Part shown: positions 1 to 64,000 of the stretch, in pieces | Layout of the letters: each line of letters starts with the position of its first letter | How positions within the stretch are numbered: the first letter of the stretch is position 1 | Assembly: GCA_003139995.1 (NCBI GenBank) | Contig: PLIC01000233.1 | Coordinates: forward strand, 1-64,000 | From: Candidatus Acidiflorens stordalenmirensis | GTDB lineage: Bacteria; Acidobacteriota; Terriglobia; Terriglobales; Acidobacteriaceae | Direction of reading: 5' to 3' | DNA length: 64,000 nt | Translations under genes and position numbers: made by a program | Notes under the pieces: model-generated | What the model saw: the letters and a program-made list of their open reading frames with translations, nothing else | Told to the model about the DNA's origin: nothing | The model's database searches: none

Positions 1-224
1 TCCCCCTCTGTGAGACATTCGGGTTAACGCGGAGGAAATCTGATGCGCGGTTAAGGCTTGATTGTTTAATTGGTTTAACGCGATATTACGACAACAGCCC
101 GTGTCGCGAGGCTGTTTGATAACGAGCAGCGGGATTGCAGTGATGACATGACTGTGATAATGGGAGCGTGCCCTGCCCCGTATGAGGTATTTTGCTTGAC
201 AGCGAAGAGAGATATGTTGTGTGA

Positions 225-238
225 TTAAAACGTTTCAA
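225..238. promoter_or_regulatory. Candidate LacI-family-like palindromic operator TTAAAACGTTTCAA upstream of the first TonB-dependent receptor
   Basis: TTAAAACGTTTCAA is a near-perfect palindrome (one mismatched pair) centred on ACGT, ~127 bp upstream of the likely ATG at 365; resembles TGAAACGTTTCA-type LacI-family operators. Confidence 0.3.
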
Positions 239-364
239 CGTGGTTTTCCGTGGGCCCAGGAACAGAGCGAGGCTTGTTCAGGGCCTGGGCTGCGGTGGCC
301 CGGGGAGAACCAGTGAAGTGCCGTGAACTGCCGCATACCTTCCACGGACGTGAAGGAGACCGCG

Positions 365-3300
365 ATGAATGTACTTGCTTCGGAGGTGGCATCCGATTGC
401 CGGCGAGGACTTTCCCGGCTACTGCTGGCCGCGATCCTGCTCGCGATACCTGCGATGCTGTTCGGCCAGGCTTACTTTGGAACTGTGAGTGGCGTGCTGA
501 CGGACCCGATGGGAGCAGTGATCCAGGGGGCGAAGGTTACCCTCCTCGATCAGGACAAAGGATACAAGTTCAGCGCGACGTCGGACAACGCTGGCCGCTA
601 CCTTTTTGTTTCGATTCCGCCGGGGCTGTATTCCGTTACGGCGGAGATGCAGGGGTTTGAGAAGACCGTCCGCACCCACATCAAATTGAATGTCACCGAG
701 AACGCGACGGCCAACCTGACGCTGAAGGTTGCCAGTGCGACGCAAAACGTTGAGGTCAGGGCCCAGGCGCAAACCATCGCCACCGAAGATGCCGTGACCG
801 GCGAGGTGATCGACCGGAGGGCCATTAACGACTTGCCCCTGGTGGACCGGTATGCGCTCGACCTGGTGTACCTCACTCCGGGCGTGACCGATGCGAGTGA
901 CGCGAACCACGTCGGCGATACGGGGACGAATTTTGTTTCCAACGGCAGCCGCAACGCCAGCGCCGACATTCTGATGGATGGCAGTTCCATTACCAACTTC
1001 GAACCGAACGGCGGCATCACGGCCGTCACCTATAGTCCGTCGCCGGAGGCGATCGAAGAATTCAAAGTGCAGCAATCGAACTTCAGCGCGGAGTATGGTT
1101 TTTCCGGCGGCTCGGTGGTCAATATGATCACGCGCTCCGGCACCAACAGCTTTCATGGAGAAGCCTACGATTTCATCCGCAACACCATTACCGACGCGAA
1201 TAACTGGTTCGCCTCCGGGAGTATCCCGCCGGTGCACCGGCACGACTTTGGCGGCACTTTGGGAGGACCCATCCTCAAGAACAAAACCTTCTTCTTCTTC
1301 GATTGGGAGGGTACGCTCGCAAGTGGCATGAGCGTGTACACGGCCGGCGTGCCCAGCGCCGCCGAACGCACCGGTGATTTTGGCGAGGTATGCACGTTCT
1401 ACGGCGGCTCGTTCGCTACCAGCGGCCCGAATGCGGGCCAGTGCAGCAACCCGGAGGGGCAGATCTACGATCCTTATAGTGGCGTCTATGGCGTTGATTC
1501 CTCAGGGGCGGCAGGGGCAATCAGGGGCACCGCCATTCCGTACAACAACATCGGCACCTACATCAGTCCGGGGAGTCCCAACCCCAATCTGCCGAGCCAG
1601 TACCAACCGACACCGGGCGTAGCCGGCAATCTTCTCGACCCTGTGGCGCAGAATGTGATGAATTTGTTCCCCAATCCCATGTCCAACGTGCCCAACGAAT
1701 CGATCTATAAAAACTGGATCGCCTCAGGGGCAACTCCCAGCAATAGCGAGCAATTCGATCTCAAAATTGACCATCGCTTCAGCGAAAAGAATTTGTTGAG
1801 CGCGAAGTATTCGCAAGGCTGGGGTTCCTCCACCCCGTACAACTGCTTCAAGACCTTCATCGATCCCTGCGGCAGCGGGATCAACGGAGGCAACTCTCAC
1901 CTGTTCGCGCTCAACGATACTTACACCATTCGTCCTACGTTGCTGCTGACGGTTACCCTGGGCTTCACCCGCGGCACGGAGAAGATCGACGCCTACAACT
2001 CGAGCCTGAAGTCCAATCCTCTCAGCACGCTGGGTTTCCCATCCTATCTGGAGTCGAACGGTTTTAACGGCGTTCCTGCCATGTTCATCGGCGGCGGATA
2101 CTATTCCGCTGCCTTTACCAGCGCCGGAAACGATCCGTATGGCAATTACCGGCAAGGCCAGGATACCGGGCAGCTTTCTGCCATGGTGAGCAAGATCCAC
2201 GGCGCTCATGAGTTGAAGTTCGGATTCGAGGGCCGCCTGCACCAGCAGAATTACATCCAGACGAACGCCCCGCTGGGCATCTTCAACTTTAACGATGTCG
2301 GCAGCTCGTCGGGTCCGCAAGGATTGGCAGGCAATGAGGGCGGAGACGGGATGGCCAGCTTTCTAATGGGCCAGATGACGGGTAGCTACTACGAAATCCA
2401 GTTCAGGGTTGCGAGCGAGAACTACCAGTACGCGTGGTTTGCTCAAGACAACTGGAAAATGACCAGCAAGCTCACGTTAAACCTGGGACTGCGCTACGAC
2501 GTCTCGCTGCCCAGGACCGAGCGCCACAATCGCATGAATTGGTTCGATCCAACGGTGACCAACCCGCTCAATGGCGGCACGATCTCGTACGTCGATCCGG
2601 TCACCGGAGCGAACGTCACTCGTCCACTGCTCGGCGGCGAGTTCTTTAACAGTTCCAGCGTGCGCACCGACTGGCTCACCGACTGGAAAGACATTCAGCC
2701 GCGATTCGGCTTTGCCTATCAGATCATGCCCAAGACGGTGATCCGAGGAGGCTACGGGATCTACTATAGCCAAACTCGTTCGGGCGCCAATGGCCTGTTG
2801 AGCTACGGCTCCCAAGGCTTCAACCAGTACACGAGCGTGATTTCCACTTATCAGAATGATGGCGCAACTCCCTGGTTGCATCTGAGCGATCCGTATCCCA
2901 ATGGGCTCATCCAGCCGACGGGAAGTTCCCTCGGCCTCATGAATGACGTGGGCTACGGAGCGATTGGCCCGCTGCGCACCAGCGCCGCGGCGCGAACGCC
3001 GTATGAGCAGAGCTGGACCTTTGGCTTCGAGCGCCAAATGCCCTGGAGCGTCGTCTTTGGCGCGAGCTATATTGGAAAGAAGGGGACCCACCTCTACTTG
3101 GCCGGCGGCAACAACTACGATAGTCTCGGACCGCAAGTCGACAGCTACAGCGCAGCCCAGATCAATAGTCTGGTAAGCTACGTCAACAATCCCTTCTCCT
3201 CTCTCAACGGCGGACCCATCAGCGACCCAAACAGCGTCCTTTCCAGCCAACAGGTCCAAGGGTTTCAACTGGAGCTTCCTTATCCCGAGTTTACCGGCGT

Positions 3301-4108
3301 CACGACCGATGAACCGCCCACCGCCAGTTCCATCTATCACGCGCTCCAACTCACAGCGGAGAAGCATTACAGCAACGGCTTGGAGCTGCTGGCGAGCTAT
3401 ACCTGGTCCAAATCGATCGACACTTCCTCCATGTATGACACCAACGTCGCCTGGCTGTCGAATTATGGTTCCAACTCTGGCTGGGCGCTCACGGATCCCA
3501 ACAAGCCGTGGCTGGAACGGGGTCTCTCGACCTTCGATGTTCCTTCCATGCTGAAATTCAGCTACAGTTACGATCTGCCCTTCGGTCGCGCCAGGTCGCT
3601 TTTCAGCAACATGCCGCGCGCGCTGGATGCCATCATCGGTGGCTGGAAGACCAACGGCATTTGGGAAATTCACTCCGGCCGCCCGCTCAGCTTCTTTACC
3701 TTTAACGGCGGCATATCAATGCCCACGTATGGCCCGCAGTGGGCCAGTCTGGCGGGCAAGGTAGAGCGTACCCACGGTAGCGATAGTAATTGGGTGAATA
3801 ACTATTTCTCCAACCCCCAGGTCATCCAGGTCCCTCTCCCATACACTCTCGGCAACGCCGGACGGACCACGGGGTACATCCGAGCGCCACGCTCGTTCAC
3901 CAGCGACTTGTCAATCGCCAAGCAGTTCTTGCTTTCCAACGTGCACGACGGAGTGCATTTGGAGATGCGCCTCGAAGCCAAAAATGCTTTCAATCATCCG
4001 GTCTTCGGCACGCCCGACACCTACGCTGGCGATCCCAATATTGGGACCATCAATTATCTGGCAGTCGGCCCCCGGGAAGGTCAATTGGCGTTGAAGGTGA
4101 CCTTCTAG
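365..4108 (+). CDS. TonB-dependent receptor, Oar-like, N-terminal carboxypeptidase regulatory-like domain
   Basis: Signal peptide, GTVSGVLTDPMGAVIQGAKVTLLDQD carboxypeptidase-regulatory domain, plug-like region, long beta-barrel ending in VTF; ATG at 365 preceded by GGAG (track ORF begins at 323). Confidence 0.9.
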   Translation: MNVLASEVASDCRRGLSRLLLAAILLAIPAMLFGQAYFGTVSGVLTDPMGAVIQGAKVTLLDQDKGYKFSATSDNAGRYLFVSIPPGLYSVTAEMQGFEKTVRTHIKLNVTENATANLTLKVASATQNVEVRAQAQTIATEDAVTGEVIDRRAINDLPLVDRYALDLVYLTPGVTDASDANHVGDTGTNFVSNGSRNASADILMDGSSITNFEPNGGITAVTYSPSPEAIEEFKVQQSNFSAEYGFSGGSVVNMITRSGTNSFHGEAYDFIRNTITDANNWFASGSIPPVHRHDFGGTLGGPILKNKTFFFFDWEGTLASGMSVYTAGVPSAAERTGDFGEVCTFYGGSFATSGPNAGQCSNPEGQIYDPYSGVYGVDSSGAAGAIRGTAIPYNNIGTYISPGSPNPNLPSQYQPTPGVAGNLLDPVAQNVMNLFPNPMSNVPNESIYKNWIASGATPSNSEQFDLKIDHRFSEKNLLSAKYSQGWGSSTPYNCFKTFIDPCGSGINGGNSHLFALNDTYTIRPTLLLTVTLGFTRGTEKIDAYNSSLKSNPLSTLGFPSYLESNGFNGVPAMFIGGGYYSAAFTSAGNDPYGNYRQGQDTGQLSAMVSKIHGAHELKFGFEGRLHQQNYIQTNAPLGIFNFNDVGSSSGPQGLAGNEGGDGMASFLMGQMTGSYYEIQFRVASENYQYAWFAQDNWKMTSKLTLNLGLRYDVSLPRTERHNRMNWFDPTVTNPLNGGTISYVDPVTGANVTRPLLGGEFFNSSSVRTDWLTDWKDIQPRFGFAYQIMPKTVIRGGYGIYYSQTRSGANGLLSYGSQGFNQYTSVISTYQNDGATPWLHLSDPYPNGLIQPTGSSLGLMNDVGYGAIGPLRTSAAARTPYEQSWTFGFERQMPWSVVFGASYIGKKGTHLYLAGGNNYDSLGPQVDSYSAAQINSLVSYVNNPFSSLNGGPISDPNSVLSSQQVQGFQLELPYPEFTGVTTDEPPTASSIYHALQLTAEKHYSNGLELLASYTWSKSIDTSSMYDTNVAWLSNYGSNSGWALTDPNKPWLERGLSTFDVPSMLKFSYSYDLPFGRARSLFSNMPRALDAIIGGWKTNGIWEIHSGRPLSFFTFNGGISMPTYGPQWASLAGKVERTHGSDSNWVNNYFSNPQVIQVPLPYTLGNAGRTTGYIRAPRSFTSDLSIAKQFLLSNVHDGVHLEMRLEAKNAFNHPVFGTPDTYAGDPNIGTINYLAVGPREGQLALKVTF

Positions 4109-4129
4109 AAACATGGCGAGGCCATAGAT

Positions 4130-4276
4130 CTGGTTTCATAAATCGGCTTTGGGTAGGGGACGGCTTCAGAGGCTGCCCTGAGCGAAGCCGAGGGGTGCCG
4201 TTCAGGGCTTAGAAGAATGCGGCCTTTAGCGCCTGAGCAACGTGCCTTCCGGGCTGAAAGCTATTTATGAAACCAG
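4130..4276. repeat. ~147-bp element with ~20-bp imperfect terminal inverted repeats (MITE/REP-like intergenic element)
   Basis: Left end CTGGTTTCATAAATCGGCTTT; reverse complement of right end is CTGGTTTCATAAATAGCTTTC; interior is rich in short palindromes (CTGAGCGAAGCCGAGG). Confidence 0.6.
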
Positions 4277-4776
4277 CTCTAGATCTCTTCCGGGCCACGC
4301 TGAGTTGACGATTATCAACCCTTCTTTTCACCAAACCTGTGCCGCCCTCAGTCGAGTCGCCTTCCTGTCGGTTCTCGCCACGGAAAGTTTGGAGATAAGT
4401 TCAAATAAGCACCATTTAATCAATTTGTTACCAGGAGACAATAAAAAGACATGCCGGTGGCTTGACCGGCAGTAGGGGAAAGGCATTAGTGTTGTCGAAA
4501 CTGAGGGAGGATGCTCTAGCGGCTAGCCGGGTCAGCGAGTGGTGTTGGGTGGCGCGCTCATTTTGAGTGCAACAGCGGTTAGCTGTGTTCAATTATCGCG
4601 TCAATGGCGCCACTACTGGCATGATCGCTGACTGTTCTGGCGGCGGATGCTGTGTGTCTGTCAATGGGTGGCGCGACAGCGATAACAATATCCTGATCGA
4701 AGGTCTAGGTGTAGGGAAACACAGCGGCTCCGGTTTCGGTTCGTCCGCTGAAAAACTCGCGTGAGGAGTGCACATC

Positions 4777-7700
4777 ATGAAACTTTTCCACAACTTCAGG
4801 TTCTGGACTCGCAATCGCTGTCTGCCCGCAGCCGTCGTCATCATTGCGTTGTTCATCGTGTCTTCTCCGCGCTGGGCGGAAGCGCAAGAGTTCCGTTCCG
4901 TTCTGACGGGACAGGTCACAGACCCAACCGGCGCGGTGCTCAAGGGAGCTACCGTAACCGCCGTGAACAAGGATACAGGCACCCGCTATAGCGGGGAAAC
5001 GAGCAGCGCCGGCGTCTACTACATGGCTTACGTTCTTCCCGGAACGTATAAAGTCACGGTCACGGCGGCCGGCTTCCGCAGTGCCGTGCAGGACAATGTG
5101 CTCCTGGTGGCGGCGCAGTACTACGGCCTGAATTTTAAACTGGAAGTGGGGGCCATCAGCGAAACCATGACGGTCACGGCGGCTCCCCCCATGATCGAAA
5201 CGGCCAGTGGCTCGGGCGGGACCGACATCGATTCACGAACCATTTCGGAGGTCCCACTCGATGGCCGCCAGGTCTACATGCTCATCGGCACCACACCCGG
5301 GTCCCAATTTACTCAAACGACGTTTGGACCGAACGGGTATTCTGGAACGCGCGGGTGGGACAACACAAATGCCTACATCATGGGTGGCGGCGCTCCGACC
5401 GGGAACTTTACCGGAGCGTTAGGCGGGTACAATCAGTTCACGTTGGACGGCACCAACATCACCCAGCAAACGACCTACCACAACCAGAATGCGGGCGAGT
5501 GGAACGTGGCCCCGAACATTGATGCCGTCCAGGAAGTCAACGTGATGACTTCCACCTATGACGCCCGCTACAGCCGCACTGGCGGCGGCACGGTCAACAT
5601 GGTGACCAAGAACGGGACCAATAGTTTCCACGGCGACCTCTTTGAGTTTTATGAAGGCGCCCTTTTTGACGCCAACCGCATCGACTTCATCGACCAAGGT
5701 TACCCCAGACAGGGTGTGGTGCAGAACCAATTCGGCGGAACCTTCGGCGGTCCCATCGTAAAAAACAAGCTCTTCTTTTTTGGCAGCTATGAAGGATACC
5801 GGGAATCGATCGCCGGCGCCATTACCACGTCCGTGCCTCCGGCCTACTTGCTGCCAGGGTATAACGGCAATCCGGGGGTTAACTTTGGACTCATCCAGCA
5901 AAACGACCCTCAGGAGTTTCCCGACGGAATTGCCATCTTTGATCCCTCGACCACGACGTGCAGTACGGGTGGCGCAATTGACAGTTGCAACCCTAACAAC
6001 CTTGTTCGCACGGAATTTCCGAATGACACCATGCCGGCCAGTGATTTGAACGCGATCGGGCTCGACTTTGTGAAACTCTACCCCTTGCCGAACGTTTCCG
6101 GACGGCAAAACATGCTGACCAACAATTACTTTGCCAGCTCGCCCGACGTGTATGGATACGATCAATACATGACCCGCGTGGACTACAACACCAGCTCCAA
6201 GACCAAGTGGTACAGCTTTTTTGAATATCAACCCGGTCATGAGAACCGCAGCGGAAACGCACTCACTGGAATCGCCGAAACTGGCAACCTAGATCATTAT
6301 CGAACAAGCTATACGGCGGCGCAGGATATGACTCACGTGTTCTCGTCAACTTTCATGGGAGATTTTAAAGTGTCCTTCTCCCGTTTTCACGACTCCGCTC
6401 CGGACGGAAACTTTGGCGACGCCGTGAACGCCAGCACGTTCGGCCTTACCATGCCGAACATACCCACTACCACCTTCAAGGATCTGCCGGAGATCAATGG
6501 CGTGGGCAACGCGGGGAACAGCGGGATAGGGGGCTTCGACAACCTCATCGGCAATAGCATAACCAATGACTCAACGAACAACGTCATGCTTGACGCCGAC
6601 TTCACCAAAGCCAAGGGCGCTCACAACATCCATTTCGGCGGCGTGTTTGCCGAGTTCCAATACGGCGATCCGCAGACTGTAGGCAACGCAAACGGGCAAT
6701 TCAATTTCGGCTCCACCGCAACGCAGTTCAACGGTCCGAGCGCGAGTCTCTACACCAACGCCAGCGGTACCGGGTTGCCGAACGGCTTGGGCCTGGCGGA
6801 TATGCTCTTGGGATATCCAGATGGCGGTCACGTCGATTACAACTACACCATCATGGAGGGCCAGCCGGCGTGGGCGCTCTACGCGCAGGATGACTGGAGA
6901 GTGACTCATCGGCTGACCCTGAACCTTGGGATACGTTATGACGTGCAGCGGGGTCTGCGAGAGCGCCACAACGCACTGAACCGCGGTGTCTGCTTCACGT
7001 GTGTCAACCCCGTCACCAGCGATCCGACCTTCCAGGCAAACCTGGCGAATGACGCGGCCGCCTGGGCCGCTGCCGGCATAACCCCCGCCTCTTTCCCCCA
7101 GGTTCTTGGCGGCATCCAATATGCTGGCATCAATGGCCAGTCGCGGGATGGATACAACACGGACTGGTCCAACATCGCACCTCGGATCGGGTTCGCCTTT
7201 GCCCTGAATCCTAAGACAGTGATCCGCGGCGGCTGGGGGTTCATGTTCGGAGGCGGGTTGGAAGGCGGAACAACGTACGGTTATACCGCGAGTACGAACT
7301 ATATCTCATCGCTCGATGGAAACGCCGTTCCCAACGCTCCGGGTTACGGCGTCGATTACAACGGCAATTCCTTCGCGAGCGGCACTCCGTATGCGGGTGT
7401 TATCGCTCCACAGACCACCACGCTCGGCCTGCTTACTAGTATTGGCAATGGTTGGGCCATAGATTTCCCGGGGCGGAAAATTCCCAAGACCATGATTATG
7501 TCTCTGGGTATTCAGCGCGAACTGCCTCATGAGATGGTTCTGGATGCTCGCTACTCGGGTAATTACTCCAGTCGCCTGCGCGTCTACAATACTGTGAACA
7601 ACTTCGCTACCCTGGCGCAAGTGCAGCAGCACATCGCTGCGGATATCGCCGGCACAACCGATAATTGGTCGGAACAGGTTCCTAACCCCTACTACAATGT

Positions 7701-8715
7701 GCCGGCTTTCGCGAACACAGGTTGCGGATCCTCGCCAACGATCGCTGGGATCGACCTGCTGGCCCCTCTCGGCCAGTATTGCAGCGGCGGCCTTTACGAA
7801 TATAACCTACCCATCGGCAAGACCTGGTACAACGGTCTGGAAGTGAAACTCACCAAACGAGCAGGACACGGATTGACATTCAACTTGTCGTACACCTACT
7901 CGAAGACCGAGCAGGCTACGAGTTTCGACGGAGTTGGACCGTCGAATGGCTATGGCGATAATCCCTATAGCGCCGGAGAGTTTCCTTGGCAGTTTCCTAA
8001 CCCGACCCACGAGATTTCGGATTTTGATCGCACCCACTTGTTTGCCTTGACAACAGTGTGGGACCTGCCAGTCGGGAAAGGCTCCAATAGTCATCTTCTA
8101 ACAAATCCACCTCGCGTGCTCGGTTATATCGTGAATAATTGGAGCTTGAGTGGGATATTCGCCTACAACACCGGCGCGCCGCAACAGCTTCCGTCGCTCA
8201 ATGGCTTTAATTACATTGGGACCCACTCCCTTAAGCCCGATGGCGGGTCTAAATATACGCAATGGATTTGGAACAATGGCGGCTTCCCGGTGGGTTGCAC
8301 GCCGGCCGTGCCCCCGGCCCCGCCGAACGGTTGCCCAGCGGGAGGGATTGCGCCTGCGTGGGAGCCCGACACGGCAGTTGGTCCTGATTATCAAGATTCC
8401 TCGCCGTGGGGAATTGGGTATTTGAAAGACTTTACTACCGCCGTGCGCGACCCCTCGATCCCCAACTTGGATCTAACGCTGGCCAAGAAGATCCCGATCA
8501 CAGAATCGAAACAGGTTGAGTTCCGCTGGGAGGCGTTCAATGCGCTCAATACTCGCCTGTACGGGGGGCCGGACAACAATCCTGACGATCCTCCCACCTG
8601 CACCACCATGCCCGCCACAGGCGCTGAACAGTGCACGGGCTTTGGCAACATTAACACGACGGTTCAGAATAATTTTCCGAGGAGAATGCAGGTCGCGCTC
8701 AAGTTCATCTTTTAG
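4777..8715 (+). CDS. TonB-dependent receptor, Oar-like, carboxypeptidase regulatory-like domain
   Basis: Signal peptide, GQVTDPTGAVLKGATVTAVNKDTG domain, barrel ending KFIF; GGAG upstream of ATG 4777. Confidence 0.9.
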   Translation: MKLFHNFRFWTRNRCLPAAVVIIALFIVSSPRWAEAQEFRSVLTGQVTDPTGAVLKGATVTAVNKDTGTRYSGETSSAGVYYMAYVLPGTYKVTVTAAGFRSAVQDNVLLVAAQYYGLNFKLEVGAISETMTVTAAPPMIETASGSGGTDIDSRTISEVPLDGRQVYMLIGTTPGSQFTQTTFGPNGYSGTRGWDNTNAYIMGGGAPTGNFTGALGGYNQFTLDGTNITQQTTYHNQNAGEWNVAPNIDAVQEVNVMTSTYDARYSRTGGGTVNMVTKNGTNSFHGDLFEFYEGALFDANRIDFIDQGYPRQGVVQNQFGGTFGGPIVKNKLFFFGSYEGYRESIAGAITTSVPPAYLLPGYNGNPGVNFGLIQQNDPQEFPDGIAIFDPSTTTCSTGGAIDSCNPNNLVRTEFPNDTMPASDLNAIGLDFVKLYPLPNVSGRQNMLTNNYFASSPDVYGYDQYMTRVDYNTSSKTKWYSFFEYQPGHENRSGNALTGIAETGNLDHYRTSYTAAQDMTHVFSSTFMGDFKVSFSRFHDSAPDGNFGDAVNASTFGLTMPNIPTTTFKDLPEINGVGNAGNSGIGGFDNLIGNSITNDSTNNVMLDADFTKAKGAHNIHFGGVFAEFQYGDPQTVGNANGQFNFGSTATQFNGPSASLYTNASGTGLPNGLGLADMLLGYPDGGHVDYNYTIMEGQPAWALYAQDDWRVTHRLTLNLGIRYDVQRGLRERHNALNRGVCFTCVNPVTSDPTFQANLANDAAAWAAAGITPASFPQVLGGIQYAGINGQSRDGYNTDWSNIAPRIGFAFALNPKTVIRGGWGFMFGGGLEGGTTYGYTASTNYISSLDGNAVPNAPGYGVDYNGNSFASGTPYAGVIAPQTTTLGLLTSIGNGWAIDFPGRKIPKTMIMSLGIQRELPHEMVLDARYSGNYSSRLRVYNTVNNFATLAQVQQHIAADIAGTTDNWSEQVPNPYYNVPAFANTGCGSSPTIAGIDLLAPLGQYCSGGLYEYNLPIGKTWYNGLEVKLTKRAGHGLTFNLSYTYSKTEQATSFDGVGPSNGYGDNPYSAGEFPWQFPNPTHEISDFDRTHLFALTTVWDLPVGKGSNSHLLTNPPRVLGYIVNNWSLSGIFAYNTGAPQQLPSLNGFNYIGTHSLKPDGGSKYTQWIWNNGGFPVGCTPAVPPAPPNGCPAGGIAPAWEPDTAVGPDYQDSSPWGIGYLKDFTTAVRDPSIPNLDLTLAKKIPITESKQVEFRWEAFNALNTRLYGGPDNNPDDPPTCTTMPATGAEQCTGFGNINTTVQNNFPRRMQVALKFIF

Positions 8716-8757
8716 GGGCTTCTTGAAGACTTGAGTGCTGTCGCGAGACCGTGCGAT

Positions 8758-8806
8758 GAGGAAGCTGTAGTTTCCCTTAAGATTGTGAGGAAACTACAGC
8801 TCCCTC
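8758..8806. terminator. Long stem-loop between receptor and S53 protease genes
   Basis: GAGGAAGCTGTAGTTTCC - 13-nt loop - GGAAACTACAGCTCCCTC, 17/18 pairing; no T-tract, so it may be a REP-like hairpin instead. Confidence 0.5.
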
Positions 8807-8850
8807 GCTTCTGGGATAAGAACGAAATAATAATTAAGGAGTAAGGAACA

Positions 8851-11800
8851 ATGACCCTAAAAAGTAGAAGCAGCTTCCACACGTGGCTGGTGTTGGCGGC
8901 AGCTTTCGCAGCGACATCCCTGGTGTTACTAACTCCTTCTGTTCAAGCGCAGCAGCGCTTATTGACGCGCCATGTGCGCGAGGCCGTGGTGAATGGGCAG
9001 GCGCCACTCGTAGGTGTGCTTCCCCCAACACAACAATTGAAGCTGGCCCTGATGGTTCCGCTGCGCAACCAGGCAGAACTGGACGAGCTGCTGCAAAAAC
9101 TCTACGACCCCAAGAGCCCCTCTTACCATCAGTGGCTTTCGGTGCAGGAATTCACCGACAGGTTTGGACCGACCCAGGCGGATTATGACGCTGTGGTCCA
9201 TTTCGCGGAAGCGAATGGCATGACTGTAACCCGCGCCACTCCTAATCGTGTGGTCATAGATGTCGCGGCTTCGGTGGCAGATATCAACAAAGCTTTTCAC
9301 GTGACGATGGGCATTTATCGGCACCCGACCGAAGATCGGATGTTTTATGCGCCAGATCGAGAACCATCGGTTGACCTGAGCGTACAGCTCTGGCACATCA
9401 CGGGTCTGGACGACTTCTCGCCGCCGCGTCCGCTCCTGCGCTTTGCCCCGAAGGGCGATTTGCATACGGATCAAACCGGTTCGGGGCCGGGTGGCCAATT
9501 TCTTGGCAGTGATATGAGGGCGGCCTACTACGGCGGGACAGCACTCACGGGCGCGGGTCAATCCATTGGGCTATTCGGGTTGAACTTCAACATCAGCGAT
9601 GTCGAGGCCTACTTCAGTTCGATTGGCCAGCCGTTTAATCCCGGCACCGTCATAACCGTCTCTATCAATGGCTACGACACATCGTGCCCGAACCCATGCG
9701 GTGACGGCGAGCCGATCGCCGATATCGTGCAGTCGCTCTCCATGGCGCCCGGCGTGGACGCGGTGATTGAATATGAAGCATCGAACGACGTCGATACTTT
9801 TAGCCAGATGGCCACGGATAACATCGCCAAGCAACTGAGCGCTTCCATTGGCTGGCTCCCTCCCGACGCGAACATCGACGAGCCCATCTTCATGGAGTTT
9901 GCGGCGCAAGGTCAGAATTTGTTCGTCGCCAGCGGTGACAGCGGCGCGTTTACACTTCCTAACTGCAGCGGCAACAACTGCAACCCGGCGTGGTACCCCT
10001 CGGATGATCCTTACATCACCGCTGTCGGCGGCACGCACATAACCACAGATGGCGCGGGCGGCCCATGGAAATCGGAGATTGCCTGGGGGGGACCAATCCC
10101 GTCCTAGCCTGCGCCAACCCCACTGGCGGCAGCAGCGGCGGGTATAGCACCAACGGTTATGCTATCCCCAGCTACCAGCAGCTTCCGGGCGTGATCGATT
10201 CGTCGAACCAAGGCTCGACCACTTTGCGCAATGTCCCGGATCTTGCCGCGGAGGCAGATTGCGACAATTACTGGTGCGCCAGCGGGAGTTGCCAGGGAGG
10301 AATCGGAGGGACTAGTCTTTCCACGCCGCGCTGGGCCGGTTTCCTAGCGCTGATCAATGAACAGGCGGCCAACAACAACGCGCCCTCTGCCGGCTTCCTC
10401 AACCCCACCATCTACGGGATCGGCACTGGACCGAACTACGACAGCGACTTCCACGACATCACCAGCGGGAGTAACAATAACGGCGAACCGTCCCCAAACG
10501 ACGTATCCTACAACGCCGTGGTTGGCTATGACCTGGTGACCGGATGGGGAAGCCCGAATGGGCAGAACCTGATCAATGCTCTGACCCCGGCGTCAACCAG
10601 TCCTTACTTCTCTCTATTGGCATCGCCGGCCACGCTGACCATCCCAACAGGCTCCACTAGCGCGACCAGCACGATCCAACTCAAATCGGGGAATGGCTTC
10701 AGTGGGACCGTCAAGCTATCCGCGAACGTCCTCGGTTCGCCGACGGGAGTAACGGCCAGCCTTAGTCCGACTTCGATCACGGGCTCAGGCACTTCAGTCT
10801 TGACCGTTTCGCTAACGGGCTCCAGTTCAGGCGGGAATTTCGTGCTTGTTGTCACTGGCACCAGCGCGAGCGGAGTCTTGACTCAACCGGCTTATCTGAC
10901 GCTTGCGTTGCCGACTTTTTCCCTTTCGGTTGCGCCGAACAGCATCTACATCAATCAGGGCGGGACGGCAACCACCACGTTGACAGTGACGCCCCAGAAC
11001 GGCTTTGAGGGCAGCGTGACCTTGTCCCCCGTAAAGGGTCTGCCCAGCGGTGTGGCCGCGTCTTTCAAACCCACCAAAGCCACGACCACGAGCACCCTGA
11101 CGCTGACGGCTCGCAGCACAACGCCGACAGGACCGGGCGTGTCTTTAACTTTCACTGGAACATCGGGCAGTATCAAGCAAAGCGTATCCTCAGCCACTCT
11201 GGCGGTGAGCGCGGCCACCGGCACTGACGGCGCCGGAACGCCGGTGGATCTGTCCTCGGCATACAACCTGAGTGGCATCTACACCGACGGCAGACGCTTC
11301 ACGACCGGTCTGGACGGTGTCGGTTACGCGTACTCGTCGAACCTGTTGACCGCGAATCGAATCCTGAACGGCGTCCAGTTCAATTTTGGGCCTGCGAATC
11401 GACTCGATGCCGTCAATGGCACCGGCCAGACCATCGCGCTGCCGACGGACCGGTTCACCACGTTGCAACTGCTGGCCACCGGCGTTCTAAGCGCGCCGTC
11501 GGCGCGGACCATCACGGTGACCTATACGGATGGCACGAGTTCGCGGTTCAAACAGAGCTTCAGCAATTGGTTCAGTCCTTCCTACAACGATGGCGAATCT
11601 TTCGCGGTGGTGATGCCCTATGCCAATCATAAGGGTGCCCAGAGCCCCGGCCCTGTCAACCTGTACGGCTACATCTTTGTTCTGGACAGCGCCAAAACCG
11701 TAAAAAGCTTCACCTTGCCCAACAATCCCGACGTAGTGGTACTTGCGGCCACCTTGACGACGCAGAGCCTTGGAACGCAGACGCAGGTCAGCCTGTCGTC

Positions 11801-12419
11801 TGAATACAACCTGGCCGGCATCTACGATAACAAGGTAACCTTTCCAGCGACAGGCGGCATGGACGGTGGAGGAGACTACTGCACCCTCCCAAACGGGTGC
11901 GCAGACGGATATTCGGCGCAGCAGTTGGGCCTGCCCTCGACCACACACCCAAGGCTAACCAGCAACGGCGTCCGATTCACCCTCGGGCCAGTCAATACAG
12001 CCGACTGCACAACAGCGTGCGTCTCGGACGAAGTAAGCCTCGGTCGTAGTCCCGGTGTGACTATTACGCTGCCCCCAGGCCAGCAGAACGCTTACACCAC
12101 CATGACCATGCTGGGCACCGGCGTCCAAGGAAGCCATACTGGGGCGGTCACCGTCACCTACACGACTGGCTCACCCCAAAAAATCAGCCAGACCTTCAGC
12201 GACTGGTGTAATTTCGGGAGCAATGTGAACGAGAGCATCGCATGGGGGGGGATCCATCGCATCAACAGCGACGGTACGCTCAGCACCGGCGCGAGTTGCA
12301 ATCTCTACGCCTACACCTATGCTCTGGATCCCGCCAGGACGGTGCAAAGCATCACGTTGACGAATACCGACGGCACCCATGATGCGTTGGTTCTTGCGAT
12401 CACTCTGCTGCAAGAGTAA
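8851..12419 (+). pseudogene. S53 family peptidase (pro-kumamolisin/sedolisin-like) with Ig-like and tandem C-terminal modules, split by a frameshift at a G7 run
   Basis: 8851-10107 (frame 1): signal peptide, pro-kumamolisin activation domain, DAVIEYEASND. 10065-12419 (frame 3): GGTSLSTPRWAGF serine motif and C-terminal domains. Frame changes at GGGGGGG 10085-10091; one extra G restores a continuous ORF. Confidence 0.85.
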
Positions 12420-12431
12420 GCAGCAAAACTG

Positions 12432-12474
12432 CTCGTGTCGCGATAGCCGTGACCCTGGCCTATCGCGGCACGAG
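12432..12474. terminator. Stem-loop 13 nt after the S53 stop codon
   Basis: CTCGTGTCGCGATAG - 13-nt loop - CTATCGCGGCACGAG, 14/15 pairing. Confidence 0.5.
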
Positions 12475-12681
12475 TACAGCACCGATGGGAATGACCTGAC
12501 CGATCTTTTGTACCAAGCAACAGCCCGCAAGGGCAACGTGTTGCCGTCAACGAGCTCGGTTCCAGCCGAGGGGACGCACACATTCAAGTTGCGAGTCACT
12601 GGGACGGCGAATTCCGCCAGTGGTTCTTCGCCGAATTGCCCGGCGTGCGTGGTAGTAGATCGCGCCACCATTGTTCAGTAA
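12475..12681 (+). pseudogene. Gene remnant: C-terminal fragment of a carbohydrate-binding-like beta-sandwich domain
   Basis: Translation ...GNVLPSTSSVPAEGTHTFKLRVTGTANSASGSSPNCPACVVVDRATIVQ resembles ends of secreted carbohydrate-active proteins (G.HTLK.RVTGT.N.AS...V.VD...V) with no body upstream. Confidence 0.4.
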
Positions 12682-12821
12682 ACCTCATGCGCGAGCAGCG
12701 ACTCGGTGACGCGACAACAGCAACGAAGGAGTAGGGCCAAAACTGCCCCCGAACTAGTCACGACTCGCAGTATTTTTCGGTATAAAGACCTGGACGAGTT
12801 TCCAAACACGTTGGGAGAGTT

Positions 12822-15800
12822 ATGATGCGACGATTCTGCACGACCTTGATAGCGCCCCTACTGAGCTGTCTGATCCTGCTGTACGCGGCCAGCGCACAAA
12901 CCACCGAAAAGCCCGACTTGAGCAAGCAGCCAACTCTTTACGTTGTCGGCTACGCCCACCTCGATACGGAATGGCGATGGGAGTACCCGCAGGTCATCAG
13001 CGAATACATTCGTAAGACCATGGAGGACAACTTCACCCTCTTCGACAAATATCCCCACTATGTTTTTAATTTCAGTGGCGCGAACCGCTACCGTTTCATG
13101 AAGGAATATTATCCCGCGGATTACGCAAAGTTGAAGAAGTACGTGGAGTCAGGGAGATGGTTCCCGGCGGGCTCTTCCGCGGAAGAGGGCGACGTGAACG
13201 CCCCCAGTGCCGAGACCATCATCCGTCAAATTCTTTATGGGAATAACTGGTTTCGCAATGAATTCGGTAAGGCAAGTGCGGAGTATATGCTGCCCGACTG
13301 CTTCGGTTTTCCATCCTCGCTGCCGACAATTCTCGCGCACTCCGGCGTCAAAGGCTTTTCCACACAGAAGCTGGTGTGGGGATCTTCGGCGGACGGCGGC
13401 GGTCCGGAATCGCGCGAGAAGACGCCGGAAGGCACGCCGTTCAACGTGGGCGTCTGGGTGGGACCGGATGGAGAGAGTGTGCTGGCAGGTCTGAACCCGG
13501 GTAGCTATAGCGGCGGGATTGACACCGATCTCAGCAAGCCTTTGCCTGCGGCTCCTCCGAACGCCGCGCTCGAAGAGATTCGGCAAAAACTCAACCCGCT
13601 ACGACAGAAACTACGCCAGATCGAGAACGCCAATCAACCGCTCGATCCGAAGGACGTCCATGAATATTATGCGCTGCGCGCACAAGAGAGAGGTCTCGCC
13701 AAGGTCCAATCGGATCGGGACCAGAGCCGCTACCAGGACGATTGGGCTGCTCGCGTAGAGCAGAACGGAAAAGTCAGTGGTGTGTACACGGACTATCATT
13801 ACTACGGCACCGGCGACATCGGCGGGGCTCCAGATGAGGACTCCGTAAAGCGGCTCGAAGCGATCATCACCAAAGGGTTAGCAAGCTTGCCGCCGCAGGA
13901 TGGATCTTACAGAGAGGGGCACGCGCATCCGGAGTGGCCTGCGGTCAAAGTGGGCGATGGCCCTGTCGACGTAGTCTCAGCGAACGCGGAACAAATGTTT
14001 CTCGACATCACGCCGTCTGAGGCCGCCGGCCTTCCACGCTATACCGGCGAAATGGAGCTGACCAATCATTCCGCGGGCTCGCTGACTTCGCAGGCCTACC
14101 AAAAACGCTGGATTCGGAGAGAAGAGTTGCTGGCGGACGCTGCGGAGAAAGCTTCGGTGGCCTCCGAATGGCTAGGGGCACGAACGTATCCGCGGCAGCG
14201 GCTGAACGATGCCTGGACACTCGTCATGGGTGGCCACTTCCACGATATCGCTGCCGGCACTGCCACTCCTAGAGCCTACGAATTTGCCTGGAATGACGAC
14301 ACCATTGCGATGAACCAATTCGCGGGCGTGTTGAACAACGCATCCGAAGCGGTCGCAGCGGCGCTAGATACTCAGGCCAAAGGTGTTCCGATCGTCATCT
14401 TCAACCCCTTGAACGTCGCCCGGGAAGAAGTGGTCGAAGCCAGCATCGAATTCCCGGGCAGCATGCCTAACACGGTTCACGTGATTGGACCGAACGGCAG
14501 AGAAACTCCGGCGCAGATATCGAACGGTAAGGTGCTGTTTGTAGCGAGAGTGCCGTCCGTGGGCTATGCCGTCTATGACGTGCAGCCCGGGGCCGCGGCG
14601 GGACTTGCATCCGCTCTGCAGGCGTCCGAGAACTCGCTGGAGAATCGGTACTACCGTGTGAAGCTGAATCAAGACGGAGACGTTTTCAGTATTTTCGATA
14701 AATCGATCGGCCGGGAATTGCTCGCCGGCCCGGCGCGCCTTGCTATCTCCTACGATAATCCCGAGCAGTGGCCGGCCTGGAACATGGACTGGGACCAGGA
14801 GCAGGCAGCGCCGAAGGCATACGTCAGCGGGCCGGCCAGGATTCGTGTAGTGGAAAACGGCCCGGTGCGTGTGGCCGTGGAAGTTTCACGCGAAACGGCG
14901 GGCTCGCGATTTTTGCAGACCATCCAGCTTTCGGCGGGAGACGCAGGCAAACGAGTAGAATTCGGAAACGTAATCGACTGGAATACCCGGGAGTCGAACC
15001 TGAAGGCGACGTTTCCCTTGGCAGCTTCGAATCGCATGGCTACTTACAACTGGGACATTGGGACGATCGATCGTCCTACAGCAGAGCCGAAAAAATTCGA
15101 GGTTCCGTCGCACCAGTGGATCGACTTAACCGACATGAGCGGTGTTTTCGGCGTGACCATCCTGACCGACTGCAAGAACGGATCGGATAAGCCGAGTGAC
15201 AACACGATTCGGCTAACTTTGATCCGGACGCCGGGTACTCGCGGCGGCTATGCCGATCAAGGTACGCAGGATATTGGACATCACGAGTTCATCTACGGCG
15301 TCGCAGGGCACGGCGGCGACTGGCGCCAGGCCGGGAGCGACTGGCAGGGGCAGCGCTTGAACGATCCACTCATCGCCTTCCAAACATCACGGCATGCGGG
15401 TGCGCTTGGCCGGGAGTTTTCTTTACTGAAACTCAGCAGCCCCAGGATTCGGCTTCTGGCGCTGAAGAAGGCTGAGCAGGGCGATGAAATCATCGTGCGC
15501 CTGGTGGAACTCGATGGCAAGCCGCAGCCGAATATCAAAGTTTCATTTGCGGTGCCGATCGCTTCCGCGCGGGAGATAAACGGACAGGAGCAGGCGGTCG
15601 GGCCCGCCACAGTTTCTGGTGGAGTGCTGGTGACCTCGTTCACCGCGTACCAACCACGAACCTTTGCGGTAAAGCTGGCCGCGCCGACGGCCAAAGTTGC
15701 GGGCGTGCGTTCCGTACCAGTGTCGCTGAAATACGACCTTGCGGTCGCCAGCGACGATGGCACTCACTCGGCCGATGGGTTTGATGGCAAAGGCAACACG

Positions 15801-16436
15801 CTCCCGGCGGAGATGCTGCCCGCGCAAATTACCTTTAACGATGTGCAGTTTCGCCTCGCGCCCGCGACACTCGCATCGACGACAACCGGAGCGCCGAACG
15901 CGGTCGTGGCCAAGGGCCAGACGCTCGATCTGCCAACTGGCCGCTACAACCGCGTCTATGTGCTGGCGGCATCCGCCGAAGGCGACCAGAAAGCAAGCTT
16001 CAAAACTGGAAGCGAGAACGTCGACCTGACTGTCCATGACTTGACTATCCAGGACTGGGGCGGATTCATCGGCCAATGGGACGACCGGCAGTGGGTCGCC
16101 AAGGGCACCCCGATCCCAGGGCAGCCTGGTCGAACCGAGCACGATGATTATGCCAAAATGACTGGAATCAAGTCCGGCTATATCAAACGGGCAGACCTGG
16201 CATGGTACTGCACGCATCACCACAACGCTGCCGGGGAAAACGTGCCGTACGGGTATTCGTATCTCTTCGCCTATCCGATCGACCTGCAACCGGGCGCGAA
16301 AACCATTCAATTGCCGGACAACGACAAGATTCGCATTCTGGCAATATCGGTAGCCGAGGAGAACCCCGAGGTGAAAGCTGTGCAGCCACTGTACGATGTG
16401 CTTCCTTCGCCTCTTTCCAGCAGTGCCGCACAGTAG
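12822..16436 (+). CDS. Glycoside hydrolase family 38 alpha-mannosidase-like protein, secreted
   Basis: Signal peptide; VVGYAHLDTEWRWEYPQ and MLPDCFGFPSSLPTILAHSGVKGFSTQKL motifs typical of GH38; large C-terminal beta domains. Confidence 0.92.
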   Translation: MMRRFCTTLIAPLLSCLILLYAASAQTTEKPDLSKQPTLYVVGYAHLDTEWRWEYPQVISEYIRKTMEDNFTLFDKYPHYVFNFSGANRYRFMKEYYPADYAKLKKYVESGRWFPAGSSAEEGDVNAPSAETIIRQILYGNNWFRNEFGKASAEYMLPDCFGFPSSLPTILAHSGVKGFSTQKLVWGSSADGGGPESREKTPEGTPFNVGVWVGPDGESVLAGLNPGSYSGGIDTDLSKPLPAAPPNAALEEIRQKLNPLRQKLRQIENANQPLDPKDVHEYYALRAQERGLAKVQSDRDQSRYQDDWAARVEQNGKVSGVYTDYHYYGTGDIGGAPDEDSVKRLEAIITKGLASLPPQDGSYREGHAHPEWPAVKVGDGPVDVVSANAEQMFLDITPSEAAGLPRYTGEMELTNHSAGSLTSQAYQKRWIRREELLADAAEKASVASEWLGARTYPRQRLNDAWTLVMGGHFHDIAAGTATPRAYEFAWNDDTIAMNQFAGVLNNASEAVAAALDTQAKGVPIVIFNPLNVAREEVVEASIEFPGSMPNTVHVIGPNGRETPAQISNGKVLFVARVPSVGYAVYDVQPGAAAGLASALQASENSLENRYYRVKLNQDGDVFSIFDKSIGRELLAGPARLAISYDNPEQWPAWNMDWDQEQAAPKAYVSGPARIRVVENGPVRVAVEVSRETAGSRFLQTIQLSAGDAGKRVEFGNVIDWNTRESNLKATFPLAASNRMATYNWDIGTIDRPTAEPKKFEVPSHQWIDLTDMSGVFGVTILTDCKNGSDKPSDNTIRLTLIRTPGTRGGYADQGTQDIGHHEFIYGVAGHGGDWRQAGSDWQGQRLNDPLIAFQTSRHAGALGREFSLLKLSSPRIRLLALKKAEQGDEIIVRLVELDGKPQPNIKVSFAVPIASAREINGQEQAVGPATVSGGVLVTSFTAYQPRTFAVKLAAPTAKVAGVRSVPVSLKYDLAVASDDGTHSADGFDGKGNTLPAEMLPAQITFNDVQFRLAPATLASTTTGAPNAVVAKGQTLDLPTGRYNRVYVLAASAEGDQKASFKTGSENVDLTVHDLTIQDWGGFIGQWDDRQWVAKGTPIPGQPGRTEHDDYAKMTGIKSGYIKRADLAWYCTHHHNAAGENVPYGYSYLFAYPIDLQPGAKTIQLPDNDKIRILAISVAEENPEVKAVQPLYDVLPSPLSSSAAQ

Positions 16437-16542
16437 AGCGTGACGCGTTTCGAGATGGCGCGGTGCGTCCGTATGCGACGGCGGCAAGGGTCCTTTCCTT
16501 TGCCTAGAGCTGATCCAGCGTTGCTGTATCCCGCTCGCGTAG

Positions 16543-16583
16543 GGACGGTCGCCCTCGGCCGTCCAGGCCGAGCGAAGCTCGGC
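16543..16583. repeat. Two adjacent small hairpins between convergent genes
   Basis: GGACGG...CCGTCC (16543-16564) then GCCGAG-CGAAG-CTCGGC (16567-16583); possible bidirectional terminator or intergenic repeat. Confidence 0.45.
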
Positions 16584-16706
16584 AGATGCCTGCGGCCACA
16601 GCAACTCTGGATTCGCTATAAACGCGCAAAAAGGCTTCCACATCGCTGGCCGGTCTTGCGGCCCGGACCTGAGTTGAATTCTCGCCCAGATGTTTGAAAT
16701 TTATTT

Positions 16707-18842
16707 TCAGCGCGCAGCACTCGGACTCTCTTGCCGGATCAACAAGGCGAGCCGCGGAAACAGGAAGTGACCGCCGGCGTCATCGATCACATTTACCTGG
16801 CAGGTATAGAAGCCTGGTTTGAGCGATGTCAGCGGCACGTCTAACTGGAAGACGGCAGCCTTCCGCTCGCGCGCATTCAGTTCCGTCAACTCCAGCAACG
16901 AGCTTTCGTAGGCTTTGGCTTTACCCTGGAAGAAGGCAACGTTGGACAAAAGCCGGATGCCGGGCTTGTTTTCGCTGTCTCTTCTTGAATCCGCGCCCCT
17001 TGCCGAATCCGCGACAGGCGGCCGCGCCGGATCGTATACCTCATAATAAAGAAGCAGGTGCTGCGTGGCCGAGAAAACATGCGTGACGTTCGGGATGATC
17101 TCGGAACCGTCGCGCACCAGCGGGTTCAGGTTCGCACTCGTCTTTACTTTTACCGGTTGAATCTGGCTCGCGAGCACCACGGAACTCATGTTCAACGGCT
17201 GCGCCTTCAACTCCGGCACCTCGATATCGGTTTCGAACGATCCCATGCGTCCGGTCTGGTTTTCGCGCACGACAAATTTCAGGTGGTACTTGCCGCTCAG
17301 CAGGCTCATTCCGGCGTCATACTGCACATTCTTTTTTTGCACCTCGGTCGACGTGCTCACCGCGAGTTTCACGGTATCGCGAATTCTGTTCAGGGGGTGG
17401 TGTTCGCTATCGAGCACCATCCCAATCACATCGAGCGTTGCCTTGTCGCGGTCGCTGCTGCGGACGAATGGAATCTGCGATCCCGGAACCACCAGCGAGA
17501 TGGGGACGAAGAACTTATTGCCCTCCAGCCGGAAGTAGGCGACACCGAGATACAAGGGCAAATCCGTGGCCGGCAACTCAGATGCAAGTTCCTCCTCTAA
17601 CTGCCGCTCCTTATCGTCGTTAGTGGAATGCCGGAAGTCCGCGGGGGCGTAGTAACCGCGGCGGTAGTCCATCTTCGCTCCAGGAAGATTGCTCTTCACG
17701 ACGATCCTCCGGTAACGCCCGTCCCGCGCGGTGTTCGTGCTGTGATAGCCGAGCAGATAGTAAGTCGAAGTATCCTGCTGCACTCCTTTGAAAATCTTGC
17801 TGAAGTCGTTGGAATCGAGAAACGCGCGCCCGCCGGTATCGCTGGCCAGCGTTACCAGCGTTTCCTGCGTGGTGAAATTGGAATTCAACGCATTGAGAGT
17901 CGCCTGTCCCGAGTACGCCGAAACGCCGCGCAGGCTGGCGCTCTGCGCTTCCCCGCCCACTACCAGCGCCTGTAGGCCTCGCATGTCCATGGTGTAAATT
18001 GCCAGGTTGGAACGCACCGCCGCGTTCACCGCCGCACGCAGTTCCGATTGATTCTCGATGCCGGTACGGTCCATGCCGCTGGAAAAATAAATCAGCGATT
18101 TCTTCTGCTGAACGTGTGCAAGCTTTTCCGCCACCGAGCGCAACGCCTCCAACCGCCGGTCGGTATTGAAAATGTTGTATTCCATATCGTCGGCGGTAAA
18201 TGGTTGACCGGTGTCGGGCGTCCCCTCGGTCGTGCCGGTGGTGCCTTCTTCAAAACCTTGACCGCTGCCTGAACTGAATGTGTCCAACTGTTTTTTCAGC
18301 AGCGCGTGATCCGTGGTGAAATCCTGATTCACCAGCAGCGAACTCCCCAGCGAAACAATCGACACCAAGTCGGCGGGAGCCATTTGTGTATCGACATAGT
18401 GTTCGGCTGAAGTAACTGCGCGGGCGATCTCATCCGGTTCCATGGCGGAAAGATCAAAGAACAAAACAATCAGACGCCGGTCTTTGAATTCGGCCGCCAC
18501 ATCTGCCGTGGAAGCCGCCCCGCTCGCCTGTCCGGACGCCGCTTCTGGCAGCGGCTTCGCCTGCGCCACATCCAATGCCGGCACGGCATCGACGTTCTCC
18601 ACATCAAAGGAAACAATCTTCTGCGGTTTGTTGTCCTCGAGGATCGTGAAATCTTCCGGTTTCAACCCCGGTACAAACTTTCCGCTCTTGTCCCTCACCG
18701 TCACATTCACCAGTACGAGATCCGATTCCGCGTGAAACACATAGTCCGATTGCTGCTGCGAAGGCGAAGCGGCACATAAGAGCACAAGCGCCAGCAGCAC
18801 CGCTATAGCTCTATCCGCGAATCGGTTTGGAGTGAAAGTCAT
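16707..18842 (-). CDS. VWFA-related acidobacterial domain protein
   Basis: FHAESDLVLVNVTVRDKSGKFVPGLKPEDFTILEDNKPQKIVSFD followed by VWA-like LIVLFFDLSAME; lies 20 bp downstream of the receptor gene on the same strand. ORF extends to 18878; Met at 18842 precedes the signal peptide. Confidence 0.85.
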   Translation of the reverse strand: MTFTPNRFADRAIAVLLALVLLCAASPSQQQSDYVFHAESDLVLVNVTVRDKSGKFVPGLKPEDFTILEDNKPQKIVSFDVENVDAVPALDVAQAKPLPEAASGQASGAASTADVAAEFKDRRLIVLFFDLSAMEPDEIARAVTSAEHYVDTQMAPADLVSIVSLGSSLLVNQDFTTDHALLKKQLDTFSSGSGQGFEEGTTGTTEGTPDTGQPFTADDMEYNIFNTDRRLEALRSVAEKLAHVQQKKSLIYFSSGMDRTGIENQSELRAAVNAAVRSNLAIYTMDMRGLQALVVGGEAQSASLRGVSAYSGQATLNALNSNFTTQETLVTLASDTGGRAFLDSNDFSKIFKGVQQDTSTYYLLGYHSTNTARDGRYRRIVVKSNLPGAKMDYRRGYYAPADFRHSTNDDKERQLEEELASELPATDLPLYLGVAYFRLEGNKFFVPISLVVPGSQIPFVRSSDRDKATLDVIGMVLDSEHHPLNRIRDTVKLAVSTSTEVQKKNVQYDAGMSLLSGKYHLKFVVRENQTGRMGSFETDIEVPELKAQPLNMSSVVLASQIQPVKVKTSANLNPLVRDGSEIIPNVTHVFSATQHLLLYYEVYDPARPPVADSARGADSRRDSENKPGIRLLSNVAFFQGKAKAYESSLLELTELNARERKAAVFQLDVPLTSLKPGFYTCQVNVIDDAGGHFLFPRLALLIRQESPSAAR

Positions 18843-18898
18843 AACGATCCTCTTCGAAAGCGTCTTGTTCCGTAGCATCCCTCGCGGCAGCGTCCTCC

Positions 18899-21800
18899 TC
18901 AGAAACGAAAGCGCGATGTAATCGTGAACTGCCGCATGGCCCCAGCCGCGGTAACCCGGCCAAAGGTGGGCGAGGTCACGTTTGTATCAATCGAGGAATA
19001 ATTCACTAAGTTGAAAATGTTGGTGGCCTGTGCCCGGAACTCCAGCACGCGCGCTTCTTTCAGGGGAAAGATTTTCGTGAATGCCATGTCAAACACTTTG
19101 CTGCCGGGACCGATAATGCTGTTGCGTCGCGCATCGCCGTATGTGCCGGGAGTCGGCTTAGCGAACGCAGCAATATTGAACCACTCCGCAATCGAGGGAC
19201 GCGCCAGGCTCACCGATTGCCCAGGAACCAAGTTCGGCCGCAGCGTGCCGTTTGTGCCTCCGCTTACGTCGTCGACGTCGCCCAGCAGTCGCGGCGTAAA
19301 CAGCAGTCCGGATGCGATCGTCCAATCGCCGCTCCATTGCCAGTCGCCAAAAACGGCGCGCAGCGTGGCATTTCCCGCGAGCCAGCGTTTGTCGTGACCA
19401 AAGGGTAGCTCCCACAAATAATCCGCGGTGAACTTATGTGTCTGATTAAAACTGGAAAGCCCGCGCTCCGCGGAAAGATCGAGAGGATTCTGCGCAACGT
19501 TGGCCGTACCTCCGCCCGACGAACCACCTCCGCCCGCACCGGTGCCGCCCGCCCCCAGTCCTGGAGTATTCGCTCCCGATGTTGCCCCCGCGCCGATGGA
19601 AGACGCATCGTCCAGCGACTTTGAAAACGTGTAGGTGCCGCCGATCGCGACTCCGCCCGACAACCGCTTGCGCAGCCGCACCGATCCCGCATTGGCCTCC
19701 GAATCCGCCACCGAGTTTTCGTAGGTGAAAGCGTCAACCCCCTGAATGAGAAGCCCGGTCGGGGTTCGGTTTGGCGCTTCCAGAATGTCGAGGTCCGTTC
19801 CCTTGGTTCCGGTGTAGTCGATATTCAGCAGCACGGTAGGGCGAATCTGCTGTTGAATGTCCAGATTGCGGATCTGCACATAGCCCAGCCGGTAATTCGG
19901 ATTCACCGCATAATTATTGGTGATACCGGTGGCTGCTGGAAATCCGTTTTGCAGCGTCAGCTCTCCAGGGGCCGTCTGAACGTTTGTCGCTGTGGTCGCG
20001 AACGGCGGCTGCAAGGCAAGTTGCTGCGCAATGCCCTGATACGCTCCGGTGTTGTAGTTGATGCCATATCCGCCGCGCACCACCGTTTTGGAAAACGGCT
20101 TCCACGCAAAGCCGATTCGCGGCGCAAAATTGTTGCGGTCTGGCCGCAGCAAGCTGGTCGGCAAGCTGCCGCTGTATGGCCCCACCTGGCCCGGCTGAAT
20201 CGGCGTGACGCTCAGCGGCGGCGTCTGAGTCAGCACGCCGGGAGAAAGATCGAGGTTCACAATGCGATTGTTCATTTCCGTGAGCGGCGAAACATACTCG
20301 TAGCGCACTCCGAGATTGAGCGTCAGGTTCGCGCGCATCTTCCACTCGTCTTGCGCATACAAATCCCAGTAGTTGCCGCGAAAGTGGTTACCTTCTCCAA
20401 ACTGTTCGGAAGTCTGCTGCGGCAATCCGAGCAGGAAGTCGGCAAAGTCATATCCCGTACCGAGCACCTGATTACCGCTGCTGTCGAACTGCGAGGTATT
20501 GGTGCCGGTGAACACAAACGAGCCGCGCGGGTTGCTGTCAATGTCCGTATTTACTTGCACGCGCCGGAAATCCCCGCCCCAACGCCAGGTGTGCTTGCCA
20601 TGGTTCCAGATTACGTTGTCGGAGAAGGTGTAAGTCTGGCTTCGGTTAAGCTGCGGAGTCGTATCCTGAAGGCTGGCGAAGTTTGTGAAAGAAAGATTCG
20701 GCAGCCCCCAGTCGAATGGATTCGTTGAAACGCCCGTGATTCCCAGCATACCCGTAATGTCGTTATTGAAAGCGTACAGATTCTCGGTGTGCGTCCGGCT
20801 GCGATTAAAGTCGGCGCGAACAATGTTAGTCAGCTTTCCGATGCTGCGCGTGTAAGACGCGGGAATATCAAAGCTGCGGAGGGTCGTGCTGCCGCCCACG
20901 CTCGGGAACGGATTCGTCAGCGTGGCGCTCGATCCGTGGTAGTGGAAGCCAAACGTCAAATTATTGCGCGGAGCGTTGCGGCCTCCTCCTCCGCGGCGTC
21001 CGCCCGCCGGCGCTGCGCCGAAGCTGTGGTTCAAACGTATGTTCAGATCGTCGCTGTCGCTCGTGGCCGAAGTTACGTAGTGGAAGTTTTGATAATTGCC
21101 CGGCAAATTCGGGCACGGAATATATTGCGTCAATCCCGCCGCTGTGTTGCTGTACGGCCCGGTCCAGGGACACGTTTGTGAACTGAATCCCGGAATGATG
21201 TTATTTGAGTAGGGGGCGCGAATACCGGCGATCAGGTTTACCGAGTAAATCTGATCGATTACGTTGTTGTTGCTGTCCCTATCGTTGCATATGCCGGCTG
21301 TGAACCCTGTCTTGCACAAAAGAGAAAAGTTTCCCTGCCGCTCCAACACCGTCGGCACCGTCGAAAACTGGTCGAAAGGATTTTCGGCGCGCCTGCCGTT
21401 GTAGTTGATGAAATAAAAAGTCTTGCTCCCGCCGTGGTAGATGTGGGGAATGTTCAGCGGTCCGCCCACGGAACCGCCGAAACTATTCTGAAAATATGCC
21501 GGTTTTTCCGTAGGCTGGCCGGTGAGCGCAAACGGCGATGCATTCAGCGCGGAATCACCCGCGCCGTAATATAACGACCCATGCGGGCGATTGATGTCAA
21601 AACCCCGCCGGCCAAAAACCATCGGCCCCCCGCCACCGAACCCTCCGCCTCCGCGACCACCCCCCGGGCCGCCAAATCCGCCTCCGCCTCCGAATCCTCC
21701 ACCCTGTTGGCGGGCATCGTCGAAGCGCTGCTGCAGTTGGTCAGCGCTCATCGCATTGAACGAATTGGAAGTGTTGCCCGAAACCGCCACGGATTCCGTC

Positions 21801-22393
21801 GCCCCGTTCGCTGCAATGCCCGGCGCAATCCCCGGAACCGGCATGCCGGAAGGCGCTACGTCGCGCATGGAATCGCCCGCCGCATCCTGCCCCGCTTCAC
21901 TCTGAAACACGGAAAGATTCTGAAAGCCGCGTCCGCCGGCATTCGCGCGCCGCTGCTGGTCTTTAGCATTGTCGTTGCCGGCCTCGCGTGCCCGGGACAG
22001 CAGCACCAGTTCGAAATTTGCCTGCATTTCCGGATGTGCTGGGTCCAGCACTACTTCCTGCGCGCCAGCGGCAAACGCCGCCATCTGCACCCGGACGCTA
22101 TAGTGCCCATCGGCGGGAATCCGCAGCCAGTAACTGCCGTCCACATCCGTCGAGGTATTGACTTGTTCCTTCGTGGCCGCATTCACCGCGGAAACTCCAG
22201 CGCCAGGAATCGGCATGTTTCCCGACTTCACTATCCCGTGAATGGTTCGCCCTCCCGCCGCTGGCGCAACCGCTTGCCCCCGCAACTCAAGCGGCCAAAA
22301 TACGACAAACTGAAATAGCAAGAGAAACGGAAAGACGAACTCCGGGCGCAGCCTGCCCTTAATCGCCAGAAATTTAGAACCGGAATTCCTCAT
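18899..22393 (-). CDS. TonB-dependent receptor with carboxypeptidase regulatory-like domain and glycine-rich segments
   Basis: GRTIHGIVKSGNMPIPGAGVSAVNAATKEQ, Gly-rich QQGGGFGGGGGFGGPGGGRGGGGFGGGG, barrel ending SRFRF. Confidence 0.9.
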   Translation of the reverse strand: MRNSGSKFLAIKGRLRPEFVFPFLLLFQFVVFWPLELRGQAVAPAAGGRTIHGIVKSGNMPIPGAGVSAVNAATKEQVNTSTDVDGSYWLRIPADGHYSVRVQMAAFAAGAQEVVLDPAHPEMQANFELVLLSRAREAGNDNAKDQQRRANAGGRGFQNLSVFQSEAGQDAAGDSMRDVAPSGMPVPGIAPGIAANGATESVAVSGNTSNSFNAMSADQLQQRFDDARQQGGGFGGGGGFGGPGGGRGGGGFGGGGPMVFGRRGFDINRPHGSLYYGAGDSALNASPFALTGQPTEKPAYFQNSFGGSVGGPLNIPHIYHGGSKTFYFINYNGRRAENPFDQFSTVPTVLERQGNFSLLCKTGFTAGICNDRDSNNNVIDQIYSVNLIAGIRAPYSNNIIPGFSSQTCPWTGPYSNTAAGLTQYIPCPNLPGNYQNFHYVTSATSDSDDLNIRLNHSFGAAPAGGRRGGGGRNAPRNNLTFGFHYHGSSATLTNPFPSVGGSTTLRSFDIPASYTRSIGKLTNIVRADFNRSRTHTENLYAFNNDITGMLGITGVSTNPFDWGLPNLSFTNFASLQDTTPQLNRSQTYTFSDNVIWNHGKHTWRWGGDFRRVQVNTDIDSNPRGSFVFTGTNTSQFDSSGNQVLGTGYDFADFLLGLPQQTSEQFGEGNHFRGNYWDLYAQDEWKMRANLTLNLGVRYEYVSPLTEMNNRIVNLDLSPGVLTQTPPLSVTPIQPGQVGPYSGSLPTSLLRPDRNNFAPRIGFAWKPFSKTVVRGGYGINYNTGAYQGIAQQLALQPPFATTATNVQTAPGELTLQNGFPAATGITNNYAVNPNYRLGYVQIRNLDIQQQIRPTVLLNIDYTGTKGTDLDILEAPNRTPTGLLIQGVDAFTYENSVADSEANAGSVRLRKRLSGGVAIGGTYTFSKSLDDASSIGAGATSGANTPGLGAGGTGAGGGGSSGGGTANVAQNPLDLSAERGLSSFNQTHKFTADYLWELPFGHDKRWLAGNATLRAVFGDWQWSGDWTIASGLLFTPRLLGDVDDVSGGTNGTLRPNLVPGQSVSLARPSIAEWFNIAAFAKPTPGTYGDARRNSIIGPGSKVFDMAFTKIFPLKEARVLEFRAQATNIFNLVNYSSIDTNVTSPTFGRVTAAGAMRQFTITSRFRF

Positions 22394-22564
22394 AGCATCG
22401 CGCAGCAGTGTCGTGCAACTATTCGGTGCTGCCTTACCCGGATGATAACGCTCTCCCCCACCCTGAACTGTAGAGTTTTGTGACGTTTTCTCTAGGGTTT
22501 GTCAACACGCATTCCGCGCCACTCCGAAGGGACACTGCCGTTGGCCTCCAGGGGTACCGCACAC

Positions 22565-23251
22565 TCACCGGTACCGCAGATACCCAATCCCCACGCGCAT
22601 GTGGTGCAGCAGGCTGTCGGGCGTAAGGATGGCAATGGTCAGTCCCAGCATCGCGTGGACGATCGCAAGGGGATAGATGTTGCGGTAGCGGCGGAACATT
22701 TCGCAGAAGAAAAGAGCGCCGATGAGCGTAGCGGTGGTGAGGACGGGACTGGGCAGGTGGGCGGCGGCGAAGATCGTGGACGCTATCCAAACCGCAGCCG
22801 AGCTTCCATAGAGCTCTTCGCAGCGATTAAAGAAAAACGATTGCAGCATGAATTCCTGAATCAAGGCCCAGATCGCATACCCCCATGCCGAATGCAAATT
22901 CTGCCAAGTCGTATTGGCGGGAATTTGGCCGCCCAGCCAGCTCACCAGAATCACCATGAAAACAACAGTTGCAAAACCGACCCCCAGCACCACGCTGGCG
23001 CCGAATGGCTTCGGCAATCCGAGGCCGAGGCGCTCGAGCGATGGCCGGTCGATTAACACGTCTATCACGACGAGGACCAGAATCGTGATCATGGCGATGG
23101 CGCCCCATCGGTTCCGGATCTTCGTCGTCGGCGCCCAAATCGCAAACTCCAGAAACAGAAACGCGATGACGATCTGGGCCCAAACAAAGCACCGGCGGCC
23201 AGCGGCCGTTACCGCGGGAAAAATTTTCGACTCAACTGCCATTCTGCCCAT
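22565..23251 (-). CDS. CPBP-like intramembrane protease homologue with degenerate active-site motif
   Basis: Hydrophobic; IQEFMLQSFFFNRCEELYG...TIFAAAHLPSP...YPLAIVHAMLGL has the CPBP layout, but EExxxR reads QEFMLQ. Likely Met ~23251 (ORF to 23410). Confidence 0.6.
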   Translation of the reverse strand: MGRMAVESKIFPAVTAAGRRCFVWAQIVIAFLFLEFAIWAPTTKIRNRWGAIAMITILVLVVIDVLIDRPSLERLGLGLPKPFGASVVLGVGFATVVFMVILVSWLGGQIPANTTWQNLHSAWGYAIWALIQEFMLQSFFFNRCEELYGSSAAVWIASTIFAAAHLPSPVLTTATLIGALFFCEMFRRYRNIYPLAIVHAMLGLTIAILTPDSLLHHMRVGIGYLRYR

Positions 23252-23280
23252 CCTTATATTTTCACATCGGCGGCAGCTGG

Positions 23281-24171
23281 CTAAAACCAGAACGACCAGA
23301 TAGCATCCACGCTGGCGTGAGTGATCGCCGAGGCCGGCACTCGCCGCCGCTGGCGCCATGCCCGGCCGTAGAAGATCCCGGCGACGCTTGCCAGCAAGAC
23401 GTATCGCCAATTGAAGTGCGCCGAGCTTTTACTGAAATGCTTGTTGAAATGTGAGAGCCCAAACAACACCGCCGTAATCCCGAGCGCCGCTCGCCGTCCC
23501 ACCCGCCGTTCCAGCAGGTTCTGCACCCACGCGCGAAAGTAAAGTTCTTCCGGAAGAGCAACGAAAACGAAGATATAGATCCACTTCGGAATCATCCAGA
23601 ACCACCGCAGCGCGCTGTCATGCGGATGGAGGAAACCCATCGCCATCCCCAGCCCCAGGACCACTGGCGTAAGGAAAGCCAGTTCCCGCAGCCCAGTCTT
23701 CCAATCGCTCCAGCGGAAGTGAAAGTCAAAGCCGGTGCCGTGGAGCCGCCGGACCGCGACGAATCCATACAACGCCGCATCGACGACGAGCAGTTTCCCC
23801 CAGCCCGCAAGCCCGTTCGGCCACGCCCGCTCGAACCAGCGCAAATCAATCGCCAGTCCCAGCATTAAAAGAATGATCGCGTCCCGCCAATTGCCGCGTT
23901 GTTCGGGATCGGCGATTGCAGCCTGCCCCAGCAGCCATGCGATCGCCACGGGCAGCGCCGCGTAGAGAGCGCACCATCTCCATGAAAACATCTGATGCGA
24001 ACAGGAAATCAGAACGTAAGGCAGCGCGCAGAGTACCGGTAAGGCGGATCGTACCGTTGACGGCCAGCGGGCGCATGCCCGCCCAACCCGCTGCCCGGCA
24101 AATCCAAACACGGCTGCCGGTGTAAGCTCCAGCACAAGCACCGCAATGTCCGCCGGCGTTGCGTTCTGCAT
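23281..24171 (-). CDS. CPBP family intramembrane metalloprotease
   Basis: PEELYFRAWVQNLLERRVG (EExxxR), FGLSHFNK, ASAITHASVDAIW. Confidence 0.8.
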   Translation of the reverse strand: MQNATPADIAVLVLELTPAAVFGFAGQRVGRACARWPSTVRSALPVLCALPYVLISCSHQMFSWRWCALYAALPVAIAWLLGQAAIADPEQRGNWRDAIILLMLGLAIDLRWFERAWPNGLAGWGKLLVVDAALYGFVAVRRLHGTGFDFHFRWSDWKTGLRELAFLTPVVLGLGMAMGFLHPHDSALRWFWMIPKWIYIFVFVALPEELYFRAWVQNLLERRVGRRAALGITAVLFGLSHFNKHFSKSSAHFNWRYVLLASVAGIFYGRAWRQRRRVPASAITHASVDAIWSFWF

Positions 24172-24176
24172 GGCGA

Positions 24177-25139
24177 TTATCTTAAATTCGGGAGAGAGTT
24201 CGAGCCTACAAGAGCTTCGATGTCCCGTTCGAGAGCCTCGAATTGAGGAGCGCTCCAACCGAGATTCTCATCATAACGCTCGACCCGGCAGTCGGCGAAT
24301 GAGATGGCCATGCCCACCAGATCGCCCAGGCGATTTTCAATCTCGCGGCGATAGGAATCGTCCAGGCTGAGGCGGTCGATGTCGATGACCAGATGGCATT
24401 GCGGCTCGCCCAGCTGCCTCGCTAGAAGCCACATGAAATAGAAGATGAAGTAAAGCCGGCGCAAAACTGTTTCATCCACGAGCTTGCCCCGGAAGGCCTC
24501 GCGCAGCCCGGAGGACTCCAGCAATGCCGGCAATTCAATGGCTGAAAGAAGCGGCGCGAAGGCAGGCGCTTCCATATTGTGGCGGAGAATGACCGGGCCG
24601 CGTTGCAGGAAATAGGGATTGCCCTGCACGGCTTGGCGCAACATCGACAGAAACTGCCGGCGCGGCTCGCGGCGGATGAAGATATGCGCGCCGGGCATCC
24701 GGGCGCGGAACCAGCCCACCCTCAAATCGGTGCGCACGAAGCCGTAGACCGGACGCCGCCCGAGCCGCGCGGCAAGCCTCGCCAAATCGGCCATATAGAC
24801 TTCCAACTCCGGCAAAGAGTCAGCGCTCGTGGCGCAGTATCGCCCGAAGGTGAGATGGGCGGGAAAACCTGGTATGCCGCCGCCCGGGCCGATCAGGGGA
24901 CGAAACTCCTCCAAGTAGGGCGCTTGGAGCGCTGGGTGATTGGCAAAGGACCAGGGGCGGAAGCGATCGATAATTTCCGCCGTCAAAGTGAACAGATGTT
25001 CGTTGAGCGGTTCGAAATAACAGTAGGTATCGGGCCGCTGGCGAAACTTCGCCCAGACATAGGTGCTCGCCGCGCGCCAACTCGAATGCAGGAAGATCGC
25101 TTCCTCAACCATCTCTAGCCTTCCGAAAATTGTGTCCAC
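24177..25139 (-). CDS. Sulfotransferase-like protein
   Basis: N-terminal IFLHSSWRAASTYVWAKF resembles a 5'-phosphosulfate-binding loop; later HIFIRREPRRQFLSML matches a sulfotransferase-like region. Confidence 0.55.
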   Translation of the reverse strand: MDTIFGRLEMVEEAIFLHSSWRAASTYVWAKFRQRPDTYCYFEPLNEHLFTLTAEIIDRFRPWSFANHPALQAPYLEEFRPLIGPGGGIPGFPAHLTFGRYCATSADSLPELEVYMADLARLAARLGRRPVYGFVRTDLRVGWFRARMPGAHIFIRREPRRQFLSMLRQAVQGNPYFLQRGPVILRHNMEAPAFAPLLSAIELPALLESSGLREAFRGKLVDETVLRRLYFIFYFMWLLARQLGEPQCHLVIDIDRLSLDDSYRREIENRLGDLVGMAISFADCRVERYDENLGWSAPQFEALERDIEALVGSNSLPNLR

Positions 25140-25165
25140 TCATCGCGGCCACGGCCTCGATCCCC

Positions 25166-25942
25166 TCAATTTGTACCCGTCGATCCATTGAAGCGCGAGC
25201 CGTGGTTACCGACGAATTCATAGGGGCCGGAGTGGGTCAGTTTGCTCGCGGCATCAATCCAGATCTCGCCGCCGATCCGCCGCCAGCGCAGACAAAAGGA
25301 ATAATCCTCACTCAGATAGGCGCCGGTCTCGGGGTCTATGATGGAATCGAAGAGAGCAAAGAGATTTGAACTCTGCGCTGCCTCGCGCCGCGAGCCCGAC
25401 ATGGGTAAGCTATGCACGCGGCTGAAATGAGTTTCGGGATAAGCGGCAATCATTCGCTCCAACGCGCTGCGGCGGATTAGCTGAAAACCGCCGCCGGCAT
25501 AAGTTCCCGTGACAAAATCGCCTTCCTGCTTACGCTCCGCCTCGGGACAGAAGGTTCCGACATAGGACAGGGCAGCCTGTTGCACGCTTTCGCCGCGCTC
25601 GACACAGCGTTGCGGGATGAAATCCCAATCGATCGACTTGAGCGGGTACATCGCCCCGGTAAAGTCCTTATCAAACCGCAGCAGCCGCTCGACCTGCTGC
25701 GGCTCGAACCCGATATCGGCATCGACGAACAGCAGATGGGTCGCTGCCGGATTGTCCAAAAAGGCGGCGACCAGGGTGCTGCGCGCGCGTGAGATCAAGG
25801 CATCGTAGCCAAGCAGCGACAGCGACACGTCGAACTCAGCGGATTTCGCGTAACTCATGAGCCGTATCACCGACAACATGTAACTCTGCGAAACCATGCC
25901 ACCAAAGCATGGCGTTGCAATGAGAATCAATGGCTGCGACAT
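25166..25942 (-). CDS. Glycosyltransferase-like (GT-A fold) protein
   Basis: LILIATPCFGGM...NPAATHLLFVDADIGFEPQQVERLL...SEDYSFCLRWRRIGGEIWID. Confidence 0.55.
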   Translation of the reverse strand: MSQPLILIATPCFGGMVSQSYMLSVIRLMSYAKSAEFDVSLSLLGYDALISRARSTLVAAFLDNPAATHLLFVDADIGFEPQQVERLLRFDKDFTGAMYPLKSIDWDFIPQRCVERGESVQQAALSYVGTFCPEAERKQEGDFVTGTYAGGGFQLIRRSALERMIAAYPETHFSRVHSLPMSGSRREAAQSSNLFALFDSIIDPETGAYLSEDYSFCLRWRRIGGEIWIDAASKLTHSGPYEFVGNHGSRFNGSTGTN

Positions 25943-26284
25943 GGTCTCTCCCGAAGAAACGCCGACGGCGCGGCTCGCTGGGCCACCACATCATGGGGCA
26001 CAACATCAAGTCCAGCTCGCCGACTCCACGCTCGAACAGGATACGCCGGTTAACGAAACAGAGGCGCCTGCGAGTGGCACAACGAATCGGGAGCCCGGAG
26101 GCGATCGACACGTTGGCCCACGTAATTTCGCGCCCACGATCCGCCGGATCTTTGCACCGGCGCTTATAATACGGGGCTTGGCGGGAACTTCGGTAGGGGC
26201 GGGCCATCATCCTAGACGCGAGGATTCAGCCGTCCAGCCGCGCGCGTGGGTTGATTGCGCCGATCGATGAAGGGATCTATTTCA

Positions 26285-26306
26285 AAGTCACTTCACAGTG
26301 TGACTT
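26285..26306. promoter_or_regulatory. Inverted repeat AAGTCAC-N8-GTGACTT upstream of the OPT transporter
   Basis: Perfect 7-bp arms, ~145 bp upstream of the ATG at 26450. Confidence 0.3.
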
Positions 26307-26449
26307 CCGTCATTGCTGAGTCTCCGCACCGATGTTTGACTCCCTATGCATAATAGCGCCCCTTTTTCCCGAGGGGACAGGAACGGGGCGACGATGACGG
26401 CCGCGTTTACGGTCAAAATGTCCGCCCCGATCAGGAGGCTCGTTTACCG

Positions 26450-28456
26450 ATGGCCGAAGTTGAAACCAAGTCTCTTCCCGCGAACGCCTACCAGCCGTTG
26501 AAGGACGGCGAAATCTACATGCCGCTCGTGCCCACCAGCATGGCGCCACCGGAGGTGACCTTGCGCGCGGTGCTGTGGGGCACGTTGCTGTGTATCGTCT
26601 TCAGCGTCGCCTCGGCCTATTCCGCTCTCAAGGTCGGCCAGGGAATGGAGGCGGCGATTCCCATCTCCATCCTCGCCATCGGCTTGGCGCGCGTCTACCG
26701 GCGGCGCTCCACCGTGCTCGAGAACATGATCATCACCGGCATGGGGGGCGCCTCTGGCAGCGTGGTGGCCGGTGCCGTCTTCACCGTGCCGGCGCTCTAC
26801 ATTCTCCACCTCGACCCACATCCGGTGCAGACCATCTTCATCTGCCTGGCCGGCGGCTGCCTGGGCATCCTCTTCCTCATTCCGCTTCGCCGCTACTTCG
26901 TGCGCGAAATGCACGGCAAGCTGCCCTTTCCCGAGGCCACCGCCATCACCGAAGTCCTCGTCACCGGCGAGAAAGGCGGCTCTCAGGCCAGGCTGCTGCT
27001 CCAAGCCACCGTCATCGCGGCGCTTTACGACTTCTTTGTCACCACCTTCCACGTCTGGAAGGAGTACCTGAACTTCCAGTTCGTGCCCGCGTTCCGGTCA
27101 CTGGCCGACCGTGGGCGCATGGTCTTCAATTTCGACGCGGTCAGCTTCATCCTCGGCCTGGGCTACGTGATGGGCCTGCGCATTTCCATGATCTTTTGCG
27201 CCGGCGGCATTCTGGTGAACTTCGTGCTCATCCCGACGATCTGGTTCATCGGCAGCCACATGGGCGAGGTCACGGTGTATCCCGCTACCATCCCCATTTC
27301 GCACATGACGGCCTTGGACATCTACCGCAATTATGTGCGCTTCATTGGCGTGGGCGCCATCGCGACCGCCGGCCTCGTTGGCATCCTCAAGTCGCTGCGT
27401 ATCGTCGTCGGATCCTTCGGCATCGCGCTGCACGCCTTCCGCCACGGCGAAGCGCCGCAGATGGAACGTACCGACCGTGACATTCCCATCATCACCATCC
27501 TCCTCGGCGTGGTGCTGGGGGCAATCGGAGTGGCCGTCTTCTTCGGACAACTTCATGTTTCGTGGACCGTGGTCGCCGTGGGCCTGGCACTGACGCTGTT
27601 CTTCTCATTCTTCTTCACCACGGTGGCGGCCAACGCCATTGCCACCACGGCAAACAACCCGGCCAGCGGCATGACGCTACTCACCGTCATCGTCTCCGCC
27701 ATCGTGTTGCTGAAGTTCGGCCTCTCCGGGACCACCGGCATGTTCTTCGTGATGGCCCTGGCCGGCATGGTCTGTGTAGCCCTGTGCGCCTCGGGACAGT
27801 TCATTACCGACCTGAAAGCCGGCTACTGGCTTGGTTCCACGCCTGCGGCGCAGGAGAAGGTGAAGTTTATCGGGGTCATCGCGGCGGCAATCACTGCGGG
27901 GTTAACCATCATCCTGCTGGCCAAGGCCTTCCAGTTCGGAGAAGCCGTGCCCGGCGACTCGCGGCAGGTCCTGGTCGCGCCCCAGGCCTCGGCACTGAAA
28001 GCCGTGGTGTCGGGATTCATGAGCGGCCAGCCCGTCGCCTATATGTTGTTCGGCATCGGCGCCATGGTCACCGTGGTATTGGAGATGCTCGGCCTCTCTT
28101 CCATGGTCTTCGCGCTGGGAATCTATTTGCCGCTGCAACTGACCACGCCGATCCTGGCCGGCGGATTCCTCTCGCACCTGGTGAACAAGCGCGGCGAGAA
28201 AATCGGCGGCCAGCCCGGCAATACCATCCGCGAGCGCGGCATCATCATTGCCGGCGGCTTGATGGCGGGCGGCGCACTCGGCGGAGTGATTGGGGCGGCG
28301 CTGCGCGTGCTGCCGCACTTCAAGGAAGAGTGGATTCAGACGCCTTTCTATGCCAACGATGCGGTGTCGCAAATCGTTTCCGCGTTGCTGTTTGTTGGCC
28401 TCTGTGTGTACGTATGGTTCGGCTCGCTGAAGAAAGTTTCCGCAGAAAAACAATAA
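26450..28456 (+). CDS. OPT family oligopeptide transporter
   Basis: Multiple TM segments; ALKVGQGMEAAIPISILAIGLARV, NTIRERGIIIAGGLMAGGALGGV. Confidence 0.9.
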   Translation: MAEVETKSLPANAYQPLKDGEIYMPLVPTSMAPPEVTLRAVLWGTLLCIVFSVASAYSALKVGQGMEAAIPISILAIGLARVYRRRSTVLENMIITGMGGASGSVVAGAVFTVPALYILHLDPHPVQTIFICLAGGCLGILFLIPLRRYFVREMHGKLPFPEATAITEVLVTGEKGGSQARLLLQATVIAALYDFFVTTFHVWKEYLNFQFVPAFRSLADRGRMVFNFDAVSFILGLGYVMGLRISMIFCAGGILVNFVLIPTIWFIGSHMGEVTVYPATIPISHMTALDIYRNYVRFIGVGAIATAGLVGILKSLRIVVGSFGIALHAFRHGEAPQMERTDRDIPIITILLGVVLGAIGVAVFFGQLHVSWTVVAVGLALTLFFSFFFTTVAANAIATTANNPASGMTLLTVIVSAIVLLKFGLSGTTGMFFVMALAGMVCVALCASGQFITDLKAGYWLGSTPAAQEKVKFIGVIAAAITAGLTIILLAKAFQFGEAVPGDSRQVLVAPQASALKAVVSGFMSGQPVAYMLFGIGAMVTVVLEMLGLSSMVFALGIYLPLQLTTPILAGGFLSHLVNKRGEKIGGQPGNTIRERGIIIAGGLMAGGALGGVIGAALRVLPHFKEEWIQTPFYANDAVSQIVSALLFVGLCVYVWFGSLKKVSAEKQ

Positions 28457-28469
28457 TAAGGAGATTCGC

Positions 28470-29807
28470 ATGGACTCGATAGGACGATTTGTTGCAGACG
28501 CAGTTCTCGGTATCGACACGCTTTGGGGTGGCGATGTCATGTGTCCCTCAGGCACGGGACGATTCATCGCCGACTCGTGGTTCTCGGATGAGCCGCTGCC
28601 CCCGGCTTACACGCATCCCACGGCGGCGCGCCTGCGAACCGCAGGCGGCGTTACCGGCAAGGACAGCACTGCCGTCGCGGACTATCTGCGCGAAATGGGA
28701 GTCGAGATCGTCCGCTCCATGGACGGCATCAACGTCGAGGCTCGACGCGTGGGTGGCTTGCGCGGCGCTTATCTCGAAGGCCTGAATATCTGCCTGACCA
28801 CGATGTGGGCACTCGCCATGGAAACTGCCGGCAAGGGCAGCCGCGTGCCTTATGAGGAGAGCGTCAAGGCATCCACCGGGCGCCCACCCGAGCCCAGCGA
28901 CCCGACGGCTAAGCGAGCCCGTGTTGCCGAATTGCTCGGCCGCGCAGGTTATTCAACCTCCAGTGCCGCCGGCCTGCTCGGAGCGGTCGATGCTTGGCGG
29001 CGGGATCGAGTGGTTCCGATGGCCTCGGTTCGTGCTCTCAGCACGGCGATGATCGCCCACTTTGATCGCCTGAGCGCGGCCAACTTGCTGCCCTATCTTC
29101 CCCAGGATCTCTCGTCCGTGCCTCGGGCCAATATTGAATTCCTACCCATTAAGGACGCATGGTTTTCGGGCTCGATGAACTACATCGGTCGAGCGCGGAA
29201 CGCAGATGGCAGTCCGAAATACGAAGCGACTTATGAAATTAACGCCTCGTTGCAAATCTCCGTACCGGAGTTCGAGCAATTGGTGAGCCACGAAGTCGTG
29301 CCCGGGCACGTTACAACCTTTGCCTACTTGCAGGATCTCTATGTGCACGGGAAAGCCAGCTTCGAAGCCACGGTATTGACCATGAACACCCGCGCGGCCA
29401 CGCTGTTCGAGGGACTCGCGAACAATGCCATTCTCATCGCTCATGGCGTAACCGAAATCGAGCAACTACCCGACGAAGATTTGCAGATCGGCGTGCTGCT
29501 GGCTCTGTTGCAGGATGATGCCAAGAACCAATCGTCATATCTGACCTGGGGTGAAAAAATGCAGCGCGAGAAAGTGGCTGCCGTTCTTCGCAGGGATTTC
29601 CTGGTCACCGAAGAGCGCGCCGACAAGCTTTCTGGCGCCTGGGGCCAACATCCGCTACTCGGCCGAATGTATCTTCCGGCTTATCGGGCAGGAACCGAGC
29701 GAGTCGCACAATTGCGGCGCATCCACCCGGCGAATCGCATTCTGCCGGCAATCTACGGCTGCTCTGGGTTAGTTGATATCGTGACCATCGACGAGATGTT
29801 GAAGTGA
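28470..29807 (+). CDS. DUF885-like putative metallopeptidase
   Basis: SHEVVPGHVTTFAYL has the HExxxGH pattern followed by F.EG.A; starts 13 bp after the OPT gene. Confidence 0.55.
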   Translation: MDSIGRFVADAVLGIDTLWGGDVMCPSGTGRFIADSWFSDEPLPPAYTHPTAARLRTAGGVTGKDSTAVADYLREMGVEIVRSMDGINVEARRVGGLRGAYLEGLNICLTTMWALAMETAGKGSRVPYEESVKASTGRPPEPSDPTAKRARVAELLGRAGYSTSSAAGLLGAVDAWRRDRVVPMASVRALSTAMIAHFDRLSAANLLPYLPQDLSSVPRANIEFLPIKDAWFSGSMNYIGRARNADGSPKYEATYEINASLQISVPEFEQLVSHEVVPGHVTTFAYLQDLYVHGKASFEATVLTMNTRAATLFEGLANNAILIAHGVTEIEQLPDEDLQIGVLLALLQDDAKNQSSYLTWGEKMQREKVAAVLRRDFLVTEERADKLSGAWGQHPLLGRMYLPAYRAGTERVAQLRRIHPANRILPAIYGCSGLVDIVTIDEMLK

Positions 29808-29913
29808 GAGTAACGCAGGCCAGTTCCGCCGGTGGAGTCATAGATCTCCAGATTTAATGGACAGGGAGAACAAGCATCCATTTCAGACGAGCGAAACGGC
29901 TGGACGAGCGTCT

Positions 29914-30294
29914 CTAATTGCGCTTGGCCACTGGGAGCGGCACGGCGAATCGGTCGATCCTGGCGGCAAAACCGCCGCCCACATTCATGAATGCGCAGCG
30001 GAAGCCCGCTTGCTCGGCCAGTCGCGGGTCTCGTCTGGTGACGGTGGCAGCATTCCCGAAGGGATACCCAAAGGCCCACACGGTCTGCCCCAGAACTTTC
30101 TCAAGAACACTCCGGCTTTCGGAGATTTCCCGCCAAGCCATGTCCTCGGGCGCCCGCGCGAGAATCGGGTGGGAGAGAGAATGAGCGCCGACACTCATTC
30201 CCGCAGCGGCCAGTTGCCGCAACCCGGCTACGTCAAGAGTAAGAAATCTGGCAGGAACTCCATAACCAGCCCGTCCCAGGGTACTTGTACTCAC
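29914..30294 (-). pseudogene. Truncated polysaccharide deacetylase (NodB-like), C-terminal part
   Basis: VPARFLTLDVAGLRQLAAAGMSVGAHSLSHPILARAPEDMAWREISESRSVLEKVLGQTVWAFGYPFGN; N-terminal TFDDG catalytic segment absent. Confidence 0.7.
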
Positions 30295-30347
30295 GCTTTT
30301 GCATGATTTGGCCGATGTAGTCTCCGACAGATCACCAAGGAGGCCGA

Positions 30348-31593
30348 GTGTATCGACGAATCGTCGGACTGGTTTTTGCCTGTTTCTGCGCGGGCCAACT
30401 CACGTTACAGGCGGAAGACTTCAAACTCTTTGACCGCGACGTGGAAATACACGGATTCGCATCGCAAGGGTTTGTCTACACCAACACCAACAATTGGCTG
30501 ACGATGAACACCAATCAAGGCAGCGCCGCCTTCACGGACTTCGGGGGGCAACGTGTCCACCAGCGTCACCGATAAGCTCCGGGTCGGAGCGCAGCTCTAC
30601 GACCGCAACCTTGGCCAACTCGGGCAGTACCACCCCTCCCTGGACTGGGCGGTCGCGGATTATCGCTTCAAGAGTTGGTTCGGCGTTCGTGGGGGCAAAG
30701 TCAAAACCACCCTGGGCTTATATAACGACACGCAGGACCTGGATTTTCTCCGCACCTTTGCACTGCTTCCGCAAAGCGTTTATCCGACGGATCTCCGCGA
30801 CGCCACGATTGCTCACCTGGGCGGTGATGTTTACGGCAGTTTGTCACTCAAGCACCGTCTCGGCGGTCTCGCCTATACGGCCTATGCCGGACATCGCAGT
30901 GACAGCATCTATGGCGGAGTCGCGTACCTCGCTGCTCAGTACCAAGTCTACTTCTCGAGCTATGGGGGGTTACAGTATGGCGGCGATCTTCGATGGAACA
31001 CCCCGTTGAAGGGTCTGTTGATCGGAATATCCCGAATGAATGAGGACGTTACTGGCAAGGCGAAAGCCATAAATCCCCTCAACCCGGGCGCTGGGTTCGT
31101 TCCTTACTCCGCGATTTCGAAGGCAGACTGGGCTGACCAATTCTACGGAGAGTACACGGCGGGGAAACTGCGGATCGATTCGGAGTATCGCCGCTTTGTA
31201 CACGATGAACAGGATCAAACTGCCGACATTGTCCTGGTCGAGATCTACGACGACGTTCGCGGCTGGTACGTCTCGGGATCCTATCGAGTTACAAAACGGC
31301 TTGCACTTGGCTACTACTACTCCCGCTATTCGGTAACCAGCGTTGCAGGCGGTCTTCTCGCTCCCTATGCCCCTCACCAAACTGACACCAGTCTGCCCGC
31401 CAATCACGTCTACGACAAGGTCATATCCGCGCGAGTTGACCTGAGAAGATGCTGGAACGTGAAAGTGGAAGGTCACTTCATGAACGGCTACGAGTACAGC
31501 AGCTATCCGAACGGGTTTTACCCCCAAGTTAACCCCCAGGGCTTCAAGCCCAACACAAACGCTTTGGTGGTTAAGACCGGGTTCAATTTCTAG
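30348..31593 (+). pseudogene. Porin-like outer membrane protein, split by a frameshift at a G6 run
   Basis: 30348-30575: signal peptide + DVEIHGFASQGFVYTNTNNW...FTDFGG. 30553-31593: ...NVSTSVTDKLRVGAQLYDRNLGQLGQY...LVVKTGFNF. Frame changes at GGGGGG 30543-30548; five Gs would join them. Confidence 0.8.
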
Positions 31594-31622
31594 CTGAGAG
31601 AGGGACGCAAAGGAGAACACTG

Positions 31623-32303
31623 ATGAAATGTCCGAAAGTGCTCCTGCTCGCCGCCGGATTGACGATCTTCGCCTCGGTGGATTCCGTTGCGGGCGATGTC
31701 AAGGTGATTGCCAATGCAAGTGTGAAAGCAGACACGATCTCTGCCGCCGATCTGAAACGCGTGTTTCTGGAGGAGAAGAGCTCGCTCGACGGTTCGCATG
31801 TGGAACCCCTACTCGAGAAGGAGGGGCGGGCCCACGAAGCCTTCCTGCAAGAGTACCTCGGCATGAGCGAAGATGATCTGCAGTCGTACTACCAAACGCT
31901 GTTGTTCACGGGCAGAGGCTTTATGCCGAAGGTGCTTGGATCTGATGCCGAGGTCGTGGCTTATGTGGCCCGGACGCAAGGCGCGATTGGATATGTGAGT
32001 AGCGCAGCCAGCGCGGAGGGTGTGAAGACACTCGCCATCGGGGTTCCCAGCAGCAACGCCGAAAGAAAGCTGATTACGCGGGTCGAGCCGGATTATCCGG
32101 ACACGCTGAAGCGGCTTAACATTGGCGGAACGGTACGCTTGCGGGTATCCATTTCGGCGAAGGGGAACGTGGAGGATGTCGAACTGCTGGGAGGCAACCC
32201 GATTCTCGGCGAGTCGGCCGCAGCCGCAGTGAAAAAATGGGTATACGCCGCTGGCAGGTCGCGGACTATCGCGGAGGTTAGCATCCTGTTTGATGGGCGC
32301 TAA
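31623..32303 (+). CDS. PstS-like substrate-binding domain fused to a TonB C-terminal domain
   Basis: GDVKVIANASVKADTISAADLKRVFLEEKSSL...EVVAYVARTQGAIGYVSS (short PBP-like) then RVEPDYPDTLKRLNIGGTVRLRVSISAKGNVEDVELLGGNPILGESAAAAVKKW (TonB_C). Confidence 0.8.
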   Translation: MKCPKVLLLAAGLTIFASVDSVAGDVKVIANASVKADTISAADLKRVFLEEKSSLDGSHVEPLLEKEGRAHEAFLQEYLGMSEDDLQSYYQTLLFTGRGFMPKVLGSDAEVVAYVARTQGAIGYVSSAASAEGVKTLAIGVPSSNAERKLITRVEPDYPDTLKRLNIGGTVRLRVSISAKGNVEDVELLGGNPILGESAAAAVKKWVYAAGRSRTIAEVSILFDGR

Positions 32304-32511
32304 TGAGACTTGGGAAAAGTTCCAGAATTTTAGAGGTATCGAGAATTAGCCGGCCCATTGTCCCGAACAAGTCCGGTATCTTCAGCAACTATCTATCGGC
32401 AGCGATCTCCGCTGACAGCATGCACACGTTCCACAATTGCGCTGACGACGGCGAACAGATGCTGCAAAGTCCCCCTCTTCACTCAGGGAAGCAACCCTCT
32501 GCTTTTCCATT

Positions 32512-32531
32512 GCAACTAAAGAATTAGTTAC
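32512..32531. promoter_or_regulatory. Candidate BlaI operator upstream of blaI
   Basis: GCAACTAA-AGAA-TTAGTTAC; core CAACTA-N6-TAGTTA immediately before the TTG start at 32535. Confidence 0.65.
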
Positions 32532-32534
32532 CTT

Positions 32535-32972
32535 TTGACGCGTGAAGCGTCTAAGGGTCGAGGAGGGCCGCCAGTGCCGCCGAGACAATCAGGAACTTTG
32601 ACCGAAGCCGAGCTGCGAATCATGAATGTGCTCTGGGGGAAGGGATCGGGCACGGTCCAGCAAGTTCTTGATTCTATTACTGAAAAGCCTGTCTTGGCCT
32701 ACAACTCGGTTTTGACCACGATCCGTGTACTGGAGCGAAAGGGCTATTTGAAACACTTAAAGGATGGACGCGCGCACGTCTTTACACCTGTGGTCGGGCG
32801 AAAAGAGGCAACGCGCTCGGAAATCCGGCACCTCGTGAGTCGTTTTTTCAAGAACTCTCATGAGCAACTGGTCTTGAACCTCCTCGAGGACCAGGGCATC
32901 GGGCCGGAGGAAATCGGTCGCCTCCGGCAGATGCTGATTCAGAACGACACGATTCGGAAGGACGCAAAATGA
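32535..32972 (+). CDS. blaI: BlaI/MecI/CopY family transcriptional repressor
   Basis: LTEAELRIMNVLWGKGSGTVQQVLDSITEKPVLAYNSVLTTIRVLERKGYLKHLKDGRAHVF winged helix; 4-bp overlap with downstream M56 gene. Confidence 0.9.
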   Translation: MTREASKGRGGPPVPPRQSGTLTEAELRIMNVLWGKGSGTVQQVLDSITEKPVLAYNSVLTTIRVLERKGYLKHLKDGRAHVFTPVVGRKEATRSEIRHLVSRFFKNSHEQLVLNLLEDQGIGPEEIGRLRQMLIQNDTIRKDAK

Positions 32973-34429
32973 GCTGGCTTCCCCTACAGACAGTGGCGCA
33001 GACCTCGGTCGAGCGCATTCTCAACGCGCTTCCCGAAGGATTTCTGATCGCGCTCTTTGCCTGGGCATTACTGCGCGTTTTGCGAAGGCAAAATTCGGGA
33101 ACGCGATTTGCCGTCTGGTTCCTGGCATTGCTGACCGTCGTTGCGCTTCCTGTGCTGGGCGGTTTTGGCGAAGGGCGGGTGCTGATGGCGGCAGGGATGT
33201 CGGCGGCGATGTCATGGGGTACGTTGCGGGGAAGCGTGATGCCGGCAATCACCGTACCCGGTCGCTGGGCGCTTTTTGTCTTCTTTGCCTGGGCTCTGGG
33301 GGTGGGGGCGGCGATGCTGCGTTTGGCGGCTGGGTTTTGGCGCCTGCGCCAGTTGCGCCAGAGTTGCACTCCGATCGTCGCCGCAGATCTCGATCCGGCG
33401 GTGCGAAAAACGGTGGATGCAATTGGCGCGTCCGTGACGATCGCTACGTCAGAGTGCGTGCGCGTGCCTGCCGCCATCGGCTTTTGGAAGCGGACGATTG
33501 TCCTGCCCGCCTGGGCGGTGCGAGAACTGCCGCCGAACGATCTCAACGTCATCCTATTGCACGAATTCGCACACCTGCGGCGCTGGGACGACTGGACAAA
33601 TCTCATTCAGAAAATCGTGCGCGCTTTATTCTTCTTTCATCCAGCGGTGTGGTGGATTGAGAACCGGCTCTCGGTGGAACGCGAGATGGCTTGCGACGAT
33701 GCCGTGCTGGCCGAAACTGCCAACCCGCACGGATACGCCACTTGTCTGGTCTCGCTGCTGGAAAAGAGTCTTGCGCATCGTCCAGCGCACAGGCGATGGT
33801 CGATGGTCCAGGCAGCTGTCAATCGGGCCCGCGAGGCTTCGCTGCGGCTGGCGCGGATTCTCGATACAAACCGACCCGTAGCCACGCGAGTCTGGAAACC
33901 GGCGCTGGGCATGGTCGCCGCTTTTTCCATCGTCTGCCTGATGGTGCTGCCGCGCGCACCCCAGTTCGTCGCGTTTGATCGCGGCATGCTGGACAGTAAC
34001 TCCGATCACGGGTATTCGGCTGTGGTCAGCCAGTCTTCGTTGGAGTCTTCGTCGTTCCAGTCTTCGTTTCGAACGACGGCGGTAATTCCCGGCGCGTTGC
34101 GGACTGGCGATTCGTCATCGCTGGGGACGACTGCCAAAAGAACGACTGCCAAGGTTGTCCATGCGCACGCCGTTGTTGCACACCAGGCTGCTCCGGTGCG
34201 GGTAATCGCTGCCCGATTGAACGCGACGCCAGCGCGCGACCGAGTCGTCGCGATCAACGCAAGCGCGGATCGGGAGATCGTGCCGGAATTTCGAACGCTG
34301 GTCTTCATTGAAGCCACGCAGTACGTGACTTCCGATTCGTCGGTGTGGAGCGTCCAGGTGTGGCGTGTGACGTTGGTGAGAGCGGTCCCCGACCGGTTGG
34401 CGAGGGTGCCTGTCGCCAATTCGATTTAG
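32969..34429 (+). CDS. BlaR1/MecR1-like M56 family metallopeptidase
   Basis: LHEFAHLRRWDDWTNLIQKIVRALFFFHPAVWWIENRLSVEREMACDDAV; HExxH, N-terminal TM segments. Confidence 0.9.
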   Translation: MSWLPLQTVAQTSVERILNALPEGFLIALFAWALLRVLRRQNSGTRFAVWFLALLTVVALPVLGGFGEGRVLMAAGMSAAMSWGTLRGSVMPAITVPGRWALFVFFAWALGVGAAMLRLAAGFWRLRQLRQSCTPIVAADLDPAVRKTVDAIGASVTIATSECVRVPAAIGFWKRTIVLPAWAVRELPPNDLNVILLHEFAHLRRWDDWTNLIQKIVRALFFFHPAVWWIENRLSVEREMACDDAVLAETANPHGYATCLVSLLEKSLAHRPAHRRWSMVQAAVNRAREASLRLARILDTNRPVATRVWKPALGMVAAFSIVCLMVLPRAPQFVAFDRGMLDSNSDHGYSAVVSQSSLESSSFQSSFRTTAVIPGALRTGDSSSLGTTAKRTTAKVVHAHAVVAHQAAPVRVIAARLNATPARDRVVAINASADREIVPEFRTLVFIEATQYVTSDSSVWSVQVWRVTLVRAVPDRLARVPVANSI

Positions 34430-34444
34430 CGGGCAAATTTTTTT

Positions 34445-34471
34445 GCAACTAACAACTAGATATTTAGTTGC
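34445..34471. promoter_or_regulatory. Candidate BlaI operator upstream of htrA
   Basis: GCAACTAACAACTAGATATTTAGTTGC; core CAACTA(34453)-N6-TAGTTG(34470) has the same layout as the blaI site, plus an extra GCAACTAA half-site. Confidence 0.65.
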
Positions 34472-34501
34472 CCATACTTCGTAGCACAAGGAGAAGAGAA
34501 A

Positions 34502-36034
34502 ATGAAGATGTGGATAGAACGTTGTAAAGCAGTGGTGACCAGGCGTCTATTAGTGGCCTTGGTAGCCGTGGTGGCAGTTGGGTCAGTGGCGACGTTCAAC
34601 TTTACGAAGTCTGCAAAGGCAGCGGTGACGGCTCCGGCCGCGGCGCCGCTTGATGACAACAGTGTCGGAGCGCTCCTCACGCTCGACCGCGCCATGGAAA
34701 CCCTGGCGGCACGGGTTACACCGGCGGTCGTCAATGTTACGGTTGTGTCGAAGTCCAACCCGCAGCAGAGCGGTCTGGAAGGTATGCCCGACATGCAGCA
34801 ATTCTCTGGCCCGGGCAATCCTTTCGGTCGTCAGTTCAACATGCCGTCACAGCCTCAGAACAGGATGGAACACGGGTTAGGCAGCGGCGTAATCATCTCG
34901 CCCGACGGATATATCGTCACTAACAACCATGTTATCGATGGAGCTGTCGACATTCGCGTCACCATGAGTAACCGGGAGGTGCTGCCAGCTAAGTTGGTAG
35001 GCGCCGACCCGCTGACAGACCTCGCTGTTATCAAGGTTAATGCAACTAACTTACCGAGCGTTCCTTGGGGTAACTCGGCCGGCCTGCACGCTGGACAGAC
35101 GGTGCTGGCCTTTGGGAATCCGTACGGGTACCGCTTCACGGTGACGCGCGGCATTATCAGCGCGCTGAACCGTCCCAATCCTGACGCAAGTGATCGCCGC
35201 AAGCCGGGCGAGTTCATCCAGACCGACGCCGCCATCAATCCCGGCAATTCCGGCGGAGCGCTCGTTGACGCTCGCGGCGAGCTTATCGGAATCAACACCT
35301 TCCTGATTTCATCCTCGGGATCGTTCTCAGGAATGGGTTTTGCGATTCCTTCCCAGATTGTCCAGCATACCGTGGAGGCACTGATTCGGGACGGCAAAGT
35401 AACTCACGCGTTCATCGGAATTCAGATCTCCGACGTTACTCCCGACAACGCGAAGTTTTTCCAGATGAATAAGGCTGAGGGAGCGGTGGTCAGCGAGGTC
35501 GAGCCGGACACGCCCGGAGCGAAGGCGGGCCTGCGCACCGGAGACGTGATTACCGAACTCGACGGAAAGCCCGTGACCGACGCCGGACAATTGCAAATGA
35601 CGGTCGGACAAAAGCGGCCGGGTGACACGATCCATCTACTGGTGGTGCGTGACAGCAAACCGACGAGCATTCCAGTGACGCTCGAAGCGCTGGGCGGCGG
35701 CAAGGGCGCCGAGACCGCCGCCGGCGAACACGGGAAGGGGCGTTGGGGGCTGAGTCTCGCTGACCTGACCCCGGACGTCCGGGATGAACTGCAAGCGCAA
35801 TCTCAAAGAACAGTTCACGGCGCCATTGTGGAGGACGTCCAGCCCGGCAGCCCGGCCGACAATGCGGGCTTGCAGCGTGGGGACGTCATCGTGGAAGTGA
35901 ACCGGCACGCGGTGAAATCCGCGGCCGACGTGGCGCAGGTGTTATCGAGCGTGCCGAACGGTCAGGATGCGCTGGTGCTGGTGTGGTCGAACGGGGGCAG
36001 CACATTCCGTGTGTTGCATCCGCCGCAGGGCTAG
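34502..36034 (+). CDS. Do/HtrA family serine endopeptidase with two PDZ domains
   Basis: TNNHVIDGA, DPLTDLAVIKV, INPGNSGGALVD triad motifs; two PDZ-like regions. Confidence 0.95.
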   Translation: MKMWIERCKAVVTRRLLVALVAVVAVGSVATFNFTKSAKAAVTAPAAAPLDDNSVGALLTLDRAMETLAARVTPAVVNVTVVSKSNPQQSGLEGMPDMQQFSGPGNPFGRQFNMPSQPQNRMEHGLGSGVIISPDGYIVTNNHVIDGAVDIRVTMSNREVLPAKLVGADPLTDLAVIKVNATNLPSVPWGNSAGLHAGQTVLAFGNPYGYRFTVTRGIISALNRPNPDASDRRKPGEFIQTDAAINPGNSGGALVDARGELIGINTFLISSSGSFSGMGFAIPSQIVQHTVEALIRDGKVTHAFIGIQISDVTPDNAKFFQMNKAEGAVVSEVEPDTPGAKAGLRTGDVITELDGKPVTDAGQLQMTVGQKRPGDTIHLLVVRDSKPTSIPVTLEALGGGKGAETAAGEHGKGRWGLSLADLTPDVRDELQAQSQRTVHGAIVEDVQPGSPADNAGLQRGDVIVEVNRHAVKSAADVAQVLSSVPNGQDALVLVWSNGGSTFRVLHPPQG

Positions 36035-36180
36035 CGCGCCCAGGTTAGCGCAAATAGTTCGCGCAAATGACCAGTTGCGCGCTGTGTTCACCCAGCATCG
36101 AGTTGGGTGCGACGCAGCGCGCATTTTCTTCGTCACGCCACGTAATTGTTGGTGACTGCGCTGCCAACTTTGGCTTAGGG

Positions 36181-37164
36181 CTACCAGCGGTCTTGCACCA
36201 GCGGACGAATCTTTTCGTCATAGATGCGCCGTACCCCTGTCATTACCTCGTCTGTGAGGGGCGGCAGGTCCGACGCGCGGCAGTTTTCCGCAACCTGCTC
36301 CGCGCGCTTGCCGCCAGGAATGGCGCAGGTCACTGCGTCGAACATGAGGATCCAGCGCAGGGCGAACTGACTCATCGAGACGCCGGTGGGTAAGAGCGCT
36401 CGCATCTCTTCAACCGCCTCCAGTCCGACGTTGTAATCCACGCCGGAAAATGTTTCTCCCACATCAAAGGCTTGCCCCTGGCGATTGAAATTCCGGTGGT
36501 CATCTGCCGCGAAGGTGGAACCGCGGCGGAATTTACCCGTCAGCAGGCCGCTGGCGAGCGGCACACGGGCGAGGATGCCTACCCGCTTCTGTTTGGCTCG
36601 CGCGAAGAACTGGTCCGCCGGCCGCTGGCGGAAACAGTTGAAAATGATCTGCACTGTCTGGACGTTGGGAAACTCTACTGCCTTGCGCGCTTCTTCGATC
36701 TTCTCGACGCTCACACCGTAATAGCGAATCTTGCCCGCCCGCACTAGGTCATCGAGTGTCCCGAAGACCTCGGGCCGGTCATACAGCGCGCTCGGCGGGC
36801 AATGAAGTTGCAGCAGATCGAGGCTGTCGGTCGAAAGATTCCGCAAACTATCTTCGACCCACATGGTCAGGTTCTGGCGGCTGTATCCTTCCACCGTCTG
36901 GCGCGGCAGACGGCGTCCAGCTTTCGTGGCAACCACAATCTCGCCCTTTTCGCTCTTCTTAAGTTGAGCAACTAGGCGTTCGCTGCGGCCATCGCCATAC
37001 ACGTCTGCGGTATCGATAAAATTTACCCCGCAATCGACGGCTTGGTGCAGCGCAGTGAGAGATTCGTCGTCCGAAACGGTGCCCCATGCGCCGCCGATGG
37101 CCCACGCGCCAAAGCTGATGTCCGAGACCTTCCAACCGGTGCGCCCAAGTTGACGGTATTTCAT
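36181..37164 (-). CDS. Aldo/keto reductase
   Basis: MKYRQLGRTGWKVSDISFGAWAIGG...FIDTADVYGDGRSE...LLQLHCPP; ORF extends to 37290, Met at 37164 likely. Confidence 0.92.
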   Translation of the reverse strand: MKYRQLGRTGWKVSDISFGAWAIGGAWGTVSDDESLTALHQAVDCGVNFIDTADVYGDGRSERLVAQLKKSEKGEIVVATKAGRRLPRQTVEGYSRQNLTMWVEDSLRNLSTDSLDLLQLHCPPSALYDRPEVFGTLDDLVRAGKIRYYGVSVEKIEEARKAVEFPNVQTVQIIFNCFRQRPADQFFARAKQKRVGILARVPLASGLLTGKFRRGSTFAADDHRNFNRQGQAFDVGETFSGVDYNVGLEAVEEMRALLPTGVSMSQFALRWILMFDAVTCAIPGGKRAEQVAENCRASDLPPLTDEVMTGVRRIYDEKIRPLVQDRW

Positions 37165-37566
37165 TGTCTCCTCTTCTCCTCTGCAGAACAGATCAGGTTC
37201 CGCTCTCGACCCGGAACCACGACCCGGAAGTATGCCTCCCAAAGTGTAACTCGACGGTATAGCGTGCTGGTCAGAAACCGTCGCCGTCATCGCCCGCTAA
37301 TGCATTCCATCAACAATTCGAATTGGACTCAGCGCGAACGGGATATTAAGGTCTTTTGCTTCGGCCCCATATCGGGAATAGCGCAAGCGCAAAGCAAATT
37401 TGGCCATCCGATCCGCACCGTGGTAATCGGCAATCCACTGCCTATGTGGGGCAGTTCCGTTTTCATCCGATAGAATGGCTTAGGAGGATGGTTTTTTCTA
37501 ACCGTCTTCGCATTGCTCGGTCGGTTGCTGGATGGCCGGTTGCAAGGCCTAAGGAATTTTGGACAA

Positions 37567-40266
37567 ATGGAGACAAGATTGGACCGACCGAATGAGCCAG
37601 GTCAGGATCAAGAGCACGCCGCCTGTTCTCTCGATGCCAGTTATGTGCTGACGTGGGAGGAAATCGCGAACTTGGCGGCGGATCCCGGCAAGCCAGCCGA
37701 CACCCTGATGAACGTTGTCGCATTGGTTGCCAGACGGTTTGGCGCCAATGTTTGCTCAGCCTACCTGCTGGAGCCCGACCGCGCCCATCTCGTTCTGGCC
37801 GCGACGCTCGGGCTTCGCCGTGAATGCGTCGGCAAGCTGCGCATTTCAGCCAATGAAGGGCTCGTCGGCCTGGTCGCCGAACAGGTCCGCCCGGTGGCCG
37901 TGGAACAAGTCAAGAATCATCCCCGCTTCAAATACTTCCCCGAAGCGGACGAGGATGCTTACCAATCGTTCCTGGGAGTTCCCGTCATCGATCGCGATGT
38001 GCTGCAAGGCGTTCTGGTGATTCAAACCGTGGAGGCGCGAGTCTTTCCGGAGAATGAGATTCGTTTGCTCACAGAGGCCGCGAACCGGGTTGCGACCGTG
38101 GTCAGCGAGGCCCGCGCGCTCGACCGTTTTATCGCGCCTGCCCAGGAGCGGCTCTGGGCGCTGGCCCGCAACCTGTGGCGGAGCTGGGATTACGATGCTG
38201 CCGGCTTGTTCCGCGATCTCGATCCTCTGCGCTGGAGACAGCTCAATCACAGTCCCGTCTCGCTCCTGAACGAATATCCGCTCGACAAACTCGAAGCGCG
38301 CGCCACCGAACTCGTCCTGCACATCCGGATCAACTACGCCTATCGCCGCCTCTGCGAGTACGAGAATGAGGAGCGAACCTGGGGTGCGCGTCACGCCGGT
38401 GTGCTGCGGCCACGTCCGGTGGCTTATTTCTCCGCCGAATTCGGCGTGCACGAGTCTCTTCCGGTCTATTCCGGCGGCCTGGGAGTTCTGGCCGGCGATC
38501 ACATCAAGAGCGCCTCCGATCTCGGTATCCCCCTGGTCGGCGTGGGCCTGTTTTATGGCCAGGGATACTTCCGCCAGCGCCTCGATCGCGACGGCTGGCA
38601 GCACGAAGAGTACCTCGAGACCGATGTCAACCAACTTGCAATGGAAACGGCCATCGGAAAAAACGGCAGACCCGTCGTGGTGCAGATCGATACCCGCCAT
38701 GGTTCGATCCGCGCAAAAGTATGGCGCGTGAAGGTGGGCCGCTGTGATCTGTTTCTCCTCGACTCCGACGTGGAAGGCAATACCCCCGAGGATCGCGTGC
38801 TGACCTCGCGTTTGTACGGGGGCGACGGCCGCGTTCGCGTGCATCAGGAACTGCTTCTGGGAGTGGGCGGCCTGCGCGCTCTGAAAGCGCTCGGCATCAC
38901 ACCGGGGGTCCTTCACCTGAACGAAGGACACAGCGGATTTGCGGTCCTCGAAGCGATTCGCCAACGCATGGAAGAAGAGGGCATCGGCTTCGAGAAGGCC
39001 GCGCCGCGCGTTTCCCGGGAAGTGGTCTTCACCAGCCACACTCCCGTGCCCGCCGGCCACGATCGCTTCGATGCCGATCTGGTCGAAGAGCACCTCGGAC
39101 CTCTCCGCGAGGCCCTCGGTCTTTCCCGGGAAGGTTTCATGGCGCTGGGACGCGAGAATCCCGAAAGCGACGAACGTTTCTGCATGACCGTGCTCGGACT
39201 CAAGCTTTCGCGGCACGCCAATGCAGTTTCCTCATTGCACGGTGAAGTCTCCCGCGCCATGTGGACCGGACTCTTCCCGGGCAAACTGGAAGACGCGGTT
39301 CCCATCGGGCACATTACCAATGGCGTCCATGTCCCCACCTGGCTGGCTCCGCAGATGTTTCGCCTCTATGATCGCCATCTCGGCACGGGATGGCATCTGC
39401 GCAGCAGCGAGGCCAAAATCTGGGAAGGCATCGACAACGTCGACGACGGCGAGCTCTGGGAGACCCATTTCAATCTAAAGTCGCGGATGATCGAATTCGT
39501 GCGCCGCCGCGCCGTCAAGCAGGCCGCACGCCGCGAAGAACCGCGCGGTGTGCTACTGCAACTGGAACGCGTGCTCAGCCCCGATGCGCTGACCATCGGT
39601 TTTGCGCGCCGCTTTGCCACCTACAAGCGCGCCAACCTGATTTTGGCCGACATCGAAAAAATAGCCAGTATGGTCAACGACCCGAAACGCCCCGTGCAGT
39701 TCGTGTTTGCCGGCAAGGCGCATCCTCTCGACGAGCCCGGCAAGCGCGTCCTGCAGCAGATTGCCCAGTTGATGCGCGACCCGAAGTTTTCCGACAAATT
39801 CGTCTTCGTCGAAGACTACGACATCAACGTCGGCCGCCATTTCGTGCAGGGTGTCGATGTTTGGCTTAACAATCCGCGGCGTCCGCTGGAAGCCTCCGGA
39901 ACCAGCGGCCAGAAGGTGGTTTTGAACGGCGGCTTGAACCTCTCGGTTCTGGACGGCTGGTGGGCGGAAGCTTACGACGGACTGAACGGCTTCGCCATCG
40001 GAAACGGCAGAACTCACTCCGACATGAATATTCACGACACGCGCGACGGGGACGACCTGATGCGAGTTCTTCGCGATGAAGTGATTCCTCTGTACTATCA
40101 GCGCGATCGCGACGGCCTGCCGCGCGGCTGGATCCAACGTATGAAGCGCACCATCCGCACCCTCGGCTGGCGCTTCAACGCCGATCGCATGGTGATGGAT
40201 TACACGACCAAGTGCTACGTTCCAGCAGCCGGGGGCACCTCGAGCGACATCCGGCTAAGAATGTAA
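37567..40266 (+). CDS. GAF domain - alpha-glucan (glycogen/maltodextrin) phosphorylase fusion
   Basis: N-terminal GAF (DTLMNVVALVARRFGANVCSAYLLE...FLGVPVIDRDVLQGVLVIQ) then phosphorylase (VAYFSAEFGVHESLPVYSGGLGVLAGDHIKSASDLGIPLVGVGLFY; FARRFATYKRANLIL; GTSGQKVVLNGGLNLSVLDGWW). Confidence 0.9.
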   Translation: METRLDRPNEPGQDQEHAACSLDASYVLTWEEIANLAADPGKPADTLMNVVALVARRFGANVCSAYLLEPDRAHLVLAATLGLRRECVGKLRISANEGLVGLVAEQVRPVAVEQVKNHPRFKYFPEADEDAYQSFLGVPVIDRDVLQGVLVIQTVEARVFPENEIRLLTEAANRVATVVSEARALDRFIAPAQERLWALARNLWRSWDYDAAGLFRDLDPLRWRQLNHSPVSLLNEYPLDKLEARATELVLHIRINYAYRRLCEYENEERTWGARHAGVLRPRPVAYFSAEFGVHESLPVYSGGLGVLAGDHIKSASDLGIPLVGVGLFYGQGYFRQRLDRDGWQHEEYLETDVNQLAMETAIGKNGRPVVVQIDTRHGSIRAKVWRVKVGRCDLFLLDSDVEGNTPEDRVLTSRLYGGDGRVRVHQELLLGVGGLRALKALGITPGVLHLNEGHSGFAVLEAIRQRMEEEGIGFEKAAPRVSREVVFTSHTPVPAGHDRFDADLVEEHLGPLREALGLSREGFMALGRENPESDERFCMTVLGLKLSRHANAVSSLHGEVSRAMWTGLFPGKLEDAVPIGHITNGVHVPTWLAPQMFRLYDRHLGTGWHLRSSEAKIWEGIDNVDDGELWETHFNLKSRMIEFVRRRAVKQAARREEPRGVLLQLERVLSPDALTIGFARRFATYKRANLILADIEKIASMVNDPKRPVQFVFAGKAHPLDEPGKRVLQQIAQLMRDPKFSDKFVFVEDYDINVGRHFVQGVDVWLNNPRRPLEASGTSGQKVVLNGGLNLSVLDGWWAEAYDGLNGFAIGNGRTHSDMNIHDTRDGDDLMRVLRDEVIPLYYQRDRDGLPRGWIQRMKRTIRTLGWRFNADRMVMDYTTKCYVPAAGGTSSDIRLRM

Positions 40267-40456
40267 GAGCGTGGCTGAACGAGTCTGTCATCGGAAAAGA
40301 TTTCAAGAGAAAGACCCGCCCTTCATTTTGACGATCCCTTGCTCTTAATGATCCATTGGCGCCGCCGATCCATTGGACCGCCGATCCACCCACCATGCAC
40401 CGAAGAGCCTCGAACCGCAGTTTCGACTTGACAGTTTGGCTGGACCATTTAATATC

Positions 40457-40474
40457 TATGAATATTTATTCATT
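40457..40474. promoter_or_regulatory. ARG-box-like ArgR operator upstream of argC
   Basis: TA-TGAAT-ATTT-ATTCA-TT, perfect TGAAT-N4-ATTCA; degenerate second copy TGGAT-AAAT-ATGCC at 40479-40492. Confidence 0.65.
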
Positions 40475-40528
40475 CAAGTGGATAAATATGCCTCACCGAA
40501 GAAACCGGGGGAGGTTTCAAAAGATCTG

Positions 40529-41593
40529 ATGGCGGCCAAACTTAAAACCGCGGTTCTCGGCGCGACCGGCTATTCCGGCCTCGAACTCGCTCGCCTTCTT
40601 GGCCGCCATCCGCGGACCGACGCGCCCTTGCTTTTGCGGCGCAGTGCCGAGACAGAGACCGGCGAATCCGACGGACACGGCGCCAGATTGCCGCACATCT
40701 CGGGTAATGGCCGCGGCAATGGCCATTCGCCGGTCCAGCCCTTTTCGTGGTCCGTGTTGGAGCAGCATGGCGTGGAACTGCTGTTCCTGGCGACGCCGCA
40801 CGCCGTTTCTCGCGAACTTGTTCCCGAGGCGATTGCCCGCGGGCTGCGGATCGTCGACCTCAGCGGCGCGTGGCGGCTGAAACAGGAACAGCATCGAGCT
40901 GTCTATGGCTTCAAAGATGCCAACGCCCAGACCGCGGCGGAACTCACGGAGCGCGCCGTGTACGGTCTGCCTGAGTTGAATTCCGACCGGATATCGCCGG
41001 CCGCGCTGGTTGCGAATCCAGGCTGCTATGCGACTTCAGTCATTCTCGCGCTGGCGCCCTTGCTCTCGGCCGGCATTGTGGACTGCGATCGCGGCATCAT
41101 CTCCGACTCGAAGTCCGGAGTGTCCGGTGCCGGCAAGGAACCGACGGCGCGCACGCACTTCGTATCGGTCGCCGACAACTTTTCCGCCTACTCCGTCTTC
41201 GGACACCGTCACACCGGCGAGATTCTCGAACAATTGGCGCTCAATTCCTGCCAGTTGATTTTCACTCCTCATCTCTTGCCAATCCCGCGTGGGATTCTGT
41301 CCACGATTTATGTGTACCTGAAACGCGAAATGACAGCGGACGAGATTCAAAGTTGTCTCCACGATTTCTACAACCGCAAGCGGTGGGTTCGCATTTTCCC
41401 AGCGCCGAGTTTGCCGGAAATCCAATTCTCAGCGCACACCAACTACTGTGATCTCGGTTTCTGTCTCGCGCGCGATGGCCGCCGGCTCGTTGTCGTTTCC
41501 TGTCTCGACAACCTGCTCAAAGGCGCAGCCGGTCAAGCCGTGCAGAACATGAACCTCATGTACGGCTGGGACGAAGCGGAGGGCCTGCAGTGA
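40529..41593 (+). CDS. argC: N-acetyl-gamma-glutamyl-phosphate reductase
   Basis: MAAKLKTAVLGATGYSGLELARLL; VANPGCYATSVILAL active-site motif. Confidence 0.93.
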   Translation: MAAKLKTAVLGATGYSGLELARLLGRHPRTDAPLLLRRSAETETGESDGHGARLPHISGNGRGNGHSPVQPFSWSVLEQHGVELLFLATPHAVSRELVPEAIARGLRIVDLSGAWRLKQEQHRAVYGFKDANAQTAAELTERAVYGLPELNSDRISPAALVANPGCYATSVILALAPLLSAGIVDCDRGIISDSKSGVSGAGKEPTARTHFVSVADNFSAYSVFGHRHTGEILEQLALNSCQLIFTPHLLPIPRGILSTIYVYLKREMTADEIQSCLHDFYNRKRWVRIFPAPSLPEIQFSAHTNYCDLGFCLARDGRRLVVVSCLDNLLKGAAGQAVQNMNLMYGWDEAEGLQ

Positions 41594-42375
41594 AAATTGT
41601 CGTCAAGATCGGCGGTGCGGCACTGGAAGATAAAACGACCCTTCGGAAATGCGCGCATGCGGTGGTGCAGCTCGCCCAGGACGGACACCAGGTCACCGTC
41701 GTGCACGGCGGTGGCAGCGCGCTGACGCGCACCCTGAAACTCCTCGGAAAGAAAAGCGACTTTGTCAACGGGCTGCGCATTACCGACGCCGAGACGCGCG
41801 ATGTCGCCCTGATGGTGCTCGCCGGCATCGTGAACAAAAGCCTGGTGGCCGCGATCGCTGCTGCCGGGCAACCGGCCATCGGCCTTTGCGGTGGAGACGG
41901 CGGCGTCTTTCGTGCCCGCAAGAAGCAGGACGCGGATTACGACTTGGGATATGTTGGCGAAATCTGCTTTTCCGACCCGCGCTGGCTCAAAGTCATCTGG
42001 GCCGAAGGCGGTATTCCTGTGCTTTCCTCGGTTGCGCTCGGAGGCGACGGGCAGTATTACAACGTGAATGCGGACCAGATGGCCGCCGCTTGCGCCATAG
42101 CGTGCCAGGCCGACGCGCTGATTTTTCTCACCGACGTGCCCGGTGTGAAGCAAGCCGACGGTTCGGTCATGCCTCGGTTGGATACCAAGCAAGTTGCCAG
42201 CCTCATCGAGGAATCTGTCGTTAGCGGCGGGATGATGCCCAAGCTCGCAGCCTGCACTCAGGCTCTCAAGTGCGGTGTGGGGCGCGTGCGCATCCTGCCC
42301 GCGGCGCAAGTCGAATTTCTGCCACTGTTTTATTTCGCCAAGCTGGAATGCAGCACGGAGGTGCTGAGAGCATGA
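41590..42375 (+). CDS. argB: Acetylglutamate kinase
   Basis: KIVVKIGGAALED...VTVVHGGGSALTRTL...IGLCGGDGGVF; overlaps argC by 4 bp. Confidence 0.93.
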   Translation: MKIVVKIGGAALEDKTTLRKCAHAVVQLAQDGHQVTVVHGGGSALTRTLKLLGKKSDFVNGLRITDAETRDVALMVLAGIVNKSLVAAIAAAGQPAIGLCGGDGGVFRARKKQDADYDLGYVGEICFSDPRWLKVIWAEGGIPVLSSVALGGDGQYYNVNADQMAAACAIACQADALIFLTDVPGVKQADGSVMPRLDTKQVASLIEESVVSGGMMPKLAACTQALKCGVGRVRILPAAQVEFLPLFYFAKLECSTEVLRA

Positions 42376-42596
42376 GTCTTGCCTCTGTGTCCAGGCAACT
42401 GCTGCAGGAAGGGATCATCATCAATCGCACGCATGAAAACGTGCTGCGCTTTCTGCCGCCTTATGTGATTCAGAAGAAGCACGTGGATCAGGTGGTCAAG
42501 TCCTTGGACGCGGCGTTGCACAAAAATGCGGAGTCCACGCTCAAGAAGAAGAAAACCGCTCCTCCGCCGCGCAAGGAGGCCCATGCGCACGCGTGA
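42372..42596 (+). CDS. 74-aa ORF matching only the C-terminus of ArgD-type aminotransferases, with Lys/Pro-rich tail
   Basis: QLLQEGIIINRTHENVLRFLPPYVIQKKHVDQVVKSLDAAL resembles the ArgD C-terminal region; ATGA overlap with argB and 14-bp overlap with the next gene. Confidence 0.7.
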   Translation: MSLASVSRQLLQEGIIINRTHENVLRFLPPYVIQKKHVDQVVKSLDAALHKNAESTLKKKKTAPPPRKEAHAHA

Positions 42597-43089
42597 GGCG
42601 ATTCTTCCCGATGCCGAGCAGATTCACACTCTCATCGCGGCCTACTCCGGCGACGGCACTTTGCTGCCCCGCACGCTCGCTGAGATCTGCGAAAACGTCC
42701 GCGACTTTGTCGTCCTGGAGCATGACGGACGCATCATCGGATGCGGCGCTCTCCACCTGTATGGCGTGCACCTGGCCGAGATTCGCTCGATTACCGTCGA
42801 TCCCTCGAGCCAAAGCAACGGCGGCGGCCGGCGCCTGGTCAAGGCTCTTCTGGCGCAGGCGGAAAAGCACAAAGTTACCTGCGTGTGCCTGTTCACTCGC
42901 ATTCCGGAATTTTTTTCGCGCATGGGATTCACGGCCGCCGAGCACCAGGATCTGCCCGATAAAATCCATAAAGATTGTCATAAATGCCCCAGGCTCTATC
43001 GCTGCGACGAAGTGGCGATGATCCGCGGAAATCTGCCTACGTTCGCAATTTTGCCGCCGCCAAGAAACTGGTTGAAGATTCAAGCATGA
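42583..43089 (+). CDS. GNAT N-acetyltransferase, ArgA-like short N-acetylglutamate synthase
   Basis: MRTREAILPDAEQIHTLIAAYSGDGTLLPRTLAEICENVRDFVVLEHDGRIIGCGALHLYG...FFSRMGF...KIHKDCHKCPRLYRCDEVAM. Confidence 0.8.
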   Translation: MRTREAILPDAEQIHTLIAAYSGDGTLLPRTLAEICENVRDFVVLEHDGRIIGCGALHLYGVHLAEIRSITVDPSSQSNGGGRRLVKALLAQAEKHKVTCVCLFTRIPEFFSRMGFTAAEHQDLPDKIHKDCHKCPRLYRCDEVAMIRGNLPTFAILPPPRNWLKIQA

Positions 43090-44303
43090 TCTCACTGCGC
43101 CATTCTCTTGGGAAAATTCGTTTGCCTCTGGGGTTCTCTTTCGCTGCTGTCGCTGCCGGCATTAAAGTCAGTGGCCGGCCGGACCTCGCGCTGGCGGAAG
43201 CAGGCCATAGCGCGACCGCCGCCGCGTTGTTCACGCAGAACCGGGTCGCCGCCGCTCCCGTGGAAGTTGGCCGCGCGGCGCTGCTTTCGACCGGTGGCCG
43301 CGTTCGCGCCGTCGTCGTGAACTCCGGCAACGCCAACTGCGCCACCGGACGCGCCGGCATTCAAGCCTGCGAACGAGTTTGTCGCGAAGCTGGAAAATTA
43401 TTCGGCGTGCCTGCTGCCCAAGTCTTTCCATCCTCGACCGGCATCATCGGAGTTCGACTGCCGGCGGAAAAAATCCGCGCAAAGTTGCCGGAACTTTTCG
43501 CAACGAGATCGCCCAGCCAGCGTGGTGTCCTCGCCTTTGCCCACGCCATCATGACCACCGACACCCGGCCCAAGCTGGCGTCTGTGCGTTTCCGAACCGC
43601 CTCGAAAGAAGTCACCGTGTTGGGTATCGCCAAGGGCGCCGGCATGATCCATCCTCAGCTTGCGACCATGCTGGTGTACTTGTTCACCGATGTGAGTGCG
43701 ACTCCGCGTGAGCTGCGGCCTCTTTTGCGCGAGGCATGCGGCGATTCGCTAAATTGCATGTCCATTGACGGCGATACCTCCACCAACGACACAGTGTTGC
43801 TGCTCGCGAGCGGCGCCAGCGGCGCTCGGGTGAGAGATGTTCGCACTCGAAAAAAGCTGTCCGCGGCTCTGAGCGCAGTATGCCAATCCCTCGCCGAACA
43901 GATCGTCAGCGACGGCGAAGGCGTGCAGCACGTGATCCGTTTGTTCGTCGAACAGGCGCGGAGCAGGGAAGAGGCGTTGCTGGTTGCGCGGACGATTGCT
44001 CATTCTGCGCTGGTCAAGACCGCATGGGCGGGCGCCGATCCGAATTGGGGACGCATTCTCGCGGCAGTGGGAAGGTGCGGCGTTCCCATCGATCCATCTC
44101 GCGTCCAGATTTTTATTGGTAGTCAGAAAGTATGCCGCAACGGAATCGCCTGCACGTGCAACGAGCGGCAAGCGCACCGCACTCTTGCACAGCCGGTTTG
44201 CGATGTCCGTGTGCAGATCGGGCGAGGCCAGCACTCGGTGCGATTTCTCACCACCGATCTGACCGCCGAGTATGTGCGGATCAACGCCGATTATTCTACG
44301 TAG
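43086..44303 (+). CDS. argJ: Bifunctional glutamate N-acetyltransferase/amino-acid acetyltransferase
   Basis: VVVNSGNANCATGRAG; GAGMIHPQLATMLVYLFTD with autocleavage ATML; GADPNWGRI; ATGA overlap with upstream gene. Confidence 0.92.
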   Translation: MISLRHSLGKIRLPLGFSFAAVAAGIKVSGRPDLALAEAGHSATAAALFTQNRVAAAPVEVGRAALLSTGGRVRAVVVNSGNANCATGRAGIQACERVCREAGKLFGVPAAQVFPSSTGIIGVRLPAEKIRAKLPELFATRSPSQRGVLAFAHAIMTTDTRPKLASVRFRTASKEVTVLGIAKGAGMIHPQLATMLVYLFTDVSATPRELRPLLREACGDSLNCMSIDGDTSTNDTVLLLASGASGARVRDVRTRKKLSAALSAVCQSLAEQIVSDGEGVQHVIRLFVEQARSREEALLVARTIAHSALVKTAWAGADPNWGRILAAVGRCGVPIDPSRVQIFIGSQKVCRNGIACTCNERQAHRTLAQPVCDVRVQIGRGQHSVRFLTTDLTAEYVRINADYST

Positions 44304-44322
44304 CGAAGTCCCTCGCTTCGCT
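44302..44322. terminator. Short hairpin at the end of the arg operon
   Basis: AGCGAAG-TCCCTCG-CTTCGCT overlapping the argJ stop, followed by CGGGATGACA. Confidence 0.4.
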
Positions 44323-44389
44323 CGGGATGACAATACATAAAACTGTCGCCAGGGCAGCGCTCCCAATACGACTTCCACCCGCAATTGCG

Positions 44390-47227
44390 CTAGAAGCTGA
44401 ACATCGCCTGCAATTCGATTTTTCGATTTGCCGCCGCGCTCGAAAACGGCCCGCCCGCCAGAGCAATCGACTGTCCGAAATTGGGTGAGCTCAGCACCCC
44501 GATGGGCGGCGCCGCATTCACTCGGTTCAGAACGTTCCTTGCATTTACGCTGAACGTCAGGCTGTAGCGTCGAGTGGTTGCCGGGCCCATACCAAAAGGG
44601 CCGCCACCACCTCCGGGGCGTCCGAATCCTCCGCCTCCACCGCGCGGACCACCACCGCCCGGAGGAGGGCCGCTCGGCGGGCCTCCTCCCGGCTGCGCTC
44701 CTGCTTTCCCGCCAAGTTCCGGCCCAAAGCCAAAGGTTTTCGCCAGCCGCAGGTTAAGCGTGAAGTTGGACGGGCCAGTCAGATAGTTGATGGGAATCTG
44801 GGGGGACGACTGCGTCGGAATCACATAGTTATTGCATGCGGCGGGTGTCGGAAACGGACAGGAACCCGGAGGATTGGTGCCGAATGCAGGCCGGTCGTTG
44901 AACTGCCAATCGTCGCTCAAATCCTGGCCCACGGTGACGTTGTAAGGTGAGCCGGAATTGAAAATCATAAATGGACTCAGGCGAAACCCACGTGGCATTC
45001 CGACCGTGCCGCCCAGAAACAGCCGATGCCGGATATCAAAGGAAGCACGCCCGTAGTCCGCGCCTAGATCGTATTGATCCGATGGAAAGTTCGAGGCGCC
45101 GGAAGCGTCGCTGTTGGCATAGTTCAGAGAGTAGAAACCGAACAGCGACAGCTTTGTTCCTGCCCGGATGTTGAAATTCGCGATCAACTGGTTCTGCCGG
45201 AAAAGTCCATCGGAGGAGTATTGAAAGATGGCCTGACTTGGGAGCGGTGCGGAGCCCGGTGTGCCCGGCAGTGGAGCGTTGGTGACGATCGACAAAAACT
45301 GGTGCACTCCACGCGCATTGAGATACGAAACCGTGACGTTGGCGATCTTTGTGACCTGCCGCTCCAGACTGAACGCGGTTTGCATGATATAGGGCGCGTG
45401 CAGATCCGGGCTGATCTGATAGATCGAGGAAGCCGTCTGCGAGCCCACCGACGGCGGGGTCGGATAGCTCGGATTGGACACGAGGTACTGTTGCTGTGTC
45501 ACGCCGTTCTGACGGTCCGCATTCAAAATCAGGTCTTGGGCGAAGCGGTCGTAGAACAGGCCAAAACCGCCGCGCAGAACGGTTTTCGGGGCGTTCTTCC
45601 CCCCTCCGCCGATGCCCCAGGCAAAACCGAGTCGTGGCGCCCAGTCCGCATGATTGTGAATCCCGTTCTGCGTTTCAAAGCGCAGTCCGGCGCTCAGCGT
45701 GAAAGTAGGACGCACTTTCCAGTCATCCTGCACGTAGAGTCCCCCATCCACCATCGTGACGGGCACGGTAGCAGCCGCGCCGCTGGAGGTTTTGTTGATG
45801 GAATACTGGCTCGGAGTATCAGCGGTGTAATTGGAATACGACGTGAAAGTATAGGTGCCGTTGAATCCAGCATTGGACGTATTGACCTCGTGAACTGCGC
45901 GCAGCCGTCCGCCAAATTTCAAGAAGTGTTTTCCCTGCGATATCGAAGTGTAATTTTGCAGTTCGTAATGATCCTGGTGGTCGGTCTCGGTTCCCGAACT
46001 GCTACCTCCGCGAATGAAACTTTGCAGCACGTTGATGCCTACAGCGGCGCTCAGCGGATTTTGCCCGCTGTTGTCGCGCAGGTACTGGAAGCGGGTCTCA
46101 TTCACTGCCTTCGTTCCCAGGATCTGGTTATCGGTGATCTGCACCGTGTGTTCGGAGTCGGTGGTGTCGTATCCGGCCTCCGGCAGCACCGTCCCGCCGA
46201 CGCCTGCGTTTTGTTGTGTGTCACGATAAAACTGGTAGCGAGCCGTAAGCGTATTGTTGGTGCTGACCTGATAGTCGATCCGAGGACTTAGGTTGGTGCG
46301 GGTACGCGGATTTGGTACGCTCTCGTTCAGGTCCAGCGCTGGCGCGTTTACGACTGCGATTTCGTCGATGTTGCGCCGCTGCGCGTCGAAGAAGAACGAC
46401 GTCTTTTTGTTGATGGGGCCGCCGACGTTACCCATATAGATCACGGAGTCGTACGGCTGCTGCGCAGCGTCGCCGAGGAAAGGATTCCGCGTGTTTAATC
46501 CCGAGTCGTTCCCTACGACCGAAAACTGCCCATGAAACTTGTCGGTGCCCGGCTTGGTGAAGATTTCGATTCGTCCATAGCCCAGCTTGTCGTATTCGGC
46601 AGAAAATGGATTTGAATTGATGCGAATCTCGCGAATCGATGACTTTGGCGGAAGCTGTCCTGCGGTAAATCCATCGATGTAAAGCTGCCCACCATTGGGA
46701 CCGGCCGAAGGTCCGGCCAGCGCTTCCAGGTCAGACTGCAATTCATCGGGATCGTCGGGGAGCGCTTCGAGATCTTTGCCGCTAAGCACGACCGCGCTCG
46801 CATTATTCGAGGGGTTGACGTCGAGCTGCGGTCCTTCCGACTGCACGTTGACCTTTTCCTGCTGCACGTTGATGTCGAGCGCAATGTTGAATTGCGCGAC
46901 CTGGCCCGCCGCTACACCCACGTCGTTTTGCACAAAAACGGCGAATCCCTGGGCATTCGCCGTGACGGTGTACTTGCCCGGCGGCAGATTTCCGATTTCG
47001 TAACCGCCGCTGCGGTTGGTTGTGGCCGAATGCGTTTGTCCCCCGGATACCAGGACCGCAACCGTGGCATTCGCAACCACCGCTCCCGAGGGATCCGTCA
47101 CTTGCCCGCGCAAGGTTCCCGTCGTTGTTGATGACCCGGCGGGCGACTGCGCCGATGCAGGCGCCACCAGCCCGATCAGCGTCGCCGGAATAAGAATTGC
47201 CAAAATAAAGACCGATAAATGCTTCAA
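44390..47227 (-). CDS. TonB-dependent receptor with carboxypeptidase regulatory-like domain and glycine/proline-rich C-terminal insert
   Basis: GTLRGQVTDPSGAVVANATVAVLVSGGQT; Gly-rich GGGPPSGPPPGGGGPRGGGGGFGRPGGGGGPFG; ends MFSF. TTG start ~47227 preceded by GGAAG-rich sequence. Confidence 0.88.
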   Translation of the reverse strand: MKHLSVFILAILIPATLIGLVAPASAQSPAGSSTTTGTLRGQVTDPSGAVVANATVAVLVSGGQTHSATTNRSGGYEIGNLPPGKYTVTANAQGFAVFVQNDVGVAAGQVAQFNIALDINVQQEKVNVQSEGPQLDVNPSNNASAVVLSGKDLEALPDDPDELQSDLEALAGPSAGPNGGQLYIDGFTAGQLPPKSSIREIRINSNPFSAEYDKLGYGRIEIFTKPGTDKFHGQFSVVGNDSGLNTRNPFLGDAAQQPYDSVIYMGNVGGPINKKTSFFFDAQRRNIDEIAVVNAPALDLNESVPNPRTRTNLSPRIDYQVSTNNTLTARYQFYRDTQQNAGVGGTVLPEAGYDTTDSEHTVQITDNQILGTKAVNETRFQYLRDNSGQNPLSAAVGINVLQSFIRGGSSSGTETDHQDHYELQNYTSISQGKHFLKFGGRLRAVHEVNTSNAGFNGTYTFTSYSNYTADTPSQYSINKTSSGAAATVPVTMVDGGLYVQDDWKVRPTFTLSAGLRFETQNGIHNHADWAPRLGFAWGIGGGGKNAPKTVLRGGFGLFYDRFAQDLILNADRQNGVTQQQYLVSNPSYPTPPSVGSQTASSIYQISPDLHAPYIMQTAFSLERQVTKIANVTVSYLNARGVHQFLSIVTNAPLPGTPGSAPLPSQAIFQYSSDGLFRQNQLIANFNIRAGTKLSLFGFYSLNYANSDASGASNFPSDQYDLGADYGRASFDIRHRLFLGGTVGMPRGFRLSPFMIFNSGSPYNVTVGQDLSDDWQFNDRPAFGTNPPGSCPFPTPAACNNYVIPTQSSPQIPINYLTGPSNFTLNLRLAKTFGFGPELGGKAGAQPGGGPPSGPPPGGGGPRGGGGGFGRPGGGGGPFGMGPATTRRYSLTFSVNARNVLNRVNAAPPIGVLSSPNFGQSIALAGGPFSSAAANRKIELQAMFSF

Positions 47228-47276
47228 ACACGCACCTTTTCTTCCTAGGCAGATCAAATGGATTGAGATTTGTTCA

Positions 47277-48623
47277 CTACTGCGCGGCGTCCCCTTCTCC
47301 ACCGGGCGCGCCCAGCGACCACGGCGAAAGCAGCGAGGACGCGCTTCGGTTCGGCGCCGCCGTCAGAATGGCGTCCACTCCCGCGAGCAGCGTGATCGCC
47401 GTTACTGTGCCCGAATCTCCGCCCTCGGTCGAGACGATCATCACGGCATCGCCCTTCTGCAGGTCCGCCAGCGTGCTGTCGGGCAACCGACTCAGCATGC
47501 GCTGAAAATCCGGAGGACCATTCCCGTTCCCGCCTGTCCCGCCGCCCGGGCCGCGCCCCGCTTGCGCTTCTGTCCCTGGCCGAGTTCCGCCAGCACTGGA
47601 CGCAGCACCCTGCCCGCTGATGCCTTGGCCGTTGCCCGCTTGATCTCCGCTCCCGCCGCCCGCCATGCCTTTCAATCGCATTGCGATGCGTTGTGCCATT
47701 TCCGCCGGCAGCTTCTTCATTTGCGAGTCGGGAGACACCTTCACCACCACCGCGCTCTTGGTGATCGCGTCCTGCACCGTCATCGTATTACTCGATGCGT
47801 CGATCGCCTTGATGGTTCCCGCAATATTTCGGAATGCGCCGGAGACAACTTCCTCAGCCGTTACTTCGCTGCCATCCGGGTAGCGAGCCCCGCGCGCGCG
47901 CAACTGATCTCCCGCCTTGATTTGAGTCATGAATTGGCTGGCTGGCTCCGGTTTCGCATCATCGAATTTCACCGAGCCGGGCGCGTAGCGGCGCAGGATT
48001 GTATCCTGGGCAATGTGGACCTCGATACTCCGGCTCGTACCCATTCCACCGGATGAAATTGTGATGACGCCCGTCGCCGCGTCCACCTTAGTGACAAGCC
48101 CGCCCACCCCTCGCTTCTGCCAGTCGTCGCGCTCGTGCTGCTGCTTGGCCGCGACATCGGCTTGCTTCACCACAATCACTTCCAGCGCGGCGATCGTATG
48201 TCCATCCACCGATGCCTGCCCGCGAACCCGCACGCCATCCCCAGGCTGCAAGTCTTGCGCCTGCAGAGCGGTCGCGTTCTTCAGATTCTTTTCTCCCGGC
48301 AGCACGCGCAGGATCTTCGTCGATCCAGTCAGCTTCGCTGTGACCTCGCCACCAGACGCAGCGGCGACCGTGATCGAATCCGCCTGAATGCTCTTGATGG
48401 TCCCCACGGCCTTGGCGATTTGTGTGTCGCCCGAACTGCTCGATGGTTTGTCCTGCGCGCAAACGTAGCCCGGCCCCGCCAGAATCAGAGCGGCCATCGC
48501 CGTCAGCAGGCAGGTCCCAAGAAGGCACACCTGCGGCGGCCTCCGCCAGAGACTTCGCATAGCATCGCTTACCGGCATACCTGAACTGTACTTTAGCATC
48601 GCCAAACGCACCATGTTTAACAT
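47277..48623 (-). CDS. DUF5666-like domain protein, secreted, glycine-rich C-terminus
   Basis: Repeated KAVGTIKSIQADSITVAAASGGEVTAKLT / LQPGDGVRVRGQASVDGHTI / GLVTKVDAATGVITISS modules. Confidence 0.7.
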   Translation of the reverse strand: MLNMVRLAMLKYSSGMPVSDAMRSLWRRPPQVCLLGTCLLTAMAALILAGPGYVCAQDKPSSSSGDTQIAKAVGTIKSIQADSITVAAASGGEVTAKLTGSTKILRVLPGEKNLKNATALQAQDLQPGDGVRVRGQASVDGHTIAALEVIVVKQADVAAKQQHERDDWQKRGVGGLVTKVDAATGVITISSGGMGTSRSIEVHIAQDTILRRYAPGSVKFDDAKPEPASQFMTQIKAGDQLRARGARYPDGSEVTAEEVVSGAFRNIAGTIKAIDASSNTMTVQDAITKSAVVVKVSPDSQMKKLPAEMAQRIAMRLKGMAGGGSGDQAGNGQGISGQGAASSAGGTRPGTEAQAGRGPGGGTGGNGNGPPDFQRMLSRLPDSTLADLQKGDAVMIVSTEGGDSGTVTAITLLAGVDAILTAAPNRSASSLLSPWSLGAPGGEGDAAQ

Positions 48624-48931
48624 TTACGAAGTTTTACCCGGCATTGACATTGTTTTTACAGGACGCTGGCAACTGCAACTCCGTCGCCGCGCATCCACTC
48701 ATGGGACAGGAGCTACGTCGCCAATAAACGATGCTCGCGCAGATGTCCATGTCCGTTGGCGAATCCAGTTCCGAAAAGCAGTCCCATCCGGTCGCGGCAG
48801 GTTTCCTGTACCATCTGACGGTTGCTGTCCCGAGCTGGGCGGGTGCGATCCTGGCTGTGTACTCTATTGTCTTGTGCAGATTCAGCGCTCTTAAGATTCG
48901 TCTGAAATGAACGATAAGCGGAGGTCGCACG

Positions 48932-50122
48932 GTGAATGAGTCCCGGCAAGATAATTCCCGGCCAAATAAAGAAGCGATTGCGAGCCGTTCATCATTGCGG
49001 AAGCGGGTTGCCTATGCGCTGATCGCCGCGCTGGCCGTTCTTCCCGGAGTCGCGCCGTCGATGCGGGCCCAGGATGCCGCTTCCACCATCGCCGTCGACG
49101 TCAAAGTAGTCGCGCTGCCCGTTACCGTTCGCGACAAACATGGCACGATCGTCCGCGACCTCACCAAAGACGATTTCACGCTGCAGGAAGACGGCCGGCC
49201 GCAGGTCATCCGCTATTTTTCGCAGGACACGAATCTCCCGCTCACGCTGGGTTTGCTAGTCGATACCAGCCGCAGTCAAAGCAACGTTCTCGACGCGGAG
49301 CGCAACGCGAGCCGCAGTTTTTTCGATCAGATGCTCGTGCAGCCCAAGGACAAAGCCTTCCTCATTCATTTCGATCGTGAGGTGGAACTGCTGCAGGACT
49401 TGACCTCATCCCGTGAAAAGCTGCAAGCGGCGCTGGAATTGCTCAAGACGCCATCGGACCGCGAGAGGTCGAACGATCCGAACGATCCTTCGAATTCCCC
49501 GTCCGGCTCGGGATCGGGCTCTCATCATGGCGGGGGTACTCAGCTTTACGACGCCGTTTTTCTGGCGTCGAACGAATTAATGAAAAAACAGCAAGGCCGG
49601 AAGGCTTTCATCATTCTCTCGGACGGCGTCGACCGCGGCAGCAAGACCTACTTGGAGAGCGCGATCGAGTCCGCCCAGCGTGCCGACACTGTTGTTTACT
49701 CCATCTATTTCGCCGATTCTCACCGTGACGAGGGCCAAAGACCTGGCGGAATGGGCCGTGGCGGCGGCGGTTGGCCCGGCGGAGGTGGCGGCGGCTGGCC
49801 TGGTGGCGGAGGTGGATATCCGGGCGGCGGAGGGGGCGGTCGCGGCGGAGGCCAACGTCATCCCGAAGAGCCGCGCACCGATGGCAAGAAAGTTCTTGAG
49901 CGGATTTCGAAAGAAACCGGTGGACGTTTCTTTGAAGTTTCCAAGAAGGAAACCGTCGGCCAGATTTACGATAGCATTGTCGAGGAACTGCGGACCCAGT
50001 ACAGCATGGGCTATACCCCCGATAAAGACAGCACAGCCTCCGGCTATCATCACGTTCAGTTGCAAGTGAAGCGCAAAGACCTGACCGTGCAAACCAGAGA
50101 CGGATACTACGCCGATCGCTAG
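48932..50122 (+). CDS. VWFA-related acidobacterial domain protein with internal glycine-rich insert
   Basis: VDVKVVALPVTVRDKHGTIVRDLTKDDFTLQEDGRPQVIRYFSQ; GLLVDTSRSQ; WPGGGGGGWPGGGGGYPGGGGGGRGGG. Confidence 0.85.
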   Translation: MNESRQDNSRPNKEAIASRSSLRKRVAYALIAALAVLPGVAPSMRAQDAASTIAVDVKVVALPVTVRDKHGTIVRDLTKDDFTLQEDGRPQVIRYFSQDTNLPLTLGLLVDTSRSQSNVLDAERNASRSFFDQMLVQPKDKAFLIHFDREVELLQDLTSSREKLQAALELLKTPSDRERSNDPNDPSNSPSGSGSGSHHGGGTQLYDAVFLASNELMKKQQGRKAFIILSDGVDRGSKTYLESAIESAQRADTVVYSIYFADSHRDEGQRPGGMGRGGGGWPGGGGGGWPGGGGGYPGGGGGGRGGGQRHPEEPRTDGKKVLERISKETGGRFFEVSKKETVGQIYDSIVEELRTQYSMGYTPDKDSTASGYHHVQLQVKRKDLTVQTRDGYYADR

Positions 50123-50141
50123 TGCAGCGTCCCACAAGTTC

Positions 50142-51584
50142 GTGGCGTTTAGCTGGACTGCGCCAGCCGCTCACCGCTCCAGCACCGAGGAAACCGCTAT
50201 CCAATTGACGCCGGAGGGCTTTCTGCGGTTGGATGGAAGCTGCGTGGCACCTGCGCCTCCCATTTTCGATCCCGAGTCCCGGCGGCTTAGCCGCCTCGAC
50301 GCGGCCTGGCTCACGATCTGGCTCCTCTTCCTCGCCGGACTGGCGGTGCTTCCTCCACTACTCGAACCGCACAAGCAGTTGATTCTCCTCGCCATCGGAA
50401 TTGTGCAACTGCTGGAGACAAAGCTGATCTCCCACTTCCCGAAACGCGGGGTTTCCTACGTCATCCTGCTCAAGATTTTGCTGGCAACCCTGCTCATCTA
50501 TCACACCGAGGAAGTCGCAATCAACAGCAGTTACTATCCGATTTATTATTTGCCGGTCGTAACCGCGGCGCTCTACTGCGGCCCTTTGCTGACACTGCTC
50601 TGGACGCTGCTTGCGTCCGCCGCCTACTGCTCGTATCTCTTCATCGACCCCGCGATGGAGGAATACGAAATCACTCCCGAGGCGTTGGGCTTCCTCGCGC
50701 TGCGCATCTTGTTTTTCTTTCTTGCCGCCATGGTGGTCAACCGCTTCGCGCAGCAGAGCCAGCATCAAACCCAGCTGTACCGCGAGCTCGCCGAACGCCT
50801 AGCCGAAACCAATCGCCGCCTCGAGCACGCTCAGGCTGAAGCGCGGCGCTCCGAACGGCTGGCCGCTCTCGGCCAGCTCTCCGCCGGATTGGCGCATGAA
50901 ATTCGCAACCCCCTCGGAGTCATCAAGGGCTCGGCTGAAATGTTGACCCAGAAATTGCAGACCTCCGACGAGCTTGCCCGCGAGTTAGCGGGATACATTT
51001 CGACGGAGGTCAACCGGCTCAGCGCCCTCGTCACCGAGTTTCTGGACTTCGCTCGTCCTCTTCATGCCGAACCGCATCCCGCGAACCTGACCGTCCTGCT
51101 TGATCGCGTGCTGCAAATTGTCGCGGACCGCTTTGCGGGAGTACAAGAGACGGGCAAAGCTGTGCGCGTCGAGCGCCACTACGCGAGCGGACTGCCGCTC
51201 GTTCCGCTTGACGAAAGCCTGTGCGAGCAAGCCTTCCTCAATCTCGTGCAGAACGCCTACGAAGCTATGGAAGACCACGGCGACACGTTGCGCGTCGAGG
51301 TTCAACCCGCTACACAAAATGATCGCAAGGGAGTGGAACTGCGCCTCGCCGACACCGGCCCCGGCGTGCCCGAAGAACTGCGCGAAGAAATTTTCAACCC
51401 GTTTGTGACCACGAAGAAAACCGGTGTGGGACTGGGCCTCTCCATCGTTTCGAAGATCGTGGACGGTCATCATGGGTCGATCCATGTCGAGAACGCCCCA
51501 GGCGGCGGCGCGGTATTCACGCTCTTCTTTCCGCTGGAAGAAACCGGCGAGCCGCGCGCAGCAACCACGATAACCGTAGGATAG
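50142..51584 (+). CDS. Two-component sensor histidine kinase, membrane N-terminus, NtrB-like
   Basis: LAALGQLSAGLAHEIRNPLGVIKGSAEML; LNLVQNAYEAM; DTGPGVPEE; GVGLGLSIVSKIVDGHHG. Confidence 0.93.
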   Translation: MAFSWTAPAAHRSSTEETAIQLTPEGFLRLDGSCVAPAPPIFDPESRRLSRLDAAWLTIWLLFLAGLAVLPPLLEPHKQLILLAIGIVQLLETKLISHFPKRGVSYVILLKILLATLLIYHTEEVAINSSYYPIYYLPVVTAALYCGPLLTLLWTLLASAAYCSYLFIDPAMEEYEITPEALGFLALRILFFFLAAMVVNRFAQQSQHQTQLYRELAERLAETNRRLEHAQAEARRSERLAALGQLSAGLAHEIRNPLGVIKGSAEMLTQKLQTSDELARELAGYISTEVNRLSALVTEFLDFARPLHAEPHPANLTVLLDRVLQIVADRFAGVQETGKAVRVERHYASGLPLVPLDESLCEQAFLNLVQNAYEAMEDHGDTLRVEVQPATQNDRKGVELRLADTGPGVPEELREEIFNPFVTTKKTGVGLGLSIVSKIVDGHHGSIHVENAPGGGAVFTLFFPLEETGEPRAATTITVG

Positions 51585-51630
51585 AAAATGAAGATTAGGA
51601 TCAAGAAGCAAAGCGAACGACGAAGAGCGA

Positions 51631-51658
51631 ACGACCAGCGACTAACGACCAGCGACTA
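51631..51658. repeat. Tandem duplication of ACGACCAGCGACTA (2 x 14 bp)
   Basis: Two exact adjacent copies just upstream of the ATG at 51662, preceded by related AGCGAACGACGAAG-type sequence. Confidence 0.85.
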
Positions 51659-51661
51659 ACC

Positions 51662-53047
51662 ATGCCGACCATCCTCATCATCGAAGACGAAGCCAAGATG
51701 CGTCGCCTGCTCGAGCTGAACCTCGGCGACGACGGCTTCAAAACGCTCTCCGCCGGCGACGCCGAAACTGGATTGAGGCTGCTCGCCTCCGAACCCGTTC
51801 ACCTCGTCCTCACCGACCTCAAGCTCCCCGGCATCAGCGGTCTCGAATTTCTGCAATCGGCCAAGCAGCAAAATCCCGCGTTGCCCATCGTCGTCATGAC
51901 CGCGTTCGGGTCTGTTGAAACAGCGGTTGAGGCGATGAAAGCTGGCGCGAGCGACTACGTCCTCAAGCCGTTCTCGCTAGCCGAAATGCGGATGGTGGTG
52001 CGCAAGGAGCTCGACAACTCCCGCCTGCGCGAAGAGAATCGCTCGCTTCGCGAAGCCCTCGGACAGAAATACAGCCATCCCAACATCATCGCGATCAGTC
52101 CCAAAATGCAGGAAGTGCTCGCCACCGTCGAACGCGTTGCCCCCACCAACTCCACCGTTCTGCTGGGCGGCGAAAGCGGAGTTGGCAAAGACCTCATCGC
52201 TCGCGCCATCCACGAAAAATCGCGCCGCGCTTCCGGTCCCTTCATCAAGATCAACAGCACCGCCATCCCCGAAAATCTTTTGGAGAGCGAGCTCTTCGGC
52301 TACGAAAAAGGAGCCTTCACCGGAGCCGCCACCAGCAAGCCGGGCAAGTTCGAACTCGCCGACAAAGGCACGCTCTTCCTCGATGAAATCGGAGACGTGC
52401 CGCCCGCCATCCAGGTCAAACTTCTCCGCGTGCTGCAGGAGCGCGAGTTCGAGCGCCTGGGCGGCACGCGTACCATCAAAGTCGACGTTCGGCTTATCGC
52501 TGCCACTAACCGCGATCTGCGCGCCGCGCTCGAAGACGGAACGTTTCGCGAAGACCTCTATTACCGGCTCAACGTGGTCCCGATCGATATCCCGCCCTTG
52601 CGCGAACACAAAGAAGATATCCCTGGATTAGCGAACCTGTTCCTCGCGCGTTTCGCCAAGGATTCCGGGAGAGAGGAAAAAATCACTGACATTTCGCCCG
52701 CTGCCATGCAGCTTCTCGTCAGTCATTATTGGCCGGGCAATGTGCGTGAACTGCAGAACGTCATCGAACGCGCCTGCGCGCTCGCCTCGGGCAGCCAGTT
52801 GGAAGCCGCCGACATACAACTCGACTCGCCGCGCAATCGCACCTCCGACATTCGAAATGGCTCGGCCTCCGACCGTTTTCTCCCCGACGGCATGACCCTC
52901 GACCAGTGGGAAGATGAAATGATCCGCGAAGCTCTGAAGCGCGCAGGCGGCAACAAGTCGCAAGCCGCGCGCCTGCTCGGCCTCTCGCGGAATACGCTGC
53001 GATATCGCTTGTCGAAGATTGGCATTGACGACAACGAGACCGAGTGA
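51662..53047 (+). CDS. Sigma-54-dependent response regulator, NtrC family
   Basis: Receiver domain, AAA+ (GGESGVGKD, ESELFGYEKGAFTGA), C-terminal Fis-type HTH. Confidence 0.95.
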   Translation: MPTILIIEDEAKMRRLLELNLGDDGFKTLSAGDAETGLRLLASEPVHLVLTDLKLPGISGLEFLQSAKQQNPALPIVVMTAFGSVETAVEAMKAGASDYVLKPFSLAEMRMVVRKELDNSRLREENRSLREALGQKYSHPNIIAISPKMQEVLATVERVAPTNSTVLLGGESGVGKDLIARAIHEKSRRASGPFIKINSTAIPENLLESELFGYEKGAFTGAATSKPGKFELADKGTLFLDEIGDVPPAIQVKLLRVLQEREFERLGGTRTIKVDVRLIAATNRDLRAALEDGTFREDLYYRLNVVPIDIPPLREHKEDIPGLANLFLARFAKDSGREEKITDISPAAMQLLVSHYWPGNVRELQNVIERACALASGSQLEAADIQLDSPRNRTSDIRNGSASDRFLPDGMTLDQWEDEMIREALKRAGGNKSQAARLLGLSRNTLRYRLSKIGIDDNETE

Positions 53048-53124
53048 AGCGGATCATCGGGTCATCTGGTGATCGAAAAACACTCTTCATTATTTCTTCT
53101 GGCGCTCTCCTTTTTTGCCTATTT

Positions 53125-53151
53125 ACTAGTTGGTATATTCACTAGTTAGTA
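53125..53151. promoter_or_regulatory. Direct repeat ACTAGTTGGTA / ACTAGTTAGTA with 16-bp period
   Basis: Two 11-bp copies differing at one base, between two convergent gene ends; no convincing downstream gene. Confidence 0.35.
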
Positions 53152-53388
53152 CGGGCCCCCGGTCTTTTGGAATCATAGGGTCAGGAGGAAACTCCCGCAA
53201 AATCTTTGACTTCAAAGGACTTATATGGGAAATATTCCGACGGTGCAGGCGCATCCACCAGCAGAAAACACCCGCGCAAGCGGAGTGTGAGCGAGGACTG
53301 TCCAGAGCCCGAAGGAGAATTTGTGTTCCGCACGGGGCTGGCTGTCGTTAGTACTTGTTACAACGTATTCTCTATGCCGCGGCAGTTA

Positions 53389-54882
53389 TCAATTTAGGAT
53401 GGACTTCATTGCGGGATATATGCGGCGATATACCGCATACGCCTTTTCCATAACCAGCGAGTCTTCGGAATTCGGACTTATGTTCCGGGCAACGCGCACT
53501 ACGGAGTCGCAGGCAGCGTCCACCGACGGCCATGCTTTGGCGCCGACTCCCGCCAAGATTGCGGCTCCGTAGGCGGCGCCTTCTTCCGCCTCGACCGTCT
53601 CAACTCGCTGTCCATAGACGTCCGCTTGAATTTGTTGCCAAAGCGCCGATCTAGCACCACCACCGCCTAGACGAATGGTTTTCACGGGGACTTCGATTTC
53701 TTGAAAAATCGTGAAAGTATCGCGCAAGCTGAAAGCAACTCCTTCCAGGATCGCCCGAATTACATGAGCCCGCGTATGAGACGCCGTCAAGCCAACTAGA
53801 ATCCCGCGCGCCGTTGGGTCGAGGTAAGGAGTACGCTCGCCCATCAAGTAGGGAGCCCACAGCAGACCAGCGCATCCGGGAGGAGCCTTCGCCGCCTCAG
53901 TGGTGAGACTCTCATAGGACTCAAGCTGACCGTCCGCGCCCACGCCAAACTGATCGCGGAACCAGCGAAGAGAAAGCCCCGCAGCCTGGGTTACACCCAT
54001 CACCATCCAACGCCCGGGAACAGCATGGCAAAACGTGTGCAAGCGGCCTCTGGCGTCAAGCGCCGGACGACTGGTTGCAGCGAATACTACTCCCGAGGTT
54101 CCGATGGTCGCGCTCACCGTCCCAGGTGAAACAGCGCCCATGCCAATCGCGCCCGCTGCCTGATCTCCCGCACCGGCCACGACTGGCGTTCCGCTTTGCA
54201 GGCCAGTAGCGGCAGCGCCGGCGGTCGAGATTCGCCCACAGATGTCCGGCGACTCATACAGGGTGGGCAGAAGCGACTCGTCCATTTGAACCAACCCTAA
54301 AATCTCCTTCGACCAGCGGCGGTGGGCAACGTCGAGCAGTAGAGTGCCCGAGGCGTCAGCCACGTCGGTTGCGCGTTCGCCGGTCAGCTCAAATCGCACA
54401 TAGTCTTTGGGCAGCAGGAGCGAGCGAACCCTGCTCCACTTCGCGGCTTCGTTCTCCCGGACCCACAGACACTTAGTCAGTGTGAAGTTGGCGAGTGCGG
54501 GATTGCACGTGAGTCGGATTAAACGTTCGGTACCGATTTGGGCGGTCAAGTCCCGGCTCTGCTTCTCGGTCCTGACATCGCACCAGATCAGCGCAGGTCG
54601 TACGACGCGCGCTTGCTCGTTGAGCAGGACTGCTCCGTGCATTTGTCCGGACAAACCGACGCTCGCAATTTGATCGCCGCGCAGATGGCCTTGTGCCAGC
54701 GCCTTGCGCACAGCCACGCCGCACGCGCGCCACCAGTCACAAGGGTCCTGCTCGGCCCAGCCGATTCGGGGTGATGCAAAGGCTTGGTGCTCCTCCGTGG
54801 CAGAGGCAATGACACGTCCTCTCTCATCGATGACGAGAGCGCGCGTACCTCCAGTGCCTACGTCGATTCCCAGAAAATACAT
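53389..54882 (-). CDS. xylB: FGGY family kinase, xylulokinase
   Basis: MYFLGIDVGTGGTRALVIDERG; VGLSGQMHGAVLL; PALIWCDVRTEKQ; GGGGARSALWQQIQADV. Confidence 0.9.
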   Translation of the reverse strand: MYFLGIDVGTGGTRALVIDERGRVIASATEEHQAFASPRIGWAEQDPCDWWRACGVAVRKALAQGHLRGDQIASVGLSGQMHGAVLLNEQARVVRPALIWCDVRTEKQSRDLTAQIGTERLIRLTCNPALANFTLTKCLWVRENEAAKWSRVRSLLLPKDYVRFELTGERATDVADASGTLLLDVAHRRWSKEILGLVQMDESLLPTLYESPDICGRISTAGAAATGLQSGTPVVAGAGDQAAGAIGMGAVSPGTVSATIGTSGVVFAATSRPALDARGRLHTFCHAVPGRWMVMGVTQAAGLSLRWFRDQFGVGADGQLESYESLTTEAAKAPPGCAGLLWAPYLMGERTPYLDPTARGILVGLTASHTRAHVIRAILEGVAFSLRDTFTIFQEIEVPVKTIRLGGGGARSALWQQIQADVYGQRVETVEAEEGAAYGAAILAGVGAKAWPSVDAACDSVVRVARNISPNSEDSLVMEKAYAVYRRIYPAMKSILN

Positions 54883-55503
54883 TCCACAGGTCGCTTTTGC
54901 TTGCCGCCGCCGATCGGCAGCCTTCGTCGCGGAGCGATTATACTTTGATCGTGTACGCTAACGACACAATATGTCACCACGCGTCCGCCGGATTACAAGT
55001 GTTCCACATGGCATATTTCGCGATTGCCTTTCATGCTCTTCGAAGCCACCATCCGGTGTCAATGCTCTTCGCGCACGAAGCGCCGATTCATTCTGCGACC
55101 CACTATTCAACCAGCGGAAACACAAAGCGCACGGGTCACTTTCTGGAAACCACTTAGCGCGCTCGAAAGATTGCCGGAGTTCACCCCCATAATCCACGGC
55201 GTCGCGTTCCCGTAGGTGCCCTGGGCGCTGGCATGGCGCCAAGGCGACCAGTCCGGACGGGGACGCCCGGCTCTCCACCAGCAAGCTTGGATCGACAGCC
55301 GTAACCATCACGCGGTCGCGGCACTAAGCGGAAGGAGTCAAAAGCTCACGAGTTTTCTCGGGATTCCCGCTTGTGCGCATGGGGTCGAATCCTCCATTTC
55401 ACGAAAGTAGTTTCCTGCCGGGATACGCCTTGACCTGTGCTGGCGGAGGTGAGTCCAAGGAATTTAAGATAGGAGACATCGTGAAATAGAAAGGCAGGAT
55501 TCG

Positions 55504-57933
55504 ATGACTCCCCCAGCCTCGGCAAACTCCGCGCAGAATCGCATTTCTGCTCAGCCCCTCACGCCCGAAGAGCTGCGCAAGATCGACGCCTACTGGCGCG
55601 CGGCCAACTATCTTTCCGTGGGCCAGATTTATCTGTACGCCAATCCGCTGCTTCGCGAGCCTCTGAAGATCGAGCACATCAAGCCGCGGCTGCTGGGGCA
55701 CTTTGGGACGACGCCCGGCCTGAATTTCATCTACGCCCATTTCAATCGCCTGATCAAGAACCACGATCTGAATGTCATCTACATTGCCGGCCCCGGCCAC
55801 GGCGGGCCCGGACTGGTCGCGAATACCTACCTGGAGGGTACCTACAGCGAGTTTTATCCGAACATCACTCAAAACGAAGAGGGCCTGCAGAAGCTGTTCA
55901 AGCAATTTTCTTTTCCCGGAGGAATTCCGAGCCACGCAGCGCCCGAAACTCCGGGTTCCATCCACGAGGGTGGAGAACTGGGTTATTCGATCATGCACGC
56001 TTGCGGGGCGGTGTTCGACAACCCGGACCTGCTCGCATGTTGCGTGGTGGGAGACGGCGAGTCGGAAACGGGGCCGCTGGCTACGAGCTGGCATGGCAAC
56101 AAATTTCTGAATCCGGCACGAGACGGCGCCGTGTTGCCCATTCTTCATCTCAATGGTTACAAGATCGCGAATCCAACCGTGCTGGCCCGGATGAACGACG
56201 AGGAACTCACTCAGTTCTTCATCGGCCACCACTGGAAACCGTATTTCGTCGAGGGACACGAGCCCGAGGCGATGCATCAACTCATGGCCGGAACGCTGGA
56301 CGCCATCGTGAACGAGATTCGATCGATTCAAGACGCCGCTCGTCAAAGCGACGCTCGTCAAGACAACGCTCGCAGTGGCGGAGATTCTGTCATGCCCACC
56401 TGGCCGATGATCGTCTTGCGCAGCCCGAAGGGATGGACGTGCCCGAAAGTGGTCGATGGAAAGCCCGTCGAGGGCACCTGGCGCGCGCATCAAGTGCCGG
56501 TGGCCGATCTACAGAAGCCGGAACACCTGAAGATTCTTGAAGACTGGATGAGAAGCTATCGTCCGGAGGAATTGTTTGACGAGAACGGCAAGTTCATTTC
56601 CGAACTCGCGGAGCTGGCTCCCAAGGGCGAGCGCAGGATGGGAGCGAATCCACATGCGAACGGCGGCTTGCTGTTGCGCGATTTGGTCATGCCGGACTTT
56701 CGCGATTATGCCGTCGGCGTTTCGAAGCCCGGCACGCAGAATGCGGAAGCCACGCGCGTGCTTGGTGGATTCTTGCGCGACGTGATGAAGCTGAACGCGG
56801 ACTCAAGAAACTTCCGCGTCTTCGGCCCGGACGAGACGGCCTCGAACCGGCTAGAGGCTCTCTATGAAACTACCGATAAGCTGTGGATGGAACCGATCCT
56901 TCCGGTGGACGAATATCTTTCGCAGCACGGCCGTGTGCTGGAGATGCTCAGTGAGCACATGTGCCAAGGCTGGCTGGAAGGTTATCTGCTCACGGGGCGC
57001 CATGGCTTCTTCTCCTGCTACGAAGCGTTTATCCACATCATTGATTCCATGTTTAACCAGCATGCCAAGTGGCTGAAGGTGACGCGCGAGATCGAGTGGC
57101 GGCGTCCGATCGCGTCCCTCAACTACTTGTTGACTTCGCACGTGTGGCGGCAGGATCACAACGGATTCACTCACCAGGATCCCGGCTTCATCGATCATGT
57201 GGTGAATAAGAAAGCCGACATCGTCCGGGTTTACCTTCCGCCCGACGCCAACTGTCTGCTTTCCGTCGCCGATCATTGTCTGCGGAGCCGCCACTATGTC
57301 AATGTGATCGTCGCCGGCAAGCAGCCCGCGTTGCAGTTTCTGGACATGGAGTCGGCCATCGAACACTGCACGACCGGGATTGGGATTTGGGACTGGGCAA
57401 GCACCGACAAGGGGGCCGAGCCCGATGTCGTAATGGCCTGCGCGGGTGACGTCCCCACCCTCGAAACCTTGGCCGCTGTCGATCTCTTGCGGCAGCATTT
57501 TCCCGACATCAGGATTCGGGTGGTGAATGTTGTCGACCTGATGACCATTCAGCCCTCGACCGAGCATCCACATGGTCTCTCCGACGTTGATTTCGATTCC
57601 ATGTTCACGGTGGATAAGCCGGTTATTTTCGCCTATCACGGCTATCCGTGGTTGATTCACCGGCTTACGTATCGCCGGCACAATCATGACAATTTTCATG
57701 TGCGGGGCTACAAAGAAGAGGGCACGACAACAACGCCGTTCGATATGACGGTCTTAAACGATCTTGATCGCTTCCACCTGGCTGGGGATGTGGTGGACCG
57801 CGTTCCCAGACTGCAGAAGGTCGGAGGCCACTTCAAACAGTTGCTGCGCAACCGGCTGGTCGAGCATCGACAATACATTCGCGAACGGGGAGACGATTTG
57901 CCGGCAATCCGGGACTGGACTTGGCCCTACTGA
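55504..57933 (+). CDS. xfp: Phosphoketolase (xylulose-5-phosphate/fructose-6-phosphate)
   Basis: [73 protein letters not shown]. Confidence 0.96.
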
Positions 57934-59183
57934 TGAACGTGCTTGTTCTCAATTCCGGCTCCAGCAGCCAGAAGAGCTGTCTCTACCAAATTGGGGACAC
58001 GCTCCCACAAGATCCCCCGGGTTGCATCTGGGAGGGTAAGATCGAGTGGGCCGATGGCAAGGCTGAGTACTCGATAAGAAACTCTCGCGGAGTCTCCCGA
58101 AAGAACCTGCCATCGGTGGGCTCTCGTGCGCAAGCCATTGAGCGCTTGCTCCAGAGCTTGTGGAGCGGCGAGACGCAAGCGATTTCCAAACCTTCCGATA
58201 TCGATGTTGTCGGACACCGCGTGGTCCACGGCGGTCCGCAGCACTTCGAGCCTACGGTCGTGACCGCTGAGGTCAAGTCGGCGATCCAAAGCGTGTCCGT
58301 TTTTGCGCCACTCCACAATCGCGCCGAACTGCAAGGCATGGAGATCGTCGCGAAATTGTTGGGTCCGGTGCCGCAGATTGCCGTCTTCGATACCGGTTTT
58401 CATCACAACATGCCTTTAGCGGCGGCCACCTACCCTGGTCCCTACGAGTGGTTCGAGCAAGGGATTCGCCGCTACGGATTCCACGGGATCAATCACCAAT
58501 ACTGCGCACAGCGTGCGGCGGAGTTGCTGGGCAAGAACCTGAATTCGCTGAAACTCGTGACTTGCCACCTCGGGAACGGCTGCTCTTTGGCAGCGATTCG
58601 CGACGGCCGAAGCGTGGATACGACCATGGGCTTTACCCCGCTGGAGGGTCTCATGATGGGCACGCGCTCGGGATCGGTGGACCCTGGCGTCCTTACTTAC
58701 TTGATGCGGCGGAGACACTTCTTGGACGAGCAGCTTGACGACGTGCTCAATAAAAAGTCGGGACTACTTGGGATATCGGGAATCTCCAGCGATATGCGGG
58801 AGGTTCTTGACGCTCGCAGGAACGGCACCGAACCCGCAAAAATGGCGCGCGCAAGACTGGCGCTTGATATGTATGTCCATCGCCTGCAATCGGGAATCGG
58901 CGCCATGGTTGCCGTGCTGGGCGGAGCGGATGCTTTGGTATTCACCGCGGGTGTGGGCGAAAACTCGCCGGAAGTTCGCGGTGCGGCGTGCGACAATCTT
59001 GCCTTCCTGGGAGTGCGGCTCGACCAGGAAAAGAATGCACAATCGCCCTTGGACAAGGATAAGGATGTTTCCGCTCCGGATGCGGCGGTTCGCGTTCTGC
59101 TGATTCACGCGCAAGAAGACTGGATGATCGCTCGCGCGTGCTGGAACCTCCTGCAAACCGCGACCACACGCGTGAGCCATTGA
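57933..59183 (+). CDS. ackA: Acetate kinase
   Basis: NVLVLNSGSSSQKSCLY; VGHRVVHGG; VFDTGFHHNMP; YGFHGINHQYC; CHLGNGCSLAAI; start overlaps xfp stop (TGATG). Confidence 0.95.
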   Translation: MNVLVLNSGSSSQKSCLYQIGDTLPQDPPGCIWEGKIEWADGKAEYSIRNSRGVSRKNLPSVGSRAQAIERLLQSLWSGETQAISKPSDIDVVGHRVVHGGPQHFEPTVVTAEVKSAIQSVSVFAPLHNRAELQGMEIVAKLLGPVPQIAVFDTGFHHNMPLAAATYPGPYEWFEQGIRRYGFHGINHQYCAQRAAELLGKNLNSLKLVTCHLGNGCSLAAIRDGRSVDTTMGFTPLEGLMMGTRSGSVDPGVLTYLMRRRHFLDEQLDDVLNKKSGLLGISGISSDMREVLDARRNGTEPAKMARARLALDMYVHRLQSGIGAMVAVLGGADALVFTAGVGENSPEVRGAACDNLAFLGVRLDQEKNAQSPLDKDKDVSAPDAAVRVLLIHAQEDWMIARACWNLLQTATTRVSH

Positions 59184-59235
59184 CCCGTAGCCGTTCTGTC
59201 CTCTAGGCTTCGGGAAACATTGCTTTATCAGCAGT

Positions 59236-59251
59236 TGTGATCTGGATCACA
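59236..59251. promoter_or_regulatory. CRP-type binding site TGTGATCTGGATCACA
   Basis: Perfect TGTGA-N6-TCACA palindrome 92 bp upstream of the cytochrome c start; AT-rich CAATATAG at ~59273-59280 could be a -10. Confidence 0.7.
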
Positions 59252-59342
59252 GAACCTCGCCCGCAAAGCGTTCAATATAGCGGTTCGTAGATGTATTCTC
59301 GTTCCAAGTTTGTGCCAACGAAAACTCGAATGGAGCTTGAAA

Positions 59343-59669
59343 ATGAAGAGAGTTTACGTCGCAGTGTTTACCCTCGTAACAGCATTGGCTGTTGTTCTCA
59401 GCCTTTCCTTATCGGCGCATGCGCAAAACGCATCCGAGACGCTCTTCAAATCAAAATGTGCCGCTTGCCATGGTCCTGACGGAACCGGTTCGGCGACGGG
59501 GAAGAAACTGGGCGCCCATGATTTTACGACTGCCGAAGTGCAGAAAATGACGGACGCGCAGCTCACGGATACCATCACGAACGGCAAGGGCAAGATGCCC
59601 GCGTATAAGTCTCTGAAGCCGGAAGACATTAAGGGACTGGTAGCTTACATCCGCACTTTGAAAAAATAG
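59343..59669 (+). CDS. Monoheme class I cytochrome c, exported
   Basis: Signal peptide; ETLFKSKCAACHGPDGTGSATGKKLGAHDF; GKGKMPAYKSL. Confidence 0.9.
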   Translation: MKRVYVAVFTLVTALAVVLSLSLSAHAQNASETLFKSKCAACHGPDGTGSATGKKLGAHDFTTAEVQKMTDAQLTDTITNGKGKMPAYKSLKPEDIKGLVAYIRTLKK

Positions 59670-59788
59670 TCCTGGCTGATTCTTGGCATCAAGATTAGGG
59701 AGATTGTCCAGCGCGGCGGATGATCCGGCGGCAAAAGTGGAGTGTGTCTGCGCAGCGGAGCATAGAAGAAAGGGAGTAGCGGCTTCCA

Positions 59789-61237
59789 ATGAACCTGCGA
59801 GAGCGCTTCCGAGACTGGTTGCAGCCCATCTATTTCCTGGGGCAGAATCCCCTCACGCTTACCGGCGCCGTGATCACGACGAGCACAGCGCTTACCACCA
59901 TCGCCTTCTGGTTCTATGAAATCTTCTTGCCGGGGCCGCCGCATCCTTATATTGGCCTTCTGGTTTTTCTGATCCTTCCTGGAATTTTTGTATTCGGCTT
60001 GCTGCTGATTCCAATCGGCATCTGGCTCAGACGGCGAAGTCTGCGCCAGAGCGGGGAACTGCCGGGGGTTTTCCCCGCCATCGACTTGGGGTTGCCCGTG
60101 GTGCGGCGTACCTTGGAGTACGTGGCCGTGGCGACCGTGCTCAATCTTCTCATTGTGGGGACCGCATCCTACCGTGGCGTGGAGTATATGGATTCAGTGA
60201 GTTTCTGCGGGACGACCTGTCACCGCGTGATGGATCCGGAATACACGGCCTATCAGAATTCTCCACACTCGCGTGTGGCGTGTGTCGAGTGCCACATCGG
60301 GCCTGGAGCAGGGTGGTTTGTGCGCTCGAAGCTTTCCGGTCTGCGCCAGGTCTTCGCGGTAACATTTCACACTTATTCGCGCCCCATTCCTTCGCCGGTA
60401 AAGTACCTTCGCCCGGCGCGCGAGACCTGTGAGCAGTGTCACTGGCCACAGCGCTTTACCGGCGATAAGTTCCTGGTGAATACCAGTTACAAGGACGACG
60501 AAAAAAATACGCCTCAGACGGACGTGTTGGTGCTGAAAGTGGGCGGACGCACGTGGCAGGGTTCGGTCGGCATCCACGGGCACCACCTCTCCGACTCGGC
60601 GCGCATCCGCTACATTTCGACCGACGCCGAGCGGATGACAATTCCCGCCGTGTATTACACCGACGATAGCGGGAAGACCACTGAATTCATTTCCACCGAT
60701 GCGAAGCCAACGCAACAACAATTGGACAAGGGAGACCATCGCGTGATGGATTGCGTGGATTGCCATAACCGGCCCACGCATGCCTTCGACTTGCCCGAAA
60801 ACGCCGTGGACAAACAAATGTCGGGCGGGCAGATCAGCACCGGTCTGCCCTACATCAGGAAGAAGGCGGTCGAGGTTCTCAAGGTGAATTATCCGACCCG
60901 CGATGTGGCCCAGCAGAGCATCGCTCGGGAAATCAATAAGTTTTATCAGACGAATTACCCGGCAATCTACCAGGCGCAGCGCACGGTGGTGGAGCAAGCG
61001 GGCGCGGAGGTGGCAAAGATCTACCTGCGCAACGTCTTCCCGGACATGCGTGTGACCTGGGGCACTCATCCGAATAATATTGGGCACAATGATTCACCGG
61101 GCTGCTTCCGCTGCCATGACGGCAGCCATACCAGCGCCGATGGCCAGACCATCCCCAATGACTGTTCCACATGCCATCAGATTCTGGCAGCGGGTGAAGT
61201 AAAGCCTAAGGTTCTGACCGATCTGGGGATGAAGTAG
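59789..61237 (+). CDS. NapC/NirT-like multiheme cytochrome c
   Basis: N-terminal TM segments; five CXXCH (CVECH, CEQCH, CVDCH, CFRCH, CSTCH) plus one CX3CH (CGTTCH). Confidence 0.88.
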   Translation: MNLRERFRDWLQPIYFLGQNPLTLTGAVITTSTALTTIAFWFYEIFLPGPPHPYIGLLVFLILPGIFVFGLLLIPIGIWLRRRSLRQSGELPGVFPAIDLGLPVVRRTLEYVAVATVLNLLIVGTASYRGVEYMDSVSFCGTTCHRVMDPEYTAYQNSPHSRVACVECHIGPGAGWFVRSKLSGLRQVFAVTFHTYSRPIPSPVKYLRPARETCEQCHWPQRFTGDKFLVNTSYKDDEKNTPQTDVLVLKVGGRTWQGSVGIHGHHLSDSARIRYISTDAERMTIPAVYYTDDSGKTTEFISTDAKPTQQQLDKGDHRVMDCVDCHNRPTHAFDLPENAVDKQMSGGQISTGLPYIRKKAVEVLKVNYPTRDVAQQSIAREINKFYQTNYPAIYQAQRTVVEQAGAEVAKIYLRNVFPDMRVTWGTHPNNIGHNDSPGCFRCHDGSHTSADGQTIPNDCSTCHQILAAGEVKPKVLTDLGMK

Positions 61238-61239
61238 GG

Positions 61240-63486
61240 TTGAGCAGCAGGAGATCGATTTTGCCGAACAGGACGCGACGCGCAGCAGATATCGTCAGAC
61301 GATTGATCGGACGATCGAGTAGACGACCGAGTTCCGTCTATCTGGTCCTGCTTATCTCGGTCTGTCTTCTTTCCGTTTGCGCGCTGCTGCCCACTCGGAT
61401 TCGGGCCCAAGCGAAAGCGCCCCATCCGCTCAAGCAGGACGAAAGCTGCCTCGCCTGCCACGGCCGGGCGGGAATGACGTCGGCGAGCGGCAAGAGCATC
61501 TCGATTGATCCCGCCAAACATACGGCCAGCGTCCACGGCATTTTGGGTTGCACCGAATGCCACACAAACATCAAGGATTTTCCGCACCCCAACAAAGCAG
61601 CGAAGGTGCAATGCTCGACTTGCCACGCCGACGAAGCTTCCCATGTCTCGGGCAGCATTCATAGCGCGCTCGGCGACGGAGCTTGCCAATCCTGCCACGG
61701 CAATCCACACGAGGTGGCTGCCGCAGCCCAGACGGCGCCCGCAAAGTGCGCGCAGTGCCATGCCGATGAGGTGAAGGAACTCCGGCAAAGCATACACGGA
61801 CAAACGGCCGCGGCAGGCGACCCGGACGCGCCGAACTGCATGTCCTGCCATGGGCCGGTGCATGAGATTGTTGCCTCGAGCGATGCATCCTCGCGGGTCG
61901 CCAAGAAAAATCTGCCGGACACGTGCGCCGCCTGTCACAGCAACCAGCAGTTTCTCTCGCGGCACAAGATTCCATTCGCCCATCCCGTGGAACTCTATCG
62001 GCAAAGTGTGCATGGACGAGCGGTGGCGAATGGGGACGGGGCTGCCGCAGGCTGCTCGGATTGTCACGGGAGCCACGGGATTCTCCCCTCGCAAGATGCG
62101 CGTTCCAAGGTCAACCACTGGAATATCGCGGCGACGTGCGGCCAGTGCCACAAGGACATTAGCAAGACTTATCTGGAAAGTGTGCACGGACAAGCCATGA
62201 TGGCCCGCGTGTCCGCTGCCCCGGTTTGCAGCGACTGCCACGGGGAGCATTTGATCCTGGGGCCGAAAGAGCAGGGATCGCTGGTGAGCGCGGCGCGCGT
62301 CTCAATGGCCACTTGTGGGAGATGTCATAGCGATGAGCGCCTGGAGTTGCGTTACAACCTGCCCGCCGACCGCGTCCCATCCTACGCCGACAGTTACCAC
62401 GGTCTGGCCTCGCGTGGCGGATCGCAGAGTGTTGCCAACTGCGCTTCGTGCCATGGCGTCCACAACATCTTTCCGTCATCCGACCCGCGCTCCACCGTGA
62501 ATACGGCGAACCTTCCCAAGACCTGCGGAAATTGTCACGCCGGCGCGGGCGACCATTTCGTCATCGGGCCGGTGCATGTGAGAACTTCGACCGGCGCCGC
62601 GAATCCGGTCGTGAAGTGGATCCGTTGGACTTACTTGACACTGATCCCGCTGACACTGGGCTTCATGATCGCGCACAACCTGCTGGATTTTCTTTCGAAA
62701 CTTATCCGGCGGCGGCCACGACACGAAACCGGCGAGCAAGTGTCTCGGATGAATCGAAACTTCCGCATTGCCCACTGGGGCGTGGTCCTTAGTTTCCCGA
62801 CATTGGTTGTTACAGGATTCGCGCTCAAGTATCCCGAGGCGTGGTGGGCGCGTCCGCTATTGCTCGGGGAGGGACACTTCGCGTTTCGCGGGTTGGTGCA
62901 TCGCAGCGCGGCGGTCGTGCTTATTGCTTCCACGATTTACCACGTGATTCATCTCTCCCTGATCCGGCGAGACCGCTTGTTCCTGAAAGCGATGCTGCCG
63001 CAGCCAAAAGACGCGACGGATCTGGTGCAGGTCATCACTTACAATCTGGGACTTACTAAGACCGAACCGCGCTTCGCGAAATTCAACTACGCGGAAAAGA
63101 TGGAATACTGGGCATTTATGTGGGGAACGGTGGTGATGACCGTCTCCGGCTGCTTATTGTGGTTTAACAATTTCACGCTGCGTCATTTTCCCAAGTGGAT
63201 TTCGGACGCGGCTACGGCCGTGCATTATTACGAGGCGCTGCTCGCGACTTTCTCTATTTTGATCTGGCACTTCTACATGGTGATCTTCGACCCGCTCGTC
63301 TATCCGATGGATACGGCTTGGATCGACGGCAAAGCCTCCGCGGATCATTACCGCCATTCCCGCCCCGAGTATCTGCGCGCATTGGAACGGGCCCACTTGG
63401 TCGAGTTACCCAAGGAGCCTTCCGATTACGAGGATGATCAGGGAAGTGGCGACGCTCCAAGCGATAACCCACCGGCGAAGAATTGA
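61240..63486 (+). CDS. 13-CXXCH multiheme cytochrome c fused to a C-terminal b-type cytochrome-like membrane domain
   Basis: Counted CLACH, CTECH, CSTCH, CQSCH, CAQCH, CMSCH, CAACH, CSDCH, CGQCH, CSDCH, CGRCH, CASCH, CGNCH, then TM helices with RIAHWG, GLVHRSA, IYHVIHL, LIWHFYMVIFDPLVYP. Confidence 0.9.
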   Translation: MSSRRSILPNRTRRAADIVRRLIGRSSRRPSSVYLVLLISVCLLSVCALLPTRIRAQAKAPHPLKQDESCLACHGRAGMTSASGKSISIDPAKHTASVHGILGCTECHTNIKDFPHPNKAAKVQCSTCHADEASHVSGSIHSALGDGACQSCHGNPHEVAAAAQTAPAKCAQCHADEVKELRQSIHGQTAAAGDPDAPNCMSCHGPVHEIVASSDASSRVAKKNLPDTCAACHSNQQFLSRHKIPFAHPVELYRQSVHGRAVANGDGAAAGCSDCHGSHGILPSQDARSKVNHWNIAATCGQCHKDISKTYLESVHGQAMMARVSAAPVCSDCHGEHLILGPKEQGSLVSAARVSMATCGRCHSDERLELRYNLPADRVPSYADSYHGLASRGGSQSVANCASCHGVHNIFPSSDPRSTVNTANLPKTCGNCHAGAGDHFVIGPVHVRTSTGAANPVVKWIRWTYLTLIPLTLGFMIAHNLLDFLSKLIRRRPRHETGEQVSRMNRNFRIAHWGVVLSFPTLVVTGFALKYPEAWWARPLLLGEGHFAFRGLVHRSAAVVLIASTIYHVIHLSLIRRDRLFLKAMLPQPKDATDLVQVITYNLGLTKTEPRFAKFNYAEKMEYWAFMWGTVVMTVSGCLLWFNNFTLRHFPKWISDAATAVHYYEALLATFSILIWHFYMVIFDPLVYPMDTAWIDGKASADHYRHSRPEYLRALERAHLVELPKEPSDYEDDQGSGDAPSDNPPAKN

Positions 63487-63575
63487 GATCTCGTAACAAA
63501 ACAATCTAAGGATTCGCAGGCCCAACGTCGCAGGCGCCGGTGTTTGAATCCACCCCCCAAGGAGGCCGGTGAGAA

Positions 63576-64000
63576 TCACGGCCGTCCCAGGTATCGAATG
63601 CGGGCGGTGAAGGCGCGCCCTGGGCCGTCGAGGAAAGTCGGGGCCGGATGCGTGGTCTGATCAATGACCCCGTTGGCCAGATAGGCATTGGCGTGGTTGG
63701 TGACGTTGTCGAAGCCCCCGCGCAGGGCCCAATAGCGTCCGAACAGATGAAAGTGCTTTTCAAACTGCAAGTTTACGGAATAGTAAGTGGGAAGACGAAG
63801 AGTTCCGAAAGGATAGAGCGGAGAAATTTCTCCCTGGTCGGTGGTCGCGTTGAAGGGCAATCCGGTGCGCGCTTCGGCGGAGTAAACCACGTCGAATTTG
63901 TGGACGATGGGCAGCTTGAAAAACGGCAGCACACCCCAACCGACGAAGCGGTTGGGCGTATCCCAGGGATAGGGGCCGGGCCTCTGCGGGCTCAACAGCG
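63576..64000 (-). CDS. C-terminal part of a TonB-dependent receptor, truncated by window edge
   Basis: WGVLPFFKLPIVHKFDVVYSAEARTGLPFNATTDQGE...YYSVNLQFEKHFHLFGRYWALRGGFDNVTNHANAYLAN. Confidence 0.7.
   Translation of the reverse strand, partial: LLSPQRPGPYPWDTPNRFVGWGVLPFFKLPIVHKFDVVYSAEARTGLPFNATTDQGEISPLYPFGTLRLPTYYSVNLQFEKHFHLFGRYWALRGGFDNVTNHANAYLANGVIDQTTHPAPTFLDGPGRAFTARIRYLGRP

Follow-up and report, generated by a model that had tools for sequence, protein, structure and literature searches.

The question raised by this locus is how a 74-codon ORF came to lie between argB and an acetyltransferase gene in an arginine operon, and whether it encodes a micro-protein in its own right or is what was left of a larger gene. 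In the window, the whole 64,000-nucleotide stretch of DNA that was analysed, the ORF is indeed present where the earlier note had placed it, on the + strand at 42372–42596. The operon, also on the + strand, reads argC–argB–74-codon ORF–argA-type GNAT–argJ, with every gene overlapping the next one. Its first two genes are argC (40529–41593), encoding N-acetyl-gamma-glutamyl-phosphate reductase (TIGR01850, 349 bits, cut-off 233.6), and argB (41590–42375), encoding acetylglutamate kinase (TIGR00761, 221 bits, cut-off 151.3). The stop codon of argB and the start codon of the ORF overlap by 4 bp as ATGA (42372–42375), and the GNAT start, at 42583, lies inside the 3' end of the ORF, giving an overlap of 14 bp; both overlaps are as first described. 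The GNAT gene (42583–43089) is a candidate N-acetylglutamate synthase (NF005840, 159.3 bits, cut-off 154), with identities of 84–93%, and is joined by a further ATGA to argJ (43086–44303), encoding ornithine acetyltransferase (TIGR00120, 381.5 bits, cut-off 298). With the argA-type GNAT and a full ArgJ adjoining each other (42583–44303), the operon holds two possible sources of N-acetylglutamate.

Judged from its sequence, the 74-codon frame is no chance ORF. Residues 5–74 of its predicted product align with the C-terminus of the full-length ArgD of a relative, G008 (residues 354–423), at 84% identity (E = 7e-34), tail included, and the VLRFLPP motif, the C-terminal LRF(L)PP segment, falls in register with that of ArgD. 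The resemblance to ArgD proposed at the outset therefore holds. The Aminotran_3 profile of Pfam (PF00202) matches the product at E = 2.6e-6 and 28.2 bits, slightly below its cut-off of 30.5, whereas TIGR00707, the model of the acetylornithine/succinylornithine aminotransferase ArgD, a class-III enzyme, gives 28.6 bits against a cut-off of 410. Two elements had been read differently in the earlier note. The KKKK/PPP tail was regarded as an added piece, but ArgD in this genus normally ends in such a variable C-terminal tail (KKKK/PPP...HAHA). The ORF as a whole was taken for a C-terminal piece, which is correct for most of its length but not for its beginning: codons 1–7 (42372–42392, +), MSLASVS, are the true ArgD N-terminus, the same codons that open full-length argD in G008, G003, G010, G018 and G020, so that just the middle of the gene is missing. 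The last ~67 codons and the stop (42393–42596, +) carry the VLRFLPP motif and a charged tail typical of the genus, and MSLASVS and RQLLQEG... mark the start side and the end side of the joint, respectively.

What has gone amounts to ~349 of 423 ArgD codons, among them those for the region of the PLP-binding lysine, AKPLACGLPLG in G008 ArgD. The alignment with acetylornithine aminotransferases of known structure, 2eh6 among others, spans residues 14–394 of G008 ArgD, whereas the window ORF retains only those from ~357 onward. Because the PLP-binding body (residues 8 to ~356 of G008 ArgD) has no counterpart in the ORF, an absence that had been recognized from the start, the 74-aa product as predicted cannot be an aminotransferase.

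The relatives in the genus, genomes from soil and peat metagenomes that carry the label Acidobacteriaceae or Terriglobia, point to what this slot once held. A full argD of 421–449 aa occupies the identical position in G008, G003, G010, G020, G018, G013, G012, G006, G011 and G001, and in further genomes the argD slot was confirmed by genome-wide placement. In these relatives the start codon of argD shares an ATGA with the argB stop, and the protein opens with MSLASVS or a close variant; the charged tail and the overlap with GNAT are also found in their full-length genes, and are thus ancestral. The DNA of the window is collinear with that of G008, at 90% in both flanks, with a single break at which 1.04 kb of G008 is missing. 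Measured against G008, the deletion comprises 349 codons (1,047 bp) and joins argD codon 7 to approximately codon 357. The junction, GTGTCCAGG (42387–42395, +), reads GTG TCC AGG, while relatives have GTC TCC CGC at the left end (parental sequence GTCTCCCGC) and GTG GCC AGG or GGG, that is GTGGCC(A/G)GG, at the right end. Both parental ends share an imperfect stretch of 2–6 nt (GTNNCC) in the same codon register. Of the two origins suggested in the earlier note, a clean internal deletion is accordingly the one that the comparison bears out, as relatives have an intact gene at this position, with the same overlaps, and the window retains 7 N-terminal plus ~67 C-terminal codons. Relocation of the missing part within the genome was considered and rejected, since no other contig of the window genome carries it and the best match elsewhere is only a paralogue at 51% identity. 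Among the genomes compared, the 74-codon form occurs in this one genome only, being absent from 23 other genomes of the genus.

Taken together, these observations lead us to regard the ORF, with a probability of roughly 85%, as the remnant of a fairly recent in-frame deletion in argD, the loss of which would have been tolerated through an ArgD paralogue. From an ancestral operon argC–argB–argD–argA–argJ, ~1,047 bp of argD would have been excised, the ends being probably joined at the short imperfect direct repeat GTNNCC, which may itself have caused the event. A shared stretch in the same register at both ends would explain why the reading frame and both neighbour overlaps survived. Ribosomes probably still pass from argB through the remnant to argA by way of the ATGA and the 14-bp overlap, and the peptide itself would not need to have any function.

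In this regard, the search for a full-length argD elsewhere, which the earlier note had recommended, was successful, and the description of the ORF as an orphan does not apply to this genome. A full-length paralogue, ArgD2, lies at G000:C179:10861-12105, is 51% identical to ArgD1 (the argD product of the operon) and is the best other ArgD1 match in the genome; it scores 459 bits against TIGR00707, close to the 464 bits of G008 ArgD1 and above the cut-off of 410. ArgD2 is found through most of the genus. Within genomes at least 90% complete, all 12 of the 12 argD-less operons, that of the window genome included, coexist with an ArgD2 at least 68% identical to the one in the window genome, a co-occurrence that represents a consistent pattern among hand-picked genomes and not a statistical test. 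Only an ArgD1-like gene is found in G006, G011, G002, G082 and G120, and neither ArgD1 nor ArgD2 is seen in G160, an incomplete genome (69%). Family membership and this pattern of presence suggest that N-acetylornithine aminotransferase activity is probably supplied by ArgD2, by which the loss of argD from the operon could be tolerated. Arginine auxotrophy as the default interpretation was rejected, given an ArgD2 above the argD cut-off and the presence of argH in the window genome. The same genome also contains partial class-III aminotransferase genes (L054 on G000:C180 and L080 on G000:C119), two of which run off the ends of their contigs; G000:C180 carries one 5'-truncated gene of this class and the start of another.

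The window genome is not alone in having lost argD. In G014, G016 and G023 the GNAT gene follows within ~30 bp of the argB stop. G023 retains a 14-codon ORF, MSFVSQHEEAHAYA, in which the beginning of ArgD is joined to its end, and in G014 (L105) and G016 (L106) GNAT lies in frame with the start codon that overlaps the argB stop. All three genomes are without an ArgD1 match and were candidates for the mini-ORF; their junctions were read, and none has it. Since they form a well-supported clade apart from the window genome, the comparison indicates that argD has been lost at least twice within the genus. In several other genera of the family argD is likewise gone from behind argB, and argF is the next gene. 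As regards neighbouring proteins, the fusion in G014 and G016 possibly gives GNAT a ten-residue N-terminal extension (MSRASRNGRP / VKRPSRNGRP), and in five argD-less operons of another genus (L111, L132, L136, L140 and L145) the frame opened by the start codon at the argB stop continues into argF, to which it adds an N-terminal extension that varies in sequence.

Would the remnant nevertheless have been kept for its product? The earlier note had offered a retained micro-protein, acting as a regulator, decoy or subunit, as the other possible origin, and the C-terminal piece of ArgD could be imagined to bind ArgD2 or another arginine enzyme as a decoy or complex subunit. In line with this notion, the remnant is open, with neither frameshift nor internal stop, and under branch models its dN/dS on the window lineage is 0.16, a value of 1 being rejected (2ΔlnL 12.7) on a branch that covers periods both preceding and following the deletion. 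The same codons, however, evolve at 0.21 elsewhere (2ΔlnL 0.28), so the remnant behaves as intact argD does, which is expected if the branch mostly predates the deletion. The tested branch begins at the split from G008 and its relatives, when argD was still whole; therefore, the low dN/dS does not show conservation of a micro-protein, as a recent deletion would give the same result. Moreover, two changes on the window lineage fall at ArgD positions that are invariant in 14 relatives, T407N (in THETVLRF) and A428S (in KALDAAL; alignment numbering), and mildly favour relaxed constraint; A389S, in the same numbering, is the joint itself. The GNAT start, which overlaps the last codons of the remnant, places a further constraint on them. 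The mini-ORF was found in no relative compared, a result that the earlier note had named as speaking against its proposal, and argD-less relatives retain no such fragment. With no positive support for it in our results, a functional micro-protein appears very improbable.

Selection could instead act on the frame and not on the peptide, the remnant being kept open to supply argA with the ribosomes that it needs from argB, with start, stop and frame as the features maintained. This would be consistent with the preservation of both the ATGA shared with argB and the 14-bp overlap with argA, and with the fact that the 14-codon remnant of G023 and the fusions of G014 and G016 also start on the argB stop and reach the GNAT start region. 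Tight translational coupling of overlapping gene pairs in bacteria is, moreover, reported in two papers (PMC6728339, PMC10666635). Nevertheless, one third of deletions are in frame by chance and the independent events are few, the ATGA is partly a by-product of the conserved argB end, and argA has a GGAGG of its own ahead of its start codon (42575–42579). In addition, some other argD-less operons end the ORF that overlaps argB after 9–31 codons, where a linkage is not clear. Such a relay is thus improbable, if less so than a functional peptide. Scarcely better are the chances of its general form, in which selection after argD loss would maintain a short open frame of any sequence that bridges the argB stop and the argA start, holding the translation of the two genes together; the 74-codon ORF, the 14-codon ORF and the fusions would then belong to a single process at different stages. 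As to whether the gap is real at all, an intact argD could have lost 1.05 kb during assembly or binning of the metagenomic contig. The window genome is a draft of 5.49 Mb in 313 contigs, no second genome of its species is among those compared, six unique argB substitutions at otherwise invariant columns could hint at an imperfect consensus, and broken argB copies occur in two other drafts of the genus, G004 and G007. On the other hand, the similarity at the joint covers only 2–6 nt, far below what an assembler would collapse, the contig continues for 97 kb and the missing part lies on no other contig; furthermore, argD has been lost from the same slot in relatives, such as the 100%-complete, 30-contig G016. 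Assembly error is hence an unlikely cause of the missing argD.

The 74-codon ORF is, then, most likely an ordinary gene remnant. It shares with ArgD the operon slot, the start, the C-terminal end and the tail, and with bacterial pseudogenes formed by internal deletion the collinear flanks, the full gene in relatives, the probably redundant paralogue and the further erosion in relatives; it differs from the latter in being still open, its start and stop codons and its overlaps with both neighbours having been preserved. These overlaps, ATGA on one side and 14 bp on the other, resemble those of the coupled pairs described in the two papers above, but here the overlaps are known from DNA sequence and the middle ORF is apparently without product function. 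Our search of the literature turned up no account of argD remnants from Acidobacteriota. Within a single genus, the locus would illustrate stepwise gene loss, from full argD through a 74-codon and a 14-codon remnant to a start-codon fusion, with a second ArgD always available. For annotation, it is a warning not to interpret ORFs of this kind as micro-proteins and not to take an operon without argD as a sign of arginine auxotrophy. Were the translational relay true, operon neighbours could constrain the reading frame of a dead gene.

Finally, argB itself shows some peculiarities in the genus. It appears broken or interrupted in G004 (L045), where it falls into two frames, and in G007 (L048), where it has ~50 extra residues, which may represent draft errors or real lesions. 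In the window lineage, argB (41590–42375) has a raised dN/dS (0.178 vs 0.046, 2ΔlnL 12.8), and its unique changes at columns invariant in relatives are the most of any genome compared; consensus error, relaxed constraint or adaptation to the loss of argD are possible reasons for both features.
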